Assembly: GCA_006508105.1 (NCBI GenBank)
Contig: QKPP01000266.1
Span: 1 to 64,000 of the forward strand
Source: Myxococcales bacterium FL481
GTDB lineage: Bacteria; Myxococcota_A; Polyangia; Nannocystales; Nannocystaceae
Length of the DNA stretch: 64,000 bases
Direction of reading: 5' to 3'
Shown: piece after piece, positions 1 through 64,000 of the stretch
Layout of the letters: every line of letters starts with the position of its first letter
How positions within the stretch are numbered: the first letter of the stretch is position 1
Notes under the pieces: generated by a model
Told to the model about the DNA's origin: nothing
What the model saw: the letters and a program-made list of their open reading frames with translations, nothing else
Databases searched by the model: none
Program-made: the position numbers and the translations under genes

Positions 1-1
1 T

Positions 2-124
2 GCCCTGGAGGCGGCCGGAGTTCTCGATATGTTCCCCCACACGGCCCACGTGGAGTCGATCGCGGTGTTCGTACGAGAGGCGACGGGCACCCCGGGTCGA
101 TCGCCAGCTGTGTTTTCTTCTTGA
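2..124 (+). CDS. C-terminus of an RlmD/TrmA-family RNA (uracil-5-)-methyltransferase (5' truncated by window edge)
   Basis: Frame 2 reads [40 protein letters not shown]; the DMFPHTxHVE motif is typical of the C-terminus of uracil-5 methyltransferases. Confidence 0.55.
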
Positions 125-250
125 GCGCGGCCGCGCAGGTGCGGCTCGCATCACCGGGTACGGATCCGGTCGCCGCGCGGACCGGGTGCCGTTCGTGCTG
201 CTCGGCCGCGGCCTCGCTCACCGGCCCACGTGCCTCGCGTCGGTTCTGAG

Positions 251-1240
251 TTACTCAGGCTCGAGCGCGGACGGGTCGCAGGCGAGTTGGCACTCGTCGA
301 CGCTGGGGAACAGCGGCCCCAGCGGGCCGCTGCAACCGCTGATCTCTTGACACGTTCCGTCGAGGACGGCGGCGCCCAACCACGCATCACAAGGCCCGAA
401 GTCGTAGCCCGCGTAGTCGACACACTCCACACCGGTGCCGCACTCCCACCCGCAGGTGCGGTCCTCGGTGCAAAAACCGTGACCGACACATTCGGGGTGG
501 GGGAAGTCGTTCCCGTCGACATGGCAATCGACGTCGATCTCGCAATCTCCGTCACGGACGCAGACCGATTCGCGACCGCAGTACGCCGCTTGGCGACAGT
601 CTTCGTTCGACTCGCAGCTTTGTTCGTTGCACACGAGAAAGCCCGCTTCGTCGTAGAACTCGGCATTGCAGCCCCCACAGTAGTTGGCGGTGCAGGTGCC
701 GTCGGCGCAAGGCGGCGCCACTTCGCAGGGGTCGACCAAGCACTGGAACGGCTGGCTCCCATCCGCACACTCGCAGCGGCCATCGCAACAGAGGGTGCGG
801 CCGGACAAGTACTCGTGGTCAGACTCGGAGAGCGCCGACGCGGGGCGGTTGTAGTCGCAGCTGCTGACATCCAATAGCCAGGGGTGGCGGGTCGCTGTCC
901 CGTGCAGCAGATAGCGGTCCCCGACGTCGAGGTCTGCCCCGCAGCCGGCCGAGCTGGTCGCGGTCCGCAGCCAGACGAGGTCACCGCTTGGCCGGCAACC
1001 CTTGTAGGCTTGGTGGACGTCGACAAGGTACGCTCGCAACTGGCGGCCGCGAAACTCGAACAGCACCTTGCCTTCCAGCACTTCGTCGGCGTTGCGGTAG
1101 CTCGAGGTCACGTCGTTTGGTAGGCAGGTACAGGCTTTGGCTTGGGGCGCGTAAACGCTTGATGCGCCAAAGGTGGTTGCCGCCATCGCGGCGATACTCA
1201 GGATCTCGGTCATCGTACGCATGGATTGCACTCCTATCAT
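251..1240 (-). CDS. Secreted Cys-rich protein with N-terminal TIMP/NTR-like domain
   Basis: Signal peptide ending ...PQAKA followed by CTCLPNDVTSSYRNADEVLEGKVL (CxC immediately after predicted cleavage, as in TIMP-like NTR domains), then a Cys-rich region of about 200 aa. Confidence 0.7.
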   Translation of the reverse strand: MIGVQSMRTMTEILSIAAMAATTFGASSVYAPQAKACTCLPNDVTSSYRNADEVLEGKVLFEFRGRQLRAYLVDVHQAYKGCRPSGDLVWLRTATSSAGCGADLDVGDRYLLHGTATRHPWLLDVSSCDYNRPASALSESDHEYLSGRTLCCDGRCECADGSQPFQCLVDPCEVAPPCADGTCTANYCGGCNAEFYDEAGFLVCNEQSCESNEDCRQAAYCGRESVCVRDGDCEIDVDCHVDGNDFPHPECVGHGFCTEDRTCGWECGTGVECVDYAGYDFGPCDAWLGAAVLDGTCQEISGCSGPLGPLFPSVDECQLACDPSALEPE

Positions 1241-1429
1241 CGATCTCGTTGGCGCCGCGGCGGGGTGCCACGGTGCGCCCAGCCGCAGCCGTCACCCGAA
1301 AGACTCGGTGGTTCGTGTGACGTCTCAGTCGCGCAGCCGTGCCCGACCCCGAACATCCCGCAGCGCGATGATGGCGTCGTGACCCGCTGTCCTTCACCGG
1401 GTTCGGGGGGGCCGTGCCCGACCCAGCGC

Positions 1430-2557
1430 CTAGCGCTGTGGCTGGGGTCGACGGCCGCGGTGGACCGAGAATCCGACGACGGCGCCACGAGTCTCGCGGC
1501 TTTGCGCCCATACGCGCCCACCGTGCGCGTCGGCGATGCGGCGCACGAGGGCAAGGCCGAGGCCCAGCGATCCCCCGGCGCGGTGGCGGCCCCGATAGAA
1601 CGACTCGAACACGTGTTCGAGGTCCTCGGGTTTGAAACCCGGACCGTCATCCCAAACCTCGAAGCACAGCTCGCGTTCGCGCGACTCGAGCTTGACCGTC
1701 GAGACCCCACCGCCGTGGACGACGGCGTTTTGCAGCACGTTGGTCATCGCCGCGAGCAGGAGAGTAGGGTCGCCTTGCACCGTCGTGGCATCGGTCTCGA
1801 CGTCGAGGCGCGTGGCGTCCACGCCCAGTCGCTCGAGTGCGCGGACGGCCAGCTCGGCGAGATCGACCGGCTGCGATGCGAGCTGCCCGAAATCGACCCG
1901 CGACGTGGCGAGTAGTTGATCCACCAGGCGATCGATCTCGAGGACTTCGCGTTCGAGCTCGTCGAGGTGGGCGTGGTCTTCGGCACCGTCTTTGGCCGTG
2001 TCGATCAACACCCGCATGTGACCCAACGGAGTGCGAAGTTCGTGAGAGACGGCCGCGAGCAGCTCGCGTTGGTCGGCGAGCTGCTGCTCGATCCGCTGGG
2101 CCATGTCGTTGACGGACCGCGCGAGCATGCCGATCTCGCCGCCGGAGAATCGTCCGAGCCCCATGCGACTGTCGAGTTTCCCGGCGCCGAGGTCCCGCGT
2201 CACCTTCATCAGCTCGAGCAGCGGCAGGGTCATGCGGCGGGCGACGCCACCTGCGATGCCCCACAGGCTCAGGGCGCCGACGCCCGTGGCCACCATCAGC
2301 GCCCTGGGGTGCGGCAAAGCGAAGTGGTACACGCCCCAGCCGACCGCGGTGCTAACCGCGATCGCCACGCCGAACCCGACGAAGAGGCGGCGGTGGAGGT
2401 GAGCATTGACGTAGTGGGCGAACCGCCAGCCCCCCGGAGGGGGATTCACGGCCCAGTGCCGTCGCCGACGCGCTGATCCGGGCCGGGGATGGCGACAGTG
2501 CTCCCAGCGAGACGGCGCTCCCCAGGTGGGTGGGTCGCCGGGTCTGCGCCGATTCAT
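1430..2557 (-). CDS. Two-component sensor histidine kinase (HAMP-HisKA-HATPase)
   Basis: AAVSHELRTPLGHMRVLID H-box, NVLQNAVVHGG N-box, VWDDGPGFKPEDLEHVFESFYRG and GSLGLGLALVRRIADAHGG; overlaps the response regulator stop. Confidence 0.93.
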   Translation of the reverse strand: MNRRRPGDPPTWGAPSRWEHCRHPRPGSARRRRHWAVNPPPGGWRFAHYVNAHLHRRLFVGFGVAIAVSTAVGWGVYHFALPHPRALMVATGVGALSLWGIAGGVARRMTLPLLELMKVTRDLGAGKLDSRMGLGRFSGGEIGMLARSVNDMAQRIEQQLADQRELLAAVSHELRTPLGHMRVLIDTAKDGAEDHAHLDELEREVLEIDRLVDQLLATSRVDFGQLASQPVDLAELAVRALERLGVDATRLDVETDATTVQGDPTLLLAAMTNVLQNAVVHGGGVSTVKLESRERELCFEVWDDGPGFKPEDLEHVFESFYRGRHRAGGSLGLGLALVRRIADAHGGRVWAQSRETRGAVVGFSVHRGRRPQPQR

Positions 2558-3225
2558 CTTTCGCCCCGGCTGAACACGTAGCCGACTCCTCGGACGGTCT
2601 TGATGCGATGACCGCCGATCTTCTTGCGCAGCTTGGAGACGTGGACGTCGATGGTGCGTTCGCCCACGGCGACGTCGCCCCGGCCGGCTTGCTCGAGGAG
2701 AGCCTGCCGCGGGATCACGCGGCCGGCCCGACGCATCAGGGCCACGAGTAGATCGAACTCCAGGCCGGTGAGCTCGACCGGTTGGCCCTCGACGTGGCAG
2801 CGGCGGGTGTCGACTTCTACGTCGACATCGTGGCTGCCGAGTCGCTCGGCGGTCACCCCCGGCTGAGCGCGGCGAAGCACCGCACGCAGCCGGGCGAGTA
2901 GCTCGCGTGAGCTGAAGGGCTTGGCGACGTAGTCGTCGGCGCCCATTTCGAGGCCGGTCACGCGATCGGCCTCGTCGCCTTTGGCGGTGAGCATGAGCAC
3001 GGGGATGGGGCCGTCGGCTCGAATCCGTCGCAACACGGTGAGCCCATCCATACCCGGCATCATGACATCGAGCAGGACGCAGTCGTAGCTGCGTCGAGCG
3101 AGTTGTTCCAGCCCTTGCGGCCCGTTCGCCGCGTACTCCAACGTGACATCGTTTTGCGCCAGGTAGGTTCCCAGCAGCTCCCGAAGGCGGGCGTCATCGT
3201 CGATCAGGAGTACGCGGATAGACAC
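2554..3225 (-). CDS. OmpR-family response regulator
   Basis: MSIRVLLIDDDARLRELL, CVLLDVMMPGMDG, KPFSSRELLARLRAVLRR, C-terminal winged helix TIDVHVSKLRKKIGGHRIKTVRGVGYVF. Confidence 0.95.
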   Translation of the reverse strand: MSIRVLLIDDDARLRELLGTYLAQNDVTLEYAANGPQGLEQLARRSYDCVLLDVMMPGMDGLTVLRRIRADGPIPVLMLTAKGDEADRVTGLEMGADDYVAKPFSSRELLARLRAVLRRAQPGVTAERLGSHDVDVEVDTRRCHVEGQPVELTGLEFDLLVALMRRAGRVIPRQALLEQAGRGDVAVGERTIDVHVSKLRKKIGGHRIKTVRGVGYVFSRGER

Positions 3226-3240
3226 CGGCTCGTCTTGAGT

Positions 3241-3744
3241 CTACGCGGGATCCCGGTAGGGTCGAAAGCTTCCCCGCAGCCCGCGGTCGAGCAGGTCCGC
3301 GAAGCGTTCGCGTTGGTGGGGTTCGAGGGCGTCATGCACCCGGGCCAGTCCCGCGACCAGCTGCTCGCGCGCGCGTCGAATGGACTCGTCCTGACGTGCG
3401 AACGACTCGCCCATCACGGTTTCGTCGAACGAGTCTCCGCGCAGCGCTCGAGCGATGTCGCTCCGGGCCCCGCGCATCTCGCCCTTCAGGTCGCGCAGTT
3501 GGTCGACGATCTCGCCGGCCTCGCGGCGGATGACTTTGCCTTGCTCGGGCGTGACGTCGAGGTGGTCGAGAAAGCCGTCTAGCCAGCGAGCGCGGTGGGA
3601 TGACAACGGGCCTCCCCAGGGGCCGCGCCGGTGTGAACACGACGGCCCGCCCATTCCCCAGCCGTGACCGTAGCCTCGGTGTCGACGCTTGACGTAGCCC
3701 ATGAAAGCGACAGTGGCGATTGCTCCAGCAATGAATCCGAACAT
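3241..3744 (-). CDS. Spy/CpxP-like periplasmic heavy-metal-sensor-type protein
   Basis: N-terminal TM, HGWGMGGPSCSHRRG, LDVTPEQGKVIRREAGEIVDQLRDLKGEM...LEPHQRERFADLLDRG; directly upstream of the response regulator/histidine kinase pair. Confidence 0.75.
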   Translation of the reverse strand: MFGFIAGAIATVAFMGYVKRRHRGYGHGWGMGGPSCSHRRGPWGGPLSSHRARWLDGFLDHLDVTPEQGKVIRREAGEIVDQLRDLKGEMRGARSDIARALRGDSFDETVMGESFARQDESIRRAREQLVAGLARVHDALEPHQRERFADLLDRGLRGSFRPYRDPA

Positions 3745-3920
3745 TGAGAGTTGCTCCTCGCCATCACCATGGGGAGCGAACGTTAAGCGACAGGCCGTGA
3801 AACGATGAAGAAACGTGAAGAAGCAGCCTGCCGCGGGACGCGTGAGCCCCGTCAGACCGGACGCCGGCGCCGGCGCGACCCTCGGCTCGGTCGGTCGGGG
3901 CGGGTCAGGTCGACCGCGAG

Positions 3921-4115
3921 CTAGCTCGAGCGAGATCGGCCGGCGACGGCCACCGTGCGCACGGCCGGAGCGGCCGTGGGGCTCGCGGTTGCCCGGGTTT
4001 GGGCATCGAGAGCCAGCAGCTCCGCTTGCAGGGTGTCCAGATGCCGGCGAAGTCGCGTCAGATTCTCGATCATCAGGTCGCGATAGGCGAGTAGTCGAGC
4101 GGTCTGAGCATCCAT
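3921..4115 (-). CDS. Small hypothetical coiled-coil protein
   Basis: 64 aa ORF in a gap with no competing gene; amphipathic LIENLTRLRRHLDTLQAELLALDAQ. Confidence 0.3.
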   Translation of the reverse strand: MDAQTARLLAYRDLMIENLTRLRRHLDTLQAELLALDAQTRATASPTAAPAVRTVAVAGRSRSS

Positions 4116-4319
4116 CGTTTCAGACTGCCGGACGCTGGGTTGATGCGCTACGCGTGTCTCGAGCGCAATCGCGGTCGAACCGCGATACTCCGCGGGCGCA
4201 GCGAGTTGCTCGTCGCAGCGTGCCTGCGCGACGTTCGCCGGCGACGAATCGACCGGCGAGCCAGCGCTTGTGCGACCTGCGGGCGATCGATCGCGCCGGG
4301 GCTGGCGTCGCCGACGGTC

Positions 4320-5756
4320 CTAGAAGAGCGGCTGTCGGCCGTACGCGAGAAACAACACGCGAGTCGACGTGAGACCGCTGGCGGGCTCGACGGAGATCGC
4401 GATGTTGGAATCCGACACGAGCATGGCCCGTGCGAACGGCGAGGCGAGGACGTCGTCCATCAGTTCGCCCGCGCTCGCCGTTTCGTGCACCTCGACCGTC
4501 ATGGAGGCCCACGGTACGTGACCCGGCTGGCCCGCGAGATCGTAGAACTGCAGAGCCGCGAGCCCGGCATGGGCGTACGGGCTCCCCTTGGGATCCCAAA
4601 GGACGGCGGCCGCTTGGCTGCGCGTGGCATCCTCGCGGACGTTTCGCCGGCGTTCCTTCGCGCGCGCGAGGTTGATGGCCTCGACGATCTCGGATCGCAC
4701 GATGGGTCCGTCGACCGCGTCCGAGACGAGTCGGGGGATGGTGAACGTGCGCCCGGGGTCGCGGGTAAGCCACAGCGTGAACCGATCCCGGGTTCGCACC
4801 GGTCCGTTGGGGCCGGGGCTTTGCCGCATCGCAAACGCTTCTACTTCCGTTTGAGGATTCATGCGACTCAGTGGACAGTGGAGTACGAACCCGCCGGAAC
4901 GGCGATGACTCGAGTACCGGCAGCGCAGCGCGTCGGCATGGCGGGCGGTGGTGTACGCCGTCCCGTGTCGGGCTTCGTCGATGAAGCGACCGCGAATCGT
5001 CGCGTACTCGGCGTCGGGCGGCGGCTGAATCGGGGTCGGTTCGAGGTCAAGCCAGCGACGGGAGAACACGGCGGTGAACCCGACAAGATTGGCGGTGTCG
5101 GCCCGAGCGATCGCGAGATCCCAGCCCTCGGGTAGCGACTGCACGGCGTGTACGAGCTCGCGCCGCACGGCCGAGACCGTGGCCGGGTCGGCGTCGCCGG
5201 GCATGAGGAGGTGATAGACGTGGTTGTGGGTGCCCACGAGTCCGCAGCGGCCCGCCATGAACCGCCCGAGTGTGCTGACGGGGCGGCCGCCGTGGCGCAC
5301 AAAGAACGCTGCTTGCTGCTGGGCGTAGCAGCGCAACTGTTCGGACGTGCGTTGAACGAGGTTCGGGCGCGCGGCCTCAATGGACAAAGACTGCTCGAGT
5401 GGTAGCAGGGCGGTCACCGCGGTGCGACCAGCGTATTGCGGCAATGGCCCGACGAGCGTCCACTGACTCGCAACGGAGACCCGGGTCCGGGGAGCGTCGC
5501 TTTCGATCCAACTGGCGCCGCGGTGCGTGGGGGAAGCGACCGCGGGCCGTGGGATGGCTGCCGCCGACGCCGGGGCGGTCGAGTGAGCCGAGGGCGACGC
5601 AGCACACCCCGCAACCCACGAGACGGCCAGCAGTGGGCCCAACGGTCGACTCCGTCTCCGCGCGCGAAACCGGCCGAAACGATTCGCCTTTGCCTGGAGA
5701 CGGCCCCACAGTTGCCCCAACCGAGTTGTAGAACCACGCGCGTCGACTGTCAGCAT
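4320..5756 (-). CDS. Hypothetical lipoprotein
   Basis: Internal start MLTVDARGS (cat at 5754-5756) before lipobox-like ...LLAVSWVAGCAASPS; coherent 479-codon frame. Confidence 0.6.
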   Translation of the reverse strand: MLTVDARGSTTRLGQLWGRLQAKANRFGRFRARRRSRPLGPLLAVSWVAGCAASPSAHSTAPASAAAIPRPAVASPTHRGASWIESDAPRTRVSVASQWTLVGPLPQYAGRTAVTALLPLEQSLSIEAARPNLVQRTSEQLRCYAQQQAAFFVRHGGRPVSTLGRFMAGRCGLVGTHNHVYHLLMPGDADPATVSAVRRELVHAVQSLPEGWDLAIARADTANLVGFTAVFSRRWLDLEPTPIQPPPDAEYATIRGRFIDEARHGTAYTTARHADALRCRYSSHRRSGGFVLHCPLSRMNPQTEVEAFAMRQSPGPNGPVRTRDRFTLWLTRDPGRTFTIPRLVSDAVDGPIVRSEIVEAINLARAKERRRNVREDATRSQAAAVLWDPKGSPYAHAGLAALQFYDLAGQPGHVPWASMTVEVHETASAGELMDDVLASPFARAMLVSDSNIAISVEPASGLTSTRVLFLAYGRQPLF

Positions 5757-6195
5757 TCGACCAAAGTAGTCCACTCGGAGCGACTCGACAAACTCGCCGA
5801 ATCGATCCCGCACCGGCGGCGAAACGTGGTGCTCGGGCGGGCTCCCGCCGCATGCTGGGGCGGGCGGGAGCGACCGACGGACTCGCGTTCGCGCGGGCTG
5901 CTCAGAGCCCGAGCTCAGCCGGCCCGGCCACCGGCCCGGCTCCAGTCGCGGTGGAGCCGGCTCGTCGCCGTGTTTCCTTGGACGCGCTGACGAACGCCGG
6001 GACCACCGCTGCCGCCGAGGCGCCACCGGACGTCGTCGCGGGCACGGCTCGCTGCTTCGCGCCGGCGTGGCCCGAAGGTTTTGACCGACGGCCACATGTC
6101 TGACCGCGGTTCAGAAGCGCCGTTTGAGGTCGACGCGGTACCCGGTGGATCTGGCGTTGAAACGTCCTCGCGCAGCCGCGATAGTTCCCCGGCCC

Positions 6196-9100
6196 ATGCG
6201 TCGCCTCACTCACCTGTTGACCTGGTCATTTTTTCTGCTGTTCGCGTGCGCAGCCAGCCAGCGCGCCACCAAGGGGCCCCAAGGGAGCAAGGACGAGGGT
6301 CCGATGTCGACGGGGACCTTCGACGGGCTGGCTCTGCGCAGCATCGGACCGGCCCTGATGTCGGGGCGCATCGCGGACATCGCGGTGCCGCCCGGGGACC
6401 CCAACGTCTGGTACGTGGCCGTCGGTTCCGGGGGGGTGTGGAAGACGGAGAACGCGGGCACGACGTGGCAATCGATGTTTGATGGTCAGGCGTCCTACTC
6501 GGTGGGTTGTGTAACCGTCGACCCGTCGAATCCGCACGTCGTTTGGGTGGGAACGGGCGAAAACGTCGGGGGGCGCCATGTCGGGTACGGCGACGGAGTG
6601 TATCGCTCGCGCGACGGCGGAAAATCTTGGGAGAACCTCGGGCTCAAGCAAAGCGAACACATCTCGAAGATCATCGTGCACCCCGAGGATTCCGAGACCG
6701 TGTGGGTTGCCGTGCAAGGCCCCCTGTGGTCTTCGGGGGGGGAGCGGGGTTTGTACAAAACCACCGATGGCGGGGGCACATGGCGTCAGGTACTCAGCGC
6801 TGGCCCTTGGACTGGCGTGACGGATCTGGCCATCGATCCCCGAGACCCGAAGGTGCTGTATGCGGCGACGTGGCAGCGCCACCGCACCGTTGCCGGCTAC
6901 GTGGGCGGTGGTCCCGAGTCGGGCCTGCACAAGTCGGAAGACGGCGGCGAGACCTGGAGACGACTCACCAAGGGGCTCCCTGGCGATCCGAAGCGAACGC
7001 ACGAGCCGGAGAAAAAGGGGCTGCGCCCACCGAGCAAGCCGATCGACGACGGCAACATGGGCAAAATCGGCCTGGCGATCTCACCCCAAAACCCCGACGT
7101 GCTGTACGCCGCCATCGAAGTCAACCTGCGCAAAGGGGCGGTGTTTCGGTCCACGGATCGCGGCGCATCCTGGGAGAAACGCTCGGATACCGTGTCCGGC
7201 GGAACGGGTCCTCACTACTATCAGGAGCTGTATGCCTCGCCGCACGCCGAAGGTCGGATCTACTTGGCGGACGTACGGATTCAGGTGTCTGACGATGGCG
7301 GCAAGACCTTCCGATCCCTGACGGAGAAATTCAAACACTCGGACAATCACGCCCTCGTGTTTCGCTCTGACGATCCCGACTACTTGCTGGTGGGCACCGA
7401 CGGTGGACTCTACGAGAGCTTCGACCTCGCGAAGAACTGGCGCTTCGTGGACAACCTCCCCGTGACCCAGTTCTACAAGGTGGCGGTGGATGACGCCGTA
7501 CCCTTTTACAACGTGTACGGCGGGACCCAAGACAACAACACGCAGGGCGGCCCCTCCCGCACCGATAGCGCGTCGGGGATCCGCAACGCAGACTGGCGCA
7601 TCATGCTGGGCGGGGACGGCCACCAGCCGGCGACCGAGCCCGGCAATCCCAACATCATGTACGCGGAGTGGCAGCAGGGGAATCTCGTGCGCGTCGACAC
7701 CACGACGGGGGAGCGGGTGTACATCAAGCCGCAGGCCGCGCCCGGTGACCCGCCAGACCGATTCAACTGGGACTCACCGATTCTCGTCAGCCCGCATTCG
7801 CCAACGCGCCTGTACTTCGCGTCCCAACGGTTGTGGCGCTCGGACAACCGCGGGGATTCGTGGACCGCGATTTCGGGTGATCTCACACGAAACGAGGAGC
7901 GACTGTTGATCCCGCACATGGATCGCAAATGGAGTTTCGACTCGCCGTGGGATCTGTGGGCGATGTCCGAATACAACACGATCACCTCCGTGGCCGAGTC
8001 TCCCCGCCAGCCGGGGTTGCTTTACGTGGGCACCGACGATGGGCTGATTCAGGTCACCGATGACGGGGGCAAAAACTGGCGCAAGATCGAAGTCGGCAAG
8101 CTGCCGGGGGTGCCGAAGCGGGCGTTTGTCAACGACATCAAGGCCGACCTGTTCGACGCCGACACGGTCTATGTCGCCCTCGACAACCACAAGTACGGCG
8201 ACTTCGGGCCGTATCTTCTGATGAGCAACAACCGCGGCCGAAGCTGGCGGTCCATCGCCGGGGATCTGCCCGATCGACATCTGGTATGGCGCGTGGTCCA
8301 AGACCACGTTCGCAAGGAGCTGTTGTTCGCCGGTACGGAATTCGGCGTCTTCTTCACGGTCGATGGGGGACGTCAGTGGATCAAGCTGGCCGGGGCGGCG
8401 CCGACGATCCCGTTTCGGGATCTGGCGATCCAGCGCCGCGAAAACGACTTGGTCGGCGCGAGTTTTGGCCGGGGCTTTTGGATCCTCGACGACTACACCC
8501 CGCTGCGATTCGTCGATCAAAAGGCGCTGAGCCAGCCCGCGATGCTGTTCTCGCCGCGGCGCGCCTATTGGTACATCGAGCGGCGAGATCTCGGATCGTC
8601 GCGGAACAAAAAGGCGGCGCAGGGCGAGGGCTTCTACACCGCCGACAATCCTCCCTTTGGTGCCGTGCTCACCTACTATCTCAAAGACGGTCTTCGCACC
8701 CGCACCATCAAGCGGCGCGAACAGGAGATCGAGCGCATGAAGCTGGGCAAGGACACGCCGTTTACCAGCTGGGACGACATGGAGGCCGAGGCACGTGAAC
8801 CCGAGCCCGCGATTATCTTGACCGTGCGGGATGACCAGGGGCAAGTTGTGCGTCGTTTGTACGGGCCGACGTCGCCGGGGATGCATCGCGTGGCTTGGGA
8901 TCTGCGGCTGCCCGCTCGCACTGCGCTCGGGCTCAAGTCGGACTACAAGTACGCTGAGGATCACGAGCCGCGCGGCGTCATGGTGGGTCCCGGTCGCTAC
9001 ACCGTGACGCTCTCCAAACGCGAGGACGGCAAGACGGTCGACCTCACCGGGGCGGTCGATCTCGATGTGGTGCCTTTGCGCCAAGGCGGCGCGCTGCCGG

Positions 9101-9570
9101 GGGCAGATCCGAAGACCGTGGCCGCGTTTTGGAAGCGCGTCGCGACGCTGGCGCGTAGCGTGTCGGCGGCATCAGTGGCTCTCAAGCAGACCAAGGCTCG
9201 CTTGGATCGACTCGAGCAGGCGCTGGACCGGTCGCGCTCGGCCCCGGACGGCCTCGACGCCGAGCTCGACCAGTTGCGTCACACGCTCGCAGATCTGCGC
9301 GAGGAGCTGCGCGGCAACCCAGCGAAAGGCATGATGGCCGCAGCCGAGCCGCGCACCGTGCGGGCTCGTCTGGACTTCGTGGCCGAAGGCACGCTCGACT
9401 CAACCTACGGACCCAACCCCGCGCACATTCAGAACATGGAGCTCGCGGAGCAAGGTTTCCAAGAGATCCGCGAGCGGCTCAATCGGTTGCTGACCGAGCA
9501 GTTGCCCGCGTTCGAGAGCCGTCTGCAGCAGGCGGGCGCCCCCTGGGCTCCGGGCCAGCCGATTCCATGA
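6196..9570 (+). CDS. VPS10/sortilin-like beta-propeller (BNR/Asp-box) glycosyl hydrolase-like protein
   Basis: Repeated Asp-boxes: SRDGGKSW, TTDGGGTW, SEDGGETW, STDRGASW, SDDGGKTF, TDDGGKNW, SNNRGRSW; lipoprotein-like signal MRRLTHLLTWSFFLLFACAAS. Confidence 0.88.
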   Translation: MRRLTHLLTWSFFLLFACAASQRATKGPQGSKDEGPMSTGTFDGLALRSIGPALMSGRIADIAVPPGDPNVWYVAVGSGGVWKTENAGTTWQSMFDGQASYSVGCVTVDPSNPHVVWVGTGENVGGRHVGYGDGVYRSRDGGKSWENLGLKQSEHISKIIVHPEDSETVWVAVQGPLWSSGGERGLYKTTDGGGTWRQVLSAGPWTGVTDLAIDPRDPKVLYAATWQRHRTVAGYVGGGPESGLHKSEDGGETWRRLTKGLPGDPKRTHEPEKKGLRPPSKPIDDGNMGKIGLAISPQNPDVLYAAIEVNLRKGAVFRSTDRGASWEKRSDTVSGGTGPHYYQELYASPHAEGRIYLADVRIQVSDDGGKTFRSLTEKFKHSDNHALVFRSDDPDYLLVGTDGGLYESFDLAKNWRFVDNLPVTQFYKVAVDDAVPFYNVYGGTQDNNTQGGPSRTDSASGIRNADWRIMLGGDGHQPATEPGNPNIMYAEWQQGNLVRVDTTTGERVYIKPQAAPGDPPDRFNWDSPILVSPHSPTRLYFASQRLWRSDNRGDSWTAISGDLTRNEERLLIPHMDRKWSFDSPWDLWAMSEYNTITSVAESPRQPGLLYVGTDDGLIQVTDDGGKNWRKIEVGKLPGVPKRAFVNDIKADLFDADTVYVALDNHKYGDFGPYLLMSNNRGRSWRSIAGDLPDRHLVWRVVQDHVRKELLFAGTEFGVFFTVDGGRQWIKLAGAAPTIPFRDLAIQRRENDLVGASFGRGFWILDDYTPLRFVDQKALSQPAMLFSPRRAYWYIERRDLGSSRNKKAAQGEGFYTADNPPFGAVLTYYLKDGLRTRTIKRREQEIERMKLGKDTPFTSWDDMEAEAREPEPAIILTVRDDQGQVVRRLYGPTSPGMHRVAWDLRLPARTALGLKSDYKYAEDHEPRGVMVGPGRYTVTLSKREDGKTVDLTGAVDLDVVPLRQGGALPGADPKTVAAFWKRVATLARSVSAASVALKQTKARLDRLEQALDRSRSAPDGLDAELDQLRHTLADLREELRGNPAKGMMAAAEPRTVRARLDFVAEGTLDSTYGPNPAHIQNMELAEQGFQEIRERLNRLLTEQLPAFESRLQQAGAPWAPGQPIP

Positions 9571-9683
9571 GCCCGCGGCCGTACGCGCAAGTCCGTGAGC
9601 GTGGCCGCGACCGTCGGCCGAAGCGCGGGGTGCCACCTGGCGCGACTCGGGTCTGATCCCGGACCCGGGGGTCGCGGCCCGGA

Positions 9684-11123
9684 TCACGCCCGCGGGATGT
9701 CCGGAACGATGTCGCGGGAGCCGCTCACGAGCGCGTCGTAGAGGCGATGAGCGGCCCCCGGGCGGTGCAGCGGGTGCCCGAACATCCACAGGTCGTGGGG
9801 GGAAAGCCTCAACTTCGCGGGATTGTGGTTCCACGATTGCACCCGGCCTGCGTAGCAAAGTGCGCTCGGAGGTAGCTCGCCTCGGAGGAACGCATCGAGG
9901 TCACTCGCCCACAAGCGCAGGCCGCTGGCGTACGTCCCGATCGGATCGTCGCACGCGACTTCGACAAACTCGGCTGCGTTCGGGCGATACTCCAGCACCC
10001 AGCTGGGATCGCGATCTCGCAGCAGTTCCAGGGCGAGCGCGGACCGGGTGCCGTTCAACGTGGAGCCGACGGAGTGCAGTTGTCGGTACACCCGGCGTCC
10101 GTAGAGGTAGTGCGCCAGGTCGTGGAGTGCGTCCCGCAGCTCGGCGAGGCCGCGCGGGGGGAGTCGCCCCGTGTCGGTGGCGGGTCCGTGCGCGCGCAGC
10201 CAGTCACCGCTCGGCCGCGACGCGGACGCGGGCGGCGACGTGCGGCGAAACGCCGCGTGGTCCGTTGGCCGCACCGTTTCGAGACGTCCGTGCCGCATCG
10301 AGAACGTGTGGCCGGGGAGCGGCGCGACCACGTCGAACGGCCACGACGGCCGCTGTCGACACATGGCCCGGGCGAGGGCCGCGTTGTCGTGCGGGAACAG
10401 TTCGGCGTTCATCCACGTTCGGGCGCCGTCGAGTCGCCAGCCTCCGCCGACGACCGCCACTGCGAGGCTCGTCTGCGCGGCGAGTTGGTGTCGCTCGATG
10501 CGGCGGTTGGCGGCATTGGCCAGTGTTTCGACGTCGGGCGGGGGTACCGTCGGTCCCGGCCACGTCTGGACCGAGGCATCTGTGAAGTTGTTCGCATGCG
10601 CGAGCAGGCCCGGCGTGACCGCGGCGAAGCGGTGCCACGAGTCTGGCGCCAGCGGAGCGTCGACGGCACTCGTCAAACTTCCGTGGCCATCGGTATCCGT
10701 CACCGCAAGTGGAAAGACATCCCATTCATCACATTCCGGTCGCTGCACCAAGTCGCCGACGCCAGTACGGACCGTCAGATCGCCGATTTGCGTCTCGGTT
10801 TGGGGCTCGAGTGCACGGACGGCAAACCCCAGCCGTGTCAGGGCGGTTCGAGCCGCGACGGAGGAGCGCGACGACAAATAGATCGGGACATCACGGGCGA
10901 TGCGGGCCAGGCTCGGGAAATCGAGATGGTCGTCGTGTTCGTGGCTGATGACGGCCGCGTCGATCGGCGGGAGCTGCCGCGTTGCGACCGCGAAGTGGGG
11001 GTAGCGAGTGCCGAGTCGGCCGAGGTGGCCAAACCGCGAAACGAGCAGCGGATCGAGCAAGACGGTGGTCGACGGGCTGGCGAGCATCCAGCCTTGGTGC
11101 CCGAGAAAAGTCGCCTGAAACAT
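9684..11123 (-). CDS. MBL-fold metallo-hydrolase (UlaG/RomA-like)
   Basis: MFQATFLGHQGWMLASPSTTVLLDPLL...AAVISHEHDDHLDFPSL; HxHxDH-type metal motif. Confidence 0.8.
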   Translation of the reverse strand: MFQATFLGHQGWMLASPSTTVLLDPLLVSRFGHLGRLGTRYPHFAVATRQLPPIDAAVISHEHDDHLDFPSLARIARDVPIYLSSRSSVAARTALTRLGFAVRALEPQTETQIGDLTVRTGVGDLVQRPECDEWDVFPLAVTDTDGHGSLTSAVDAPLAPDSWHRFAAVTPGLLAHANNFTDASVQTWPGPTVPPPDVETLANAANRRIERHQLAAQTSLAVAVVGGGWRLDGARTWMNAELFPHDNAALARAMCRQRPSWPFDVVAPLPGHTFSMRHGRLETVRPTDHAAFRRTSPPASASRPSGDWLRAHGPATDTGRLPPRGLAELRDALHDLAHYLYGRRVYRQLHSVGSTLNGTRSALALELLRDRDPSWVLEYRPNAAEFVEVACDDPIGTYASGLRLWASDLDAFLRGELPPSALCYAGRVQSWNHNPAKLRLSPHDLWMFGHPLHRPGAAHRLYDALVSGSRDIVPDIPRA

Positions 11124-11453
11124 GAGACGGTGGCCATACTATCGCTTTGGGGCCGCCGACCCAGCTTGCGCTGGCTCGGCCATCCATTGCCGGATGGCGG
11201 ATCGCGTTCATGCAGACGTTGCGGCCGTCCGCCGGGCGGTCACCGCGATCCACCCCGGTGGGGGGTATACGCATTGACCTCGCGAGGTCGCGGGTTCCGG
11301 TCGGCGCCTTTCGCTGACGTCCGCCGGCGGTGGCCAGACCGAGGTGGCGCGCATCGGCAGCGGCGCGCACGACCGCCGCCCTCTCATCGTTCGCGCCGTG
11401 GCCTCGGTGGGACCAGGCTCGCGTCGCAGCGACGTGCTAGGGACGGTGACGCC

Positions 11454-13091
11454 ATGATCAGGATCCCGACCACCCGATTCCGCCGCCTCGCTTGGCGACC
11501 GCCCGCGCTGGCCGCGATTGCACTGGGCGCCAGCTCGGCCGCGTGCGGACCGACGCCGGGCGAGACAGCGCCCCCGGTGCAAACCAGTCCCGTCGCACTG
11601 CCCTCCGGCGAGCCGGTCCGCCCCCGTCCCGCCCCTGCTCACGCCGGGACGCCCGTCCAGCGCCCCACCGTACCGTTTCCCGAGACTCCTGCCGGCCGCC
11701 GAGGACGGGCGTTGATCGATACGCTCAATCGCGGTGATGCGACCGCGCTCCCGAGCTTTGTGTCGAGTGCCTTCACGGCGTCGTTTCTCGAACGCGTGCC
11801 GAGGGACGAGGTTGTCGCTGCTCTGCGGGGGAACCAACGGGGCTACCCGGGGCTCGAGCTCAAGCGGGTCCAGTTCGACGACGGCCACTCGCTCGAGGCC
11901 CACCTCCAGTCCCGTGTCCATGGGCGGTGGACGGTTCTGTATCTGTCCGTGGCCAAGGCGGAGCCCTACGGGATCGAGAGCGCCTGGATCGTCCCGAGCA
12001 TCGCACCGCTGCCCATGGATCAGCCGGAGATCGATGAGGCCGAGATGGTCCGATCCGCGCAGCAGATCGTGCAAGCAAGCTGCGCGAGCGATGGCTTCTC
12101 CGGGGCGGTGTTGCTGGCCAAGGGCGAACGAGTGCTGCTGTCGCACGCCTGCGGCGAAGCGAGCAAACGCTTCCACGTGGACAACACGATCGACACCAAG
12201 TTCAACCTCGGGTCTATGAACAAAATGTTCACCGCCGTCAGCATCGCGCAGCTGGCCGACCGCGGGGCGCTTCGCTACGACGATGTTGTCAGTAAGTACA
12301 TCGACGAATCGTGGCTGCCCAAGTCCATCACCGACAAGGTCACGATTCATCACCTGCTGACCCACACCTCGGGGCTGGGCAGCTACTTCAATGCGGCCTA
12401 TCAAAGCGGATCGCGCGAGAACTTCCGGGTCGTGGATGATTACAAGCCGCTGGTGCACGACGACCGGCCTGCGTTCGAGCCGGGCACCTCGTATCGCTAT
12501 TCAAACACGGGGATGCTGCTGTTAGGAGTCGTCATCGAAGCCGCGACGGGCCAAACCTACTTCGACTACGTTCGTGAGCACATCTACAAGTCGGCGGGCA
12601 TGGAGCATTCCGACAGCTACGCGATGGACCGGCCCGTCGAGAATCTGGCCATCGGCTACGTCCGTGACGACGACAGCGTCTACGGTTGGCGAAACAATAC
12701 CTTCAAGCACGTGATCAAGGGGGGTCCGGCCGGCGGGGGCTTCTCCACCGTCGGCGATCTGCATCGCTTCGCGCTGGCTTTGCAACAAGGTCGCCTCGTC
12801 AGCGCGGACACACGAAACACGATGTGGACCGACCACGATGGCCATGGGTACGGCTACGGGTTTCAGATGAAACAAGGCCCGGCCGGTCGCGTGGTGGGGC
12901 ATTCGGGCGGGTTTCCTGGGATCAGTGCTCGTTTGGATATCTACGCCGACCGCGGGTACGTGCTCGCGGTGCTCGCCAACTACGACCACGTGGCCTCGAG
13001 CTTGGGCGACGTCATCGGTGACCTGATCGCCAAGACGCCACCGACGGCGGTGTCCAGTCTCGCGGGCCCGGCCGGCGCGGTGGCCGACTAG
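11454..13091 (+). CDS. Serine hydrolase, beta-lactamase/penicillin-binding protein family, lipoprotein
   Basis: ATG at 11454, lipobox ALGASSAAC; LGSMNKMFTAVSIAQL (SxxK), YSNTG motif, GHSGGFPG. Confidence 0.88.
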   Translation: MIRIPTTRFRRLAWRPPALAAIALGASSAACGPTPGETAPPVQTSPVALPSGEPVRPRPAPAHAGTPVQRPTVPFPETPAGRRGRALIDTLNRGDATALPSFVSSAFTASFLERVPRDEVVAALRGNQRGYPGLELKRVQFDDGHSLEAHLQSRVHGRWTVLYLSVAKAEPYGIESAWIVPSIAPLPMDQPEIDEAEMVRSAQQIVQASCASDGFSGAVLLAKGERVLLSHACGEASKRFHVDNTIDTKFNLGSMNKMFTAVSIAQLADRGALRYDDVVSKYIDESWLPKSITDKVTIHHLLTHTSGLGSYFNAAYQSGSRENFRVVDDYKPLVHDDRPAFEPGTSYRYSNTGMLLLGVVIEAATGQTYFDYVREHIYKSAGMEHSDSYAMDRPVENLAIGYVRDDDSVYGWRNNTFKHVIKGGPAGGGFSTVGDLHRFALALQQGRLVSADTRNTMWTDHDGHGYGYGFQMKQGPAGRVVGHSGGFPGISARLDIYADRGYVLAVLANYDHVASSLGDVIGDLIAKTPPTAVSSLAGPAGAVAD

Positions 13092-13292
13092 CGGCACCAC
13101 CTCGTGGGGACCCCCGAGCTCGCCGGCCCGGCCGGGGTGCGGGGCGCGGTTGCCAAGTACCGGCACCGCCTCCTCGGCCACCTCCCGAGCTCGCCAGCGC
13201 GAATGAAGTCTCGTCGGGGTGATGGCCCGATCGCGTCCGACTCGGCCCAATCTGGCGTCTGCCACCGAGTCGGGCTTGGCGGGGAGCATCGC

Positions 13293-14381
13293 CTACCGAT
13301 GCAATGTCGCGAAGTGATTGGCGACCAGCTCGATCGTCTCGGCGTGCACTTGATGGCGTGGCGTCGCTCCGTCCCCGCACAGGTCGACAACGCGCCGCCG
13401 TTTCCGATCGCAGCGGTTGAGAAACGCATAGTGGTTGGCTCCGCGCATGGACTTGAACTCCGCGTGAGGGATCCACTCGGCGAGAGGGCCGGCGTTGGTC
13501 CGCGACGGCGCGATACGGTCGTCTTCACCGGCGATCACCAGCACCGGGACCTGGATGTTCGCCAGGCTCTCGGGGGAAAACGCTTGCCCGAGTGCGGGAG
13601 CCAGCAACACGACGCTGCGAATGCGTGAGTCGGAGAAATCACCCTCGGACTCGGCCCGGCGCATTGCCACCGATGGGTCTTTCGCGGCCAACTTTTCGAA
13701 GTCGGCCGCGGCTTCGGGGTACTCGAGCTGAGCGTCGCAGGTCGCGTCGCGTTGCGGACCATCACAAAACGCCTGCAGTCGCGTGAGGTCGGTTCGGCCG
13801 CCAGCAAGTGCCACGGCCGTGTACCCTCCCAACGAAAACCCCACGGCTCCGATCTGCGCCGCATCGATGTGGGGGGCGAACTGCGGGTGCGCGGTGAGCT
13901 GGTTGATGATCTCCGTGATGTCGCGCGCTCGCTCCCACGGCAGCATGAACCCGCGCGGGTCGTATTGCGTCTCTGCGGCGGTGTTTCCGTGGTGGTCGAC
14001 TGCAGCGACAATGTAGCCGCGTCCGGCGAGCTCTCGGCCGAGCCACATCATCTGCATGCCGGCGGCCCCGGTCCCGTGCGACATGACGATCAATGGAAAC
14101 GGCCCACCGCTTCTGACGGGCGCACTCCGAGCTGCCAGGCCTCCGACGAAGATCGGACGATGGGGCGGAATCCCGATTTCGACCATGCTTGTGCCCCGCG
14201 GGGCCGGGTACCATATCGACGTGACCAGGGGTCGGGGCGCGTCGGAGCCCCAGGCTCGTCGCGTCGGATCCGTCAGCTCGAGTCGTTCGAGGCCGACCGC
14301 CGGCGAGTCCGGGTTGACGGACTCGCCTCGGTGAGCACAGCCGGCGAGCGTGAGCAGCAACAGCGAAGCGAGACAGCGCAT
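13293..14381 (-). CDS. Alpha/beta hydrolase (PAF-acetylhydrolase/dienelactone-hydrolase-like), lipoprotein
   Basis: Signal MRCLASLLLLTLAGCAH; MSHGTGAAG, VGFSLGGYTAVAL nucleophile elbow, late His in MRGANHYAF. Confidence 0.83.
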   Translation of the reverse strand: MRCLASLLLLTLAGCAHRGESVNPDSPAVGLERLELTDPTRRAWGSDAPRPLVTSIWYPAPRGTSMVEIGIPPHRPIFVGGLAARSAPVRSGGPFPLIVMSHGTGAAGMQMMWLGRELAGRGYIVAAVDHHGNTAAETQYDPRGFMLPWERARDITEIINQLTAHPQFAPHIDAAQIGAVGFSLGGYTAVALAGGRTDLTRLQAFCDGPQRDATCDAQLEYPEAAADFEKLAAKDPSVAMRRAESEGDFSDSRIRSVVLLAPALGQAFSPESLANIQVPVLVIAGEDDRIAPSRTNAGPLAEWIPHAEFKSMRGANHYAFLNRCDRKRRRVVDLCGDGATPRHQVHAETIELVANHFATLHR

Positions 14382-14605
14382 GGCCCGAGGCTAGTCGCTC
14401 CGGCGAGGGCGGCAAAGTGGCCGCGGGGGCGCCGTGGTGGCTTCTTCGCGCACGGCGGGGTGCCGCCGGCCCACTCGCTGGTGCGTTGGCTCTCGCGATT
14501 CCCCCGATCGGTGAGACTGCCCTCGCACCCGGTCTGGCGCAGGCGGGGCGGACGACGGGACGCCGCGACGGCGGGATTGGCCGCCGCACGTGCGGCGTCG
14601 GGGCG

Positions 14606-15529
14606 CTAGCCGGGTTCGGCGGAACGTCCCGCGAGGCCGGCTCGGTCCACCGGGTTGGCGGTGAAGATCACATACGGATAGTGCAGTTCGATGGGACCTT
14701 CGGCGGCCCGGTTGTTCATGGTGGCGAACGCCTCGAACGCTGCATCGAGCTTGGCCGCCCGTTCGGCGTCCAGTCCCGCGTAGATCGCCACGGCGGGGCC
14801 AAAGGTTCGTTTGCAAAACTCGCAATACGCCCGAGGACTGGCCGCCCGCTCGACGTACGCGTTCGACTCGAGTCGCACGTTGTCGACCCGGTCGCCGAAC
14901 AGGGCTCGGAGGTGGGCTTCGTCCCCCCAAAGCGGTGGGGGCAGGTCTTGGGGACGTGGCGCCGGCATGTACGGCTGAAAAACGCCGAGGAAGTCGGCGA
15001 ACAACCCGACCGAGCTGAAATTGAGCATTGCGATGGTGCCCCCCGGCCGGCACACGCGTACGAGCTCGTCCGCTACCCGCTGGTGGCGCGGGGCGAAGAT
15101 CGCTCCCACGCACGACATCACCACGTCGAAGCTGTCGTCCGCGAACGGTAGTGCCTCGGCATCCGCTTCCACCCACTCGAGTTGCACCCCCGTCGCCCGG
15201 GCGTTGTCGCGGCCAGCCGGGAAGTGTTCGGGCGTCAGGTCCGAAGCGACAACCTGGGCACCGAGCGCCGCGGCCCGGATGGCGGCGTTGCCGGTGCCCG
15301 CCGCCACGTCGAGCACACGTTGTCCACGGCGAACGTTCGCCGCCTGGACCAACTCGGGACCGAGGTCCCAGACGAACTCGTGGGCGAACTCGGCGTAGTT
15401 GCCTAGTGCCCACATCTGTCGGACGCCGCGCTTGAACGCCGCATCCGTGGTCGCCTCGGGATGGGATTGATTCGTACTCACGTCGGCCTCCACCCTGTCG
15501 TCACCGAACGGGTGACGATCGGCGGACAT
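14606..15529 (-). CDS. Class I SAM-dependent methyltransferase
   Basis: GQRVLDVAAGTGNAAIRAAALGAQVVASDLTPEH, DSFDVVMSCVGAIFAPRHQRVADELVRVCRPGGTIAM. Confidence 0.88.
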   Translation of the reverse strand: MSADRHPFGDDRVEADVSTNQSHPEATTDAAFKRGVRQMWALGNYAEFAHEFVWDLGPELVQAANVRRGQRVLDVAAGTGNAAIRAAALGAQVVASDLTPEHFPAGRDNARATGVQLEWVEADAEALPFADDSFDVVMSCVGAIFAPRHQRVADELVRVCRPGGTIAMLNFSSVGLFADFLGVFQPYMPAPRPQDLPPPLWGDEAHLRALFGDRVDNVRLESNAYVERAASPRAYCEFCKRTFGPAVAIYAGLDAERAAKLDAAFEAFATMNNRAAEGPIELHYPYVIFTANPVDRAGLAGRSAEPG

Positions 15530-15917
15530 AGTAGCAGGTTGCCGTGGCGTAAACTGGCGCCATCGCGGTGAGCTGATCGCACTTGTCTTGGAGGCAGTGC
15601 GGGTCCGTCCGCGTCTTGGCGCTTGCACTGCGGCGCGCTTTTGTGCGCCCATGGTTGTCAAGCGGGTGGTCGGTTGGGACACGTCTACCGCGATCCGAAA
15701 ACCGGCAAGCTCGTGCTCGTGGGCGGACCGCCCTAAACGCCCGCCCTCGCGTCCACGCGAACTCGAGGCCGTGGGGGCCCGCTGCCTTCGGTTCCTCGTA
15801 AGAGCAGCCGGTCCCCGTCGTGCGGGGGACCGCCGAATCATGCGGCGCATCCGGGCGGGCCAGCCGCGGCCGCGTGGTGTCGCGCCGACGATGACGCGCC
15901 GTGCTATGCTCGAGGGC

Positions 15918-16409
15918 ATGCCAACCGAGCTCGCGCCTGGGCCTCGTCGTACGGCCGATCGAGCCGGGCTGGCGAGCTTGTTGCCCACGCTGCAAGCTCG
16001 CTATCCAAACGGGGCCAGTTGGCTCGATCGACGCGTCGACGACGCGTTGCGCGGGCGGGCCGAGGTCATGGTCTGGGGTCGAGGGGGACGTTCCGACGGG
16101 ATCTGCATCGAGACGCCGAAAGGCCACCGGCGGCTCAAGCTGTCCACGTTGTTTGTCCCCCCATTGGCGCGCGGTCGCGGTGTCGGCACCCGCTTGCTTC
16201 AGTCGCGCGCGCTCACCTGGCTGCATCGCGGGCTGCAAGATGTCTACGTGACGGTCGCCGCCGAAGATCCGGCCACCGCCGATTTCTTCCTGCGACACGG
16301 ATTCATCCATCGGGCGCGCTGCGCAGGTCGCTACGGTCACGGTCGCGACGAGCTGGTGCTCGGATGGGATCCCGATGTCGCCGCTCGTACTTTTGCCGCT
16401 GCGGCCTAG
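15918..16409 (+). CDS. GNAT-family N-acetyltransferase
   Basis: LKLSTLFVPPLARGRGVGTRLLQSRALTWL acetyl-CoA loop; DFFLRHGFIHRAR. Start at ATG 15918. Confidence 0.75.
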   Translation: MPTELAPGPRRTADRAGLASLLPTLQARYPNGASWLDRRVDDALRGRAEVMVWGRGGRSDGICIETPKGHRRLKLSTLFVPPLARGRGVGTRLLQSRALTWLHRGLQDVYVTVAAEDPATADFFLRHGFIHRARCAGRYGHGRDELVLGWDPDVAARTFAAAA

Positions 16410-16776
16410 ATTCGCGCAGGCGATCTACCGGGGAACCAAGCGCTACGAGCTGCGACGTCGGCGGATGCGGGTGAGGTCGGGGTCCATCGTTTGGATCTAT
16501 GAATCGGCGCCGGTGGGCAAGGTCACCGGATCGTTCGCGGTGAAGTGCGTGCACTGGGGATCGCCCGCCGAACTGCTGTCGCTATGCTCGGACGATCCAG
16601 ACCAGGCCGCGTACCCGCCGTATCTAGACGGGGTCCAGCTGGGGACCGCCCTCGAGGTCGCCGATCCCCTGCGTTGGCCCCGGCCGTACGCCCTCGACGA
16701 GATCTGCGGACGACCGACCCGCGCGCCGCAGTCCTACTGCTTCTTGCGAGAGGTTGTGCCTCGGCGCTTACCGTGA
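16375..16776 (+). CDS. ASCH/PUA-like domain protein
   Basis: MSPLVLLPLRPRFAQAIYRGTKRYELRRRRMRVRSGSIVWIYESAPVGKVTGSFAV; I..GxKxyElRr signature; overlaps the GNAT gene by 35 nt. Confidence 0.7.
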   Translation: MSPLVLLPLRPRFAQAIYRGTKRYELRRRRMRVRSGSIVWIYESAPVGKVTGSFAVKCVHWGSPAELLSLCSDDPDQAAYPPYLDGVQLGTALEVADPLRWPRPYALDEICGRPTRAPQSYCFLREVVPRRLP

Positions 16777-18213
16777 CGCGCCGTCGAGCGGGTCGAACCA
16801 GCGCAGTTCTTTGGACATCGCGACCAGGGACTCGATGAGCTGGTTTTGCGTGGCTTGGGAAACCAGGGCCGACTCGAGCGCTTCAATCCTGTCTGTCACC
16901 GCGCGCTCGTTGAGCTTTTGCGAATGGCCCCAGTCCGACGCGCGGCGGGCCCGGTCCTCGTTCGGACCGGCAAGCGCGAGAAAATCCTGGCTCAGGGTCG
17001 ATTCGCGCTCGGCGTCGAACGCCGCGAGCCCGGCTGCGTCGGCGTAGATCACGGCCAGGGGTCGCGCTCGCTCCGGTTGAGGATCCGGCTCTTTGAGTAC
17101 GACCGCGAGGAAGGTTTTTCGAGCCTGGCTGCGGGCATCAGCCGCCTCGTCTGCGGTCATGCCCCACGAGCGCACGAGTTCTTCTTCCAACGTGGGCACC
17201 GCCGGGTCGTACTCGCTTTTGCGACTTCGCCACGCCCGGCCGATGATGCCAAACCGCGTCGAAAACAGCCGGTACACGCCGGGCAAGCGCAGCTCTTTGC
17301 CGTCGGGGCCGAAGTAGTCCGTGACTTGAACCAGTTGGTTTCCGCTGACAAAAAACGGCACGTGGAGGGTCAGGCGAAAACTCGCCGGTCGCTGATCCTC
17401 GTCCATCTGCCGACGCAGGCGCTGCGCTAGCTGGCCGACTTTGCGCGTGAGGTCATGCTGTCGCGCAAGATCGGCGTACGAGGCCATCGCCAAGTTGACC
17501 TCGTTGCGGAGGCTGACTTGGATGGCGAGTCGGCTGCGCTGGACGTCGCCTTCTCCCAAGTCCAGCGAGACCCACGGGGTCTTGATCGCGGTGAGCTTTT
17601 GACCGACCCGGGCGAAGAACTCACCGAGGCTGCGATCGGGTAGCGACGCGACGATGGCGAGCAACAACACCAGCAGGATCGTGGTCGTCGATCCGAGCCC
17701 TTGGTACAGCCGACCGGGCTCGGCGGCGAGGGTCTCGAGAAACGGGAGGTTCTGAGCGTCGAGGCTGCGAACCACTCGCTGGAGGGAGTTTGCGGCCGCA
17801 TGCAGGCGGTCGTCCGTGGGCTCGGCCGTCCGCCAGTCGTCGAGTCGGCGCACAAACTCGTCGTGGGCCCGTTCACTGGCGGACTCGGGTGGTTGTTGGC
17901 CCTTCGGCGTGGCGCCGCTGGCCACGGCGAGGCCGTCGGCCGCGTGCGCCAGGGCCCGCGCCCGGCGCTGGGTCTCTTGCGCGTCCCAGACCGCCTCATG
18001 GATCGTCTCGGCTGCGGTTCCGAGCGCGTGTCGCTGTTCGCTCGTGACGGTCGGGTACGCCTGCTGAACCAGCCACGTGTCCGCGACCAGCACCAGCGCG
18101 AGACCACCCGACAAGCATGCGAACAGCCGCACTCGGGGGTGGAGGAGGATCGCGGAGATCCGCTTGAGCCGGGCGCCCACCTGGCGAATATGGCACAGCA
18201 CGATGGCGCGCAA
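16768..18213 (-). CDS. Membrane-anchored hypothetical protein with two TM segments
   Basis: Coherent frame with FACLSGGLALVLVADTWLVQQAY and GSTTTILLVLLLAIVASLP; true start placed downstream of the overlapping thpR frame (TTG 18213 is one candidate). Confidence 0.6.
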   Translation of the reverse strand: MRAIVLCHIRQVGARLKRISAILLHPRVRLFACLSGGLALVLVADTWLVQQAYPTVTSEQRHALGTAAETIHEAVWDAQETQRRARALAHAADGLAVASGATPKGQQPPESASERAHDEFVRRLDDWRTAEPTDDRLHAAANSLQRVVRSLDAQNLPFLETLAAEPGRLYQGLGSTTTILLVLLLAIVASLPDRSLGEFFARVGQKLTAIKTPWVSLDLGEGDVQRSRLAIQVSLRNEVNLAMASYADLARQHDLTRKVGQLAQRLRRQMDEDQRPASFRLTLHVPFFVSGNQLVQVTDYFGPDGKELRLPGVYRLFSTRFGIIGRAWRSRKSEYDPAVPTLEEELVRSWGMTADEAADARSQARKTFLAVVLKEPDPQPERARPLAVIYADAAGLAAFDAERESTLSQDFLALAGPNEDRARRASDWGHSQKLNERAVTDRIEALESALVSQATQNQLIESLVAMSKELRWFDPLDGASR

Positions 18214-18247
18214 GCGAACTTCGTGGCCGGGAGGGAGCGGTGTCGGG

Positions 18248-18787
18248 TCACCCGAGCCGGAAGACCGCTCGCCGGTAGTACCGAGCCCCCCGCGGGGACA
18301 ACACGCTCTCGTAGAGCGCGAATTCGTCGATTTCGAACGACGCGGTGGAAAACGCCCCGTAGCGTACGACATACGAACCGACGGCGTCGGCGTGGGTCCG
18401 GGCCGCGAGCCGGGCCAACGTGACGTGGGGACGGTACTTGCGGCGTTCAAACTCCACCCCGACGCCCGTCAGGGCTCGGTCCACGCCGCGTTTGAGCGCA
18501 GCGAGCTCGCCCGCCGGCTCCACGCCGGTCCACACCACGCGCGGGGGGCCGGATGTCGGGAACACGCCACAACCGGCCAATCGCACGGCGAACCCCGAGT
18601 GCTCGACTTCACCGAGGGCGTCGACGACGGCCGCCAGCTCGCCGCCCCCCAGCTCGCCGATGAACGTCAGCGTCACGTGCAGGCCGTCTGGATCGACCCA
18701 GCGTGCGCGGGGGATACCGCCTTGCATGAGCGTCAATCGGTCGCGGACAGCGGAGGGGAGCCCGCAGGCGACAAACGTTCGCGTCAT
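18248..18787 (-). CDS. thpR: RNA 2',3'-cyclic phosphodiesterase (ThpR / 2H family)
   Basis: MTRTFVACGLPSAVRDRL..., two HxT motifs: LHVTLTFIGEL and RPHVTLARLA. Confidence 0.9.
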   Translation of the reverse strand: MTRTFVACGLPSAVRDRLTLMQGGIPRARWVDPDGLHVTLTFIGELGGGELAAVVDALGEVEHSGFAVRLAGCGVFPTSGPPRVVWTGVEPAGELAALKRGVDRALTGVGVEFERRKYRPHVTLARLAARTHADAVGSYVVRYGAFSTASFEIDEFALYESVLSPRGARYYRRAVFRLG

Positions 18788-19092
18788 GACTGCAGCCTAC
18801 CAGCCGGCGACTCGCTCAGGTCCCAGCTCGGACTGGGGGCGCGGTGCCAAGCGCTGGCGTGGCCGCCGGGGGCCTAACCTGTCGGGTTCACCTCCGCGGC
18901 GGGCCAGTCTCGCCCCCGTCACCCGTGCCGAGCGGTTCGACCCGCGGGTCGTGGTCTGCCCCCCGCGGGCCGCGGCGGTGTCGGGTTCTCGATCTTGTCG
19001 CGGGGTCGGCCCGCGCTGGTGTCGCCGTCGCCGTCGCCGTCGAATCGTGCCAAAACCTCGAGGCAGGAGACAAACCGCCCCGCAGCCGCGAC

Positions 19093-19115
19093 TTGCACAT
19101 GCAAACGGCTTGCAC
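19093..19115. promoter_or_regulatory. Candidate operator: TTGCA-N2-TGCAA inverted repeat plus a further CTTGCAC copy
   Basis: acTTGCAcaTGCAAacggCTTGCACgtataac, about 20-40 nt upstream of the predicted ATG (19135) of the COG0523 GTPase. Confidence 0.35.
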
Positions 19116-19134
19116 GTATAACCCCGTGATTCCG

Positions 19135-20376
19135 ATGACCGAGAGCTCGCAGATTCATGCCGACCGTGCGCGTCTCCCTGTAACCGTCTTATCAGGATTC
19201 CTCGGGGCGGGAAAGACCACACTTCTCAACCAGGTGCTGTGCAACCGGGAGGGTCGTCGCGTGGCGGTGATTGTGAACGACATGAGCGAAGTCAACATCG
19301 ACGCTGCGCTCGTCGAGCGTGGCGGCGCCGAGCTCTCGCGCACGGAGGAAAAGCTGGTCGAGATGTCGAACGGTTGCATCTGTTGCACCCTTCGCGATGA
19401 CCTGCTCGCCGAGGTCTCCCGGCTCGCGCAACAAGGTCGCTTTGACTATCTTCTCATCGAGTCCACCGGGATCTCCGAGCCCATTCCCGTCGCGCAGACG
19501 TTCACGTTCGAAGACGAAAGCGGGGTGAGTCTGAGCGACGTATCACGGCTCGACACCATGGTCACGGTCGTGGATACGGCGAGTTTCCTGCGGGACTACA
19601 AAGCCGCCGACGCACTCCAGGATCGTGGCGAGTCACTCGGAGACGACGATCATCGCACCGTGACCGACCTGCTGATCGAGCAGATCGAGTTTGCCAACGT
19701 CATCGTGCTCAACAAGCTCGATCTCGTCAGCGAGGCCCAGGCGCTCGAGACCCAAGCCATCGTCTCGGCCCTCAACCCCGGTGCGAAGGTCCTCACGGCG
19801 ACGCAAGGCCAAGTTCCCCTCGACCATGTGCTCGACACGGGGTTGTTCGACTACGACACGGCGGCCAGCTCCGCGGGATGGATACGCGAGCTCAACCGCG
19901 AGCACACGCCAGAGACCGAGGCGTACGGCATCTCGAGCTTCACCTACCGCAGCTCACAGCCGTTCGACGCCGAGAAGCTGTGGGCGTTTCTGCACGACGA
20001 GGAAAACTGGCGGGGCGTCCTGCGATCGAAGGGGTTTTTTTGGGTCGCGGCGGATCATCGGGTGGCCTACGAGTGGGCGCAAGCGGGCGGCGTGAGTAGC
20101 GTCAACCCCGGCGGGATGTGGTGGGCGGCCGTGCCTCGCACCCACTGGCACCAGCCCGATGGGGAGCGGCCAGATCAGCAGCCGGGCTGGCACCCTCGCT
20201 ACGGTGATCGGGTCCAGCAAGTGGTGTTCATCGGCCAGGGCCTCGACGAGGCCGGGCTGCGGGCCCGCCTCGACGCGTGCCTGCTCGACAAGCGCCTGGC
20301 CGCGGCGCACAGCAAGGACTGGGCGCAGCTGCGCAACCCGTTTCCGAAACTGGAGACGACCGGCGCATCGACGTGA
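19135..20376 (+). CDS. zigA: COG0523 GTPase, ZigA-type (CobW/P47K family) metallochaperone
   Basis: [16 protein letters not shown] Walker [14 protein letters not shown] CxCC motif, NKLDLV; C-terminal [19 protein letters not shown]...HWHQP. Start at ATG 19135. Confidence 0.87.
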
Positions 20377-20522
20377 ACCCGCCGACGGTGCCGCCGCACG
20401 GGCGGACCTCTCCGAACTGGTCAGAGCCCACCGAGATCGGCTAGGGTGTCGCGCTCTCGCGGCCGGCTCCGAGAAGCGACCCAACCCTCCACCCCCCGAG
20501 CACGAAAGCAGCGAACAAGACC

Positions 20523-20687
20523 ATGGCGACCAAGGGCAACCGAATCATCGTGAAGATCGTCTCCGAAGGCGGCACCGGCTTCTTCTACTCCACCATGAAG
20601 AACAAACGGAACAGCCCCGATCGGCTGCGGCTTCGCAAGTACGATCCCAAGCTGCGCAAGCACGTCATGTTCAAAGAGTCCAAGTAG
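20523..20687 (+). CDS. rpmG: 50S ribosomal protein L33, Cys-less (zinc-independent) form
   Basis: Translation [54 protein letters not shown]; no Cys. Not listed in the ORF track (short). Confidence 0.93.
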
Positions 20688-20846
20688 CCGCGCCGGCACG
20701 AGATGTGCGCCGGGCGCGGGCGCGACCGCGTCGGCCATCAGATTTACCGATACGCTGACGTCTGGCTATCGGATCGAGAGATTGCGTCGGTGTCCGTCTG
20801 GGGTGCGAGGTTGCACCATCAGAACGCCGCCTCGTAGCCTGAGGCG

Positions 20847-21875
20847 ATGCGGTTGTACCTGGTGCTCGTCTCGCTGGTGCTCGGCTGTTTGCTCGGGACG
20901 TCGTCGGCGTGCAGGGGCCCACAAGAGGCACCCGAGGAGTCAGCGACGGCCGCGGCCGGATCGGCGGCATCGTCAGGACCGCACGAGGAGGCCCGCCCGG
21001 CCGGCGAGGACCCTTCGCCGCTGCGGTTCTCCGGCATTCCGGACAGCGACAAGGCCAAGCTCACCCAGATGTACGCGGTCGTGGCCGACTACCTGACGAC
21101 CGCTCTCGGGCGCTCGGTCACGTACGTGCATGTCCCCGACTACACGGGGGCCGTGACCGCGCTCGCCGCGAACAAGGTCGACTTCGTTTGGCTCGGCGGG
21201 GTGACGGCCGTGCAGGCCGAAGCGCGGACCCGAGGGCAAGTCGAGTATGTGGCGACCCGCGAGGCCGATCTGAAGTTTCGCTCGTACCTGGTGGCCAACG
21301 CCGCGGTCGTCGCCCAGGGACGGTTCTCCCCAGCGCCGCAACCGTTGGCTCCGATGCCGTTGGCTGATCTCGCGGCGTTACGCTCCGGGTTGGCGCAGTC
21401 GTCGTTTTCCTTCGGGGCCAAGAGCTCCACGTCGGGTCACATCATGCCGCGCTACTTCCTCTCGTCACCGGCGGTCGGGTTCGACGTCGATGGGGGCTTT
21501 CGCGGACGGGTGAACTACCAGCTCCAAGGGGGACATCGCGCGACGCTTAGCGCCGTCGCGTCGGGGGCCGTCGATGCCGGCGTGTTGAACTACAAGACGT
21601 GGGAGGGGGCCGACGACGAGACCAAGCGTCAGGCGCCCGTGGTGTACGTGACCCCGGAGTACGTCGACTACGTGGTCGTGGCGCACGATCGCATGGGCGT
21701 CGCGACCATCGCCGCTTTGCGCGACGCGTTGGTCTCACTCGACGAGGCTCAGCCGCAGCACGCTGCCGTGCTCGCGGCGTTTAGCGCCAAGCGGTTCGTG
21801 GCCGCCGACGCGGCTCAGTGGTCTGGGATTCGCAAGGTGGTGCAGGAGCTCACCGCGGCCGGGGCGTTGAACTAG
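20847..21875 (+). CDS. PhnD-family ABC transporter substrate-binding lipoprotein (phosphonate/putative-selenate type)
   Basis: LRFSGIPDSDKAKLTQMYAVVADYLTTALGRSVTYVHVPDYTGAVTALAANKVDFVWLGGVTAVQA...FSFGAKSSTSGHIMPRYFL. Confidence 0.85.
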   Translation: MRLYLVLVSLVLGCLLGTSSACRGPQEAPEESATAAAGSAASSGPHEEARPAGEDPSPLRFSGIPDSDKAKLTQMYAVVADYLTTALGRSVTYVHVPDYTGAVTALAANKVDFVWLGGVTAVQAEARTRGQVEYVATREADLKFRSYLVANAAVVAQGRFSPAPQPLAPMPLADLAALRSGLAQSSFSFGAKSSTSGHIMPRYFLSSPAVGFDVDGGFRGRVNYQLQGGHRATLSAVASGAVDAGVLNYKTWEGADDETKRQAPVVYVTPEYVDYVVVAHDRMGVATIAALRDALVSLDEAQPQHAAVLAAFSAKRFVAADAAQWSGIRKVVQELTAAGALN

Positions 21876-22663
21876 TGCGCCCGTGGGTCGAGCTCGATGC
21901 GGTGTCGCAAGTGTACGCGGGGTCGACGGTGTTGCGAGAGGTCTCGCTGTCGCTTACCGCGGGCGAGCGCGTCGCGTTGATCGGCCCCTCTGGGGCGGGC
22001 AAGACCACGATGCTGCGCCTCATGACCGGCGCACTGCCGCCGTCGCGCGGTCGGGTGAATCTGTTCGGTGAAGACACGGCGACGCTTCGGGGACGGAGGC
22101 TTCGGCGAGCGCGTCGCCGGGTCGGCATGCTGTACCAACGCGACAACCTGATCCCGCAGTTGCGGGTGGTGCACAACGTGGCGATGGGGCGACTGTGCGA
22201 GTGGAGCCGGCTGCGGGCACTTTGGTCGCTGATTTGGCCGCAGCAACTCGGCGACATTCGAGCTGCCCTGGACCAAGTCGAACTCGCCCATCGGGTGTGG
22301 GACTACCCCGCCACGTTGTCAGGTGGGGAGGCGCAGCGGGTGGCGATCGCCCGGCTGCTACTGCAAGACCCAGACGTGCTGTTGGCGGACGAGCCGGCGA
22401 GTGCGTTGGACGTTCGTTTGGCGGCTGACGTGGTCACGCGGTTGAGTGACCTCGCCGCCGCGGCGGGCAAGGCCCTCGTGGTCAGTTTGCACGCCCTCGA
22501 GCTCTTGGGCCCCGCGTTCACCCGCGTGGTGGCGTTGCGCGACGGTCAGATCTGCTGGCAGGGTCCGGTGGCAGCCTGGCACGAGGGACTGGTGCGACAC
22601 GTGTTCGGGGTTTCGCCCGATCCCTCGGAGCGGGCCGGCGTGTCAGGGCATGACCGCCTCTGA
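21875..22663 (+). CDS. PhnC-like ABC transporter ATP-binding protein
   Basis: GPSGAGKTTMLRLMTG, LSGGEAQRVAIARLL, DVLLADEPASALD; GTG 21875 overlaps the TAG of the binding-protein gene. Confidence 0.92.
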   Translation: MRPWVELDAVSQVYAGSTVLREVSLSLTAGERVALIGPSGAGKTTMLRLMTGALPPSRGRVNLFGEDTATLRGRRLRRARRRVGMLYQRDNLIPQLRVVHNVAMGRLCEWSRLRALWSLIWPQQLGDIRAALDQVELAHRVWDYPATLSGGEAQRVAIARLLLQDPDVLLADEPASALDVRLAADVVTRLSDLAAAAGKALVVSLHALELLGPAFTRVVALRDGQICWQGPVAAWHEGLVRHVFGVSPDPSERAGVSGHDRL

Positions 22664-24383
22664 GTCATCGCGTGGACCGTCGGCGAGCTCGCAAGTCGCG
22701 GATCGCCCGGTGCGACCGTACGCGACCGCGGCGTTGGTGCTGATCGGCTTGGTCGCCGCGGGGTGGTCCCTTGACGGCGACTTCAGTTGGCTGGCGACCC
22801 CGGCCGGGCGCGCTGACGCGTGGTCGCGACTGACGACATTTCTCGCCGCATTCAAAGCTCCCGACTTCGCTCCCGACACCCTACGCCTGGGCTTGCGGTT
22901 GACCGGCACGACCCTCAGTGTCGCCGCGTGGGGAACGGCCCTCGGCGTGGTCTTGGCGTACGTGCTCGCGCTGGGGGCCAGCGAGGCCGTGATGGCCCCG
23001 AACCCGACGGCGCGGCGGTGGGGGAACACGCCGCGCCGCCTCTGCGTGGAAGCGTGTCGCCTTGGGCTCGATGCCATGCGTGGCATCCCGGATTTCGCGT
23101 GGGCACTGCTGATTTTGACCGTGCCGGGCCCCGGACCCATCACCGGCGTATTGGCGTTGGCGATCTCGGTGGCGGGTACGTTGGGCCGCGTCTACAGCGA
23201 GTTGTGGGATAGCATCGATCCCCAGCGGTACGCGGCCGTGACCGCCACCGGCGGCGGACGGCTAGCTACCTTTCTGTTTGGGATTCAACCTCTCGCGGCC
23301 CGATCGATGTTGTCTTACACGCTGATGCGGGGCGAATGCACAGTTCGCAACGCGTCGGTCATTGGAGTCGTGGGGGGCGGCGGACTGGGCGGTCAGCTCT
23401 TCGAAGAGTTCAATTATGGTCATTACGAACGGGTGGCCACCTATCTGTTGTTTCTTGTGGCCTTGACCGCGGGGGTAGACCTCGCGACCAATGCTCTGCG
23501 CCGTCGCTTGCTCGCGCTACCCGACGATGGCGACCTTCGAGTATCCCTGCGGCGGCGACTCGAAGTGGGCTTCGTGTTGCTCGCGGGGCTCGCCGCCGCG
23601 GCCGTGGGATTGGCCGATGCGGGGCGGGTTGCGTGGGGGGAGGTCCATCGGGTCGAATGGAGCTTTCTGCGCGACACACTGGCGGGATTGGTTCATCTCG
23701 ATCTCAGTGGGTCCACGCTGACCGACGCGTTCGGTGGCGTGGGCCTGCCGCTAGCCTTGGCCGCGATCGCGACCTCCGGCTCCGCGCTCGGCGCTGCGGC
23801 GCTGTCGGGGCTGGGATCGGTGGGACTGCAGCTCCAGTTGCCATTCGATGGGGCGGCGATCAACGATCGTCTCGTGCGGACCCGTCGGTGGGCTCTGGTC
23901 TTGGTGGCGCGGGGCATCGCGTTGGTGTTGCGAGCATTGCCAGATGTGGCGTGGCTCCTCCTCGCGGCGAGCTGCTTTCGGCTGGGGGTCGTCGCGGGCG
24001 TGGCTGCAGTCTCACTGCATTCCATGGGCATCTTGGCCCGGGTCTTTGTCGAGATTGTCGATGATATCCCGCCACCCCGCTTCGAGCCCTTTTCGTCAGG
24101 GAGTCGGACCACGGCCTTCGCCTATGTGGCCATGCCAACGGCGCTACGAAACTGGCGAACGTACGCAGTTATCCAGTTCGAAGCGAACGTCCGAGCCGGC
24201 CTGGTGCTGGGTATCGTGGGCATCGGCGGGCTGGGGGACGCTTTTCATACGAGTTTGAGCTACTGGAACCTGCCGCGAGCGGGTACTTTTTTGCTGGCGA
24301 TGGTGGTGCTGACGACCGTGATCGACCGGATCAGTCGTCGCATTCGAGCGGGTCACTTGGCGCATCCCGGGCGCTCGTACTGA
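22650..24383 (+). CDS. PhnE-like ABC permease, two permease domains fused in one polypeptide
   Basis: 577 aa; two EAA-like permease modules (GIPDFAWALLILTV... and ALPDVAWLLLAASCF...), each followed by a GVVGGGGLGG / GIVGIGGLGD motif. Confidence 0.88.
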   Translation: MTASESSRGPSASSQVADRPVRPYATAALVLIGLVAAGWSLDGDFSWLATPAGRADAWSRLTTFLAAFKAPDFAPDTLRLGLRLTGTTLSVAAWGTALGVVLAYVLALGASEAVMAPNPTARRWGNTPRRLCVEACRLGLDAMRGIPDFAWALLILTVPGPGPITGVLALAISVAGTLGRVYSELWDSIDPQRYAAVTATGGGRLATFLFGIQPLAARSMLSYTLMRGECTVRNASVIGVVGGGGLGGQLFEEFNYGHYERVATYLLFLVALTAGVDLATNALRRRLLALPDDGDLRVSLRRRLEVGFVLLAGLAAAAVGLADAGRVAWGEVHRVEWSFLRDTLAGLVHLDLSGSTLTDAFGGVGLPLALAAIATSGSALGAAALSGLGSVGLQLQLPFDGAAINDRLVRTRRWALVLVARGIALVLRALPDVAWLLLAASCFRLGVVAGVAAVSLHSMGILARVFVEIVDDIPPPRFEPFSSGSRTTAFAYVAMPTALRNWRTYAVIQFEANVRAGLVLGIVGIGGLGDAFHTSLSYWNLPRAGTFLLAMVVLTTVIDRISRRIRAGHLAHPGRSY

Positions 24384-24828
24384 GCGATCGCGCCGGACCG
24401 CATGTCGCGGATGCCGGGAGTCCCGAGGCCGCGCGGCTGCGGCTTGGCCGTGCTTGTGGGCATTTGGGTCGGTTGAGTCGGCCGTTTGGGGTGGCTCGAT
24501 TCACCAACCGTTGCCGCGCGGCCTCGGGCTCCATCGGAGTGCGGGGACAGCACGGCCCTTGCTCCAAGCCACCGCAACTCACGTCAACGGGTAGTAACAG
24601 CAGGAACGGTTGTCTGTGCTGCCGCGAAGACGGCAGTTGGCACACGAAACTCACGGGGGGCGCCACGCCGGCCCGGTTGCTGGCGCGGTACGGGCTGCTC
24701 GATTGGTTGAGCGAGGCCGCACAGACGTGACGACGCGGTGACGTGTAGACGCCGCCAAACGGCCGGACGGGACGAGCGCGAGGGTTGTTGCTAGGAGCCG
24801 CAATACCTACCATCACACACACCCCGAT

Positions 24829-25791
24829 TTGACTATGCGCCACCCAACCTTGCACTACGCCCGTCGCGGGTTTTTCGTACTCGCGGTCTTGCGGCCACCT
24901 ACGAGTGCCCACGCTGAGCCCGTGGCGGCTGACGCTTCCGCGGCCGAGCCCGCACAGCTCAGTGCGGACGCGGAAGAAACGGCTCGACGCAGCTTCGAAC
25001 GCGGCCAGTCGCTATATGACACGCTGGACTACGAGGGCGCCATCGAGGCGTGGACCGAGACCTACGCGATGTTCCCCGACAGCGCGGAGTACACGTCGGT
25101 GCGCGGCACCGTGCTCTATGCCATCGCGCAAGCTCGGCTGGCGTTGTTCGGCGCCGATCAAGACGTCGAGCACCTGCGTCATGCTCAACGTCTTCTTGTG
25201 GCGTACAAATCCGGCCTCGCGGACAGCGACGTGGATGCGACCGCCGAGGTCGACAGCTGGATTCGTCGGGTCGAGGCGAAAATCGAGGAGGCTCAGCCGC
25301 AACCAAAGCCGAAGCCGACGCCAGCTGCTTCCCGTCCACCGGCCGACGTCCAAGCGGCGGACACGCCACCGTTGGTCGCGGCACCGCTTGCCTCGGCCTC
25401 GGACGACCCGCTCGTGCGCAACCGGGCGGATCGGCCCGGTCGAGGCCTGGTCCTAGCCGGAACGACGCTGGCAGTGCTGGGGGGCACGCTGGCCGCGGTG
25501 GGGGGCACCCTGGCCAGCGTACGCGCCCAGCAACGCAGCGACGAGGTGGATGCGGTCAACGCCGGGAATCCGGACCAACTCACGTTGGCTGAGGCCCAGG
25601 CCCTACACGACGAGGGGCGACGCGCCGAGATCTATCAAGCAATTTCCTTCGCAGGGGGGGGGGCCTTACTAGCCGCTGGAACCACTATGTTGATCGTCGG
25701 CCTCAAGCGGCGCGGGCCCGACCAGCGCGTCTCGTTGGTCCCCCATCTCAAGCCCCGAGTGGTCGGGCTGGTGCTCGAAGGGAGATTCTAG
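24829..25791 (+). CDS. Hypothetical TPR-like protein with TM segment
   Basis: ARRSFERGQSLYDTLDYEGAIEAWTETYAMFPDS TPR-like; VLAGTTLAVLGGTLAAVGGTLAS TM. Confidence 0.6.
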   Translation: MTMRHPTLHYARRGFFVLAVLRPPTSAHAEPVAADASAAEPAQLSADAEETARRSFERGQSLYDTLDYEGAIEAWTETYAMFPDSAEYTSVRGTVLYAIAQARLALFGADQDVEHLRHAQRLLVAYKSGLADSDVDATAEVDSWIRRVEAKIEEAQPQPKPKPTPAASRPPADVQAADTPPLVAAPLASASDDPLVRNRADRPGRGLVLAGTTLAVLGGTLAAVGGTLASVRAQQRSDEVDAVNAGNPDQLTLAEAQALHDEGRRAEIYQAISFAGGGALLAAGTTMLIVGLKRRGPDQRVSLVPHLKPRVVGLVLEGRF

Positions 25792-25794
25792 GCG

Positions 25795-26745
25795 ATGTCG
25801 ATTCTACACTACGTCCCTCGGGCCGTGCTCGCGCTGGCCGGGGTGGGGCAGCTTTCCGCCTGTTACAGCGCCTCGCTGGACCCGAATGCCACGGGCGTCT
25901 ACGGCTGCGACGAGCCCTCGGACTGTGCCGACGGGCATATGTGTCTGTCGGGTGTTTGCACCGACGATCAAGGTCCCGAGTTGCGGATCGGTGGTCCGGA
26001 ACCGCTGTCGAAGTTCAGCGCCGCCGAGCCTGTGTCGCTGTCTTTGTTTGTGCAGGGCAACCGGCTCAACCTCGGAGAGCCGGCGACAGCCGGACGCGAT
26101 GGCGAGGGGTATCTCGAGGTGCGTGTCGACGGTGAGCGACGCGGTAACCTGATGACCACCGGCGACTTGGGGTTGGGCGTGAGCCAGAAGTTGGATCTGG
26201 GCGTGATGACCCCGGGCGGGCACCGGGTCGAGGTCTTGGCTTTCCATATCGATGGCACGGCGTTCGACAATCCGTCGGCTCGCGCGACGACGGTGTTCTG
26301 GGTCGACGACGGTCTCCCTCACGTGGTGATCGCCCGCCCATGGCCGGGCGATCGCTTCCCGCTCGAAGCGAAGATCGAGATGGAAGTGGTGGGGCTCAAC
26401 TTCCACTTCGTCGATCCGAGTTTCGCGGCGGGCGACTCCGTCGATGGCGAGGGGCACACGCATGTGTATGCGGCGACGACCTACCCCGAGTGTTTGCCGA
26501 ATTGTCTGTACAGCTATGCGCCGAACGGCTCAATCAAGCCGGTGGGGGAGGACCCGACGACCGTGGTGGTGGGGTCGCTGGACCCTCTGATGCTCGAGGC
26601 CGGCACGATTCCCCTGACCGCTTCGCTAAACTACTCGGGGCATCTACCCATACCATTCAAGTCGGAAGAAGACTGGCATCGCCCCGAATTGTTCGACGAG
26701 CTTGTCTACGACACCGTCGTGGTTGAACTCGTCGAATCGCGGTAG
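25795..26745 (+). CDS. Hypothetical lipoprotein
   Basis: LALAGVGQLSACYSAS lipobox; CDEPSDCADGHMCLSGVC Cys motif; sits 3 nt after the previous stop. Confidence 0.65.
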   Translation: MSILHYVPRAVLALAGVGQLSACYSASLDPNATGVYGCDEPSDCADGHMCLSGVCTDDQGPELRIGGPEPLSKFSAAEPVSLSLFVQGNRLNLGEPATAGRDGEGYLEVRVDGERRGNLMTTGDLGLGVSQKLDLGVMTPGGHRVEVLAFHIDGTAFDNPSARATTVFWVDDGLPHVVIARPWPGDRFPLEAKIEMEVVGLNFHFVDPSFAAGDSVDGEGHTHVYAATTYPECLPNCLYSYAPNGSIKPVGEDPTTVVVGSLDPLMLEAGTIPLTASLNYSGHLPIPFKSEEDWHRPELFDELVYDTVVVELVESR

Positions 26746-26774
26746 CGACACTTCAGAAACAGGCGGCACGTATC

Positions 26775-28799
26775 GTGAGTGATCAACTGGAACACAAGGA
26801 CGTGGACGGTGTGGTGCCGTCTGGGGCGACAGCCCCGATGAACGCGAACGGGACTCCGTGCGCAGTGAAGGGCGGAGCGGCCGGACCCAGCGCAGGGACG
26901 GGCAGCGGTGCCGCGTCCGAGGTGGCGTCGACGATGGTCCGGGGACCGGATGCCAGCGGGTGCGCGGGGTTGGGGGCGCAGACCGGAGGCGCGTCCGATC
27001 TCGAGCTACCCGCGACGCGCGACGAACACGATGAGACCGATGCTGGGCGCCATGACTTGACGCCCGGCACCGTGCTCGCGGATCGCTATCGCATCGTCCG
27101 TCGAATCGGGGTTGGGGGCATGGGCGAGGTCTACTTGGCCGAGCATGTCGGCATCGAACGCCTGGTGGCGGTCAAGTTGGTGGGCCGAAACTTCGTGGCT
27201 CGCGAAGACCTCGTCGAGCGGTTCGAGGCCGAGGCCAAGGCCACGTCCCGGGTCAAGCATCCCAACATCGTCGACATCACCGACTTCGGTCGTACCGACG
27301 CTGGTGTTCCGTTTTTCGTCATGGAGTTCCTCGATGGGGAAGAGCTCGTCTCGCTGATGGAACGCGAAGGGCCGCTGGCCTGGCCGCGTGCGTTGGCCAT
27401 CACCAAACAGTGTTGCCAAGCTCTCGAGGCGGCCCATCGGGCGGGCGTGATCCACCGCGATGTGAAACCGGAGAACTGCTTTTTGGTGCGAGATGCGTCG
27501 GGGCGGGAAGTGGTCAAGCTGCTAGATTTCGGGATCGCCAAGACCGATCGCACGCCCGTGGATCAGTCGTGGACCCAGATGGGGGTGCTGTTGGGAACCG
27601 CGGCGTACATGTCCCCCGAGCAAGCCCGAGGACGGACCACCGATGCTCGCAGCGATTTGTACTCGCTCGGGATCATCTTGTACGAGATGCTCGTCGGGCA
27701 CGCCCCGTTCCTCGGAGACGACGCGATTGGCGTGCTCACGCAGCATCTTCGCGACGCGCCGCCGGCGTTCTCCGATGCGGCTCCCGAGCTCACACTCCCG
27801 GTCGGTTTGCAGCAGTTGGTGTTTCGAGCCATCGAGAAAAACCCGGACGATCGCTATCAAAGCGGCGAGGCGTTCGCGCGAGCGATTGCACAATTCGAGC
27901 GAGCCGAACTCCCCAGCGAACCGGTGGCGTTGCCCCCGGCCCTTCGCGACGATCCCGGTCGATCCGGCTCCCGCGATGGTGATCAACTGGAGGCGGAGCC
28001 GCGACGCGGTCGCCGTGGATTGGGCCTGGCCATTGCGATTTTGTCGGTGACCGCGGTCGTGTGGGCGGTGGCGCTGAATACCGGCGGCGGCTCGCGCGAG
28101 ACCGGAGCCACGATTGCCGCCGCGGCGGCGGTGCCTCCCAACCGTCTGGTTCGGGCGGCCGTGCCGAAGGCGACGGCGGACGGGGGCGGCGCGCAGGTCA
28201 CCGATACCGGCGCGGGGACCCACGACGATCCGGTGCCGATCCCGGCGAGCGACGAGCCGGTCCGGGACTTGCCGACGCCGGGTGTTGACGATACCTCGCG
28301 CGGTGGGGTTCGTGCTGACGCGGTCGCCATGGACGATCCACTCACCGTAGTCGAGCCCAAGCCCCGCGCAGTCGGCCCCGCGGCGAGCGACGCGGATGAA
28401 GACGATGCGTCCCGCCCAGATCGGGTGTCACGTGAACGATCGGACCGGCGGGACAAACGAGACAAACGAGACAAACGCAGCAAGCGTCGCCGTCGGGCCA
28501 AACGCGACCCCGCGCCAACCTCCAAGCCCGCGCCCGCGAACGAGGTGCTTGACGTGCACCGTCAGCTAGCCGGGATCGATCTCAGCTCTTGCCGCGGCAA
28601 AGGGGCGTTGCCCGGGATGAAGGTCAAAACGAGTGTCTCGTTCGACGCGGCGGGGCGCCTCGACCAGGTTCGCGTGCTCAAGCCGCTCGCCGGTTCGGCG
28701 CTGGCCGCTTGCATCGTGACCGCCGTCGAGCGCTCGCGGGTGCGACGGATGCCGGACGATGCCGAGGGACCGCTCGTGCACCATTTTCGCCTAGACTGA
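26775..28799 (+). CDS. Ser/Thr protein kinase with TM and TonB/energy-transducer-like C-terminal domain
   Basis: RRIGVGGMGEVYLAEH, AVKLV, VIHRDVKPENCFL, KLLDFGIAK, SPEQARG; TM GLGLAIAILSVTAVVWAVAL; C-terminal VKTSVSFDAAGRLDQVRVLKPLAGSALAACIVTAVERSRVRRM. Confidence 0.92.
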   Translation: MSDQLEHKDVDGVVPSGATAPMNANGTPCAVKGGAAGPSAGTGSGAASEVASTMVRGPDASGCAGLGAQTGGASDLELPATRDEHDETDAGRHDLTPGTVLADRYRIVRRIGVGGMGEVYLAEHVGIERLVAVKLVGRNFVAREDLVERFEAEAKATSRVKHPNIVDITDFGRTDAGVPFFVMEFLDGEELVSLMEREGPLAWPRALAITKQCCQALEAAHRAGVIHRDVKPENCFLVRDASGREVVKLLDFGIAKTDRTPVDQSWTQMGVLLGTAAYMSPEQARGRTTDARSDLYSLGIILYEMLVGHAPFLGDDAIGVLTQHLRDAPPAFSDAAPELTLPVGLQQLVFRAIEKNPDDRYQSGEAFARAIAQFERAELPSEPVALPPALRDDPGRSGSRDGDQLEAEPRRGRRGLGLAIAILSVTAVVWAVALNTGGGSRETGATIAAAAAVPPNRLVRAAVPKATADGGGAQVTDTGAGTHDDPVPIPASDEPVRDLPTPGVDDTSRGGVRADAVAMDDPLTVVEPKPRAVGPAASDADEDDASRPDRVSRERSDRRDKRDKRDKRSKRRRRAKRDPAPTSKPAPANEVLDVHRQLAGIDLSSCRGKGALPGMKVKTSVSFDAAGRLDQVRVLKPLAGSALAACIVTAVERSRVRRMPDDAEGPLVHHFRLD

Positions 28800-28962
28800 C
28801 CGCCGCCGGCGGCACCGCGAACGATCGGGCGGGCGTTTCGTCGCGGGTCGTCTCCGCCGCCGTCCTCCAAGTCGCCACGAGGGCTCGGTGCGGGCGTTGT
28901 GGCCGGTCGCGTCTATTGGGCCGGCCGTCGTGCGGCACGATGACTCGATGGGCGAGGTAGCC

Positions 28963-30318
28963 CTATCGAGGGGGACGCAGCGGTTTCACTCCAGTCGCCA
29001 CGAACACTCGGTGCGGGATCTCGAGTGCGCCGGGAAACTCGGCCTCGAGCAGATCGGCGAGCTCTGCGTCGAAGCGCTCGACCACTTGGGGCGCCATCGT
29101 GGCACCGACGCCGTTGCAGGCTCGCACCCGGCCTCGCCAGGATTGATGGGTAAACCGTACCGGCTCCACGTAGCTCAGACTCTCGACCTGGTGAAAGCCC
29201 GCCTGGTCCAAGTCGCGCACTTGGTCGGGGAAAATCGCGGTCTGTCCCGCCTTGTCCCATCGCGGGTTGTGCTTGAGGATCAATGCCTCGGTCTTGTCGG
29301 CCACGGTGCCGGGGAACGGTTGGTAGCTGAAGTTGGCGAGCACGGCCCGGCCACGGGGCGCCAGCACGCGGTAGATCTCCCGCGCGGCCGCCGGTCCGTC
29401 GAACCACCACCAGCATTGACCTGCGCTGACGAGGTCGAACGAGTCGTTGGCCTCTCCGGTTTGTTCCGCGCGAGCCTGGGTGAAGCGAACCTCGAGGCCG
29501 AGCGCGGTAGCCTGCTTGTTGGCGACGGCGAGCAACGGGGCGGAGATGTCCGATGCCGTGACGCTCAGGCCGCGACGGGCCCAGCCAAGACTGAGGGTGC
29601 CGGTGCCGGTGGCCAGATCGAGCGCTCGCATGTTGCGGTGTACCCAGCCCCGGGCGAACAGTCGATCGAAGAACCCATCGGGAAAGCCGGGACGGAATCG
29701 TTCGTAGTCTTCGGCCCGTCGGCCAAAGTCGACGGCGCGGCCTTGTGGATCCACCGGCGGCGCGAGTCCAGGCCGGGCGAGCCGATACTGATACATGGTA
29801 CCGAACGCGCCGGGTGTCTCCCTCACCCGTTGAAACCCGAGTTTGTCGAGCACGCGGATCGAGGCCTGATTTGGCGCGTCGACCGATGCGAGTACCGACT
29901 CATGACCGAGCTGGTCCGTGGCGTGCCCGATCACCGCGCGGGCCATCTCCGTGGCGAGGCCGCGGTTGGTGTGCTCGGCTCGCACCGCGTAGATCAGTTG
30001 AGGCTCTGCGGATCCGGGGAATACGAGGAATCCACATACACCGATCGGCTCTTGGTCGGTTTGGTCCGGCCAAACCGCGAGCCACAGCCCGGCGCCGGTG
30101 CGGTCAAACAAGGCTTCACTGTCTACAATGCGCTGATGAATCCACCCATCGTCCATCGTTTCGCCGTCGAGGAGGTACTGTCGGACCGTCCGCTCGCGCA
30201 GGAGAGCCGCGAAGGACCGCTCGTCGGCGAAACCGAGGCGTCGGTAGGCGAGTCGGTCGGACTTACGCACGACGCGAGTATAGTCAGGTGAGTCGACGCT
30301 CCGCTTGTGCGAGCGCAT
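28963..30318 (-). CDS. Bifunctional fusion: N-terminal GNAT acetyltransferase + C-terminal SAM methyltransferase
   Basis: GNAT: EHTNRGLATEMARAVIGHA...VLDKLGFQRVRET; methyltransferase: RALDLATGTGTLSLGWARRGLSVTASDISAPLLAVA. Confidence 0.8.
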   Translation of the reverse strand: MRSHKRSVDSPDYTRVVRKSDRLAYRRLGFADERSFAALLRERTVRQYLLDGETMDDGWIHQRIVDSEALFDRTGAGLWLAVWPDQTDQEPIGVCGFLVFPGSAEPQLIYAVRAEHTNRGLATEMARAVIGHATDQLGHESVLASVDAPNQASIRVLDKLGFQRVRETPGAFGTMYQYRLARPGLAPPVDPQGRAVDFGRRAEDYERFRPGFPDGFFDRLFARGWVHRNMRALDLATGTGTLSLGWARRGLSVTASDISAPLLAVANKQATALGLEVRFTQARAEQTGEANDSFDLVSAGQCWWWFDGPAAAREIYRVLAPRGRAVLANFSYQPFPGTVADKTEALILKHNPRWDKAGQTAIFPDQVRDLDQAGFHQVESLSYVEPVRFTHQSWRGRVRACNGVGATMAPQVVERFDAELADLLEAEFPGALEIPHRVFVATGVKPLRPPR

Positions 30319-30641
30319 CGACGCGGCCGGACGCTTCGAGTTCGGCCGTGCGGTGCCTTGTCTTTGCCTTGCCTGCCTCGGGCGGCCGAGTCACGTGCGG
30401 CGTGGGGTCGGCGCGGCCGTGGTCGGGTCCGCGTCATGGCGCGACAGCCGCGATCGCAGGTCTCGGGCGGGCGTGCCTTGGGCTCGCGCGTGGGCCCGCC
30501 ACACGCTGTTTCAGCCGTCGTGGAGCGGGGTTAGGGGTGACCGGCGGCCCGTTTGCATAGGCCCGCGAAGATTATGGAGAGGACGGGCCCGGCGGGTCTC
30601 GGCGCCGCTAGTTTTCGCGGGGGTCGCTGTAGCATGACCCG

Positions 30642-32717
30642 ATGCCCCGCCTCGTTTGCTCGCCGTTCCCTCGGTCCCGACCCGAATCCACCGAGCGCCC
30701 GCCGGTTCGATCACGGCGGCCGGCGTGGTGCGCTCGCTTGTTGATTGTCGGCTTCGCGGTCGCCGGACTGGCGCCGAGTCGCGGTGTCGCGGCGACGCCG
30801 TCCGCCTCCCCGCCGTCGCAGACGAATGCCTACTGGGTGTACTTCACGGACAAAGGCGTCCGCGGGCCCTTCAAGCGGGCGGCGTTGTTGGCCCGAGAGC
30901 GTGAGCTCTCGCCGCGTACGCTAGCTCGGCGCGCTCGGGTTCGGGACTTGCCGTTGGTCGACGAGCGCGACTTGGCGGTCGATCCGAGCTACGTGGCGAC
31001 CGTGGTGCGGCTTGGGGCCGAGCTGCGCCACCCCTCCCGCTGGCTGAACGCGGTCAGCGTGAACGCGACGGCGCAGCAGGTGGAGGCGATCGCCGAGTTA
31101 CCGTTCGTGCGAGCGACCGACCGGGTTGCTCGACATCAACGCGCTCCGTCTGTCCCCGCGCCACTGGCTGAGCCGGGGCCGGGTGATTCTTCTCGCCGTA
31201 CGTCGGGCTCCGGCCACGATCTCGCGCGAATCGACGATCCGAGCGGCTGGGACTACGGTCGCGCGCTTGAGCAGGTCACAGCGATGGGCGTGCCGGACGC
31301 TCACGAGTGCGGGCTGACGGGTGCGGGGGTGATCGTGGGGGTCTTGGACGCTGGGTTCGGGTTGGACCATCCCGCGTTTGATGAGCTCGAGATTCTCGGC
31401 GAGCGAGACTTCGTCGACAACGACGACGATGTGGGTCAAGACATCGGCCACGGTACGTCGACGTTGTCTTTGGTCGCGGGCTGGGATCCCGGCACATTCA
31501 TCAGCGTCGCGCCCAGAGTCTCGGTTTACGTGGCGCGAACCGAAGACGGCAGCCAGGAGGCGCCGATCGAGGAAGACAACTACGTGGCGGCGATCGAATG
31601 GATGGAAGGAGAAGGGGTCGATGTGACGAGTTCTTCGCTGAGCTACGTCGATTGGTACGAGCCTGAAGACTACGACGGCGACACGGCACCCACCTCACAG
31701 ATCGTCGACATGGCGGTCGCCAACGGGGTTGTGTGCGTGACATCTGCCGGCAACCGTGGGCCCGGGGCGAGTACCTTGGGTGTGCCGAGCGATGCCCACG
31801 AAGTGCTGACAATCGGCGCCACGGACATGCAAGGCAACATCGCCGGCTTCTCGTCCCGGGGGCCGACGGCCGATGGTCGCATCAAGCCGGATCTGTGCGC
31901 ACCGGGGTCGAGTGTGGCGCTGGCCCAAGGGGGCGGGGGCTACGGGAGCTCGAGCGGGACCAGTTTCTCAACGCCGTTGGTCGCGGGCGCGGTGGCGCTG
32001 CTGCTGGAGATGGATCCGGAGCTGACCCCGGACGACGTTGAGACGCTGCTCAAGGAGACGGCCCAACTCGATGGCGACCCCGACAACACCTACGGGTGGG
32101 GTTCGGTCGACATGATCGCCGCGACCGAGGAGCACTGCGATTGCGAGGATGTCGACGAGGATGGCTTCAAGGACGTCGAATGCGGTGGCGATGATTGCGA
32201 CGACAGCGATCCGACCATCCACCCCGAAGCGGAGGAGGACTGCCAAGATGGTGCAGACAATGACTGCGATGGTGATGTCGATGGCGACGATGCGGACTGC
32301 GCAGACGATGACGACGACAATGACGATGACGATGACGACGACGACGACGATGATGACAATGACGACGATGATGATGATGATGACGACGATGATAATGACG
32401 ACGATGGCGATGATGACGACGATGATGATGACGATGATGATGATGACGATGACAATGATGACGACGATGATAATGACGACGATGGCGATGATGACGACGA
32501 CAATGATGACGACGATGGCGATGATGATGACGAAGGTGGTGATGACGACGACAATGGCGGTGACGACGACGATGACGCTCCCGGTGCCGCCGGGGGCAAT
32601 GACGAGGGTTGCGGGTGCGACGCGACGACGGGCCGGGGCTCCTCCACGTTGGCGGGCCTCGGCGGCCTATTGCTCACGTGGACCCGTCGTCGCCGTCGAG
32701 CCCGGCTCGACACCTAA
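30642..32717 (+). CDS. Subtilisin-like (S8) serine protease with MopE-type motif, Asp-rich linker and MYXO-CTERM-like tail
   Basis: Triad blocks VGVLDAGFGLDHPAF, DIGHGTSTLSL, YGSSSGTSFSTPLVAGAVAL; ECGGDDCDDSDPTIHPEAEEDCQDGADNDCDGDVDGDDADC; tail CGCDATTGRGSSTLAGLGGLLLTWTRRRRRAR. Confidence 0.9.
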   Translation: MPRLVCSPFPRSRPESTERPPVRSRRPAWCARLLIVGFAVAGLAPSRGVAATPSASPPSQTNAYWVYFTDKGVRGPFKRAALLARERELSPRTLARRARVRDLPLVDERDLAVDPSYVATVVRLGAELRHPSRWLNAVSVNATAQQVEAIAELPFVRATDRVARHQRAPSVPAPLAEPGPGDSSRRTSGSGHDLARIDDPSGWDYGRALEQVTAMGVPDAHECGLTGAGVIVGVLDAGFGLDHPAFDELEILGERDFVDNDDDVGQDIGHGTSTLSLVAGWDPGTFISVAPRVSVYVARTEDGSQEAPIEEDNYVAAIEWMEGEGVDVTSSSLSYVDWYEPEDYDGDTAPTSQIVDMAVANGVVCVTSAGNRGPGASTLGVPSDAHEVLTIGATDMQGNIAGFSSRGPTADGRIKPDLCAPGSSVALAQGGGGYGSSSGTSFSTPLVAGAVALLLEMDPELTPDDVETLLKETAQLDGDPDNTYGWGSVDMIAATEEHCDCEDVDEDGFKDVECGGDDCDDSDPTIHPEAEEDCQDGADNDCDGDVDGDDADCADDDDDNDDDDDDDDDDDDNDDDDDDDDDDDNDDDGDDDDDDDDDDDDDDDNDDDDDNDDDGDDDDDNDDDDGDDDDEGGDDDDNGGDDDDDAPGAAGGNDEGCGCDATTGRGSSTLAGLGGLLLTWTRRRRRARLDT
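32302..32577 (+). repeat. GAC/GAT-rich low-complexity repeat encoding an Asp-rich linker
   Basis: About 90 codons nearly all GAC/GAT with occasional AAT/GGC. Confidence 0.95.
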
Positions 32718-32756
32718 CGTCCTCGCTGGGCGAGCCCGACCCCGTCTCGGGGTCCG

Positions 32757-33239
32757 GTGCTCGCCGGCCGGGTCACGGTGACACCCATGTCTTTCGTCGA
32801 GTTACGCCCTACACCACCCGAGGATCTCCCTTGGATTGTCGCGCTCGAGAACGACCCCGAGGCCGCGAGGTTCATCACGGCCGAGTCACTGGGCGAGCAC
32901 CAGCGGCTGAGCACGAGCCGAGATGCGTTTCACCTGAGCATTTGGCGTGACGGCACCGCCGTGGGCTATCTACTGTTGGTGCTGGACGGAGACGGCCACA
33001 GTGTCGAGTTGCGACGCATCGTCGTCGCGCGTCGCGGTCAAGGAATCGGACAAGCTGCGCTACGGGCCGCTGAACATTGGATTGTCGCTCGGCTCGGCCG
33101 CGGGCGCGTGTGGCTAGACGTGTTCTTGGCGAACGAACGCGGGCGCCACGTCTACGGCAAGCTCGGCTATCGCGAGTTCAAACGAGAGATGCACGCCAGG
33201 GGCATGCAGCTGTTTCTCGATAAAGAACTCCCGGCCTAG
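32757..33239 (+). CDS. GNAT-family N-acetyltransferase
   Basis: LRRIVVARRGQGIGQAALRAAEHWIV; VYGKLGYREFKREM. Confidence 0.85.
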   Translation: MLAGRVTVTPMSFVELRPTPPEDLPWIVALENDPEAARFITAESLGEHQRLSTSRDAFHLSIWRDGTAVGYLLLVLDGDGHSVELRRIVVARRGQGIGQAALRAAEHWIVARLGRGRVWLDVFLANERGRHVYGKLGYREFKREMHARGMQLFLDKELPA

Positions 33240-33347
33240 CGGCGGCACGCGAGCTGAGGCCCGCGCCGGCGGTCGTGCGCACGGCAGAGAGCCGGTTCGA
33301 CGAGATGCGCGGCCGATCTTGCGTTCGTTTCCGCCCACGATGCGGGG

Positions 33348-34739
33348 TCAATCGATCTCGCTGAGCACCCAGTCCACGACCGCGTCTCGGCCTTCAAGGA
33401 CATCCGACGCGAGCTCCGGGATTCGCACGTCAGGGTTGATGCTGCCAACCGCGAGATTCAGACGTCGGCGCCGAATGTTGCAGATATTCTCATCATGACA
33501 GCCGTCGCCCACGTCGTGCATTTGTCGAGCGTAAGACACCCCCCAGCCGGTCTCCGGCAATACGACCGGCGGGCCCATCTCCGCCCAGAATCGCTCTTTG
33601 TCTCCCGCACGGGTTCCCACCACTGTCGTTCGCCCGTCGTTTTTCCACTCGGGATAAAACGCCGTGTAGATTCCCGCACTAAACGTGGCGTGCGAGGTTA
33701 GAACATAGACGTGGTGGCGGCGAGGGAGCCATCGGTGCAGGCGACGAGCGAGTTTGCTGGTGTAGTCAGCACTTCCTCCTGGATTGTAGCGCTGGTCCCA
33801 GAGCACGTACCGCGGGCGATCCCGTTTCAAGCAGCGTTTGACCTGGTCGACGAACCCGCTGATTTCGACGCCGCCCGGGGAAGCATTCGATCGAAACTGT
33901 ACGTGCGCGACGTCTCTGTCGGCCATGAGTCGATAGCGAAACAGATCCTCGGGCTCGTCGAGCGACCACGGCAAGTTTGTCTGGGCCTCGCCGAGCCAGC
34001 TTAGCCACCCTGGGCTCTCCTCTGCCAGCGGGTCGGGATGAAGCAGGCGATGCGGGTAGGCGTCGGTGTCGCTCTCGGTCGCCGGAGCTGCGACCATATG
34101 AATGACCTCTTGGTCCCCCGCGGTCAGCTGCACGGTCAGGGTCAAGATTGCTGGCGAGGGACTCAAGCCGGCCGCGAACAGCAGCGCAGGCGACAAAAAC
34201 AGCCAGTTAGTCTCGTAGACGCGAAATCCCTCGTCGGTGTCGCCCGAGTACCGCTGCATCGCCGCCATCAGCTCGGTCGGGGTCAGGCCTGCGATCCGGA
34301 GGATCTTGGCCCCCAGCAACCTCGTGTGACCAGGCCCAGCCCGGACCACGACAAGACCATCCTCGAACCAGTAGGTTCGAATCGGCAGCCGCCCGAAGTG
34401 CTGGCGAATCGGCGCACGCCTGAGGCCGGAGTGAGCGTTGTCGGCGAAGGCGACAATCTCGGAGACGCGAAGATAAAACTCAGCGTCGCTCAACCGCTCC
34501 GCTTCCTCGGACAGCGCCGCCAACGCTTGCTCCGCGCTGGCTTGCGCGCCCTCGGGCCAACTCCGTTCGGCTACCAGCCATCGATCCAAACACGAAACGT
34601 CGGCCTCTCGAGGGGTGGTAGTGGGCAAGATGTCTTCGCACACTGGCGTTTGGTCCTCCTCGCCACAACCGGCGGTGACAACGAACAGGCACGAGAGCAA
34701 CTGAGCATGAAGTGCCCACCAGACCGGCTCCCTTGCCAC
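33348..34739 (-). CDS. S41-like (C-terminal processing) peptidase, lipoprotein
   Basis: Lipobox LLSCLFVVTAGC; DQRYNPGGSADYTSKLARRL and VLTSHATFSAGIYTAFYPEWKNDGRTTVVGTRAGD resemble the S41 catalytic region. Start (GTG 34739) is a guess. Confidence 0.65.
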   Translation of the reverse strand: MAREPVWWALHAQLLSCLFVVTAGCGEEDQTPVCEDILPTTTPREADVSCLDRWLVAERSWPEGAQASAEQALAALSEEAERLSDAEFYLRVSEIVAFADNAHSGLRRAPIRQHFGRLPIRTYWFEDGLVVVRAGPGHTRLLGAKILRIAGLTPTELMAAMQRYSGDTDEGFRVYETNWLFLSPALLFAAGLSPSPAILTLTVQLTAGDQEVIHMVAAPATESDTDAYPHRLLHPDPLAEESPGWLSWLGEAQTNLPWSLDEPEDLFRYRLMADRDVAHVQFRSNASPGGVEISGFVDQVKRCLKRDRPRYVLWDQRYNPGGSADYTSKLARRLHRWLPRRHHVYVLTSHATFSAGIYTAFYPEWKNDGRTTVVGTRAGDKERFWAEMGPPVVLPETGWGVSYARQMHDVGDGCHDENICNIRRRRLNLAVGSINPDVRIPELASDVLEGRDAVVDWVLSEID

Positions 34740-35452
34740 CCTCGCGCTTTCGCCCGGTCGGCTCGACACGGGAACCCGGTGATCCGGGCGAACTTGTCGC
34801 GCCGCGATGCGGCTTGGTTGTGGGCAGACGCCACTCGGCGCGGGCGTTCTTCGGGCGGCAGGGCGGGAGTGAGGCGACGAAGCGTCGTGGTTGTCTGAGT
34901 CCACGGACATGGAACACGCCGGCGACGTGGGACCGGTACTTCGCGCGATGAGCGCGATCTCTCGACGCGCGGGAGTGTCGCCGGTGGTCAGCTGGGTATC
35001 GTGTCGTGGCGCGATCAAGTCGATGAACGGGGCGGTCGAGTACGGCAAGGCGATCCGGGCCGGGTGGGGCCGGCAGCCACCGCTCCGCGTGTTGGGTCTG
35101 GTGATTCCGTTGCTCGCCTTCGCCGAGGTCGCGCGATGTGTGCATTCCAAGCGCCACGCTCAGCTCTGACGGCGCCGGCGAACCGGCGACCGCCCGCCTC
35201 GTGAGCCCCGGATGGAGCTACGAACTCATCGATCGCTGGACTCGCTTCACGACCGAAGCGTATGATCTCCCGTCGCGTGGCCTTCGTTCGCTTTGAGCCT
35301 CGATCACCTGGTCACCCGCTTTCAGGTTCCTGCAGCGGCCTGCAAGTGCCGCGTGACTCCGTCACGATGCTTGTCACAGGTCACTCCGGGAGTGAGCGGT
35401 GCCTCGCAGGGGCCGAGGAAGCTCAGCTTTCGATTGTTTGGACGGCCCCGGC

Positions 35453-35875
35453 ATGACGCGATTGCGTTGCGTCCCTACATGGACCTGGCCATGGATCGTG
35501 TTTGGCGTCGTGTTGGGCTGCAACCGTGCGACCCCATCCTCGGGCCAGCCTTCCTCGTCAGCGCAGACGATCGACCCCCAACAAGCTCGGGAGCCCAGTC
35601 CAGCCACGGCAGCTGCGCCGGCTCAACCGACCACCGCCCCGGTTCCCCCGCTCGTGGTCATCCGGCGCTATCTTGATAGTCGCCTCGTCGTTCAAAGATT
35701 CTTGGGGGGAGCCCTGCTGCCCCGAAAAAACACGCAAGCCGCGGCGGGAATAAGCACCGGGGCTGATCTGAGGCTTGATTTTCTGATCCACCCCAACGGC
35801 TGCAATACGTCATTCCTAACCGACGAGATCATTGCTCTCAGCGACGCTACGGTTGCCCGAGGCACGGCGATGTGA
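35453..35875 (+). CDS. Hypothetical small lipoprotein
   Basis: MTRLRCVPTWTWPWIVFGVVLGCNRATPSS lipobox, Pro/Ala linker, then short domain. Confidence 0.45.
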   Translation: MTRLRCVPTWTWPWIVFGVVLGCNRATPSSGQPSSSAQTIDPQQAREPSPATAAAPAQPTTAPVPPLVVIRRYLDSRLVVQRFLGGALLPRKNTQAAAGISTGADLRLDFLIHPNGCNTSFLTDEIIALSDATVARGTAM

Positions 35876-35975
35876 TCAACGCTGCCGGTACGCAGCCGCG
35901 AACTCGTTGGTTCGTCGGTTTGCACGCTACCTGCCGCCGTCGTGCCGCGGTTTCGCTTCGACTGGGTTTGTACGT

Positions 35976-37304
35976 CTATCGTTCGTCGATGGACGGGGTG
36001 TTCGAGGGCGAGTCGCTTGGCGGCGAAGAAGTCGTACGAAACCAAGCCGGGGTGCCCAAGGCGACGAGCACGAACAAGATCGCGCCGGCAACGAACAGCC
36101 AGACGTCGAGCCACGGGTACAGCATGCCGCCGACGACCAGCCCGAGGATGCTGGCAAACGAGCCGGCGCTGGTTGCCGCGCCCTGCACCGTGCCCTGGTC
36201 GGCTTCGCCGGCCACGTCGGCGAGGCGCGCTTGGAACGTTGGCCAGGCCAGGCCGTTGCCCACGGCGAACAACACGGCTCCGCTGTAAAGGGCCCCCGGC
36301 TGCGGGAACGAAAAGGCCACAAACGCGGCCACCAGGGCCATCATGCCGAGGCCGAATACCGCGGGGGGAGGCAGCCGAGCTGACACGACGCGAAGCCCGG
36401 GCCCCTGGGCGACGATCATCACTCCGGACATCACCGCGAAGAACGAGCCCATGTGCGTCGCGTCCCAGTGCAACGCAATATCGGCATGGACGGGAAAACC
36501 GGCGTAGAAGAGATTGAACGCCAAGAATTGAACGAACGTCGCGGTGATGAGGGCGGCCACGATCGGCCGCTTGAGCACAGAGGGTCGCGCCGCTGGTATG
36601 GAGCGATCACACCGTCGGTGCTGCTGGCCGAGAATCCGAGTCACGGCGGGTTGGCTGGGGGGTCCGAGCGGGCAACGTCCTGGTGGCTCCCGGAGCGCGA
36701 GACACATCGCCGTCGCCACGGCCGAGATCACCAGCGCCGCGCTGACGGGACCGGCGTAGCCCCACGACGTGGCCCCGAGGACCCCGCCCACCGCGGGTCC
36801 GAGAGCAAATCCCAGGGACGCGGCCATGCCCATCCGACCGAAGGCGACTTGGCGCGCGGCTTGATCGTCGCGGGTCAGGTCAGCGACATAGGCATTGGCG
36901 ACCGAGATGTTGCCGCCGGTGACCCCGTCGAGGGCCCGCGCCACGAACACGAGTAGCAACGGAATGGTCATGGAGGCACCGGCGAACGTGCCCACGGATT
37001 CCGCGGGCAAGGCCAAGGCCGTCAGGAACACCAGCCAGGCCAACATCGTGCCGGCCTGACTCAACAAGAGGATCGGCCGCCGACCAAGGCGGTCGGACCA
37101 GCGGCCAAGCACCGGCGCGCCGACCAGCTGACACGCTGAGTACGCGGCCCCAACGAAGCCGTAGGTCCATGACGCGCCGCCAAAGTCCGCGACGAGAAAG
37201 ACGAGAAAGGGCAGGACGATCGAGTAGCCGAGGGTGCCGATAAACTGCACGGCCAAAATCGGCGCAAATCGTCGCCACTGTCGACGAGGGGTCGGACTCG
37301 CCAT
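35976..37304 (-). CDS. MFS transporter
   Basis: LAVQFIGTLGYSIVLPFLVFLVADFGG..., GRWSDRLGRRPILLLSQAGT motif A; about 12 TM. Start cat 37302-37304. Confidence 0.88.
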   Translation of the reverse strand: MASPTPRRQWRRFAPILAVQFIGTLGYSIVLPFLVFLVADFGGASWTYGFVGAAYSACQLVGAPVLGRWSDRLGRRPILLLSQAGTMLAWLVFLTALALPAESVGTFAGASMTIPLLLVFVARALDGVTGGNISVANAYVADLTRDDQAARQVAFGRMGMAASLGFALGPAVGGVLGATSWGYAGPVSAALVISAVATAMCLALREPPGRCPLGPPSQPAVTRILGQQHRRCDRSIPAARPSVLKRPIVAALITATFVQFLAFNLFYAGFPVHADIALHWDATHMGSFFAVMSGVMIVAQGPGLRVVSARLPPPAVFGLGMMALVAAFVAFSFPQPGALYSGAVLFAVGNGLAWPTFQARLADVAGEADQGTVQGAATSAGSFASILGLVVGGMLYPWLDVWLFVAGAILFVLVALGTPAWFRTTSSPPSDSPSNTPSIDER

Positions 37305-37689
37305 GCGTAGGCAAGGTAGCAGCCTCGCCGGCTCTCGACGGTGACGAGCCAGCTGGGAGGACCCCGCACTGCGCGCGAGGACCGGCGACGCTGGGTGAGG
37401 TCGCCGCGAACCGCTTGGCGCCACGATTCGAGCGACGCCGGAATCAGCCCCGGCCACAGCGATTCGGGGCCGAACCCGGGTTCGGCGTGCGGCACCCCGT
37501 GGCCTATCGGCGGGACCTGTCGCCGGGAGGTTCGCGTGAGAGCGGGCGACGACCGTGGTCGGCGCGATCTGTTCTGCCGACGGAGGAGGGTCCGGCCCTC
37601 TCGGCGCCGCGCCCGGATCGGCGGCGGCGGGGGCCGATTCGGCGTCGCGCGACCCAGTCACTTGGCGGCAGGCTCGGCCACGACGGGCG

Positions 37690-38574
37690 TCAGCGATGCG
37701 CCGCGTGGTGGCGCTTGGCGGCATGAACCGTCGCGTGGACGCGATGGGTCACGCAGGGTTGTTGGAGCAACGACTCGAGTTCGGCCTTGGGCAGCCGGGG
37801 CCACGACCATACCTGGTGCTGGACACTCTCACCGCGGCGAAGCTCCCCGCGGGGCGCCACTAGCCACGGCCAGGTGCGGGCGGGGGTCGGCAGGGCCTGG
37901 CCGTACAGGAGATCATCGCTCAGCTCCACCCGTTGCTGGCGGTCGCGGTACTCGGCGCGGACGTCGGTGATCAAGCACACGCAGGATGGCGTGGAGGCGA
38001 GCGCGTGCAGATGGGCGCGCACGATCGCCTGGGCCCAGGGCAGCGCAAGCGTCTCCGTGACCTTGTGCACGCGGCAGGCGTAGCGTACGGGCAAAATCGC
38101 CAGCTGCGAAAGCAGGTTCAAGGAGATGACGAGGTCGGGGGCGCGGTCAGTCAGCACGGGGAGCTGCGACGATGGTTCGGGCAAGGGGGCTCGTCGGTTG
38201 GATTGCACCAGTGGTGCGAGCGTTCCCGATAGATCCAGGCGGTGGAGTCTCACTCGTCGGTCTCCGGAGAAGCGGCGAACGATCCGAAGGGGATGCACGA
38301 TGTCGACAAGGTCGATGCGATCAAATCGCTCCATCAAGCGGTCGATCGGCAGATCCGTCAGCGGTCCCGATCCGAGGACCATCACGTGTCGCCGTCGGTC
38401 GCACGTCGCGACTGCGTCCAAGATGGTCGCGTGGCAAGCTCGAACGTGGTCTCGCCAGGCGCGTCGGCATCGCTTCGCCCGGGCTTCGAGCGCGATCGTT
38501 TCGTGCAGGTGGCCCGTCCTCCGAGCGTGGGACGGGCAGGGCGTCGTCAAGTACTGCCAGACCTCTGCGAGCAT
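37690..38574 (-). CDS. Hypothetical protein, possible Rossmann/methyltransferase-like
   Basis: RRHVMVLGSGPLTDLPIDRLMERFDRIDLVDIVHPLRIVRRF; DLVISLNLLSQLAILP. Confidence 0.6.
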   Translation of the reverse strand: MLAEVWQYLTTPCPSHARRTGHLHETIALEARAKRCRRAWRDHVRACHATILDAVATCDRRRHVMVLGSGPLTDLPIDRLMERFDRIDLVDIVHPLRIVRRFSGDRRVRLHRLDLSGTLAPLVQSNRRAPLPEPSSQLPVLTDRAPDLVISLNLLSQLAILPVRYACRVHKVTETLALPWAQAIVRAHLHALASTPSCVCLITDVRAEYRDRQQRVELSDDLLYGQALPTPARTWPWLVAPRGELRRGESVQHQVWSWPRLPKAELESLLQQPCVTHRVHATVHAAKRHHAAHR

Positions 38575-38649
38575 GCGACAAGACGATGGTGCGACGGCAG
38601 CCCTCGCCCGGCCCGGGGCTCATCCGCGCCCGCGCTCGTGGAGCGCGAT

Positions 38650-39276
38650 CTAGGACCGGTCGAACTCGTCGTCGGGGTCGCGCGGCTGGATGAGGTGACG
38701 AAAGGTGCCGCGAAGCGTCGCGGCGTGCGGCGATCCCAGTTGAAGCTCGAAGCGGCCGCAGGTCGTTTCGCCGGACCCGTAGGCAACCGCGTGCACCGAT
38801 ACGGAACCGCTGAGCTCGTCGTCGTCGATCCAGGTGGTGGGAGCCGGCACGGATCCATCGGTCGCATAGTGCCAATACAGCAGGTCGGCCTCGCCCAACC
38901 CGACCGTCCGATCTCCGTGCGAGCCCGTCGGGATGGCCAGCCACGCCACGGCGCGACTGGAACTCGTCAGCGAGGGATCCACGCGGCTTCGTAACGCAAA
39001 GCGCACGGTCCCCTGCGAGGGGCCCGGCCCCGTGGTGGCCGGCCCGCTTGCGACCAGCTCGATCGCGGTGCCGTCGGCCCAGACGAGTTCCGCCTGGGGC
39101 CGAAAGCCGTCGCAGCGTGAGTGGGACCCGCGACCGGGCGGAGGCGCCGGCGCCTCGGCGTGTACATTGACCGCCAACCTCGCCTCGTGAGCGGGCAACC
39201 GCTCGCCAAGGCAGCTCGAGCTGACCGTGAGGAGACCGAAAACGGCCGCTGCGGGGAGGTAGGAGTCAAGATGCAT
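38650..39276 (-). CDS. Hypothetical lipoprotein
   Basis: AAAVFGLLTVSSSCLGE lipobox; coherent 208 aa frame. Confidence 0.6.
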   Translation of the reverse strand: MHLDSYLPAAAVFGLLTVSSSCLGERLPAHEARLAVNVHAEAPAPPPGRGSHSRCDGFRPQAELVWADGTAIELVASGPATTGPGPSQGTVRFALRSRVDPSLTSSSRAVAWLAIPTGSHGDRTVGLGEADLLYWHYATDGSVPAPTTWIDDDELSGSVSVHAVAYGSGETTCGRFELQLGSPHAATLRGTFRHLIQPRDPDDEFDRS

Positions 39277-39610
39277 ACTGCGACAGCCTTGTCATAGTGC
39301 AGGTGCCTCGGCCGTCGCCGATCGATCATGCTGGTCGCGATTTTTTTGCGTTGCACCTCGACGCGCGGGGAAGCCTTGCATGCGTCCGCGGCCCGGGCCC
39401 GGCCACGGGCGCCGGTCGGCGTGGAGACAGCGCGTGGGTCGATGCCTGGATCGCCCCGCAGGCTGCTAAGAGCGGCGTGCGGTGGAGGAACCGCGTTGCC
39501 GGGGCCGGCTCGCGTGGCTACCGCGGCGCGTCCGGTAGCCTATTCTTTCGTTCGGACCGTTGCGCAATGCTGGGATAGCGCGTGGTCGAGCCGCGTGGCT
39601 AAATCAAAGC

Positions 39611-40264
39611 ATGAAGCGCTTGCTCTCCACGTTTCTCGTCATGGCCCCTTGTTGGGCGTTGTCCGCCGGCTGCGATGACCCTTCAGACGGCGCGACGGAC
39701 GGCGACGATGACGAAGACGCGCTCGGTGACGATGACGATGACGATGACGATGACGTCGGTGACGACGACGATGATGCCGGCGACCCGGACCCCGGGGCCG
39801 GTGATCTGGACTGCACCACGATCGAGCCGACCGCCGGAGACGTCGTCGTCGGCAGCGTGCTCAACGATTTCTCCCTGGTCGATCAGGACGGGGTGACGCA
39901 CACGCTGCACGGGAACTGCAACGGCACGACGGTGCTGTTCCAAACGGCCGCCTGGTGAAGCACCTGCCGCAAAGACATTCCCGTGTTGGAAAGCAAATAC
40001 AACGAGTTTATGGGCGCAGGTCTGCAAGTGTTCGTGCTGATGGGGGAGGGGCTTGTCACCCAGGTCCCCCCCACGGCCGATGAACTTCGCATCTGGACCG
40101 ACGAAGGCGCGTCGTTCCCGATTTTGAACGACCCGCTGTACCAGCACAGCCAAGAGTATGTCGGCGGCATCAGTCTCGGTTCCGCGCTGGTGGTGGGTCC
40201 GGGGGTGAAGGTGGCCGTCAAGCCCGTGATGGATTTGCACGGCATTGCCCCGGTTGCGCCCTAG
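39611..40264 (+). CDS. Predicted selenoprotein: thioredoxin-fold (TlpA/AhpC-like) lipoprotein with UxxC redox motif; in-frame TGA at 39956-39958 read as Sec
   Basis: MKRLLSTFLVMAPCWALSAGCDD...DDDDD...VGSVLNDFSLVDQDGVTHTLHGNCNGTTVLFQTAAW[U]STCRKDIPVLESKYNEFMGAGLQVFVLMGEG...SALVVGPGVKVAVKPVMDLHGIAPVAP*. ORF-track entries 39560..39958 and 39983..40264 are in the same frame. Confidence 0.88.
39956..40004 (+). promoter_or_regulatory. Candidate bacterial SECIS element (UGA plus downstream bulged hairpin)
   Basis: Hand fold: CGUGUU (39982-39987) pairs with AUACAACG (39997-40004) with two single-nt bulges, apical loop GGAAAGCAA starting with GG about 30 nt after UGA. No thermodynamic fold was run. 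Confidence 0.4.
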
Positions 40265-40290
40265 TGCGCGTCAGATCAGTTGCGAGGCCC

Positions 40291-41376
40291 ATGTTCATGC
40301 AGATGCATCATTTTTTTCGTCGGCTGCCCGGGGCGGCGATCGGGTTGTCAGTGGCGCTCGGATCGGTTTCTTGTCAGGACTCTTCCTCGGATGGGGGCAG
40401 CCAAGACGACGATAACGGCCAAGACGACGACGACGACGACGCGACCGACGACGACGACGACGACGACGACGAGACCAGCGGGGACGACGACGAGACCAGC
40501 GGGGACGACGACGAACCGTCCGGCACCGGAGGTGATGACGACGGCACGCCAGATGGTCCCGAGGACGGAGAGGTCGAACTGCGCATCCCATTTCGGTTGG
40601 TCGCCGGGGACGAGCCTGTGGCTTGCGATGAGCCGGTGGAGGGCATTGGGACGGGTGAGGACCCGCCGCCGCTCCAGTTGATCGACGCGGGGCTGTTCCT
40701 CCACGGCTTTTCGCTGGTCGATGGCGACGGGGAGGATGTTCCGTTTCGCCTGCATCAAGGCGGCGACTGGCAGCTCGATAGCCTGGTTTTACTGGACTTC
40801 GCGACAGACGCCGGGCCGTGGTGCGAGGCGATCAACAGCCCTGAGACGAACACCGAGGTCTTGGGGTACGTCGCGGAGGATGCCGATGTGGCCGGGGTCC
40901 AGTTCCACTTGGGGGTACCCGACGCGCTCAACCATCTCAGCGTCCTCGATGCCGATCCGCCGCTGAGCGTCGCCCGGATGTTTTGGAGCTGGACCGCGGG
41001 TTATCGCTACCTCAAGCTCGACTTCGGGCTTGAGCGCGACGGGACGGAGGGCATGTTCCTGTTTCACCCCGGCGCCGAGGGGTGCGATCTGACGGACGAC
41101 GAGTACCATTGCGACGACTACCGCAATGCAGCCTATCAGGTGGCTCTCGACCCGAGCGAGGAGGCCGTCGCGCTTGACATCGCAGTGCTGTGGGGACAAG
41201 TGGATCTGATGCAGTCTGGGGGGTGCATGGGCAGCGGGGTCGTGCCGGTGCCGGACGGGGAGGACGGGGAGACGGTTTGTCCGACGATCTATGGCGAGAT
41301 CGGGCTCGACATCGCGGACATGCCGGCGGTCGAAACGGGCGAACACCCGGCGTTTCGTGCGATGGCCCTGGACTAG
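40291..41376 (+). CDS. MbnP-like lipoprotein ('metallo-mystery pair' four-Cys family; copper-associated)
   Basis: Lipobox SVALGSVSCQD, Asp-rich linker, GGDWQLDSLVLLDFATDAGPWC, VAGVQFHLGVPDALNHLSVLDADPPLSVARMFWSWTAGYRYLKLDFGLE. Alternative GTG start at 40264. Confidence 0.85.
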   Translation: MFMQMHHFFRRLPGAAIGLSVALGSVSCQDSSSDGGSQDDDNGQDDDDDDATDDDDDDDDETSGDDDETSGDDDEPSGTGGDDDGTPDGPEDGEVELRIPFRLVAGDEPVACDEPVEGIGTGEDPPPLQLIDAGLFLHGFSLVDGDGEDVPFRLHQGGDWQLDSLVLLDFATDAGPWCEAINSPETNTEVLGYVAEDADVAGVQFHLGVPDALNHLSVLDADPPLSVARMFWSWTAGYRYLKLDFGLERDGTEGMFLFHPGAEGCDLTDDEYHCDDYRNAAYQVALDPSEEAVALDIAVLWGQVDLMQSGGCMGSGVVPVPDGEDGETVCPTIYGEIGLDIADMPAVETGEHPAFRAMALD

Positions 41377-41381
41377 CCCTC

Positions 41382-42587
41382 GTGGCCGAGAACGTCGCGA
41401 TCCGTTTCGCGGTTCTGCTCGCCGCCGGGGCGCTCGCATGCTCATACGGAGATGGAGCGGCTCGAAGCGACGTCGACCCCACCTGGGGAGGCGCGCTCGA
41501 GTCTTCGACTGGCGACGCCCAAGCTTGGGCGTGGGACCTCCCGCGCGGAGTCGACCCGCCCCCACAACGAGCTGAAAACCCCACGACGGCGGCCAAAGTC
41601 GCGCTGGGGCGCCAGCTGTTCTACGACCCGACGCTCTCGGGCAATGAAACCTACGCCTGTGCGACTTGCCACGAGCAAGCGCTGGCGTTCACGGACGGGA
41701 TGCCCGTTTCGACCGGCTCCACCGGCGAGCAGACCAGCCGCAACGCGCCGTCGCTGGTCAACAGCGCGTACGCGTCGTTTCTGACGTGGAGCAATCTCGT
41801 GTTACGTGACATGGAGGCCCACGCCATCGTGCCGCTGTTCAACGACCAGCCCATCGAGATGGGGGCGTCGTTTTTCCAAGACGAGATCATCGAACGGCTC
41901 GCCGCCCAGGAGCGCTACGTCGTGGACTTCGCCGTGGCGTTTCCGGAGCGACCTTCGCCCGAACAGATCTCATGGACCACGATCGTCGACGCGTTGTCTG
42001 CGTTTCAGCGATCGCTGGTGTCGTTTGAGTCGCCCTACGATCGCTGGTTGGATGGCGACGCGTCCGCGCTCACGCCCGAGGCGAGACGGGGTCTGACGTT
42101 GTTTACCTCCCCGCGCCTCGGCTGCAGTCGCTGCCATGCGGGGCGTCTGCAGTCGCTGGCATTTCCGACTCGCGCGGACGAACGCCCAGCGCACTGGTCC
42201 GAGCTGTTCCGCAACACGGGGTTGTACAACGTCGATGGTCGCTACCCGCAAGCCAACCCCGGCATCGTCGAGTTTACGGGGGACCCGGGCGACGACGGCA
42301 AGCATCGGATTCCCAGCCTCCGCAACGTCGCTCTCACTGCGCCCTACATGCACGACGGCTCGATCCCAACTCTCGACGCGGTCCTCGACCACTATGCAGC
42401 CGGGGGTCGCACACTCGACGGCATGCACGCCGGTGTCGGGGCGGACCATCCCAACAAAGATGCGCTGGTCAGCGGGTTTGAACTTGCTGCATGCGACCGC
42501 CGCGATCTCATCGCGTTCCTGCTGAGCCTGACGGACGAATCGGTGCTCAAAAACCCGCAATTGTCAGATCCGGCCGGCGGGCCGTGA
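41382..42587 (+). CDS. MbnH-like di-heme cytochrome c peroxidase family protein
   Basis: Two CxxCH motifs (CATCH, CSRCH), ALGRQLFYDPTLSGNETYACATCHEQALAFTDGMPVSTG...RNAPSLVNSAY, IPSLRNVALTAPYMHDGSIPTL. GTG start 6 nt after the MbnP stop. Confidence 0.92.
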   Translation: MAENVAIRFAVLLAAGALACSYGDGAARSDVDPTWGGALESSTGDAQAWAWDLPRGVDPPPQRAENPTTAAKVALGRQLFYDPTLSGNETYACATCHEQALAFTDGMPVSTGSTGEQTSRNAPSLVNSAYASFLTWSNLVLRDMEAHAIVPLFNDQPIEMGASFFQDEIIERLAAQERYVVDFAVAFPERPSPEQISWTTIVDALSAFQRSLVSFESPYDRWLDGDASALTPEARRGLTLFTSPRLGCSRCHAGRLQSLAFPTRADERPAHWSELFRNTGLYNVDGRYPQANPGIVEFTGDPGDDGKHRIPSLRNVALTAPYMHDGSIPTLDAVLDHYAAGGRTLDGMHAGVGADHPNKDALVSGFELAACDRRDLIAFLLSLTDESVLKNPQLSDPAGGP

Positions 42588-42869
42588 GGGGAAGTGCATA
42601 GCGGTTGTCGGTTCAGCCACCGGCTTGTGCACGCATGAGTCGGCTGCGCGAGCATCAGCGCGGGTCGGCGGGTGCCTCGCGCGCCGAGTGACCGAGTCGG
42701 TGCTTGCGACCACGGGGGCTTTCCGCAACTCTCCCGTCGGCTCTATGTGTTTCGGCTCGCCCCGGGGTCCCTCGCAAGGCCCGTTCATCTCCCGGCTCGG
42801 CGCTCGTCGCGGGCTCGTGCGGACGCTCGCGGTCGGGCCGGCCGCGCTACCGTTTCGAGTATGTGACGT

Positions 42870-43484
42870 TTGGAGGAAGATGTGACCCAGCTGACTTGCC
42901 CATCGCTAGATGAGAGCCGCCTCGTGGGTGGTGAGTATGGGTTCGAGGCCCGGTACTGCGCCTACTACTGCGAAGAGAACATCTGGCAGTTGTGTGAACG
43001 CCTGCGGTCGAGGTGCGACCGGGCCGCAGTGTGCGTCGTGTCGAGCCGGCAGCAGCGAGTGGCGATGTGGCGGCAGCAGGCCGCAGCCGCGGCCGGGTTG
43101 CCCGTGGTGTGGGACTACCACGTGGTGATGGCCTGCCGTCGCCCGGCCCAGCGGTGGGAGATCATCGATCTCGACTCGTTGTTGCCGCGTCCGGTAGATG
43201 CCGTTGCGTACCTGGACGCGACGTTTCCCCGTGGGCACCGCGTGCCGGCGGAGCTCACTCCGATGTTTCGCTGGATCGATGCCGAGCAGTATCGAGACAT
43301 TCTTCGCAGCGACCGTCGTCACATGCGGGATGCGGAGGGCAGGTTTCGTCGACCGCCGCCGCCGTGGCCGGCGATCGGTCAACAGGGGACGCGCGGAAGC
43401 AACTTGGCGTTGCTCACCGACATGAGCCAGCAAACCGTCGGTGAGCTGGTGGACTTGGCGACGTTGCGCCGTTTGGTCGGCTGA
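42870..43484 (+). CDS. Protein N-terminal glutamine amidohydrolase (NTAQ1-like)
   Basis: YCAYYCEENIWQLCERL (Cys), VVWDYHVVMA (His), WEIIDLDSLLPRPVDAVAYLDATFP (Asp). Confidence 0.9.
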   Translation: MEEDVTQLTCPSLDESRLVGGEYGFEARYCAYYCEENIWQLCERLRSRCDRAAVCVVSSRQQRVAMWRQQAAAAAGLPVVWDYHVVMACRRPAQRWEIIDLDSLLPRPVDAVAYLDATFPRGHRVPAELTPMFRWIDAEQYRDILRSDRRHMRDAEGRFRRPPPPWPAIGQQGTRGSNLALLTDMSQQTVGELVDLATLRRLVG

Positions 43485-43584
43485 GCGGTACGGGACCGCC
43501 GTGGCCACCAGCGTGGTCGGCCGAGCCGGCGGACCTTTCGGCCGCGACCTGGGCGAGACCCGCCTCAAGCTTCGGTTCCGCCGG

Positions 43585-46500
43585 CTACATGTTGCGACGG
43601 TACTGCCCGCCCACGCGGTAGAGTGCCCGGGAGAGCTGTCCTAGGCTGCAAACCTTCCCGGCCTCCATCAGGGCGGTGAACGTGTTGTCGTGGCGAGTGG
43701 CCGCGTCTTGGAGCGCTTCGAGAGCGGCCGGGGCCGTTTCGACGTTTCGCTGGTGAAAAGCCTGGAGCGAGCGGATCGCGTACTCCTTCTCCTCGGATGT
43801 CGACCGGATCACTTCGTCGGGCACGATGGTCGGCGAGCCGCGCGAGTCGAGGAAGGTGTTGACGCCCACGATCGGCATCTCACCGCTGTGCTTGAGCGAT
43901 TCGTAGTGTAGCGACTCCTCTTGGATCTTCGTGCGTTGGTACATGCGCTCCATGGCTCCGAGCACGCCGCCTCGCTCGGTGATGCGACGAAACTCGGCCA
44001 ACACCGCCTGCTCGACGCGATCGGTGAGTTCCTCGATGACAAACGCGCCCTGGAGCGGGTTTTCGTTCTTCGCCAAGCCGAGCTCTTTGTTGATAATGAG
44101 CTGGATAGCAAGGGCTCGGCGAACGCTTTCCTCGGTGGGCGTGGTGATCGCCTCGTCGTACGCATTTGTGTGTAGCGAGTTACAGTTGTCGTAGAGCGCG
44201 TACAAGGCTTGGAGCGTGGTGCGGATATCATTGAACGCGATCTCTTGGGCGTGCAGCGAACGGCCTGATGTTTGAATATGATACTTGAGCATCTGCGAGC
44301 GGGCGTTGGCGCCGTACTTGTTGCGCAATGCCTTGGCCCAGATTCGCCGGGCGACCCGGCCGATGACCGCGTACTCGGGGTCGACGCCATTGGAGAAGAA
44401 GTACGACAGACTCGGGGCGAAGCTGTCGATGGGCATCCCTCGGCTGAGGTAGTACTCCACGTAGGTGAAGCCATTCGCCAAGGTGAACGCCAACTGAGTG
44501 ATGGGGTTCGCGCCCGCCTCAGCAATATGATAGCCCGAGATCGAGACCGAGTAGAAGTTTCGTACGTTGTGGTCGACGAAGTACTGCTGAATATCGCCCA
44601 TCATGCGCAAGGCGAACTCCGTCGAGAAAATGCAGGTGTTTTGTGCCTGGTCTTCTTTCAAAATGTCGGCCTGTACGGTACCGCGGACGCGGGAGAGCAC
44701 ATCGGCTTTGATCTTGTCGTACGTATCGCGGGGCAGCACCTGATCACCGCTGGCACCGAGCAGCATGAGGCCCAGCCCGTCGCTACTGTCGGGGCACTCG
44801 CCTTGGTAGCGGGGGCGAGGGAGGCCGCGCTCGGCGTAGCGGGCGTCGATCAGCTCGCGGACGCGTTCGGTTTGCCCGGTCTCTCGGATGTGGCGCTCAC
44901 ACTGCTGGTCGATGGCTGCGTTCATGAAGAAGGCCAACAGCATCGGCGCGGGGCCGTTGATCGTCATCGAGACCGAGGTTTTCGGATCGATGAGATCAAA
45001 ACCGCTGTAGAGCTTTTTGGCGTCGTCGACCGTGGCGACACTCACCCCCGCGTTGCCGATTTTTCCGTAGATGTCTGGGCGGTGGTCGGGGTCTTCTCCG
45101 TACAAGGTGACCGAGTCGAACGCGGTCGACAGGCGAGCGGCCGGCATGTTGCGCGAGACGTAGTGAAACCGTTTGTTCGTGCGCTCAGGGCCGCCTTCGC
45201 CGGCGAACATGCGCGCCGGATCCTCGCCGGTACGTTTGAGGGGAAACACTCCCGCCGCGTAGGGGAACGAGCCCGGCACATTTTCTCGTAGCTGCCAGGC
45301 CAAGATATCGCCCCAATCGCGGTAGCGGGGCAGGGCGACTTTGGGGACCTCCAGCTTGCTCAGCGAAGTGGTCGTCAGGTCGAGTTTGACGGTTTTGTCG
45401 CGGACGCGAAACTCATATTCACGGGCCGCGTAGCGGGCCAACAGGCTCGGCCAGCCCTCGAGAAGCCCCCGACAATCGCCGGGTAGCTGGTCGCGGGCCT
45501 CGTGGTAGCGCTCGCGGAGCTGGCCGATCGTGTCATCGTCGTGCTCGGCGGCTTCGATCACTGCGCCCATGGTGGTGGCCGTCTGGTCCGGATCACCGCG
45601 CAGCAGATCGATGGTGCCGCGGAGGGCGAACATGCGCCGGGCCAACTCGCTTTGCCGACGCACGAATTCGTCGTACGCATCGCTCGACTCCGCGATCTCG
45701 GCGAGGTACCGCGTGCGCGCGGCCGGGATCACCGCGTGCCGCTCGGCATCGGCCGCCTGGAGCGTCGCGGTGGACCGCAAGGGGGCGCCGGTACGGGCGA
45801 CGATGGTGGCGAGAAGCCGCCGGTACAGCTCGTTGGTGCCGGGGTCGTTGAACTGTGACGCGACGGTCCCAATCACCGCAAGTTCGTCCTCGGAGGCGTC
45901 GAAACGCTGCTGGTTGCGGCGAACCTGACGTCGAACGTCGCGCAACGCGTCCTCCGACCCGCGTTTGTCGAATTTGTTGATGGCGACGACGTCGGCGTAG
46001 TCCAACATGTCGATCTTTTCGAGTTGGGTGGCGGCGCCGTACTCTGAGGTCATCACATACAGCGCAACATCGCAGTGGTCGGTGACCGCGCTGTCGGATT
46101 GGCCGATACCCGAAGTCTCGACAATGATGAGGTCAAAGCTCGCGGCTTTGCACACTTCGATGGCTTCTTGAACGTGCTTGCTGAGGGCGAGGTGCGAGCG
46201 TCGCGTGGCCAACGAACGCATGTAGACCCGCGGATTGTCGATCGCGTTCATTCGGATGCGATCACCGAGCAGCGCCCCACCGGTTCTTCGTTTCGACGGG
46301 TCGATCGAGATGATCGCGAGGTGTTTGTCCGCGAAGTCGAGGAGAAAGCGGCGCACGAGCTCGTCGACCAAACTCGACTTGCCCGACCCGCCGGTGCCGG
46401 TCACGCCCAGCACCGGTACCGGGTGGGCGTTGACGACCTGGCCCAGTCGCGGTTCGATCTCCGCGAACCGGTCCGGGTCGTTTTCGGCGGCGGAGATGAG

Positions 46501-47046
46501 CTTGGCGAGCAAGCTCGGGTCTTTGTCGCGCAGGTCGGCGACGCGGCTCGGTTCGAACGGCTGGGTGACGACGGGCCGACAGCGGGCCAACAGGTCGTCG
46601 ATCATGCCCTGTAGGCCCATCGCGCGCCCGTCGTCAGGGGAGTAGATGCGCGCGATGCCGTAGCGGTGCAGTTCGTCGATCTCGGAGGGCAAGATGGTAC
46701 CGCCGCCCCCGCCGAAGATCGCGATCGACTCGGCGCCGCGCTCAACCAACAGGTCGCGCATGTACTTGAAGTACTCGACGTGCCCGCCCTGATAGGATGT
46801 GATGGCGATGCCGTGGGCGTCCTCGGCGATGGCACAGTTGACGATCTCGGCGACAGAGCGGTTGTGGCCGAGATGGATCACCTCCGCTCCCGAGGCCTGT
46901 AGGACGCGGCGCATGACGTTGATCGCCGCGTCGTGTCCGTCGAACAGCGAGGCCGCGGTGACGATGCGCACCGGGGGGGTCGGCGTCGCGGGAACCGGTG
47001 GTGGTGGAGCCGCGGTGGGGGTCGAAGGGTGGCGGTCGGCGGTCAC
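43585..47046 (-). CDS. icmF: Fused isobutyryl-CoA/methylmalonyl-CoA-type mutase (B12-binding + MeaB-like G-protein + mutase)
   Basis: N-terminal [50 protein letters not shown]-terminal mutase [27 protein letters not shown]. Confidence 0.95.
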
Positions 47047-47325
47047 GGTACCTAGGGATACCGCAGATTCACGGGCGGGGCGGTCGAGCGCACCGTTTCG
47101 GAGGCTGGTGCCGGCTCGTGTCGAGGCGACCCCGCCCCGGCGGCTCGAACATCGGGGCGCCTCGACGTCGACTCGAGGAGGAGTCGAGGGTCCGGAACCG
47201 GTCCATCCGGATTCGTCCCGTCATCGTAGCCAGCGCGCTCATCGCTGGAGCGAACGTCCGGGTGCGAGGTTCGGGTCACGACAACTTTGGAGCGAGTCAC
47301 GGTCATCATCGGGGACCTCGCAGAG

Positions 47326-47390
47326 CCGCGCCGCGCCGCGCCGCGGCTCGGCGAGAAATCGGGTGGTGGCGGTGCGGTGCGGTGCGGTGC
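47326..47390. repeat. Short GC-rich tandem repeats (CCGCG)4 and (GGTGC)4
   Basis: ccgcgccgcgccgcgccgcg at 47326-47345; ggtgcggtgcggtgcggtgc at 47371-47390. Confidence 0.85.
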
Positions 47391-47473
47391 GGCGCCGCGA
47401 GCGAGCCGAGCACCGGGGGGGCTCGGCCCCGAGGTTGTAGGGGGCGGCAGACTCGAGTTACACCGGCCAGACC

Positions 47474-48382
47474 ATGGGTGATCCACTGCACCCCGGCCCG
47501 CGACGGCCGGGCGTCGCCGCTTCCGCGATTTCTGTGGTGGTGCCCACTTACCAGCGGGCTGAGTTGACATGCCGCGCGCTGCGTTCGGTGGTGGCGCAGA
47601 CGGAGGCCCCCGGTGAGATCATCCTGGTCGACGATGGTTCAAGTGATGGGACCGCCGAGCGCGTGCACGAGCAGTTCCCGCAGGTCCGGGTAATTGTACA
47701 GAGCAATCGCGGGGTCAGTGCCGCTCGCAATCGAGGGATCCGAGACGCCCGGGGGGAGCTGGTCGCCTTGCTCGACTCCGACGACGAGTGGCACCCCGAC
47801 AAGCTCGCGCGCCAGGTTCATGCCCTATCGGCCGCCCCGTGGGCCCGTTTGTGCCACACGGACGAGGTTTGGGTCCGCCGCGGTCGTCGCGTCAATCCCA
47901 TGCGCAAGCACCAAAAGTTCGGCGGTTGGATCTACGATAAGTGCCTCCCGCTTTGCGCGATCTCGCCGTCATCCGTCCTCGTGTTCCGCTCGCTATTGGA
48001 GGAGGTGGGCGGGTTTGATGAAGACCTGCCCGCGTGCGAGGACTACGACCTGTGGCTGCGGATCTGTGCCCGACACCCGGTGTTGTTTGTCCCGGAGGCA
48101 CTGTTGACGAAGTACGGCGGACACGACGATCAGCTGTCGCGCCGCTACGTGGGCATGGATCGTTTTCGTATCGTCGCGCTCGAGCGGATGCTCGACTCCG
48201 GTTGTCTCGACGACGGTCAGCGGCGCGCGACGCTTGACACCTTGCGTCGCAAGGCCGCGGTGTTCGCCAACGGTGCGCGCAAGCGAGGTCGAATCGACGC
48301 CGCCGAGGTGGTTGAGGGCAAGTGGGCTCGCTTCGCGTCGGAATGGGCTCAAGCCACGGTGGAGGCCGATGACCGGCGGTAG
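47474..48382 (+). CDS. Family 2 glycosyltransferase
   Basis: ISVVVPTYQRAELTCRALRSVVAQTEAPGEIILVDDGSSDGT, NRGVSAARNRGIRDARGELVALLDSDDEW. Confidence 0.93.
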   Translation: MGDPLHPGPRRPGVAASAISVVVPTYQRAELTCRALRSVVAQTEAPGEIILVDDGSSDGTAERVHEQFPQVRVIVQSNRGVSAARNRGIRDARGELVALLDSDDEWHPDKLARQVHALSAAPWARLCHTDEVWVRRGRRVNPMRKHQKFGGWIYDKCLPLCAISPSSVLVFRSLLEEVGGFDEDLPACEDYDLWLRICARHPVLFVPEALLTKYGGHDDQLSRRYVGMDRFRIVALERMLDSGCLDDGQRRATLDTLRRKAAVFANGARKRGRIDAAEVVEGKWARFASEWAQATVEADDRR

Positions 48383-49355
48383 ATTCGGTGGCGACGCCTC
48401 GCTCGAGCGGGTTGAAGAGGGGGGGGACGCCGGGCGGACGGTTGCGGGTCCCCGCGAGGAGCGGCCCGGGCCGGTCGGGCGGGGGCCGACACGCCGCGAT
48501 GAGACGCCTGCGGACGGCCGGGCCGACTCGGACGTCCGTGGCATCGTCTGTTTGGCCACGGCCCACCTGGCCGAGGCGCGCCCGCTGGTGAACCACTGGG
48601 GACTGTCGCGGGCTCCGGGGGATGGATGCCCCGTGTTCGAAGGCGACGACATCTGGCTGGTGGTCACCGGCCAGGGTCGTGTCGCCATGGCGGCCGGGGT
48701 GGGCTACTTGTGGGGACGGCTGGGGGCGCCGCGCGGTGCCGCGTGGATCAATGTGGGCACGGCCGGACACGCACAGCATGACCCCGGCTGCGTTCGTTTG
48801 GCGAATCGGTTGCGGGATACCGCGACCGGGCGCGTAGAGTTTCCCTCGTTGACCTACCGTCGGCCGTGTCCGACAGCGGCTATCGCCACGGTGGACCAGC
48901 CGTCGGCGGAGTACCCGGCGGGTGAGTTGGTCGACATGGAGGCCGCTGCCTTCTTCGAGGCGACTTGCCGGCAGAGCACCCGGGAGCTGGTGGCCGTGCT
49001 CAAGGTGGTCTCGGACAACGCTCACACGCCGTTTTCGCACGAGCGCGTCCCCGCGTTGCTCGACGAGCTCCTCTCGCCCCTCACGGCGGTGGTGTCCCAG
49101 TTGCATGAGGCGAGCCGAGCGGTTCGTCGCACCGCGCTCGCGCCCCCGCACTACGACGACCTCGTCGCCGCGTGGCGACTCACGGTGTCGCGCCGTCATC
49201 TGCTGCGCCGTCAGCTGTGGCGCCTCGCCGCGTTGGCCCCTGAGATCGACGTGACCACCGCGGTCGCCGATGCCCGCGACGGGCGTGAGGTCGTCGCCCG
49301 GGTGGAGCGTCTCGCCGAGCGGGTCAGCTTGGCGCGCGGGGTGAGGGTTCGATGA
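48369..49355 (+). CDS. Nucleoside phosphorylase / MTA-SAH-nucleosidase-like protein
   Basis: DDIWLVVTGQGRVAMAAGVGYLWGRL, WINVGTAGHAQHDPG, GELVDMEAAAFFEATCR...LKVVSDNA. Confidence 0.85.
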   Translation: MTGGRFGGDASLERVEEGGDAGRTVAGPREERPGPVGRGPTRRDETPADGRADSDVRGIVCLATAHLAEARPLVNHWGLSRAPGDGCPVFEGDDIWLVVTGQGRVAMAAGVGYLWGRLGAPRGAAWINVGTAGHAQHDPGCVRLANRLRDTATGRVEFPSLTYRRPCPTAAIATVDQPSAEYPAGELVDMEAAAFFEATCRQSTRELVAVLKVVSDNAHTPFSHERVPALLDELLSPLTAVVSQLHEASRAVRRTALAPPHYDDLVAAWRLTVSRRHLLRRQLWRLAALAPEIDVTTAVADARDGREVVARVERLAERVSLARGVRVR

Positions 49356-50359
49356 CCGACATCATCTACGTGGAGGACGACATTCGGGATCACCCACGCA
49401 CCGTGGCGATCCTCGCCCGGTATCCGCAGGCGGAGATCGTCGCTTGCGACCGCTACCAAGCGGTGTTCAATCGCCGCGACCAGAACTTCCGCCTGCAAAA
49501 ACGGCGACCGTCGCTCATCTTGGCCCGCAAGCACGAGGGCCACGTACTCGCGGCCCCGGCCGGCTACGGCATCGGCGGAACGCGAAATTTCTACTTTTCG
49601 CACATGTACAACTGTGTGTTCGATTGTCAGTACTGCTTTTTGCAGGGCATGTTTCAGTCGGCGCACTACGTGGTGTTCGTCAACTTCGAGGATTTTGCGC
49701 GGGCCATTGCGACCGAGCACCGGCGGGGGAACGGCGAGCCGACGTATTTTTACTCCGGCTACGATTGCGACTCACTGGCGTTCGATGCCACGACCGGGTT
49801 CGTCGATGCGTTCCTGCCCACGTTTGCGGACCTGCCGGGCGCGTGGCTCGAGCTGCGCACCAAAAGCGTCGCGGTTTCTCGGCTGCTCGCGCGCCCCGCG
49901 ATGGACAACGTGGTCGTCGCGTTCAGTCTGGGACCCTCAGAACTGTCCGAGGGGGTCGAGGTCGGCGTCCCGTCGGTGGATCGGCGGCTCGAGGCCGCTC
50001 GTCGTCTCGCAGCGGCGGGATGGCCCATCGGGTTGCGATTCGACCCCGTGCTCTACGACCCGGCGTACGTCGAGCTGTACAACCGATTGTTTGAGCGGGT
50101 GTTTGCCGTGATTCCGGCCGAGCGCGTACATTCGGTCAGTATTGGACCGTTGCGGTTTCCCAAGGCCATGTTCGACACGATCTGGCGGCAGCAGCCGCAG
50201 GGCCGCGTGTTGTCGGGACCGCTGACGCGACGCGGCAACATGATGTCGTACGCACCCCAGCTCGAGCAGCAGATGCACCGGTTTTGCGTCGACGCGGTCT
50301 CGCAGTACATGCCGCCCGAACGGTTGTTTGCTTGCTTGCCACCGGAGTGGGCCGGGTGA
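49352..50359 (+). CDS. Radical SAM spore photoproduct lyase-like protein
   Basis: NFYFSHMYNCVFDCQYCFLQGMFQSAHYVVFVNFEDF (CxxxCxxC); overlaps the preceding gene by 4 nt. Confidence 0.88.
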   Translation: MTDIIYVEDDIRDHPRTVAILARYPQAEIVACDRYQAVFNRRDQNFRLQKRRPSLILARKHEGHVLAAPAGYGIGGTRNFYFSHMYNCVFDCQYCFLQGMFQSAHYVVFVNFEDFARAIATEHRRGNGEPTYFYSGYDCDSLAFDATTGFVDAFLPTFADLPGAWLELRTKSVAVSRLLARPAMDNVVVAFSLGPSELSEGVEVGVPSVDRRLEAARRLAAAGWPIGLRFDPVLYDPAYVELYNRLFERVFAVIPAERVHSVSIGPLRFPKAMFDTIWRQQPQGRVLSGPLTRRGNMMSYAPQLEQQMHRFCVDAVSQYMPPERLFACLPPEWAG

Positions 50360-51102
50360 ACGGCGAGCCGGTCGCGACGCCGCCGGTGCCGACCGCGAGG
50401 CGCCGTACGGTCGTCGTCACGGGGGCCAGTCGAGGTATCGGCGCAGCGATTCGCGATCGCCTGCTCGCGCGTGGGCATACGGTGATCGGCATCGGGCGAA
50501 CGGTCGCTGCGCTCCCGGGGCAACCACGCTTTGTTCCCGTCGCGCTCGACCTGGCGCAGCTCGACGCCCTTCCGGATCGGTTGGCCGAGTTGCTGACGAA
50601 CCACCCTCAACTGGATGGGCTTGTTGCGAACGCGGGGGCCGGACGTTTCGGCCATCTCGAGCAACACAACGCGTTGGCGATCCGGCGCGCGGTCGAGCTC
50701 AATCTGCTCAGTCCAATGCTCGTGGTACGGGCCTTGTTGCCGGCGTTACGCCGCAACGCGCCGGCCGACGTCGTGCTGATGGGCTCCGAGGCGGCGCTTC
50801 GCGGGAGTCGACGCGGGTGTTTGTACAGCGCCGCGAAGTTCGGGCTTCGCGGGTTCGCCCAGGCGTTGCGCGCCGAGTGTGCTGCCGGTGGCGTACGGGT
50901 CACCCAAGTCCACCCGGGATTGGTACGCACATCGTTCTTCGACGACCTCGATTTCGCGCCGGGTGAGGCCCCCGAGCATGCGATATTGCCGGGCGACGTG
51001 GCCGAGGCCGTCGACAGCATCTTGCACCTGCGGTCGCAGACGGTAGTTGACGAGATTGTGTTGTCGCCGCTGACGAACTGCGTCCAGCGAACGCGGCGAT
51101 GA
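50356..51102 (+). CDS. Short-chain dehydrogenase/reductase
   Basis: TVVVTGASRGIGAAIRDRLL, NAGAG, YSAAKFGLRGFAQALR; GTG start overlaps previous stop. Confidence 0.9.
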   Translation: MNGEPVATPPVPTARRRTVVVTGASRGIGAAIRDRLLARGHTVIGIGRTVAALPGQPRFVPVALDLAQLDALPDRLAELLTNHPQLDGLVANAGAGRFGHLEQHNALAIRRAVELNLLSPMLVVRALLPALRRNAPADVVLMGSEAALRGSRRGCLYSAAKFGLRGFAQALRAECAAGGVRVTQVHPGLVRTSFFDDLDFAPGEAPEHAILPGDVAEAVDSILHLRSQTVVDEIVLSPLTNCVQRTRR

Positions 51103-51603
51103 CTGACCTGCGGTTGGGTTTGGCCGTCGGCGGTCGCTACGAAGCAATGGCGAGGCACCCCGACCGCTGTCGGCGTCGACACCAGCACGGACCACCGCCT
51201 CTAACTCGCTGATCGACGAGGGCGGAGCCGGATGCGATCTCGGGCACCAAGGCGGCGAGTCGAGCGACCAGCTGACGAATGGCGACGCGTTCGCCGACCG
51301 CACACAACCCCGTTGCAGCGAGCCCAGTCCGAACCAAGCACTCGACTTGGCGTTCACAGCTAACCGTCATGCGGACGGGGACTGCTCGTGGGTGTTGTCG
51401 ACAGTGGCGAATCGCAGACAGTGGTAGCGTCCCTCGTCGATACCACATCACTGCGTAGTTTCGAGCAGATAGGCCGCTTGATGCCGGCAGCGCTTGCTTC
51501 GCTTCGTCCCGGATCGCTCTCTCCGATTTGCTCGTTCTCGGTCAACACCGTGCTACCCCTATGCAACTACGCGGACGCGATCCAGCCCGCAGGAAGGTTT
51601 CGT

Positions 51604-53385
51604 ATGTCATCTCGAGGTTCGACCGCTCTCGCCGCCGTCGTGTTTCTCGCCCCCGTTGTCTCTGTTCACGCGGCGGGGGGCCCATCGACCACGTCGCAGG
51701 CCGCAGGCACCGGTCAAGCGAACGTCCAACCGACCGCCCCAGATGAGGACGCTGAAGGGACAGCCGAGGCCGCCGCGACCGAGCCAGACGACGGTACACA
51801 GCGCACGCTGGCCGAGCTCTCTGACGCCGGGAGACTCCTGGTACGAGAACTCGGCTCCGCCGGTCTCGACGCGCTCATCGACAAGGCGAACGCCGGGGGC
51901 GAGCTCACCCCCGACGAGCTGGAGGTTGTCGTCGCAATCCGCCGCATGCAGATCCGAGCCTTCATCGCCGAGCTACCGAGCCTCAGCGGCGATGTCACCC
52001 TCGACGACGGCGTCGCGACGCTGCACCTGGGCAACGCCTATCGCTTCTACGCCCCCGAGCAGGCGGAGAAGATCCTCGTGGACGTCTGGAACAACCCGCC
52101 GGGACGCGCGGGCCGAGGCATCCTCGTGCCGACCGATGTCGACTTGGCGAGCCCTGACGGGTGGGCGGTTGTGCTTGAGTTCGCCGAGGACGGCTACATT
52201 GACGACGAGGACGCCGATGACATCGACTACAACGACTTGCTGGCATCGATTCAAAGCACGGACGAGCCCGAAAACAAGCAGCGCTCGAAACAGGGCTACC
52301 CCGCCATTTTCACCGTTGATTGGGCCGAACCACCTCACTACGACAAAGACAAGCACGCGCTGTACTGGGCCTTGCACTTGGCGCCGGACCCCGAGGGCAG
52401 CGACCCTGACAAATCCTCGCTAAACTACATGATTCGCGTTTTGGGACGGCGCGGAGTGCTTGAGCTCAACGCGGTCGCCGAGCTCCGGCAACTGCCGGAC
52501 ATCCGGCCGCGCATGGAGGAGGTGTACAAACTCGTGGAGTTCGAGCCGGGACACCGATATGCAGACTTTGATCCAGATCTCGACAAGGTCGCTGCCTACG
52601 GACTCGGCGGTTTGATCGCAGGGAAGCTGGCGATGAAGACAGGGCTTTTTGCGATCATTCTCAAGGGGCTACTCGCGGCCAAAAAAGCGTTGCTCGTCGG
52701 CGGCCTCGCCCTGCTCGCCGCCATTCGGACCCTCCTTCGGCGCCGGAAGGGTGCGGTCGCCAACGACGTCGAGACGTCGAGCGATGCCACTGAAGATCAA
52801 CCGAATGGCCAAAGCCAGTCCGACCCCCGGCGCGCGTCCACCAAACTCCGCGCGCAGCACTTGATGCTGCCCCGTATCATGTGGGGGGGCAACATCGCCG
52901 CATTGTTTTTCTTTGGTAGCCAGGCCTATGCCCAGACCAAAGGCGCGACGACAGAAGAGATCCCCGAGGCCATGTTGGTCACGTTTATCTGTATCGCCGT
53001 GGCCGCGATCGTCGGCTCCTGGTGGTTCCCGCCTTTTCTGGTGAAGCGCACCGGTTCGTGGCCACTACCGCGCTTCACCAGAAATCCCCAAGCTCTCGAA
53101 CAGGCCATGCGAAATGTTGGTCCGGGAGGCGATCCTCTCCTTGCCGGCGTCCAGGCCTGCGTGACCTCGTACATCATTCGATTGGCATGCCTCGAATCTG
53201 TCGCCGTGTTCGGCTTGTTGCTCACCTTCATGGCCGGAGATCTCGGTTATTATCTCGCGTTCGCAACTGTCGCCCTCCTCAACCTGATCTTCGCCCGGTT
53301 TCCCAAGCGTACTATCGAGGAGACGTGGTACCGGATCCTCCGCGAAGGCGCGGCCTCTCCCGCCGCGGAGGCGGGCAGCGCTTGA
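51604..53385 (+). CDS. DUF2167-type membrane-anchored protein with extended C-terminal membrane domain
   Basis: YRFYAPEQAEKILVDVWNNPPGRAGRGILVP, VDWAEPPHYDKDKHALYWALHLA, LNYMIRVLGRRGVLELNAVAEL; additional TM segments after about residue 430. Confidence 0.8.
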   Translation: MSSRGSTALAAVVFLAPVVSVHAAGGPSTTSQAAGTGQANVQPTAPDEDAEGTAEAAATEPDDGTQRTLAELSDAGRLLVRELGSAGLDALIDKANAGGELTPDELEVVVAIRRMQIRAFIAELPSLSGDVTLDDGVATLHLGNAYRFYAPEQAEKILVDVWNNPPGRAGRGILVPTDVDLASPDGWAVVLEFAEDGYIDDEDADDIDYNDLLASIQSTDEPENKQRSKQGYPAIFTVDWAEPPHYDKDKHALYWALHLAPDPEGSDPDKSSLNYMIRVLGRRGVLELNAVAELRQLPDIRPRMEEVYKLVEFEPGHRYADFDPDLDKVAAYGLGGLIAGKLAMKTGLFAIILKGLLAAKKALLVGGLALLAAIRTLLRRRKGAVANDVETSSDATEDQPNGQSQSDPRRASTKLRAQHLMLPRIMWGGNIAALFFFGSQAYAQTKGATTEEIPEAMLVTFICIAVAAIVGSWWFPPFLVKRTGSWPLPRFTRNPQALEQAMRNVGPGGDPLLAGVQACVTSYIIRLACLESVAVFGLLLTFMAGDLGYYLAFATVALLNLIFARFPKRTIEETWYRILREGAASPAAEAGSA

Positions 53386-53640
53386 GTCGGATGAAGTGAC
53401 AACAGGGCCGAGGGGACGAGCGCGGGGAGGGGCGAAGGGCCGCGCGGGCACGATCGCTGCGCCCCGGGGGCTTTGACCCGGGCGCGGCGGCTTTGTTTCG
53501 GCGCCGAGCGAGGTCTGGAGGCCGGAGGGGGCCTGCACGAGAGCACCGGCCTTGGCACAGCCCGAGCTGGCGAAGCCGCGCCCTCCGGTAGAGCCACAGC
53601 GTTTAGAATCGCGCCCACCGCCCGCCGCGAGGCCACGCCG

Positions 53641-55092
53641 ATGTCGAAGTCCACCGCGCCCCAGTTTGTCGGACGACTCACTGCTTTGCTGCTCGTCTTG
53701 TCGTTCTCGTCGCTGCATGCGGCCTCGCCCGGCGCCTCGGAGGATTCGCTTGAGGCGTTCATTGCCGAAGAGCTCCCGCGTTCGGGTGCGCCGGGGGTGG
53801 CGTACGCGATCGTGCGTGACGGTGAAGTGCGACGCGTGGGGGCCCGTGGCACGGTGCGACAAGGCCACGATCTGCCCGTGAGCGAGCAGACTCCGTTTGT
53901 CTCTGGTTCGATCTCGAAGAGCTTCACAGCCCTCGCTACGATGCAACTGGTCGAAGCGCACGAGATCGAGTTGGACGCCGAGCTATCGACCTATCTCAGC
54001 GACTGTCGCGACCGCCCGGCGGGCGCCATCACAATCCGTCAGTTGCTCAGCCACACCAGCGGCTACTCGACCCTGCAGGGAAATCGCTCGCCTCCCGCGG
54101 TGAGCGGAGAAGCGGTGGACCTCGACAGCGGGGTGCGGGCGCTGGCCCGGGTTAGCCCAGAGCGGGAGCCGGGAACGACATGGGCCTACTCGAATGCCAA
54201 CTATCAGATTCTCGGTCGCGTGATTGAAGAGGTCAGTGGAGAAAGCTTTGAGTCCTACCTGCAAACCCATATTCTCGAGGAAGTTGGGATGCTGAATAGT
54301 TTCGTGGCCGACGGTGAGGCCCATGCAGAGATGGCGAGGGGCCATCGGCCTTGGTTCGGCCGCAAACGCGAGATCCCGCTGCAGGCAACGGAACGTCTGA
54401 GCGCGCCGCAAGGCGGAGTGGTGGCCAGTGCCGAGGACTTGGCCCGATACATGGCGGTCTTACTCAATGGTCGAGATGACATCCTCAGCGCCGAGGGCAA
54501 GGCCCGCATGTGGCGGGCGGCGAACGATGTCTCTCCCCACTACGGATTCGGTTGGTTTCTAAGCCCGGACGAAGGACGGGTCTGGCACTCCGGCTCGACC
54601 CCCGGGGTCGAAAGCCTCGCGACCATGTTCCCCGAGCGGCGAGCCGCGGTTGTTGTGTTGGTGAATGCGGGAAGTGGTGTGGGCTTTGGAGAGACGACCG
54701 GTTTGCTCAATGGGATTACCGCACGGGCCTTGGGTCTCGACTACCGCGGCGAGGGCAGCCGCTGGTTGCAGAAACTGACGTTTGTTGGACTGGCGGTGAC
54801 TCCCGTGCTGTTTTTGCTCTGCATGGGGTGGGCCTGGCTGCGCCGAGACGAGATCCGGGCGCAGTCGGGGTTGCGAGGGGTGGTCAGCCGATGGATGCCG
54901 CTGCTCACAACCCTCGCTGCCGCGGGATTCATCGTCGTACTGCTTCCCCGGATATTCGGCGTGCCCTTGGACACGCTTGCGCGCTTCCAGCCCGACCTCA
55001 CCTTGCTGCTGCGTGCGACCGCATGGACGGGCCCGGCCTGGGCTTTGTTTCGCCTTGGCCTGGCGTTTTCCGGTCGCTCGAGAGCCGCCTAA
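53641..55092 (+). CDS. Serine hydrolase, beta-lactamase family, with C-terminal TM domain
   Basis: VSGSISKSFTALATMQLVE (SxxK), YSNANYQILGRVIEEVSG, HSGSTPGVESLATMFP; TM segments at C-terminus. Confidence 0.92.
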   Translation: MSKSTAPQFVGRLTALLLVLSFSSLHAASPGASEDSLEAFIAEELPRSGAPGVAYAIVRDGEVRRVGARGTVRQGHDLPVSEQTPFVSGSISKSFTALATMQLVEAHEIELDAELSTYLSDCRDRPAGAITIRQLLSHTSGYSTLQGNRSPPAVSGEAVDLDSGVRALARVSPEREPGTTWAYSNANYQILGRVIEEVSGESFESYLQTHILEEVGMLNSFVADGEAHAEMARGHRPWFGRKREIPLQATERLSAPQGGVVASAEDLARYMAVLLNGRDDILSAEGKARMWRAANDVSPHYGFGWFLSPDEGRVWHSGSTPGVESLATMFPERRAAVVVLVNAGSGVGFGETTGLLNGITARALGLDYRGEGSRWLQKLTFVGLAVTPVLFLLCMGWAWLRRDEIRAQSGLRGVVSRWMPLLTTLAAAGFIVVLLPRIFGVPLDTLARFQPDLTLLLRATAWTGPAWALFRLGLAFSGRSRAA

Positions 55093-55245
55093 ACGAGCCA
55101 GCGAGATCGGCCGAGGCAAAGGAGGCTCTCGACCGAGCGTCTTCGTTTTCAGTGCACGCAGTAGTAGCGGGTTGCGCGGATTTGATGGCTCGTCAAGTCG
55201 TATTCGCGTTGAGCTCTTCTGCGGTGAGCTTGGGACACCCGGCCC

Positions 55246-55758
55246 CTACTTTGCCAGCCTGGAGCGGGGCTCGGCCGATGCCACCGCTTTGTAGCTGAGA
55301 ATCGCTACGACTCCATGTAGGCTCATCGTGAAACAAAACCCTGCGATCTTGGCCACGTCCGGATCGGAGCCGGTCGCTCGTACAAGGCCGATCTCCATCA
55401 TCACGACCGTCAAAGCGATCAGAATAAAAAAGGTCGACATCACCGATGTGGCCGCCAAACCATAGGAACGGCGCGCCCAAAGGCGCATCCCTCCGACCGC
55501 GGCGAGTGGAAGCATGACCGCCATATCGATCACCCGAGCTGCGTTCGCCGGGAGTTGGGTGCCACGCAGGCTCTCGGCCGGCATGCCGGTCGACAACGCG
55601 GTTACCACGTCACGGACCCAAAAACCGTACCCCAAGACGACAGCCGCGAGCATGATCAGTGCGGCAGCCCGGGTCGCGCTTGTCGACGGCGCGTCGTCAG
55701 TTGACTGCGCCAAGGCCCGAAGACCGGTCGGGGCGAGGAACGATCCGAGCCACGGCAA
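55246..55758 (-). CDS. Hypothetical integral membrane protein
   Basis: Several hydrophobic helices (AALIMLAAVVLGYGFWV, MAVMLPLAAVGGMRLW, VMSTFFILIALTVVMMEIGLV). Confidence 0.55.
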   Translation of the reverse strand: MPWLGSFLAPTGLRALAQSTDDAPSTSATRAAALIMLAAVVLGYGFWVRDVVTALSTGMPAESLRGTQLPANAARVIDMAVMLPLAAVGGMRLWARRSYGLAATSVMSTFFILIALTVVMMEIGLVRATGSDPDVAKIAGFCFTMSLHGVVAILSYKAVASAEPRSRLAK

Positions 55759-56210
55759 GTGCCGGCATCACGTGACACGAGGATCACCGAATCGCGACCA
55801 GCGGTCGCCCGAATTCGGCAACATCACCCCGGAAAAGAATGCATACCCGCTGCGAGCACGCGGCAAGCCTGTCGTCGCAGCCTTTGTCGACCTCGCCGCG
55901 AGGGCGCCGTAGCTGACCGGTGCGACGGGCCTGCTGCCAGCGCGATTGACAGCCTTCTCCGAGCCAGCGGACCTTCGAGAACTCGGCTCAACCGCCGAGT
56001 TCAACCACCACCCCACGTCCGGCCACAGCCTCGCCGCGGGACACCCCGCGGACAACCCCCATGACGAACGACGAAGTCGCCGAAGCGAGCGACAGCGGCG
56101 TCCCGGTCAAGGCGTGGGGCCGACGCGCTGCTCGTCCTCAAGCCCGCCTAGGTGCCCGGTCAGGAGGTCGGTAAGGCGGTCTCAGGGGACGGTGGAGGTT
56201 GGCACACGGA

Positions 56211-57380
56211 TTATCGTTCACGATCCGCTGGCGGAGTCCGGTCGGACTCGGTCGGGTCTGACGGTGGGGTTGCGGGCCATGCCACGTCGATCGTCTCCGG
56301 CAGGACACCTGGGGCGCAGCTGTGTAGGCGCGCAAGCAACATCTCGCTCACCGGTGTGCCGCCGCACGCGAGCAGCACGCCCTGAGTCGTGACGACGTCA
56401 CGTGCGAAGACCATTCCGCACTCCAGCGCGTGGCTCGACACGGCTTGGGTCTGCGAGCGTGGCCATAGCGCTTCGACGCCGGCGTCCTGCAATGCGTCCA
56501 TCCACGGGCGGCTGGCACCTCGTCGCGCCAGTTCGGCCATCGCATCGCGAAAGGGCGTGCCGGTAGACACCCGTTGCACCAGGACGCGGGCCCAAAACAG
56601 CAGGTGGGCTTCGGAGTCGTCGTCTGTCAGCGGGTCGGGGTTCCAGGACTGCTCGAGGAGCGACACGAGGGCGTCCAGGCGGGGGATTCGTTCCAACACG
56701 CGTCGGGTCAGCGCATTGGATTGCTCGCGCCAAGTCGCGAGGTCGTCGTCGTCGGTGTCACCTTGGACGAGTCGCAATGCGAGTTCTGGTGGCGCTGCGA
56801 GAGCGCCGAGATCGTGCAACAGCGACGCGACTTCAAGCGTCCATCCCGTCGTGCGGCCACGGGCTCGGTTCGCCGCTGCGACGACGCGCCGTACGCTCTG
56901 CGCGTGCGCGTAGTGGCGCGGAGCCACGATAGACCAGACATCCACCAACGCGTCCACGCTTCCGCGGAGGGTTTCCTCGAGCAATGTCTGCTCGACGCGT
57001 ACGAGCTCGTACTGTCGATAGGCCGCGCGCAGGCAACGAATCAGCTGCTCGGTCGGACAAGGCTTGACCAGAAATCGGAAGATCTGGCCGTCGTTGATCG
57101 CGGCGACCGCAGTTGTGAGATCGGTTTGTCCGGTCAACAAGACTCGGACAGCCGTCGGGGCCAGCTTGCGCGCTCGCGCGAGGAACTCCGCTCCCATCAT
57201 CCCCGGCATTCGCATGTCCGACACAATGACGGCGAACGTTTCGTGTTCGAGCCGCCGCAGAGCCTGCACGGGGTCGGTGGCGCAGTGGACCGTGAAGAAG
57301 CGGCGGACACCATTTTCGATCCCGTCGAGGACATCCTCTTCGTCGTCGACGCAGAGAATGGCGGGGCGCGGGCTCGTCAT
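56211..57380 (-). CDS. Response regulator with degenerate HD/HD-GYP-like output domain
   Basis: PAILCVDDEEDVLDGI, AVIVSDMRMPGMMGAEFL, FRFLVKPC; LEVASLLHDLGALAAPPELALRL. Start cat 57378-57380 overlaps the upstream gene stop. Confidence 0.85.
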   Translation of the reverse strand: MTSPRPAILCVDDEEDVLDGIENGVRRFFTVHCATDPVQALRRLEHETFAVIVSDMRMPGMMGAEFLARARKLAPTAVRVLLTGQTDLTTAVAAINDGQIFRFLVKPCPTEQLIRCLRAAYRQYELVRVEQTLLEETLRGSVDALVDVWSIVAPRHYAHAQSVRRVVAAANRARGRTTGWTLEVASLLHDLGALAAPPELALRLVQGDTDDDDLATWREQSNALTRRVLERIPRLDALVSLLEQSWNPDPLTDDDSEAHLLFWARVLVQRVSTGTPFRDAMAELARRGASRPWMDALQDAGVEALWPRSQTQAVSSHALECGMVFARDVVTTQGVLLACGGTPVSEMLLARLHSCAPGVLPETIDVAWPATPPSDPTESDRTPPADRER

Positions 57381-58435
57381 GCCACCAGCAGTTCCCACTC
57401 GGCCCGGCGCGCGCGAAGCCAGGGGAGGTCGAGCAGCCCAGCGCATGGACCGTGCGCGAGGTCGCGGCCATGCGCCAGCTGATCCGCGACATAGATCGCC
57501 GTGGCGAGATTCGGCTGGGCCTGCGGTGATGCTTCGGGCAAGTGGTGAAATGCCACCGCCTCGACCAAGGCGCTCGGCATTCCCCACAGGGCAAGCAACG
57601 CTGCCCCGACCTTTGTGTGGTCAACCGTGTCGGCTAGTGGCAGCGCACGCCCGAGGTCGTGCAACAACGCGGCGGCGGTGAGACGGCCAGAACCGAGTTC
57701 TGGAAACGCTTGCTTGGCCAAGCTTGCCACCTCGAGCGTGTGCGCTCGCAGTCCGTCCCGTTGTGCCGCCGCGTTCTCTCCTGTCCACAAGTCCTCGGCC
57801 AGCGCTAACGCACGAGTTGTGTCGAGACCGAGCCAGCTGACGGCATCGTCGACGCTTTCGATCGGCATCGCAGGGCTCATCCACGCCGAGTTGGCCAACT
57901 TGAGCAGTTCACACGCCAGCTGAGGTTCGTTGGCGACCACAGCGGCGATCGACTTGACGGTGGCGTCTGGCTGATCGAGCGCCACCCCCACGCGTGAATA
58001 GAGGCCCGAAGCGGGCAGCAGGGTCCGAAACTGGGCGACGCTGCTGCGCACTACGGGATCGTCGAGGTAGTGCTCGAGAGCCTTCATCCGGTCGATGACT
58101 CCCCGCAACTCGGCTAGATCGCACGGCTTGGCGAGTACGTCGTGGGCGAGGCAAGCGGCATTGATGACCGCGGCGGCGGTGGCATAGCCCGACAAGACGA
58201 TGCGAATCGCGTGGGGTTGGGTCGTCAAGGCGTGCTTGAGGACGGCAACGCCATCGATTTGGGGCATGCGCATGTCGGTGACCACCACGTCGTAGCGGTG
58301 TCGCGACAGGCATTCGACGGCCTCGGGTCCGCCGTGGGCCAGGTGGACCCGCCACTGTCTTCGCTGGGGTCGCAAAGTGTTTTCGAGGCCCTCGAGAACA
58401 TCGATCTCATCGTCGACGAGCAGGATGTCGATCAT
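57377..58435 (-). CDS. Response regulator with HDOD-domain output
   Basis: [88 protein letters not shown]. Confidence 0.9.
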   Translation of the reverse strand: MIDILLVDDEIDVLEGLENTLRPQRRQWRVHLAHGGPEAVECLSRHRYDVVVTDMRMPQIDGVAVLKHALTTQPHAIRIVLSGYATAAAVINAACLAHDVLAKPCDLAELRGVIDRMKALEHYLDDPVVRSSVAQFRTLLPASGLYSRVGVALDQPDATVKSIAAVVANEPQLACELLKLANSAWMSPAMPIESVDDAVSWLGLDTTRALALAEDLWTGENAAAQRDGLRAHTLEVASLAKQAFPELGSGRLTAAALLHDLGRALPLADTVDHTKVGAALLALWGMPSALVEAVAFHHLPEASPQAQPNLATAIYVADQLAHGRDLAHGPCAGLLDLPWLRARRAEWELLVA

Positions 58436-59709
58436 GCGGCTTGCTCCTGGGCGGTCAGCGGGAACGAGATGATGACGCTGGTGCCTTGACCCGGCTCGGA
58501 CTCCAGCTTGATCTGCGCGTCGTGGCGCCGGGCCATGGCGTGCACCTGCGCCAGGCCCTGGCCGGTTCCTTCGCCGACGGGCTTGGTCGTGAAGAAGGGT
58601 TCGAAAACCCGCTCCTGTAGCTCTGGTGGAATGCCGCAACCGTTGTCAGAGACGCGGATCGTGACGGCGGTGGAGTCTCGCGTGGTGCCAATGCGGATCG
58701 TTCCCGTGCCGTGGTCGCCATGACGCTCGGTAACGGCGTGAGCCGCGTTGACGATGAGGTTCAACAGCGCCTGTTGAACCTCCCCCTCGTGCAGCATCAG
58801 TGTAGGGAGATCGCCGAGATTCAAGGTGATGTCGGCTACGTACTTGTACTCGTTTTTCGCGATGACGAGGGTTGTCTCGACCAGTTCGTTGAGCTCGGCG
58901 CACACCGGGGCTTGTCCCGGGTGAGAAAACCGTCGCAGTGCAGCTACGATCTCTGCCACGCGAGCGACACCTTGGCGGGCCCGGTCCACTGCCCGCGGTC
59001 CTCGGCGGCGGATATAGTCGAGATCGGCCTCCTCCATCAGAGTCGTGAGGGCGCCCCGAGCCGCCGCGGGGATCGCCGCGCCGCGATCCTCAACGACTTC
59101 GCGGTGTGCGTCGACCAAGGTGAGAAGACTGTCGACCACCGAGCCCAGAAACTGCACATTGTCTCCGACGAACTGCAAGGGGGTGTTGATCTCGTGGGCG
59201 ACGCCTGCAGCGAGTTGACCGACCGCTTCGAGTTTCTGGGCTTGCCTCAGTTCAGCCTCCAAGCGGCGACGTTCGCGTTGGTCGACGGCGACGCAGATCC
59301 ACCGCCTCGGTTCGTCGCCAGCGAGGCGGGCCGAGACGAGAACCGGGATCGCGATGTTTCCCGTGCCCTCCCATTCGCACTCAAGACTGTGAACACTGCG
59401 CGAGTCTCCCAGCGCTATGTCTGCCTCCGGCCACCAGCGCGTCAGTGACCCGGCCAACAGACTCTCTCGTGAAAACCCGAGCAAGCTGGCGGCAAACTCA
59501 TTGGTCTCGACGACTCGAAGAGACTCGTCGGTCACAAACAACGCGGCGGGCATGGCCTCGTGAACGGCTCGCAAGGCGCTGGCCGCCGCGCTGAGCTGCC
59601 GATTGGCGAGGAACAAGTCTCTGGTTTTGTCCTCGATCATCGCCTCGAGGATCTGTACCTTGGCCTCGGCTCGCTCGAGTCGGGCCTGGGCGGTGGCTTC
59701 GGAGATCAC
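58432..59709 (-). CDS. PAS-domain sensor histidine kinase
   Basis: [94 protein letters not shown] start 59709 overlaps H-NOX stop. Confidence 0.92.
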
Positions 59710-60266
59710 GCGGCGCACTCCTCCGCGTCGATCTGTAGCGCAAAGACACAGTCTTCGTCGCCTCGGTGAACACAGTGCGTATGCGAAGCGGAGAGACCGT
59801 CGCCGAAGAGCTTGCCCACCCCGGCCAGCAGGCCCTCTACAAGTGGGCATAGTCGACGCTGTGAACGATAGACCAAGTCGGCCTGGTCGGGGCCCGTCGC
59901 TGAGAACTGAAACGACGGCGTCACGGCGTGCGGCATCAGCTTTTTGACCTCGACGTGTACGACATCGTCGAGGCGCGCGAGGAACTCGAGCGAATCGCGG
60001 CACGGGAACACGAGATCAGGTACTTTTTGGGCGAGAAGCGGAAATGCGAACTCGCCGAGGGCCCGCATGGCGTCAGCGAGCTCGACGCCCAGATGCTTTG
60101 CCGCGGCACCGGCGATGGCCAACAGATCGGCATCGGGGTAAGTGCCTGGCCCGACAAACGGCCCGCGGGCATGGATTGGGCACTTTGTTAGGATGTCTTC
60201 ATATGCCTGTATCCCCCAGTTTTCCACCACGAACTCCTCGAGTATATTGAACATGACTCCTTTCAT
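59706..60266 (-). CDS. H-NOX (heme NO/O2-binding) domain protein
   Basis: MKGVMFNILEEFVVENWGIQAYEDIL; proximal His block LDDVVHVEVKKLMPHAVTPSFQF; YRSQR matches the YxSxR heme-propionate motif. Confidence 0.9.
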   Translation of the reverse strand: MKGVMFNILEEFVVENWGIQAYEDILTKCPIHARGPFVGPGTYPDADLLAIAGAAAKHLGVELADAMRALGEFAFPLLAQKVPDLVFPCRDSLEFLARLDDVVHVEVKKLMPHAVTPSFQFSATGPDQADLVYRSQRRLCPLVEGLLAGVGKLFGDGLSASHTHCVHRGDEDCVFALQIDAEECAA

Positions 60267-60339
60267 GTCGGCGCTCCTCCTTGATCTAACTGTGCGGGAT
60301 CGCTGGCGCGCGACCATGACCAGAAACGAGGGGTTTTGC

Positions 60340-61047
60340 TCAGTCACGCGCCTCGGCGCGTCGAGCGGCGAGTACGAGGTCGGCCTGGGACCGCACTCCG
60401 AACTTGCGCAGCAGTGCCTTGATGTGACCGCGAACTGTGTGTTCGCTGACATACAACGCCTCGGCCGCTTGACGGGCGCGCTCGCCATGGACGAGGCGTT
60501 CCAAGACCTCGCACTCGCGTGGCGACACTCCGTACTGGCGCCACACCGTGGCACGAGCCTTGTGCGGAGCGGCTTCATGAATGACTTCACGAATCGCACT
60601 CGCGAGGTCGGCCACTGGGTAGGGTTTGAGGAGAAACCGGTGCACGCGCGCCCGGTTCACTGCTTCGCCGAGTGCGGTGACATTCGGGCTGCCGGTGAGC
60701 AAGATGCGAGCCGTTGCTTCATCGCGCTCACGTACGGCGACGAGCAGCTCGGGCCCGGTGACGTGCGGCATTTCGGAGTCGGAGACGACCGCATCGAACG
60801 GCGGTTGGTCCTCGATCCACTGCATGGCCTCGGCGGCCCTCGAGGTTGCGTGGACTCGACAGTGGTTTCGCAACCCCGACTCGAGCGCCTCGACCACGTC
60901 AATCTCGTCGTCGACTAGCAAGACACGGGGACCCGAGCGGAGGGGCACAGCGTGAGCATCGTCGTGTCTGGCGAAGGGTTGAGGCCGTGCGGCTTGTCGC
61001 TGCCAGCGCAACGCCGGGGCTGACGGGACCTCGAGAGACCGGCCCAC
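60340..61047 (-). CDS. LuxR-family DNA-binding response regulator
   Basis: RVLLVDDEIDVVEALESGL, AVVSDSEMPHVTGPELL; GVSPRECEVLERLVHGERARQAAEALYVSEHTVRGHIKALLRKFGVRSQADLVL. True start may be internal. Confidence 0.9.
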   Translation of the reverse strand: MGRSLEVPSAPALRWQRQAARPQPFARHDDAHAVPLRSGPRVLLVDDEIDVVEALESGLRNHCRVHATSRAAEAMQWIEDQPPFDAVVSDSEMPHVTGPELLVAVRERDEATARILLTGSPNVTALGEAVNRARVHRFLLKPYPVADLASAIREVIHEAAPHKARATVWRQYGVSPRECEVLERLVHGERARQAAEALYVSEHTVRGHIKALLRKFGVRSQADLVLAARRAEARD

Positions 61048-61687
61048 AGCGGGGCGTTATGGCGGAGACATCGGTCGGCGCGACGGGCAAACGAGCCGGT
61101 CGCCGCCGTCTCGGGTCATCACCGACCGAGAGAGGCGGTCGGGGGGTAGATCCGCTCAAGCCCATAAGACCGATGAAGCGGCGAGGAGCGAGCGGGCAGA
61201 ACGCCGGGTCGCTGGGGCCCGCTCGAAGATGAAGATTGTTCGCGCCGGCCGGCGATAGCGCCTACGCCCGAACAGCGTGCGGATCCGGTGAACGCGGCTT
61301 GAATGGCGCGGGAAAGACCAGCGGTCATGATCGGTCCCAACCAACGCGGCGCCGGAGCTCGCTACGGCGCCGGAGCTGTCGCCGTTGGCTCGCCCTGTGC
61401 CAGACAATGAGAGTGGGTCGACCGAGACGGGGGGGCCGCGGCTCGCACCTCGGGGAACCGAAACGAGGGCTCTGAGGGCTGCACTCGAACACACCATCCA
61501 TGGCCAAGCGGCGAGCAGACCCTCACCGGTGTCAATACGCGCCTCATGGGTCCGGCGGACGCCGCCGAGGGTGGATTGGGGCATGTTGAGCAATCGCTGC
61601 GACAGCGAAACTCGTCACCGATTTGCCGCACCGGATCCGGCAGCACGCGACATGGGGAGGTGCGTCATCTCTCCACGCCGGACCTGT

Positions 61688-64000
61688 ATGCAAAAACGCT
61701 CATCTGTGACTTCAGTGGCCCTACTGGCCGTTCTCGCTTCCTGCGACGAGGACATCAACCTCGCTACGGGCTCGACCAGTGCAATCGTTCGCTCGGGGCG
61801 CGATTCTCCCGATCTCGCTCGTCGATCGAAGCCGAGCAACGAACCAGTCACATTCGGTGGATTTCCGCGCGCCGAGTATCTGGAGTCGCACATATCGCCC
61901 GAGCGCATTGGGAGGGCGCGGTCTCGCGAGTTTCGACTGCCCCCGGCTCGCGATCGCGCCCCGCTTGGCACACAGCACGACGACTGCTCGTCGGTTACCC
62001 AGGGACGAGGTTGTCGCGGGTACGACGCGCGTGCCTACCGGCTTGCCACGTCGATTGACTGGACCGCGAAGCAGGCGGTCTCACGTGAGCGCATCGACCT
62101 GGTTCTTGACGATCCGAACAAAGCGGTGATTGAGCTCGATGCGAATGTTGACATCCAATCAATCTCGCGACGAGGCGTCGAGCTAGCGTATGAAGTCGAC
62201 GCAGACGCTGAACTGTTATGGGTCGATACGCGAGTCGACGGCTCTGCTCGACGTCGCGTGCGACTAAGCATTGAATTTGTCGCGCGCGAAAGCGCTGGCT
62301 TGATCTTCGCGGATCCCCCCGCCACGGACCCCAACCGAGGCCGAACGATGTTCACTCACTCCGAACCCGATCGCGGCAAAGACTGGTTGGTGGCCAACCA
62401 CACCGCATCGGATCGCGCGCGATTCTCGGTCGAGGTTGACGTTGACCGCAGCGACAACGTCGTCGCGAATGGGCGGCGAGTATCGGATCGCGTGTGTGGC
62501 GACAGGAGAACGGTCCGATACGCCTTTTGGAACACCGCCCCCACGTACACCATGGCGTTCGCCGCGGGCAAGCTGGAGGTCGTCCGCGATCGATCGGGGC
62601 CGATCGCGTTGGAACTGTGGCACCGCCCCGGCCTGCTCGTCGACCACGACGAGCACTTCCTTGAGACAAAACGGGTTCTCACAGAATTTCAGGCGGTACT
62701 GGGGCCGTATCCCTGGCGTAGCTACGCCGTCGTGTTGTTGCCGCAGTTTCCCGGCGCGATGGAGAACGTGGGGGTCAGCTTCGTGTCCGAGAATCTGCAC
62801 TTCTTTCCCGCGTACCACGCATATGCCCACGAGTTGGCCCATCAGTGGTTTGGTGACCTTGTGACCATCGCTACGCCAGACGACCTGTGGATAAAAGAAG
62901 GACTCGCCACACTGCTGGCGCTCGACGCGTTGCGTCACACGCACGACGAGCAGGACACCGGATCGTTCTTGGGGGCGTTGAACTACTACAACCCCGCGGA
63001 TGCTATCGTGGATCGAGAGCTCCAGGGCTTGGAAAAGTACACGACTGGTCCGTACGGCAAGGCCGCCTGGTTGCTTACGCAGATCCGCGCGTCAATCGGA
63101 GAGGACGCGTTCTTTGGCATCTTGCGGACCGTGCTACGCAAGTACCGATTCGACGCGATTGGTACGGACGCGTTCGTAGAAGAGTTCCGCGACGCGCTCG
63201 GCGATAAGAGAACGGATCAGTTTCGTCGAGTTCTCGAACTGCACAGTGGGCCGGAGGCCTACGCCGACGCCGTGGAGATTGAGGGGGGATATCGCGTTGA
63301 GGTGGGAGTTGATGATCCGGAGCGAACGCTGCTCGACCCCGTCGAGCTTACAATGATCGACGCGAAGGGGAGGGCGTCACAGTTGACACTTGGTAGCGAT
63401 GAGAGCACGGTATTGGAGATTGAGCACGGAGGATACTTCGCTCCCGACGAACGTGGCGTACATACCAACGCCAGTATGCTGTTGCCGCCCGAAGTCGCCT
63501 TTCCCGCCTCGAGGCGTGCGCTGCGGGTGTTTACTCGGCGTTCGCCGACTCACCAGGCCATCGCCATGTGGGCGACCTCCGGCACCTTCACGTCGCCGAA
63601 GCAGTTTTCTCGGGTGGCGCGGCGTCTCGACGGAGTCAACTCACGAATGCAAGCCGAGCTCCAGGCATGTGACGTGCTCGCAACGATCACGGATGAGAAG
63701 AAGCGCCGTGGCTGGATTCGGGCTCTCGAGCCACTTTTGCGCATGCCGCATGAGCCATGGATCGGGCTGCCGTACGGGAGTTGCGGCGTGGACACGGCCT
63801 GGGAACTGTTTGGCGACGAATTTCTGGAGATGAGTGACAACTTGACCGGGAAAAGCCTGCCGCGCTGGATCTATCTGCTGGCGTACGACTACGGCCCGTC
63901 GACGATGTTTGAGATTCTCGCCCCGATCGCTCGTGAGCCCACCGCTGAAGCGAGCCGCTACGCGGCTTTGTACCGACTCACCGGCCAGGTGCTTACTCCA
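61688..64000 (+). CDS. M1-family aminopeptidase lipoprotein (3' end outside window)
   Basis: Frame from ATG 61688: MQKRSSVTSVALLAVLASCDED...PGAMENVGVSFVSE...AYAHELAHQWFGDLVTIATPDDLWIKEGLATLLA. Not listed in the ORF track because no stop is reached. Confidence 0.93.
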   Translation, partial: MQKRSSVTSVALLAVLASCDEDINLATGSTSAIVRSGRDSPDLARRSKPSNEPVTFGGFPRAEYLESHISPERIGRARSREFRLPPARDRAPLGTQHDDCSSVTQGRGCRGYDARAYRLATSIDWTAKQAVSRERIDLVLDDPNKAVIELDANVDIQSISRRGVELAYEVDADAELLWVDTRVDGSARRRVRLSIEFVARESAGLIFADPPATDPNRGRTMFTHSEPDRGKDWLVANHTASDRARFSVEVDVDRSDNVVANGRRVSDRVCGDRRTVRYAFWNTAPTYTMAFAAGKLEVVRDRSGPIALELWHRPGLLVDHDEHFLETKRVLTEFQAVLGPYPWRSYAVVLLPQFPGAMENVGVSFVSENLHFFPAYHAYAHELAHQWFGDLVTIATPDDLWIKEGLATLLALDALRHTHDEQDTGSFLGALNYYNPADAIVDRELQGLEKYTTGPYGKAAWLLTQIRASIGEDAFFGILRTVLRKYRFDAIGTDAFVEEFRDALGDKRTDQFRRVLELHSGPEAYADAVEIEGGYRVEVGVDDPERTLLDPVELTMIDAKGRASQLTLGSDESTVLEIEHGGYFAPDERGVHTNASMLLPPEVAFPASRRALRVFTRRSPTHQAIAMWATSGTFTSPKQFSRVARRLDGVNSRMQAELQACDVLATITDEKKRRGWIRALEPLLRMPHEPWIGLPYGSCGVDTAWELFGDEFLEMSDNLTGKSLPRWIYLLAYDYGPSTMFEILAPIAREPTAEASRYAALYRLTGQVLTP

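Follow-up and report, generated by a model that had tools for sequence, protein, structure and literature searches.

The frame at 39611-40264 of the window, by which we mean the whole 64,000-nucleotide stretch of DNA analysed here, is very probably a genuine selenoprotein gene, encoding a redox lipoprotein in which an in-frame TGA would be read as selenocysteine (Sec) at the catalytic position. Translation with TGA as U gave a protein of 217 aa with a single TGA at residue 116, in the context FQTAAW-U-STCRKDIPVLESKY (read through as FQTAAW-U-STCRKDIP), after which the frame resumed to a TAG stop codon at 40262-40264, as a preliminary description of this DNA had stated. Also as described there, the standard code splits the gene into two ORFs, one of 132 aa (39560-39958) and one of 93 aa with a GTG start (39983-40264). 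Residues 80-183 of the read-through protein, which span the TGA, matched the Pfam families AhpC-TSA and Redoxin, with scores exceeding the gathering thresholds of both PF08534 (33.3 bits versus 26.6) and PF00578 (36 bits versus 26). Beyond the TGA no further stop or frameshift occurred over 101 codons, and the codon-usage log-odds of this part were +21.9 in the redoxin frame versus at most +0.7 in the other five frames. The open frame by itself says little, because random sequence of the same composition stays open over 101 codons in about 8% of cases, and the argument is carried by homology. What exceeds chance is the Pfam match through the TGA, the codon bias beyond it and the presence of TGA at this one column in 12/12 close family members of the genome; translation, Pfam, alignment and codon usage showed the coding sequence to be conserved on both sides of the in-frame UGA. 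A sigma-70-type promoter match was looked for upstream of the gene and none was found.

The proposal that the frame encodes a redoxin-like lipoprotein with a normal thioredoxin-fold C-terminus agreed with the Pfam matches spanning the TGA, the ResA-like predicted fold and the predicted lipobox (Table 1). A structural disulfide may join Cys68 and Cys103. The window copy has Gly where the cis-Pro of the thioredoxin fold is expected, a position occupied by Pro in many members of the family.

Table 1. Features of the candidate Sec-redoxin gene and of the two genes directly downstream
Feature	Position	Strand	Description	Basis
Sec-redoxin lipoprotein gene	39611..40264	+	217 aa with candidate Sec116, ATG to TAG	Translation, Pfam, profile search
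Predicted lipoprotein signal peptide	39611..39673	+	MKRLLSTFLVMAPCWALSAG; lipobox LSAGC, Cys21 codon 39671-39673	Read from translation (lipobox)
Acidic linker	39674..39808	+	Asp-rich; comparable acidic linkers in most paralogues	Translation
Cys68	39812..39814	+	In 14/14 examined family members keeping the region	Alignment
ResA-like thioredoxin-fold domain	39830..40261	+		Alignment, AlphaFold pLDDT 91.8, ResA top matches
Cys103	39917..39919	+	Third Cys of the family, nearly invariant	Alignment column C30
In-frame TGA	39956..39958	+	Predicted Sec116, catalytic position of UxxC	Translation, alignment, paralogues
Cys119	39965..39967	+	Resolving Cys of U-S-T-C	Translation, alignment
SECIS-like hairpin core	39978..39991	+	TTCC-CGTGTT-GGAA, same place as in paralogues; weak, -2.3 kcal/mol	Hairpin folding
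MbnP family copper-binding lipoprotein	40291..41376	+	Directly downstream; sole MbnP found in the genome	NCBIfam profile (TIGR04052)
MbnH family di-haem enzyme	41190..42587	+	Two CxxCH; true start uncertain, probably near 41385	NCBIfam profile (TIGR04039)

The window's genome is a MAG of 6.45 Mb in 322 contigs (93% complete, 5.25% contaminated), and the four components for which the preliminary description had proposed to search, selA, selB, selD and tRNA-Sec(UCA), were all found there: selA matched at 416 bits, selB at 309 bits, selD at 334 bits and tRNA-Sec, with anticodon TCA, at 67.9 bits (ARAGORN, tRNA-SeC(tca)). The contigs carrying the Sec machinery correlated with the window in tetranucleotide make-up (r 0.98-0.99). 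The selD gene (L018/L065, contig C138:16690-17625) has its own in-frame TGA in the canonical GGGUAAK context, and SelD itself is, judged by its sequence, a selenoprotein. Use of Sec is ordinary in this lineage, since selA was present in 118 of the 241 sampled genomes of the class, and in 23 of the 29 that belong to the same family.

A profile built from 15 family members (A1), used to search the window's genome, identified 12 close members including the window gene, all 12 with TGA at the catalytic column; the 11 other close paralogues sit on ten other contigs. A single-protein scan of genome contigs returned zero relatives, a search with a two-sequence alignment returned three named loci, including a distant Cys protein, and a plasmid search gave nothing beyond one distant ResA. 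The close members carry the motif UxxC, with UxxU (two TGAs) in the C45 copy only. Identity between the window protein and the A1 paralogues from this genome is 22-36%, too low for strain variants of a single gene. The catalytic residue is likewise encoded by TGA in six more distant redoxins (on C235, C257, C181, C239, C53 and C192, the last being BCP-like with a TPTU motif), so that the 12 family members, these six and SelD make at least 19 candidate selenoproteins in the genome, a minimum that comes from a single line of search. The named relatives are Nannocystaceae bacterium isolate SSF46 and Deltaproteobacteria bacterium isolate ZH-15may19-289. In relatives from other genera, the same column holds TGA (G004, G014, G003, G015, G009, G018 and others) or Cys (G022, G015, G006). 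The TGA occupies the first catalytic position of CxxC with the resolving Cys kept (W-U-x-x-C), as had been claimed, and in homologues precisely this column is taken by Cys or TGA. On a tree made with the catalytic column masked, the distribution of U and C needs seven changes, of which the starred branches force at least six. The TGA-bearing members came from 11 selA-positive genomes and one selA-negative genome (71% complete). The selenoprotein reading with which the preliminary description began therefore finds support in the Sec machinery, the Cys/TGA column and the ResA-like fold.

The published limits for bacterial SECIS elements (bSECIS) are a G in the first two loop positions, a spacing of 16-37 nt, a stem of at least 4 bp and an MFE of -7.5 kcal/mol or lower. 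With strict hairpins, the 31 TGA genes had a mean of -8.2 kcal/mol versus -3.7 +/- 0.55 for synonymous shuffles (0/300 as low), and the Cys homologues a mean of -3.0 kcal/mol; when bulges were allowed the contrast was smaller yet persisted (TGA genes -11.5, shuffles -8.5 +/- 0.66, Cys homologues -7.1). The energy limit with the permissive fold is a lenient test, being reached by 28/31 TGA-bearing genes and also by 21/38 Cys homologues. In eight members that share a register, 94% of the cells were paired and CG, UA, AU and GC all occurred at one stem pair; their covariation score was unmatched in 500 shuffles, a figure whose weight is limited by the kinship of the sequences. The genome G015 has both a Sec copy with a GGUC-loop hairpin (L061) and a Cys relative (L103) that keeps the loop letters and has lost stem pairs, as expected if a SECIS element decays after Cys replaces Sec.

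The hairpin of the window gene itself agrees with the bSECIS model in loop, spacing and 4-bp stem, but its energy misses the -7.5 limit (best permissive fold -3.4 kcal/mol) and is among the weakest of the TGA set. It did not go beyond its own synonymous shuffles, and in plain MFE folding the sequence near the TGA of the window gene was no more stable than expected. This weak hairpin is the main caveat to the selenoprotein reading and makes efficient Sec insertion less certain in the window copy than in its paralogues. Rfam at the gathering threshold gave no match in the window; a permissive Rfam scan gave only miRNA matches, which we ascribed to chance.

The weak hairpin, relative to those of the paralogues, and the long branch of the window gene in the family tree (1.46) would both suit a decaying copy, a former Sec paralogue whose SECIS has weakened and whose UGA now mostly terminates translation. 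We regard this as unlikely, given that the gene retains its catalytic Trp-Sec-x-x-Cys motif, its third Cys, its fold and its codon bias downstream of the TGA, that the 101 downstream codons have neither a second stop nor a frameshift, and that the hairpin core lies in its usual place with a G-U loop start also present in the paralogue L076. An ordinary Cys redoxin whose Cys codon was missequenced, misassembled or hit by a nonsense mutation would require one base change from TGC or TGT, and the assembly is a MAG; against this, the same codon recurs in the eleven paralogues on ten other contigs and in MAGs of other species, and independent errors at all of these are not credible, which makes the explanation very improbable. 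General reassignment of TGA to Cys or Trp would leave the frame open as well, but the full Sec machinery is present and TGA apparently still terminates the frames of several family members at the homologous C-terminus, so that we attach hardly any probability to it. A Sec-decoding redoxin gene accordingly remains our preferred reading.

The AlphaFold model (15-sequence alignment, TGA entered as Cys) had a pLDDT of 91.8, and its best PDB matches by Foldseek were ResA structures (E 6.5e-10, TM ~0.75). The likeness to ResA is one of fold alone, as the NCBIfam ResA model (NF002854) scored 28 bits versus a cut-off of 170 and none of the NCBIfam models reached its cut-off for the redoxin. ResA reduces apocytochrome c outside the cytoplasm. 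With the domain nearest to ResA and the gene directly upstream of those for MbnP and MbnH, a ResA-like periplasmic reductant is our best functional guess, and we consider a disulfide-reductase role moderately likely. The selenoprotein could alternatively act as a Prx- or GPX-like peroxidase: its best Pfam matches are AhpC-TSA and Redoxin, Sec favours peroxide reduction, and separate Sec peroxiredoxin-like genes in the genome (L098, TPTU) show Sec in likely peroxidases. The UxxC motif and the ResA/TlpA type of fold argue for the reductase, as do the profile matches, though these lie far below the ResA cut-off, and the PxxxTxxC/U peroxidatic motif of the 2-Cys/BCP peroxiredoxin test is absent from the redoxin (FQTAAWUSTC); a peroxidase is on balance a doubtful assignment.

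In our preferred reading SelB would bring Sec-tRNA to UGA codon 116, which would be decoded as selenocysteine, and the redoxin would be exported, lipidated at Cys21 and held at a membrane via its acidic linker. Sec116-x-x-Cys119 would then act as the fast selenol/thiol-disulfide couple of the thioredoxin-fold domain, the likeliest chemistry being ResA/TlpA-like disulfide reduction in the cell envelope, and plausible clients would be the apo forms of the downstream MbnP and MbnH (for MbnH, its CxxCH haem sites).

The gene order is tight, with no more than 30 bases between the redoxin stop codon and a possible MbnP start. Neither MbnP nor MbnH was found beside the other paralogues, and among the other members only the C45 copy adjoins a haem protein, a multihaem cytochrome. 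Because most paralogues do not lie beside haem or MbnP genes, the functional link to MbnP and MbnH is thin: on the basis of this one locus it is plausible that the redoxin is the reductant for the pair, and that the two proteins are in fact its clients is a tentative suggestion. A general link between the family and cytochromes was also considered and set aside, the haem-protein neighbour being confined to C45. It is a distinctly speculative idea, and an improbable one, that some Nannocystaceae have a large set of lipid-anchored Sec-ResA paralogues, each with its own extracytoplasmic client, in which the window copy would mature or load MbnP/MbnH and loss of the cis-Pro would let the Sec/Cys pair bind copper. 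Elsewhere in the window, the reverse strand has an ORF of 1153 aa (43585-47046) which, by eye, we take to resemble an IcmF-type fused isobutyryl/methylmalonyl-CoA mutase.

Known selenoproteins, as given in a 2026 review (PMC13188914), include a redoxin family protein (PF08534, UxxC) and a Prx-like thiol:disulfide oxidoreductase (PF00578, UxxC/UxxU), and UxxC redoxin selenoproteins are therefore already a known kind. The present family is similar to these in its thioredoxin/Prx-like fold and catalytic UxxC (once UxxU), whereas, going by the descriptions, it is set apart as a lipoprotein that has an acidic linker, two additional conserved Cys and at least 12 copies in one genome. ResA (Bacillus; PDB 1su9, 1st9), the best structural match, is a membrane-anchored extracytoplasmic reductase with CxxC at a helix start; the redoxin described here differs in its ~22% identity, its score far below the NF002854 cut-off, the predicted Sec in place of Cys, Gly at the cis-Pro position, a predicted lipid anchor and the acidic linker. 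The UGC-containing TlpA/ResA-like WAxxUGC selenoproteins (NF041054) also have Sec in a ResA-like thioredoxin domain, but their motif is UGC and not UxxC, and the match was 18 bits versus a cut-off of 300. What is new would be this subfamily of lipoproteins with an acidic linker and, in Myxococcota, its expansion to 12 copies, the family being apparently undescribed; our search of the literature, subscription papers and preprints lying outside its scope, found no work pairing selenoproteins with Myxococcota or Nannocystis.

Most of the selenoprotein-rich bacteria described to date are anaerobic Thermodesulfobacteriota, Clostridia and Synergistota (PMC13188914). Here a single Nannocystaceae-type genome has no fewer than 19 candidate selenoproteins, of which 12 belong to one, apparently undescribed family. 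Since standard ORF calling cuts such genes in two, annotation of these genomes probably misreads an entire redox family. Sec and Cys have been exchanged repeatedly within the family, and in one Cys copy the hairpin has apparently decayed, which makes the family well suited to the study of Sec gain and loss.

Several further loci were observed during the searches. On contig C45 (L130), the gene immediately following the UxxU redoxin encodes a multihaem c-type cytochrome lipoprotein in which CxxCH occurs five times (6264-8591 and 8595-9044, reverse strand). Contig C117 (L128; 5550-5879 and 6055-6450, reverse strand) has a tandem pair of Sec-redoxin genes; the downstream copy has no N-terminal region in frame and is perhaps a duplicate that has been truncated. 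Contigs C117, C108, C45 and C76 break off within linker codons for poly-Asp in family members, where shared GAC/GAT repeats probably break the assembly. In other genomes, two separate TGA redoxins, one UPPC and one UTEC, occur within ~1 kb (L118, G037:C650), and two TGA-containing TlpA-like domains (ATFUPVCSLEFPD) with strong hairpins lie ~1.85 kb apart, at 1969 and 3819 (L062, G003:C252).
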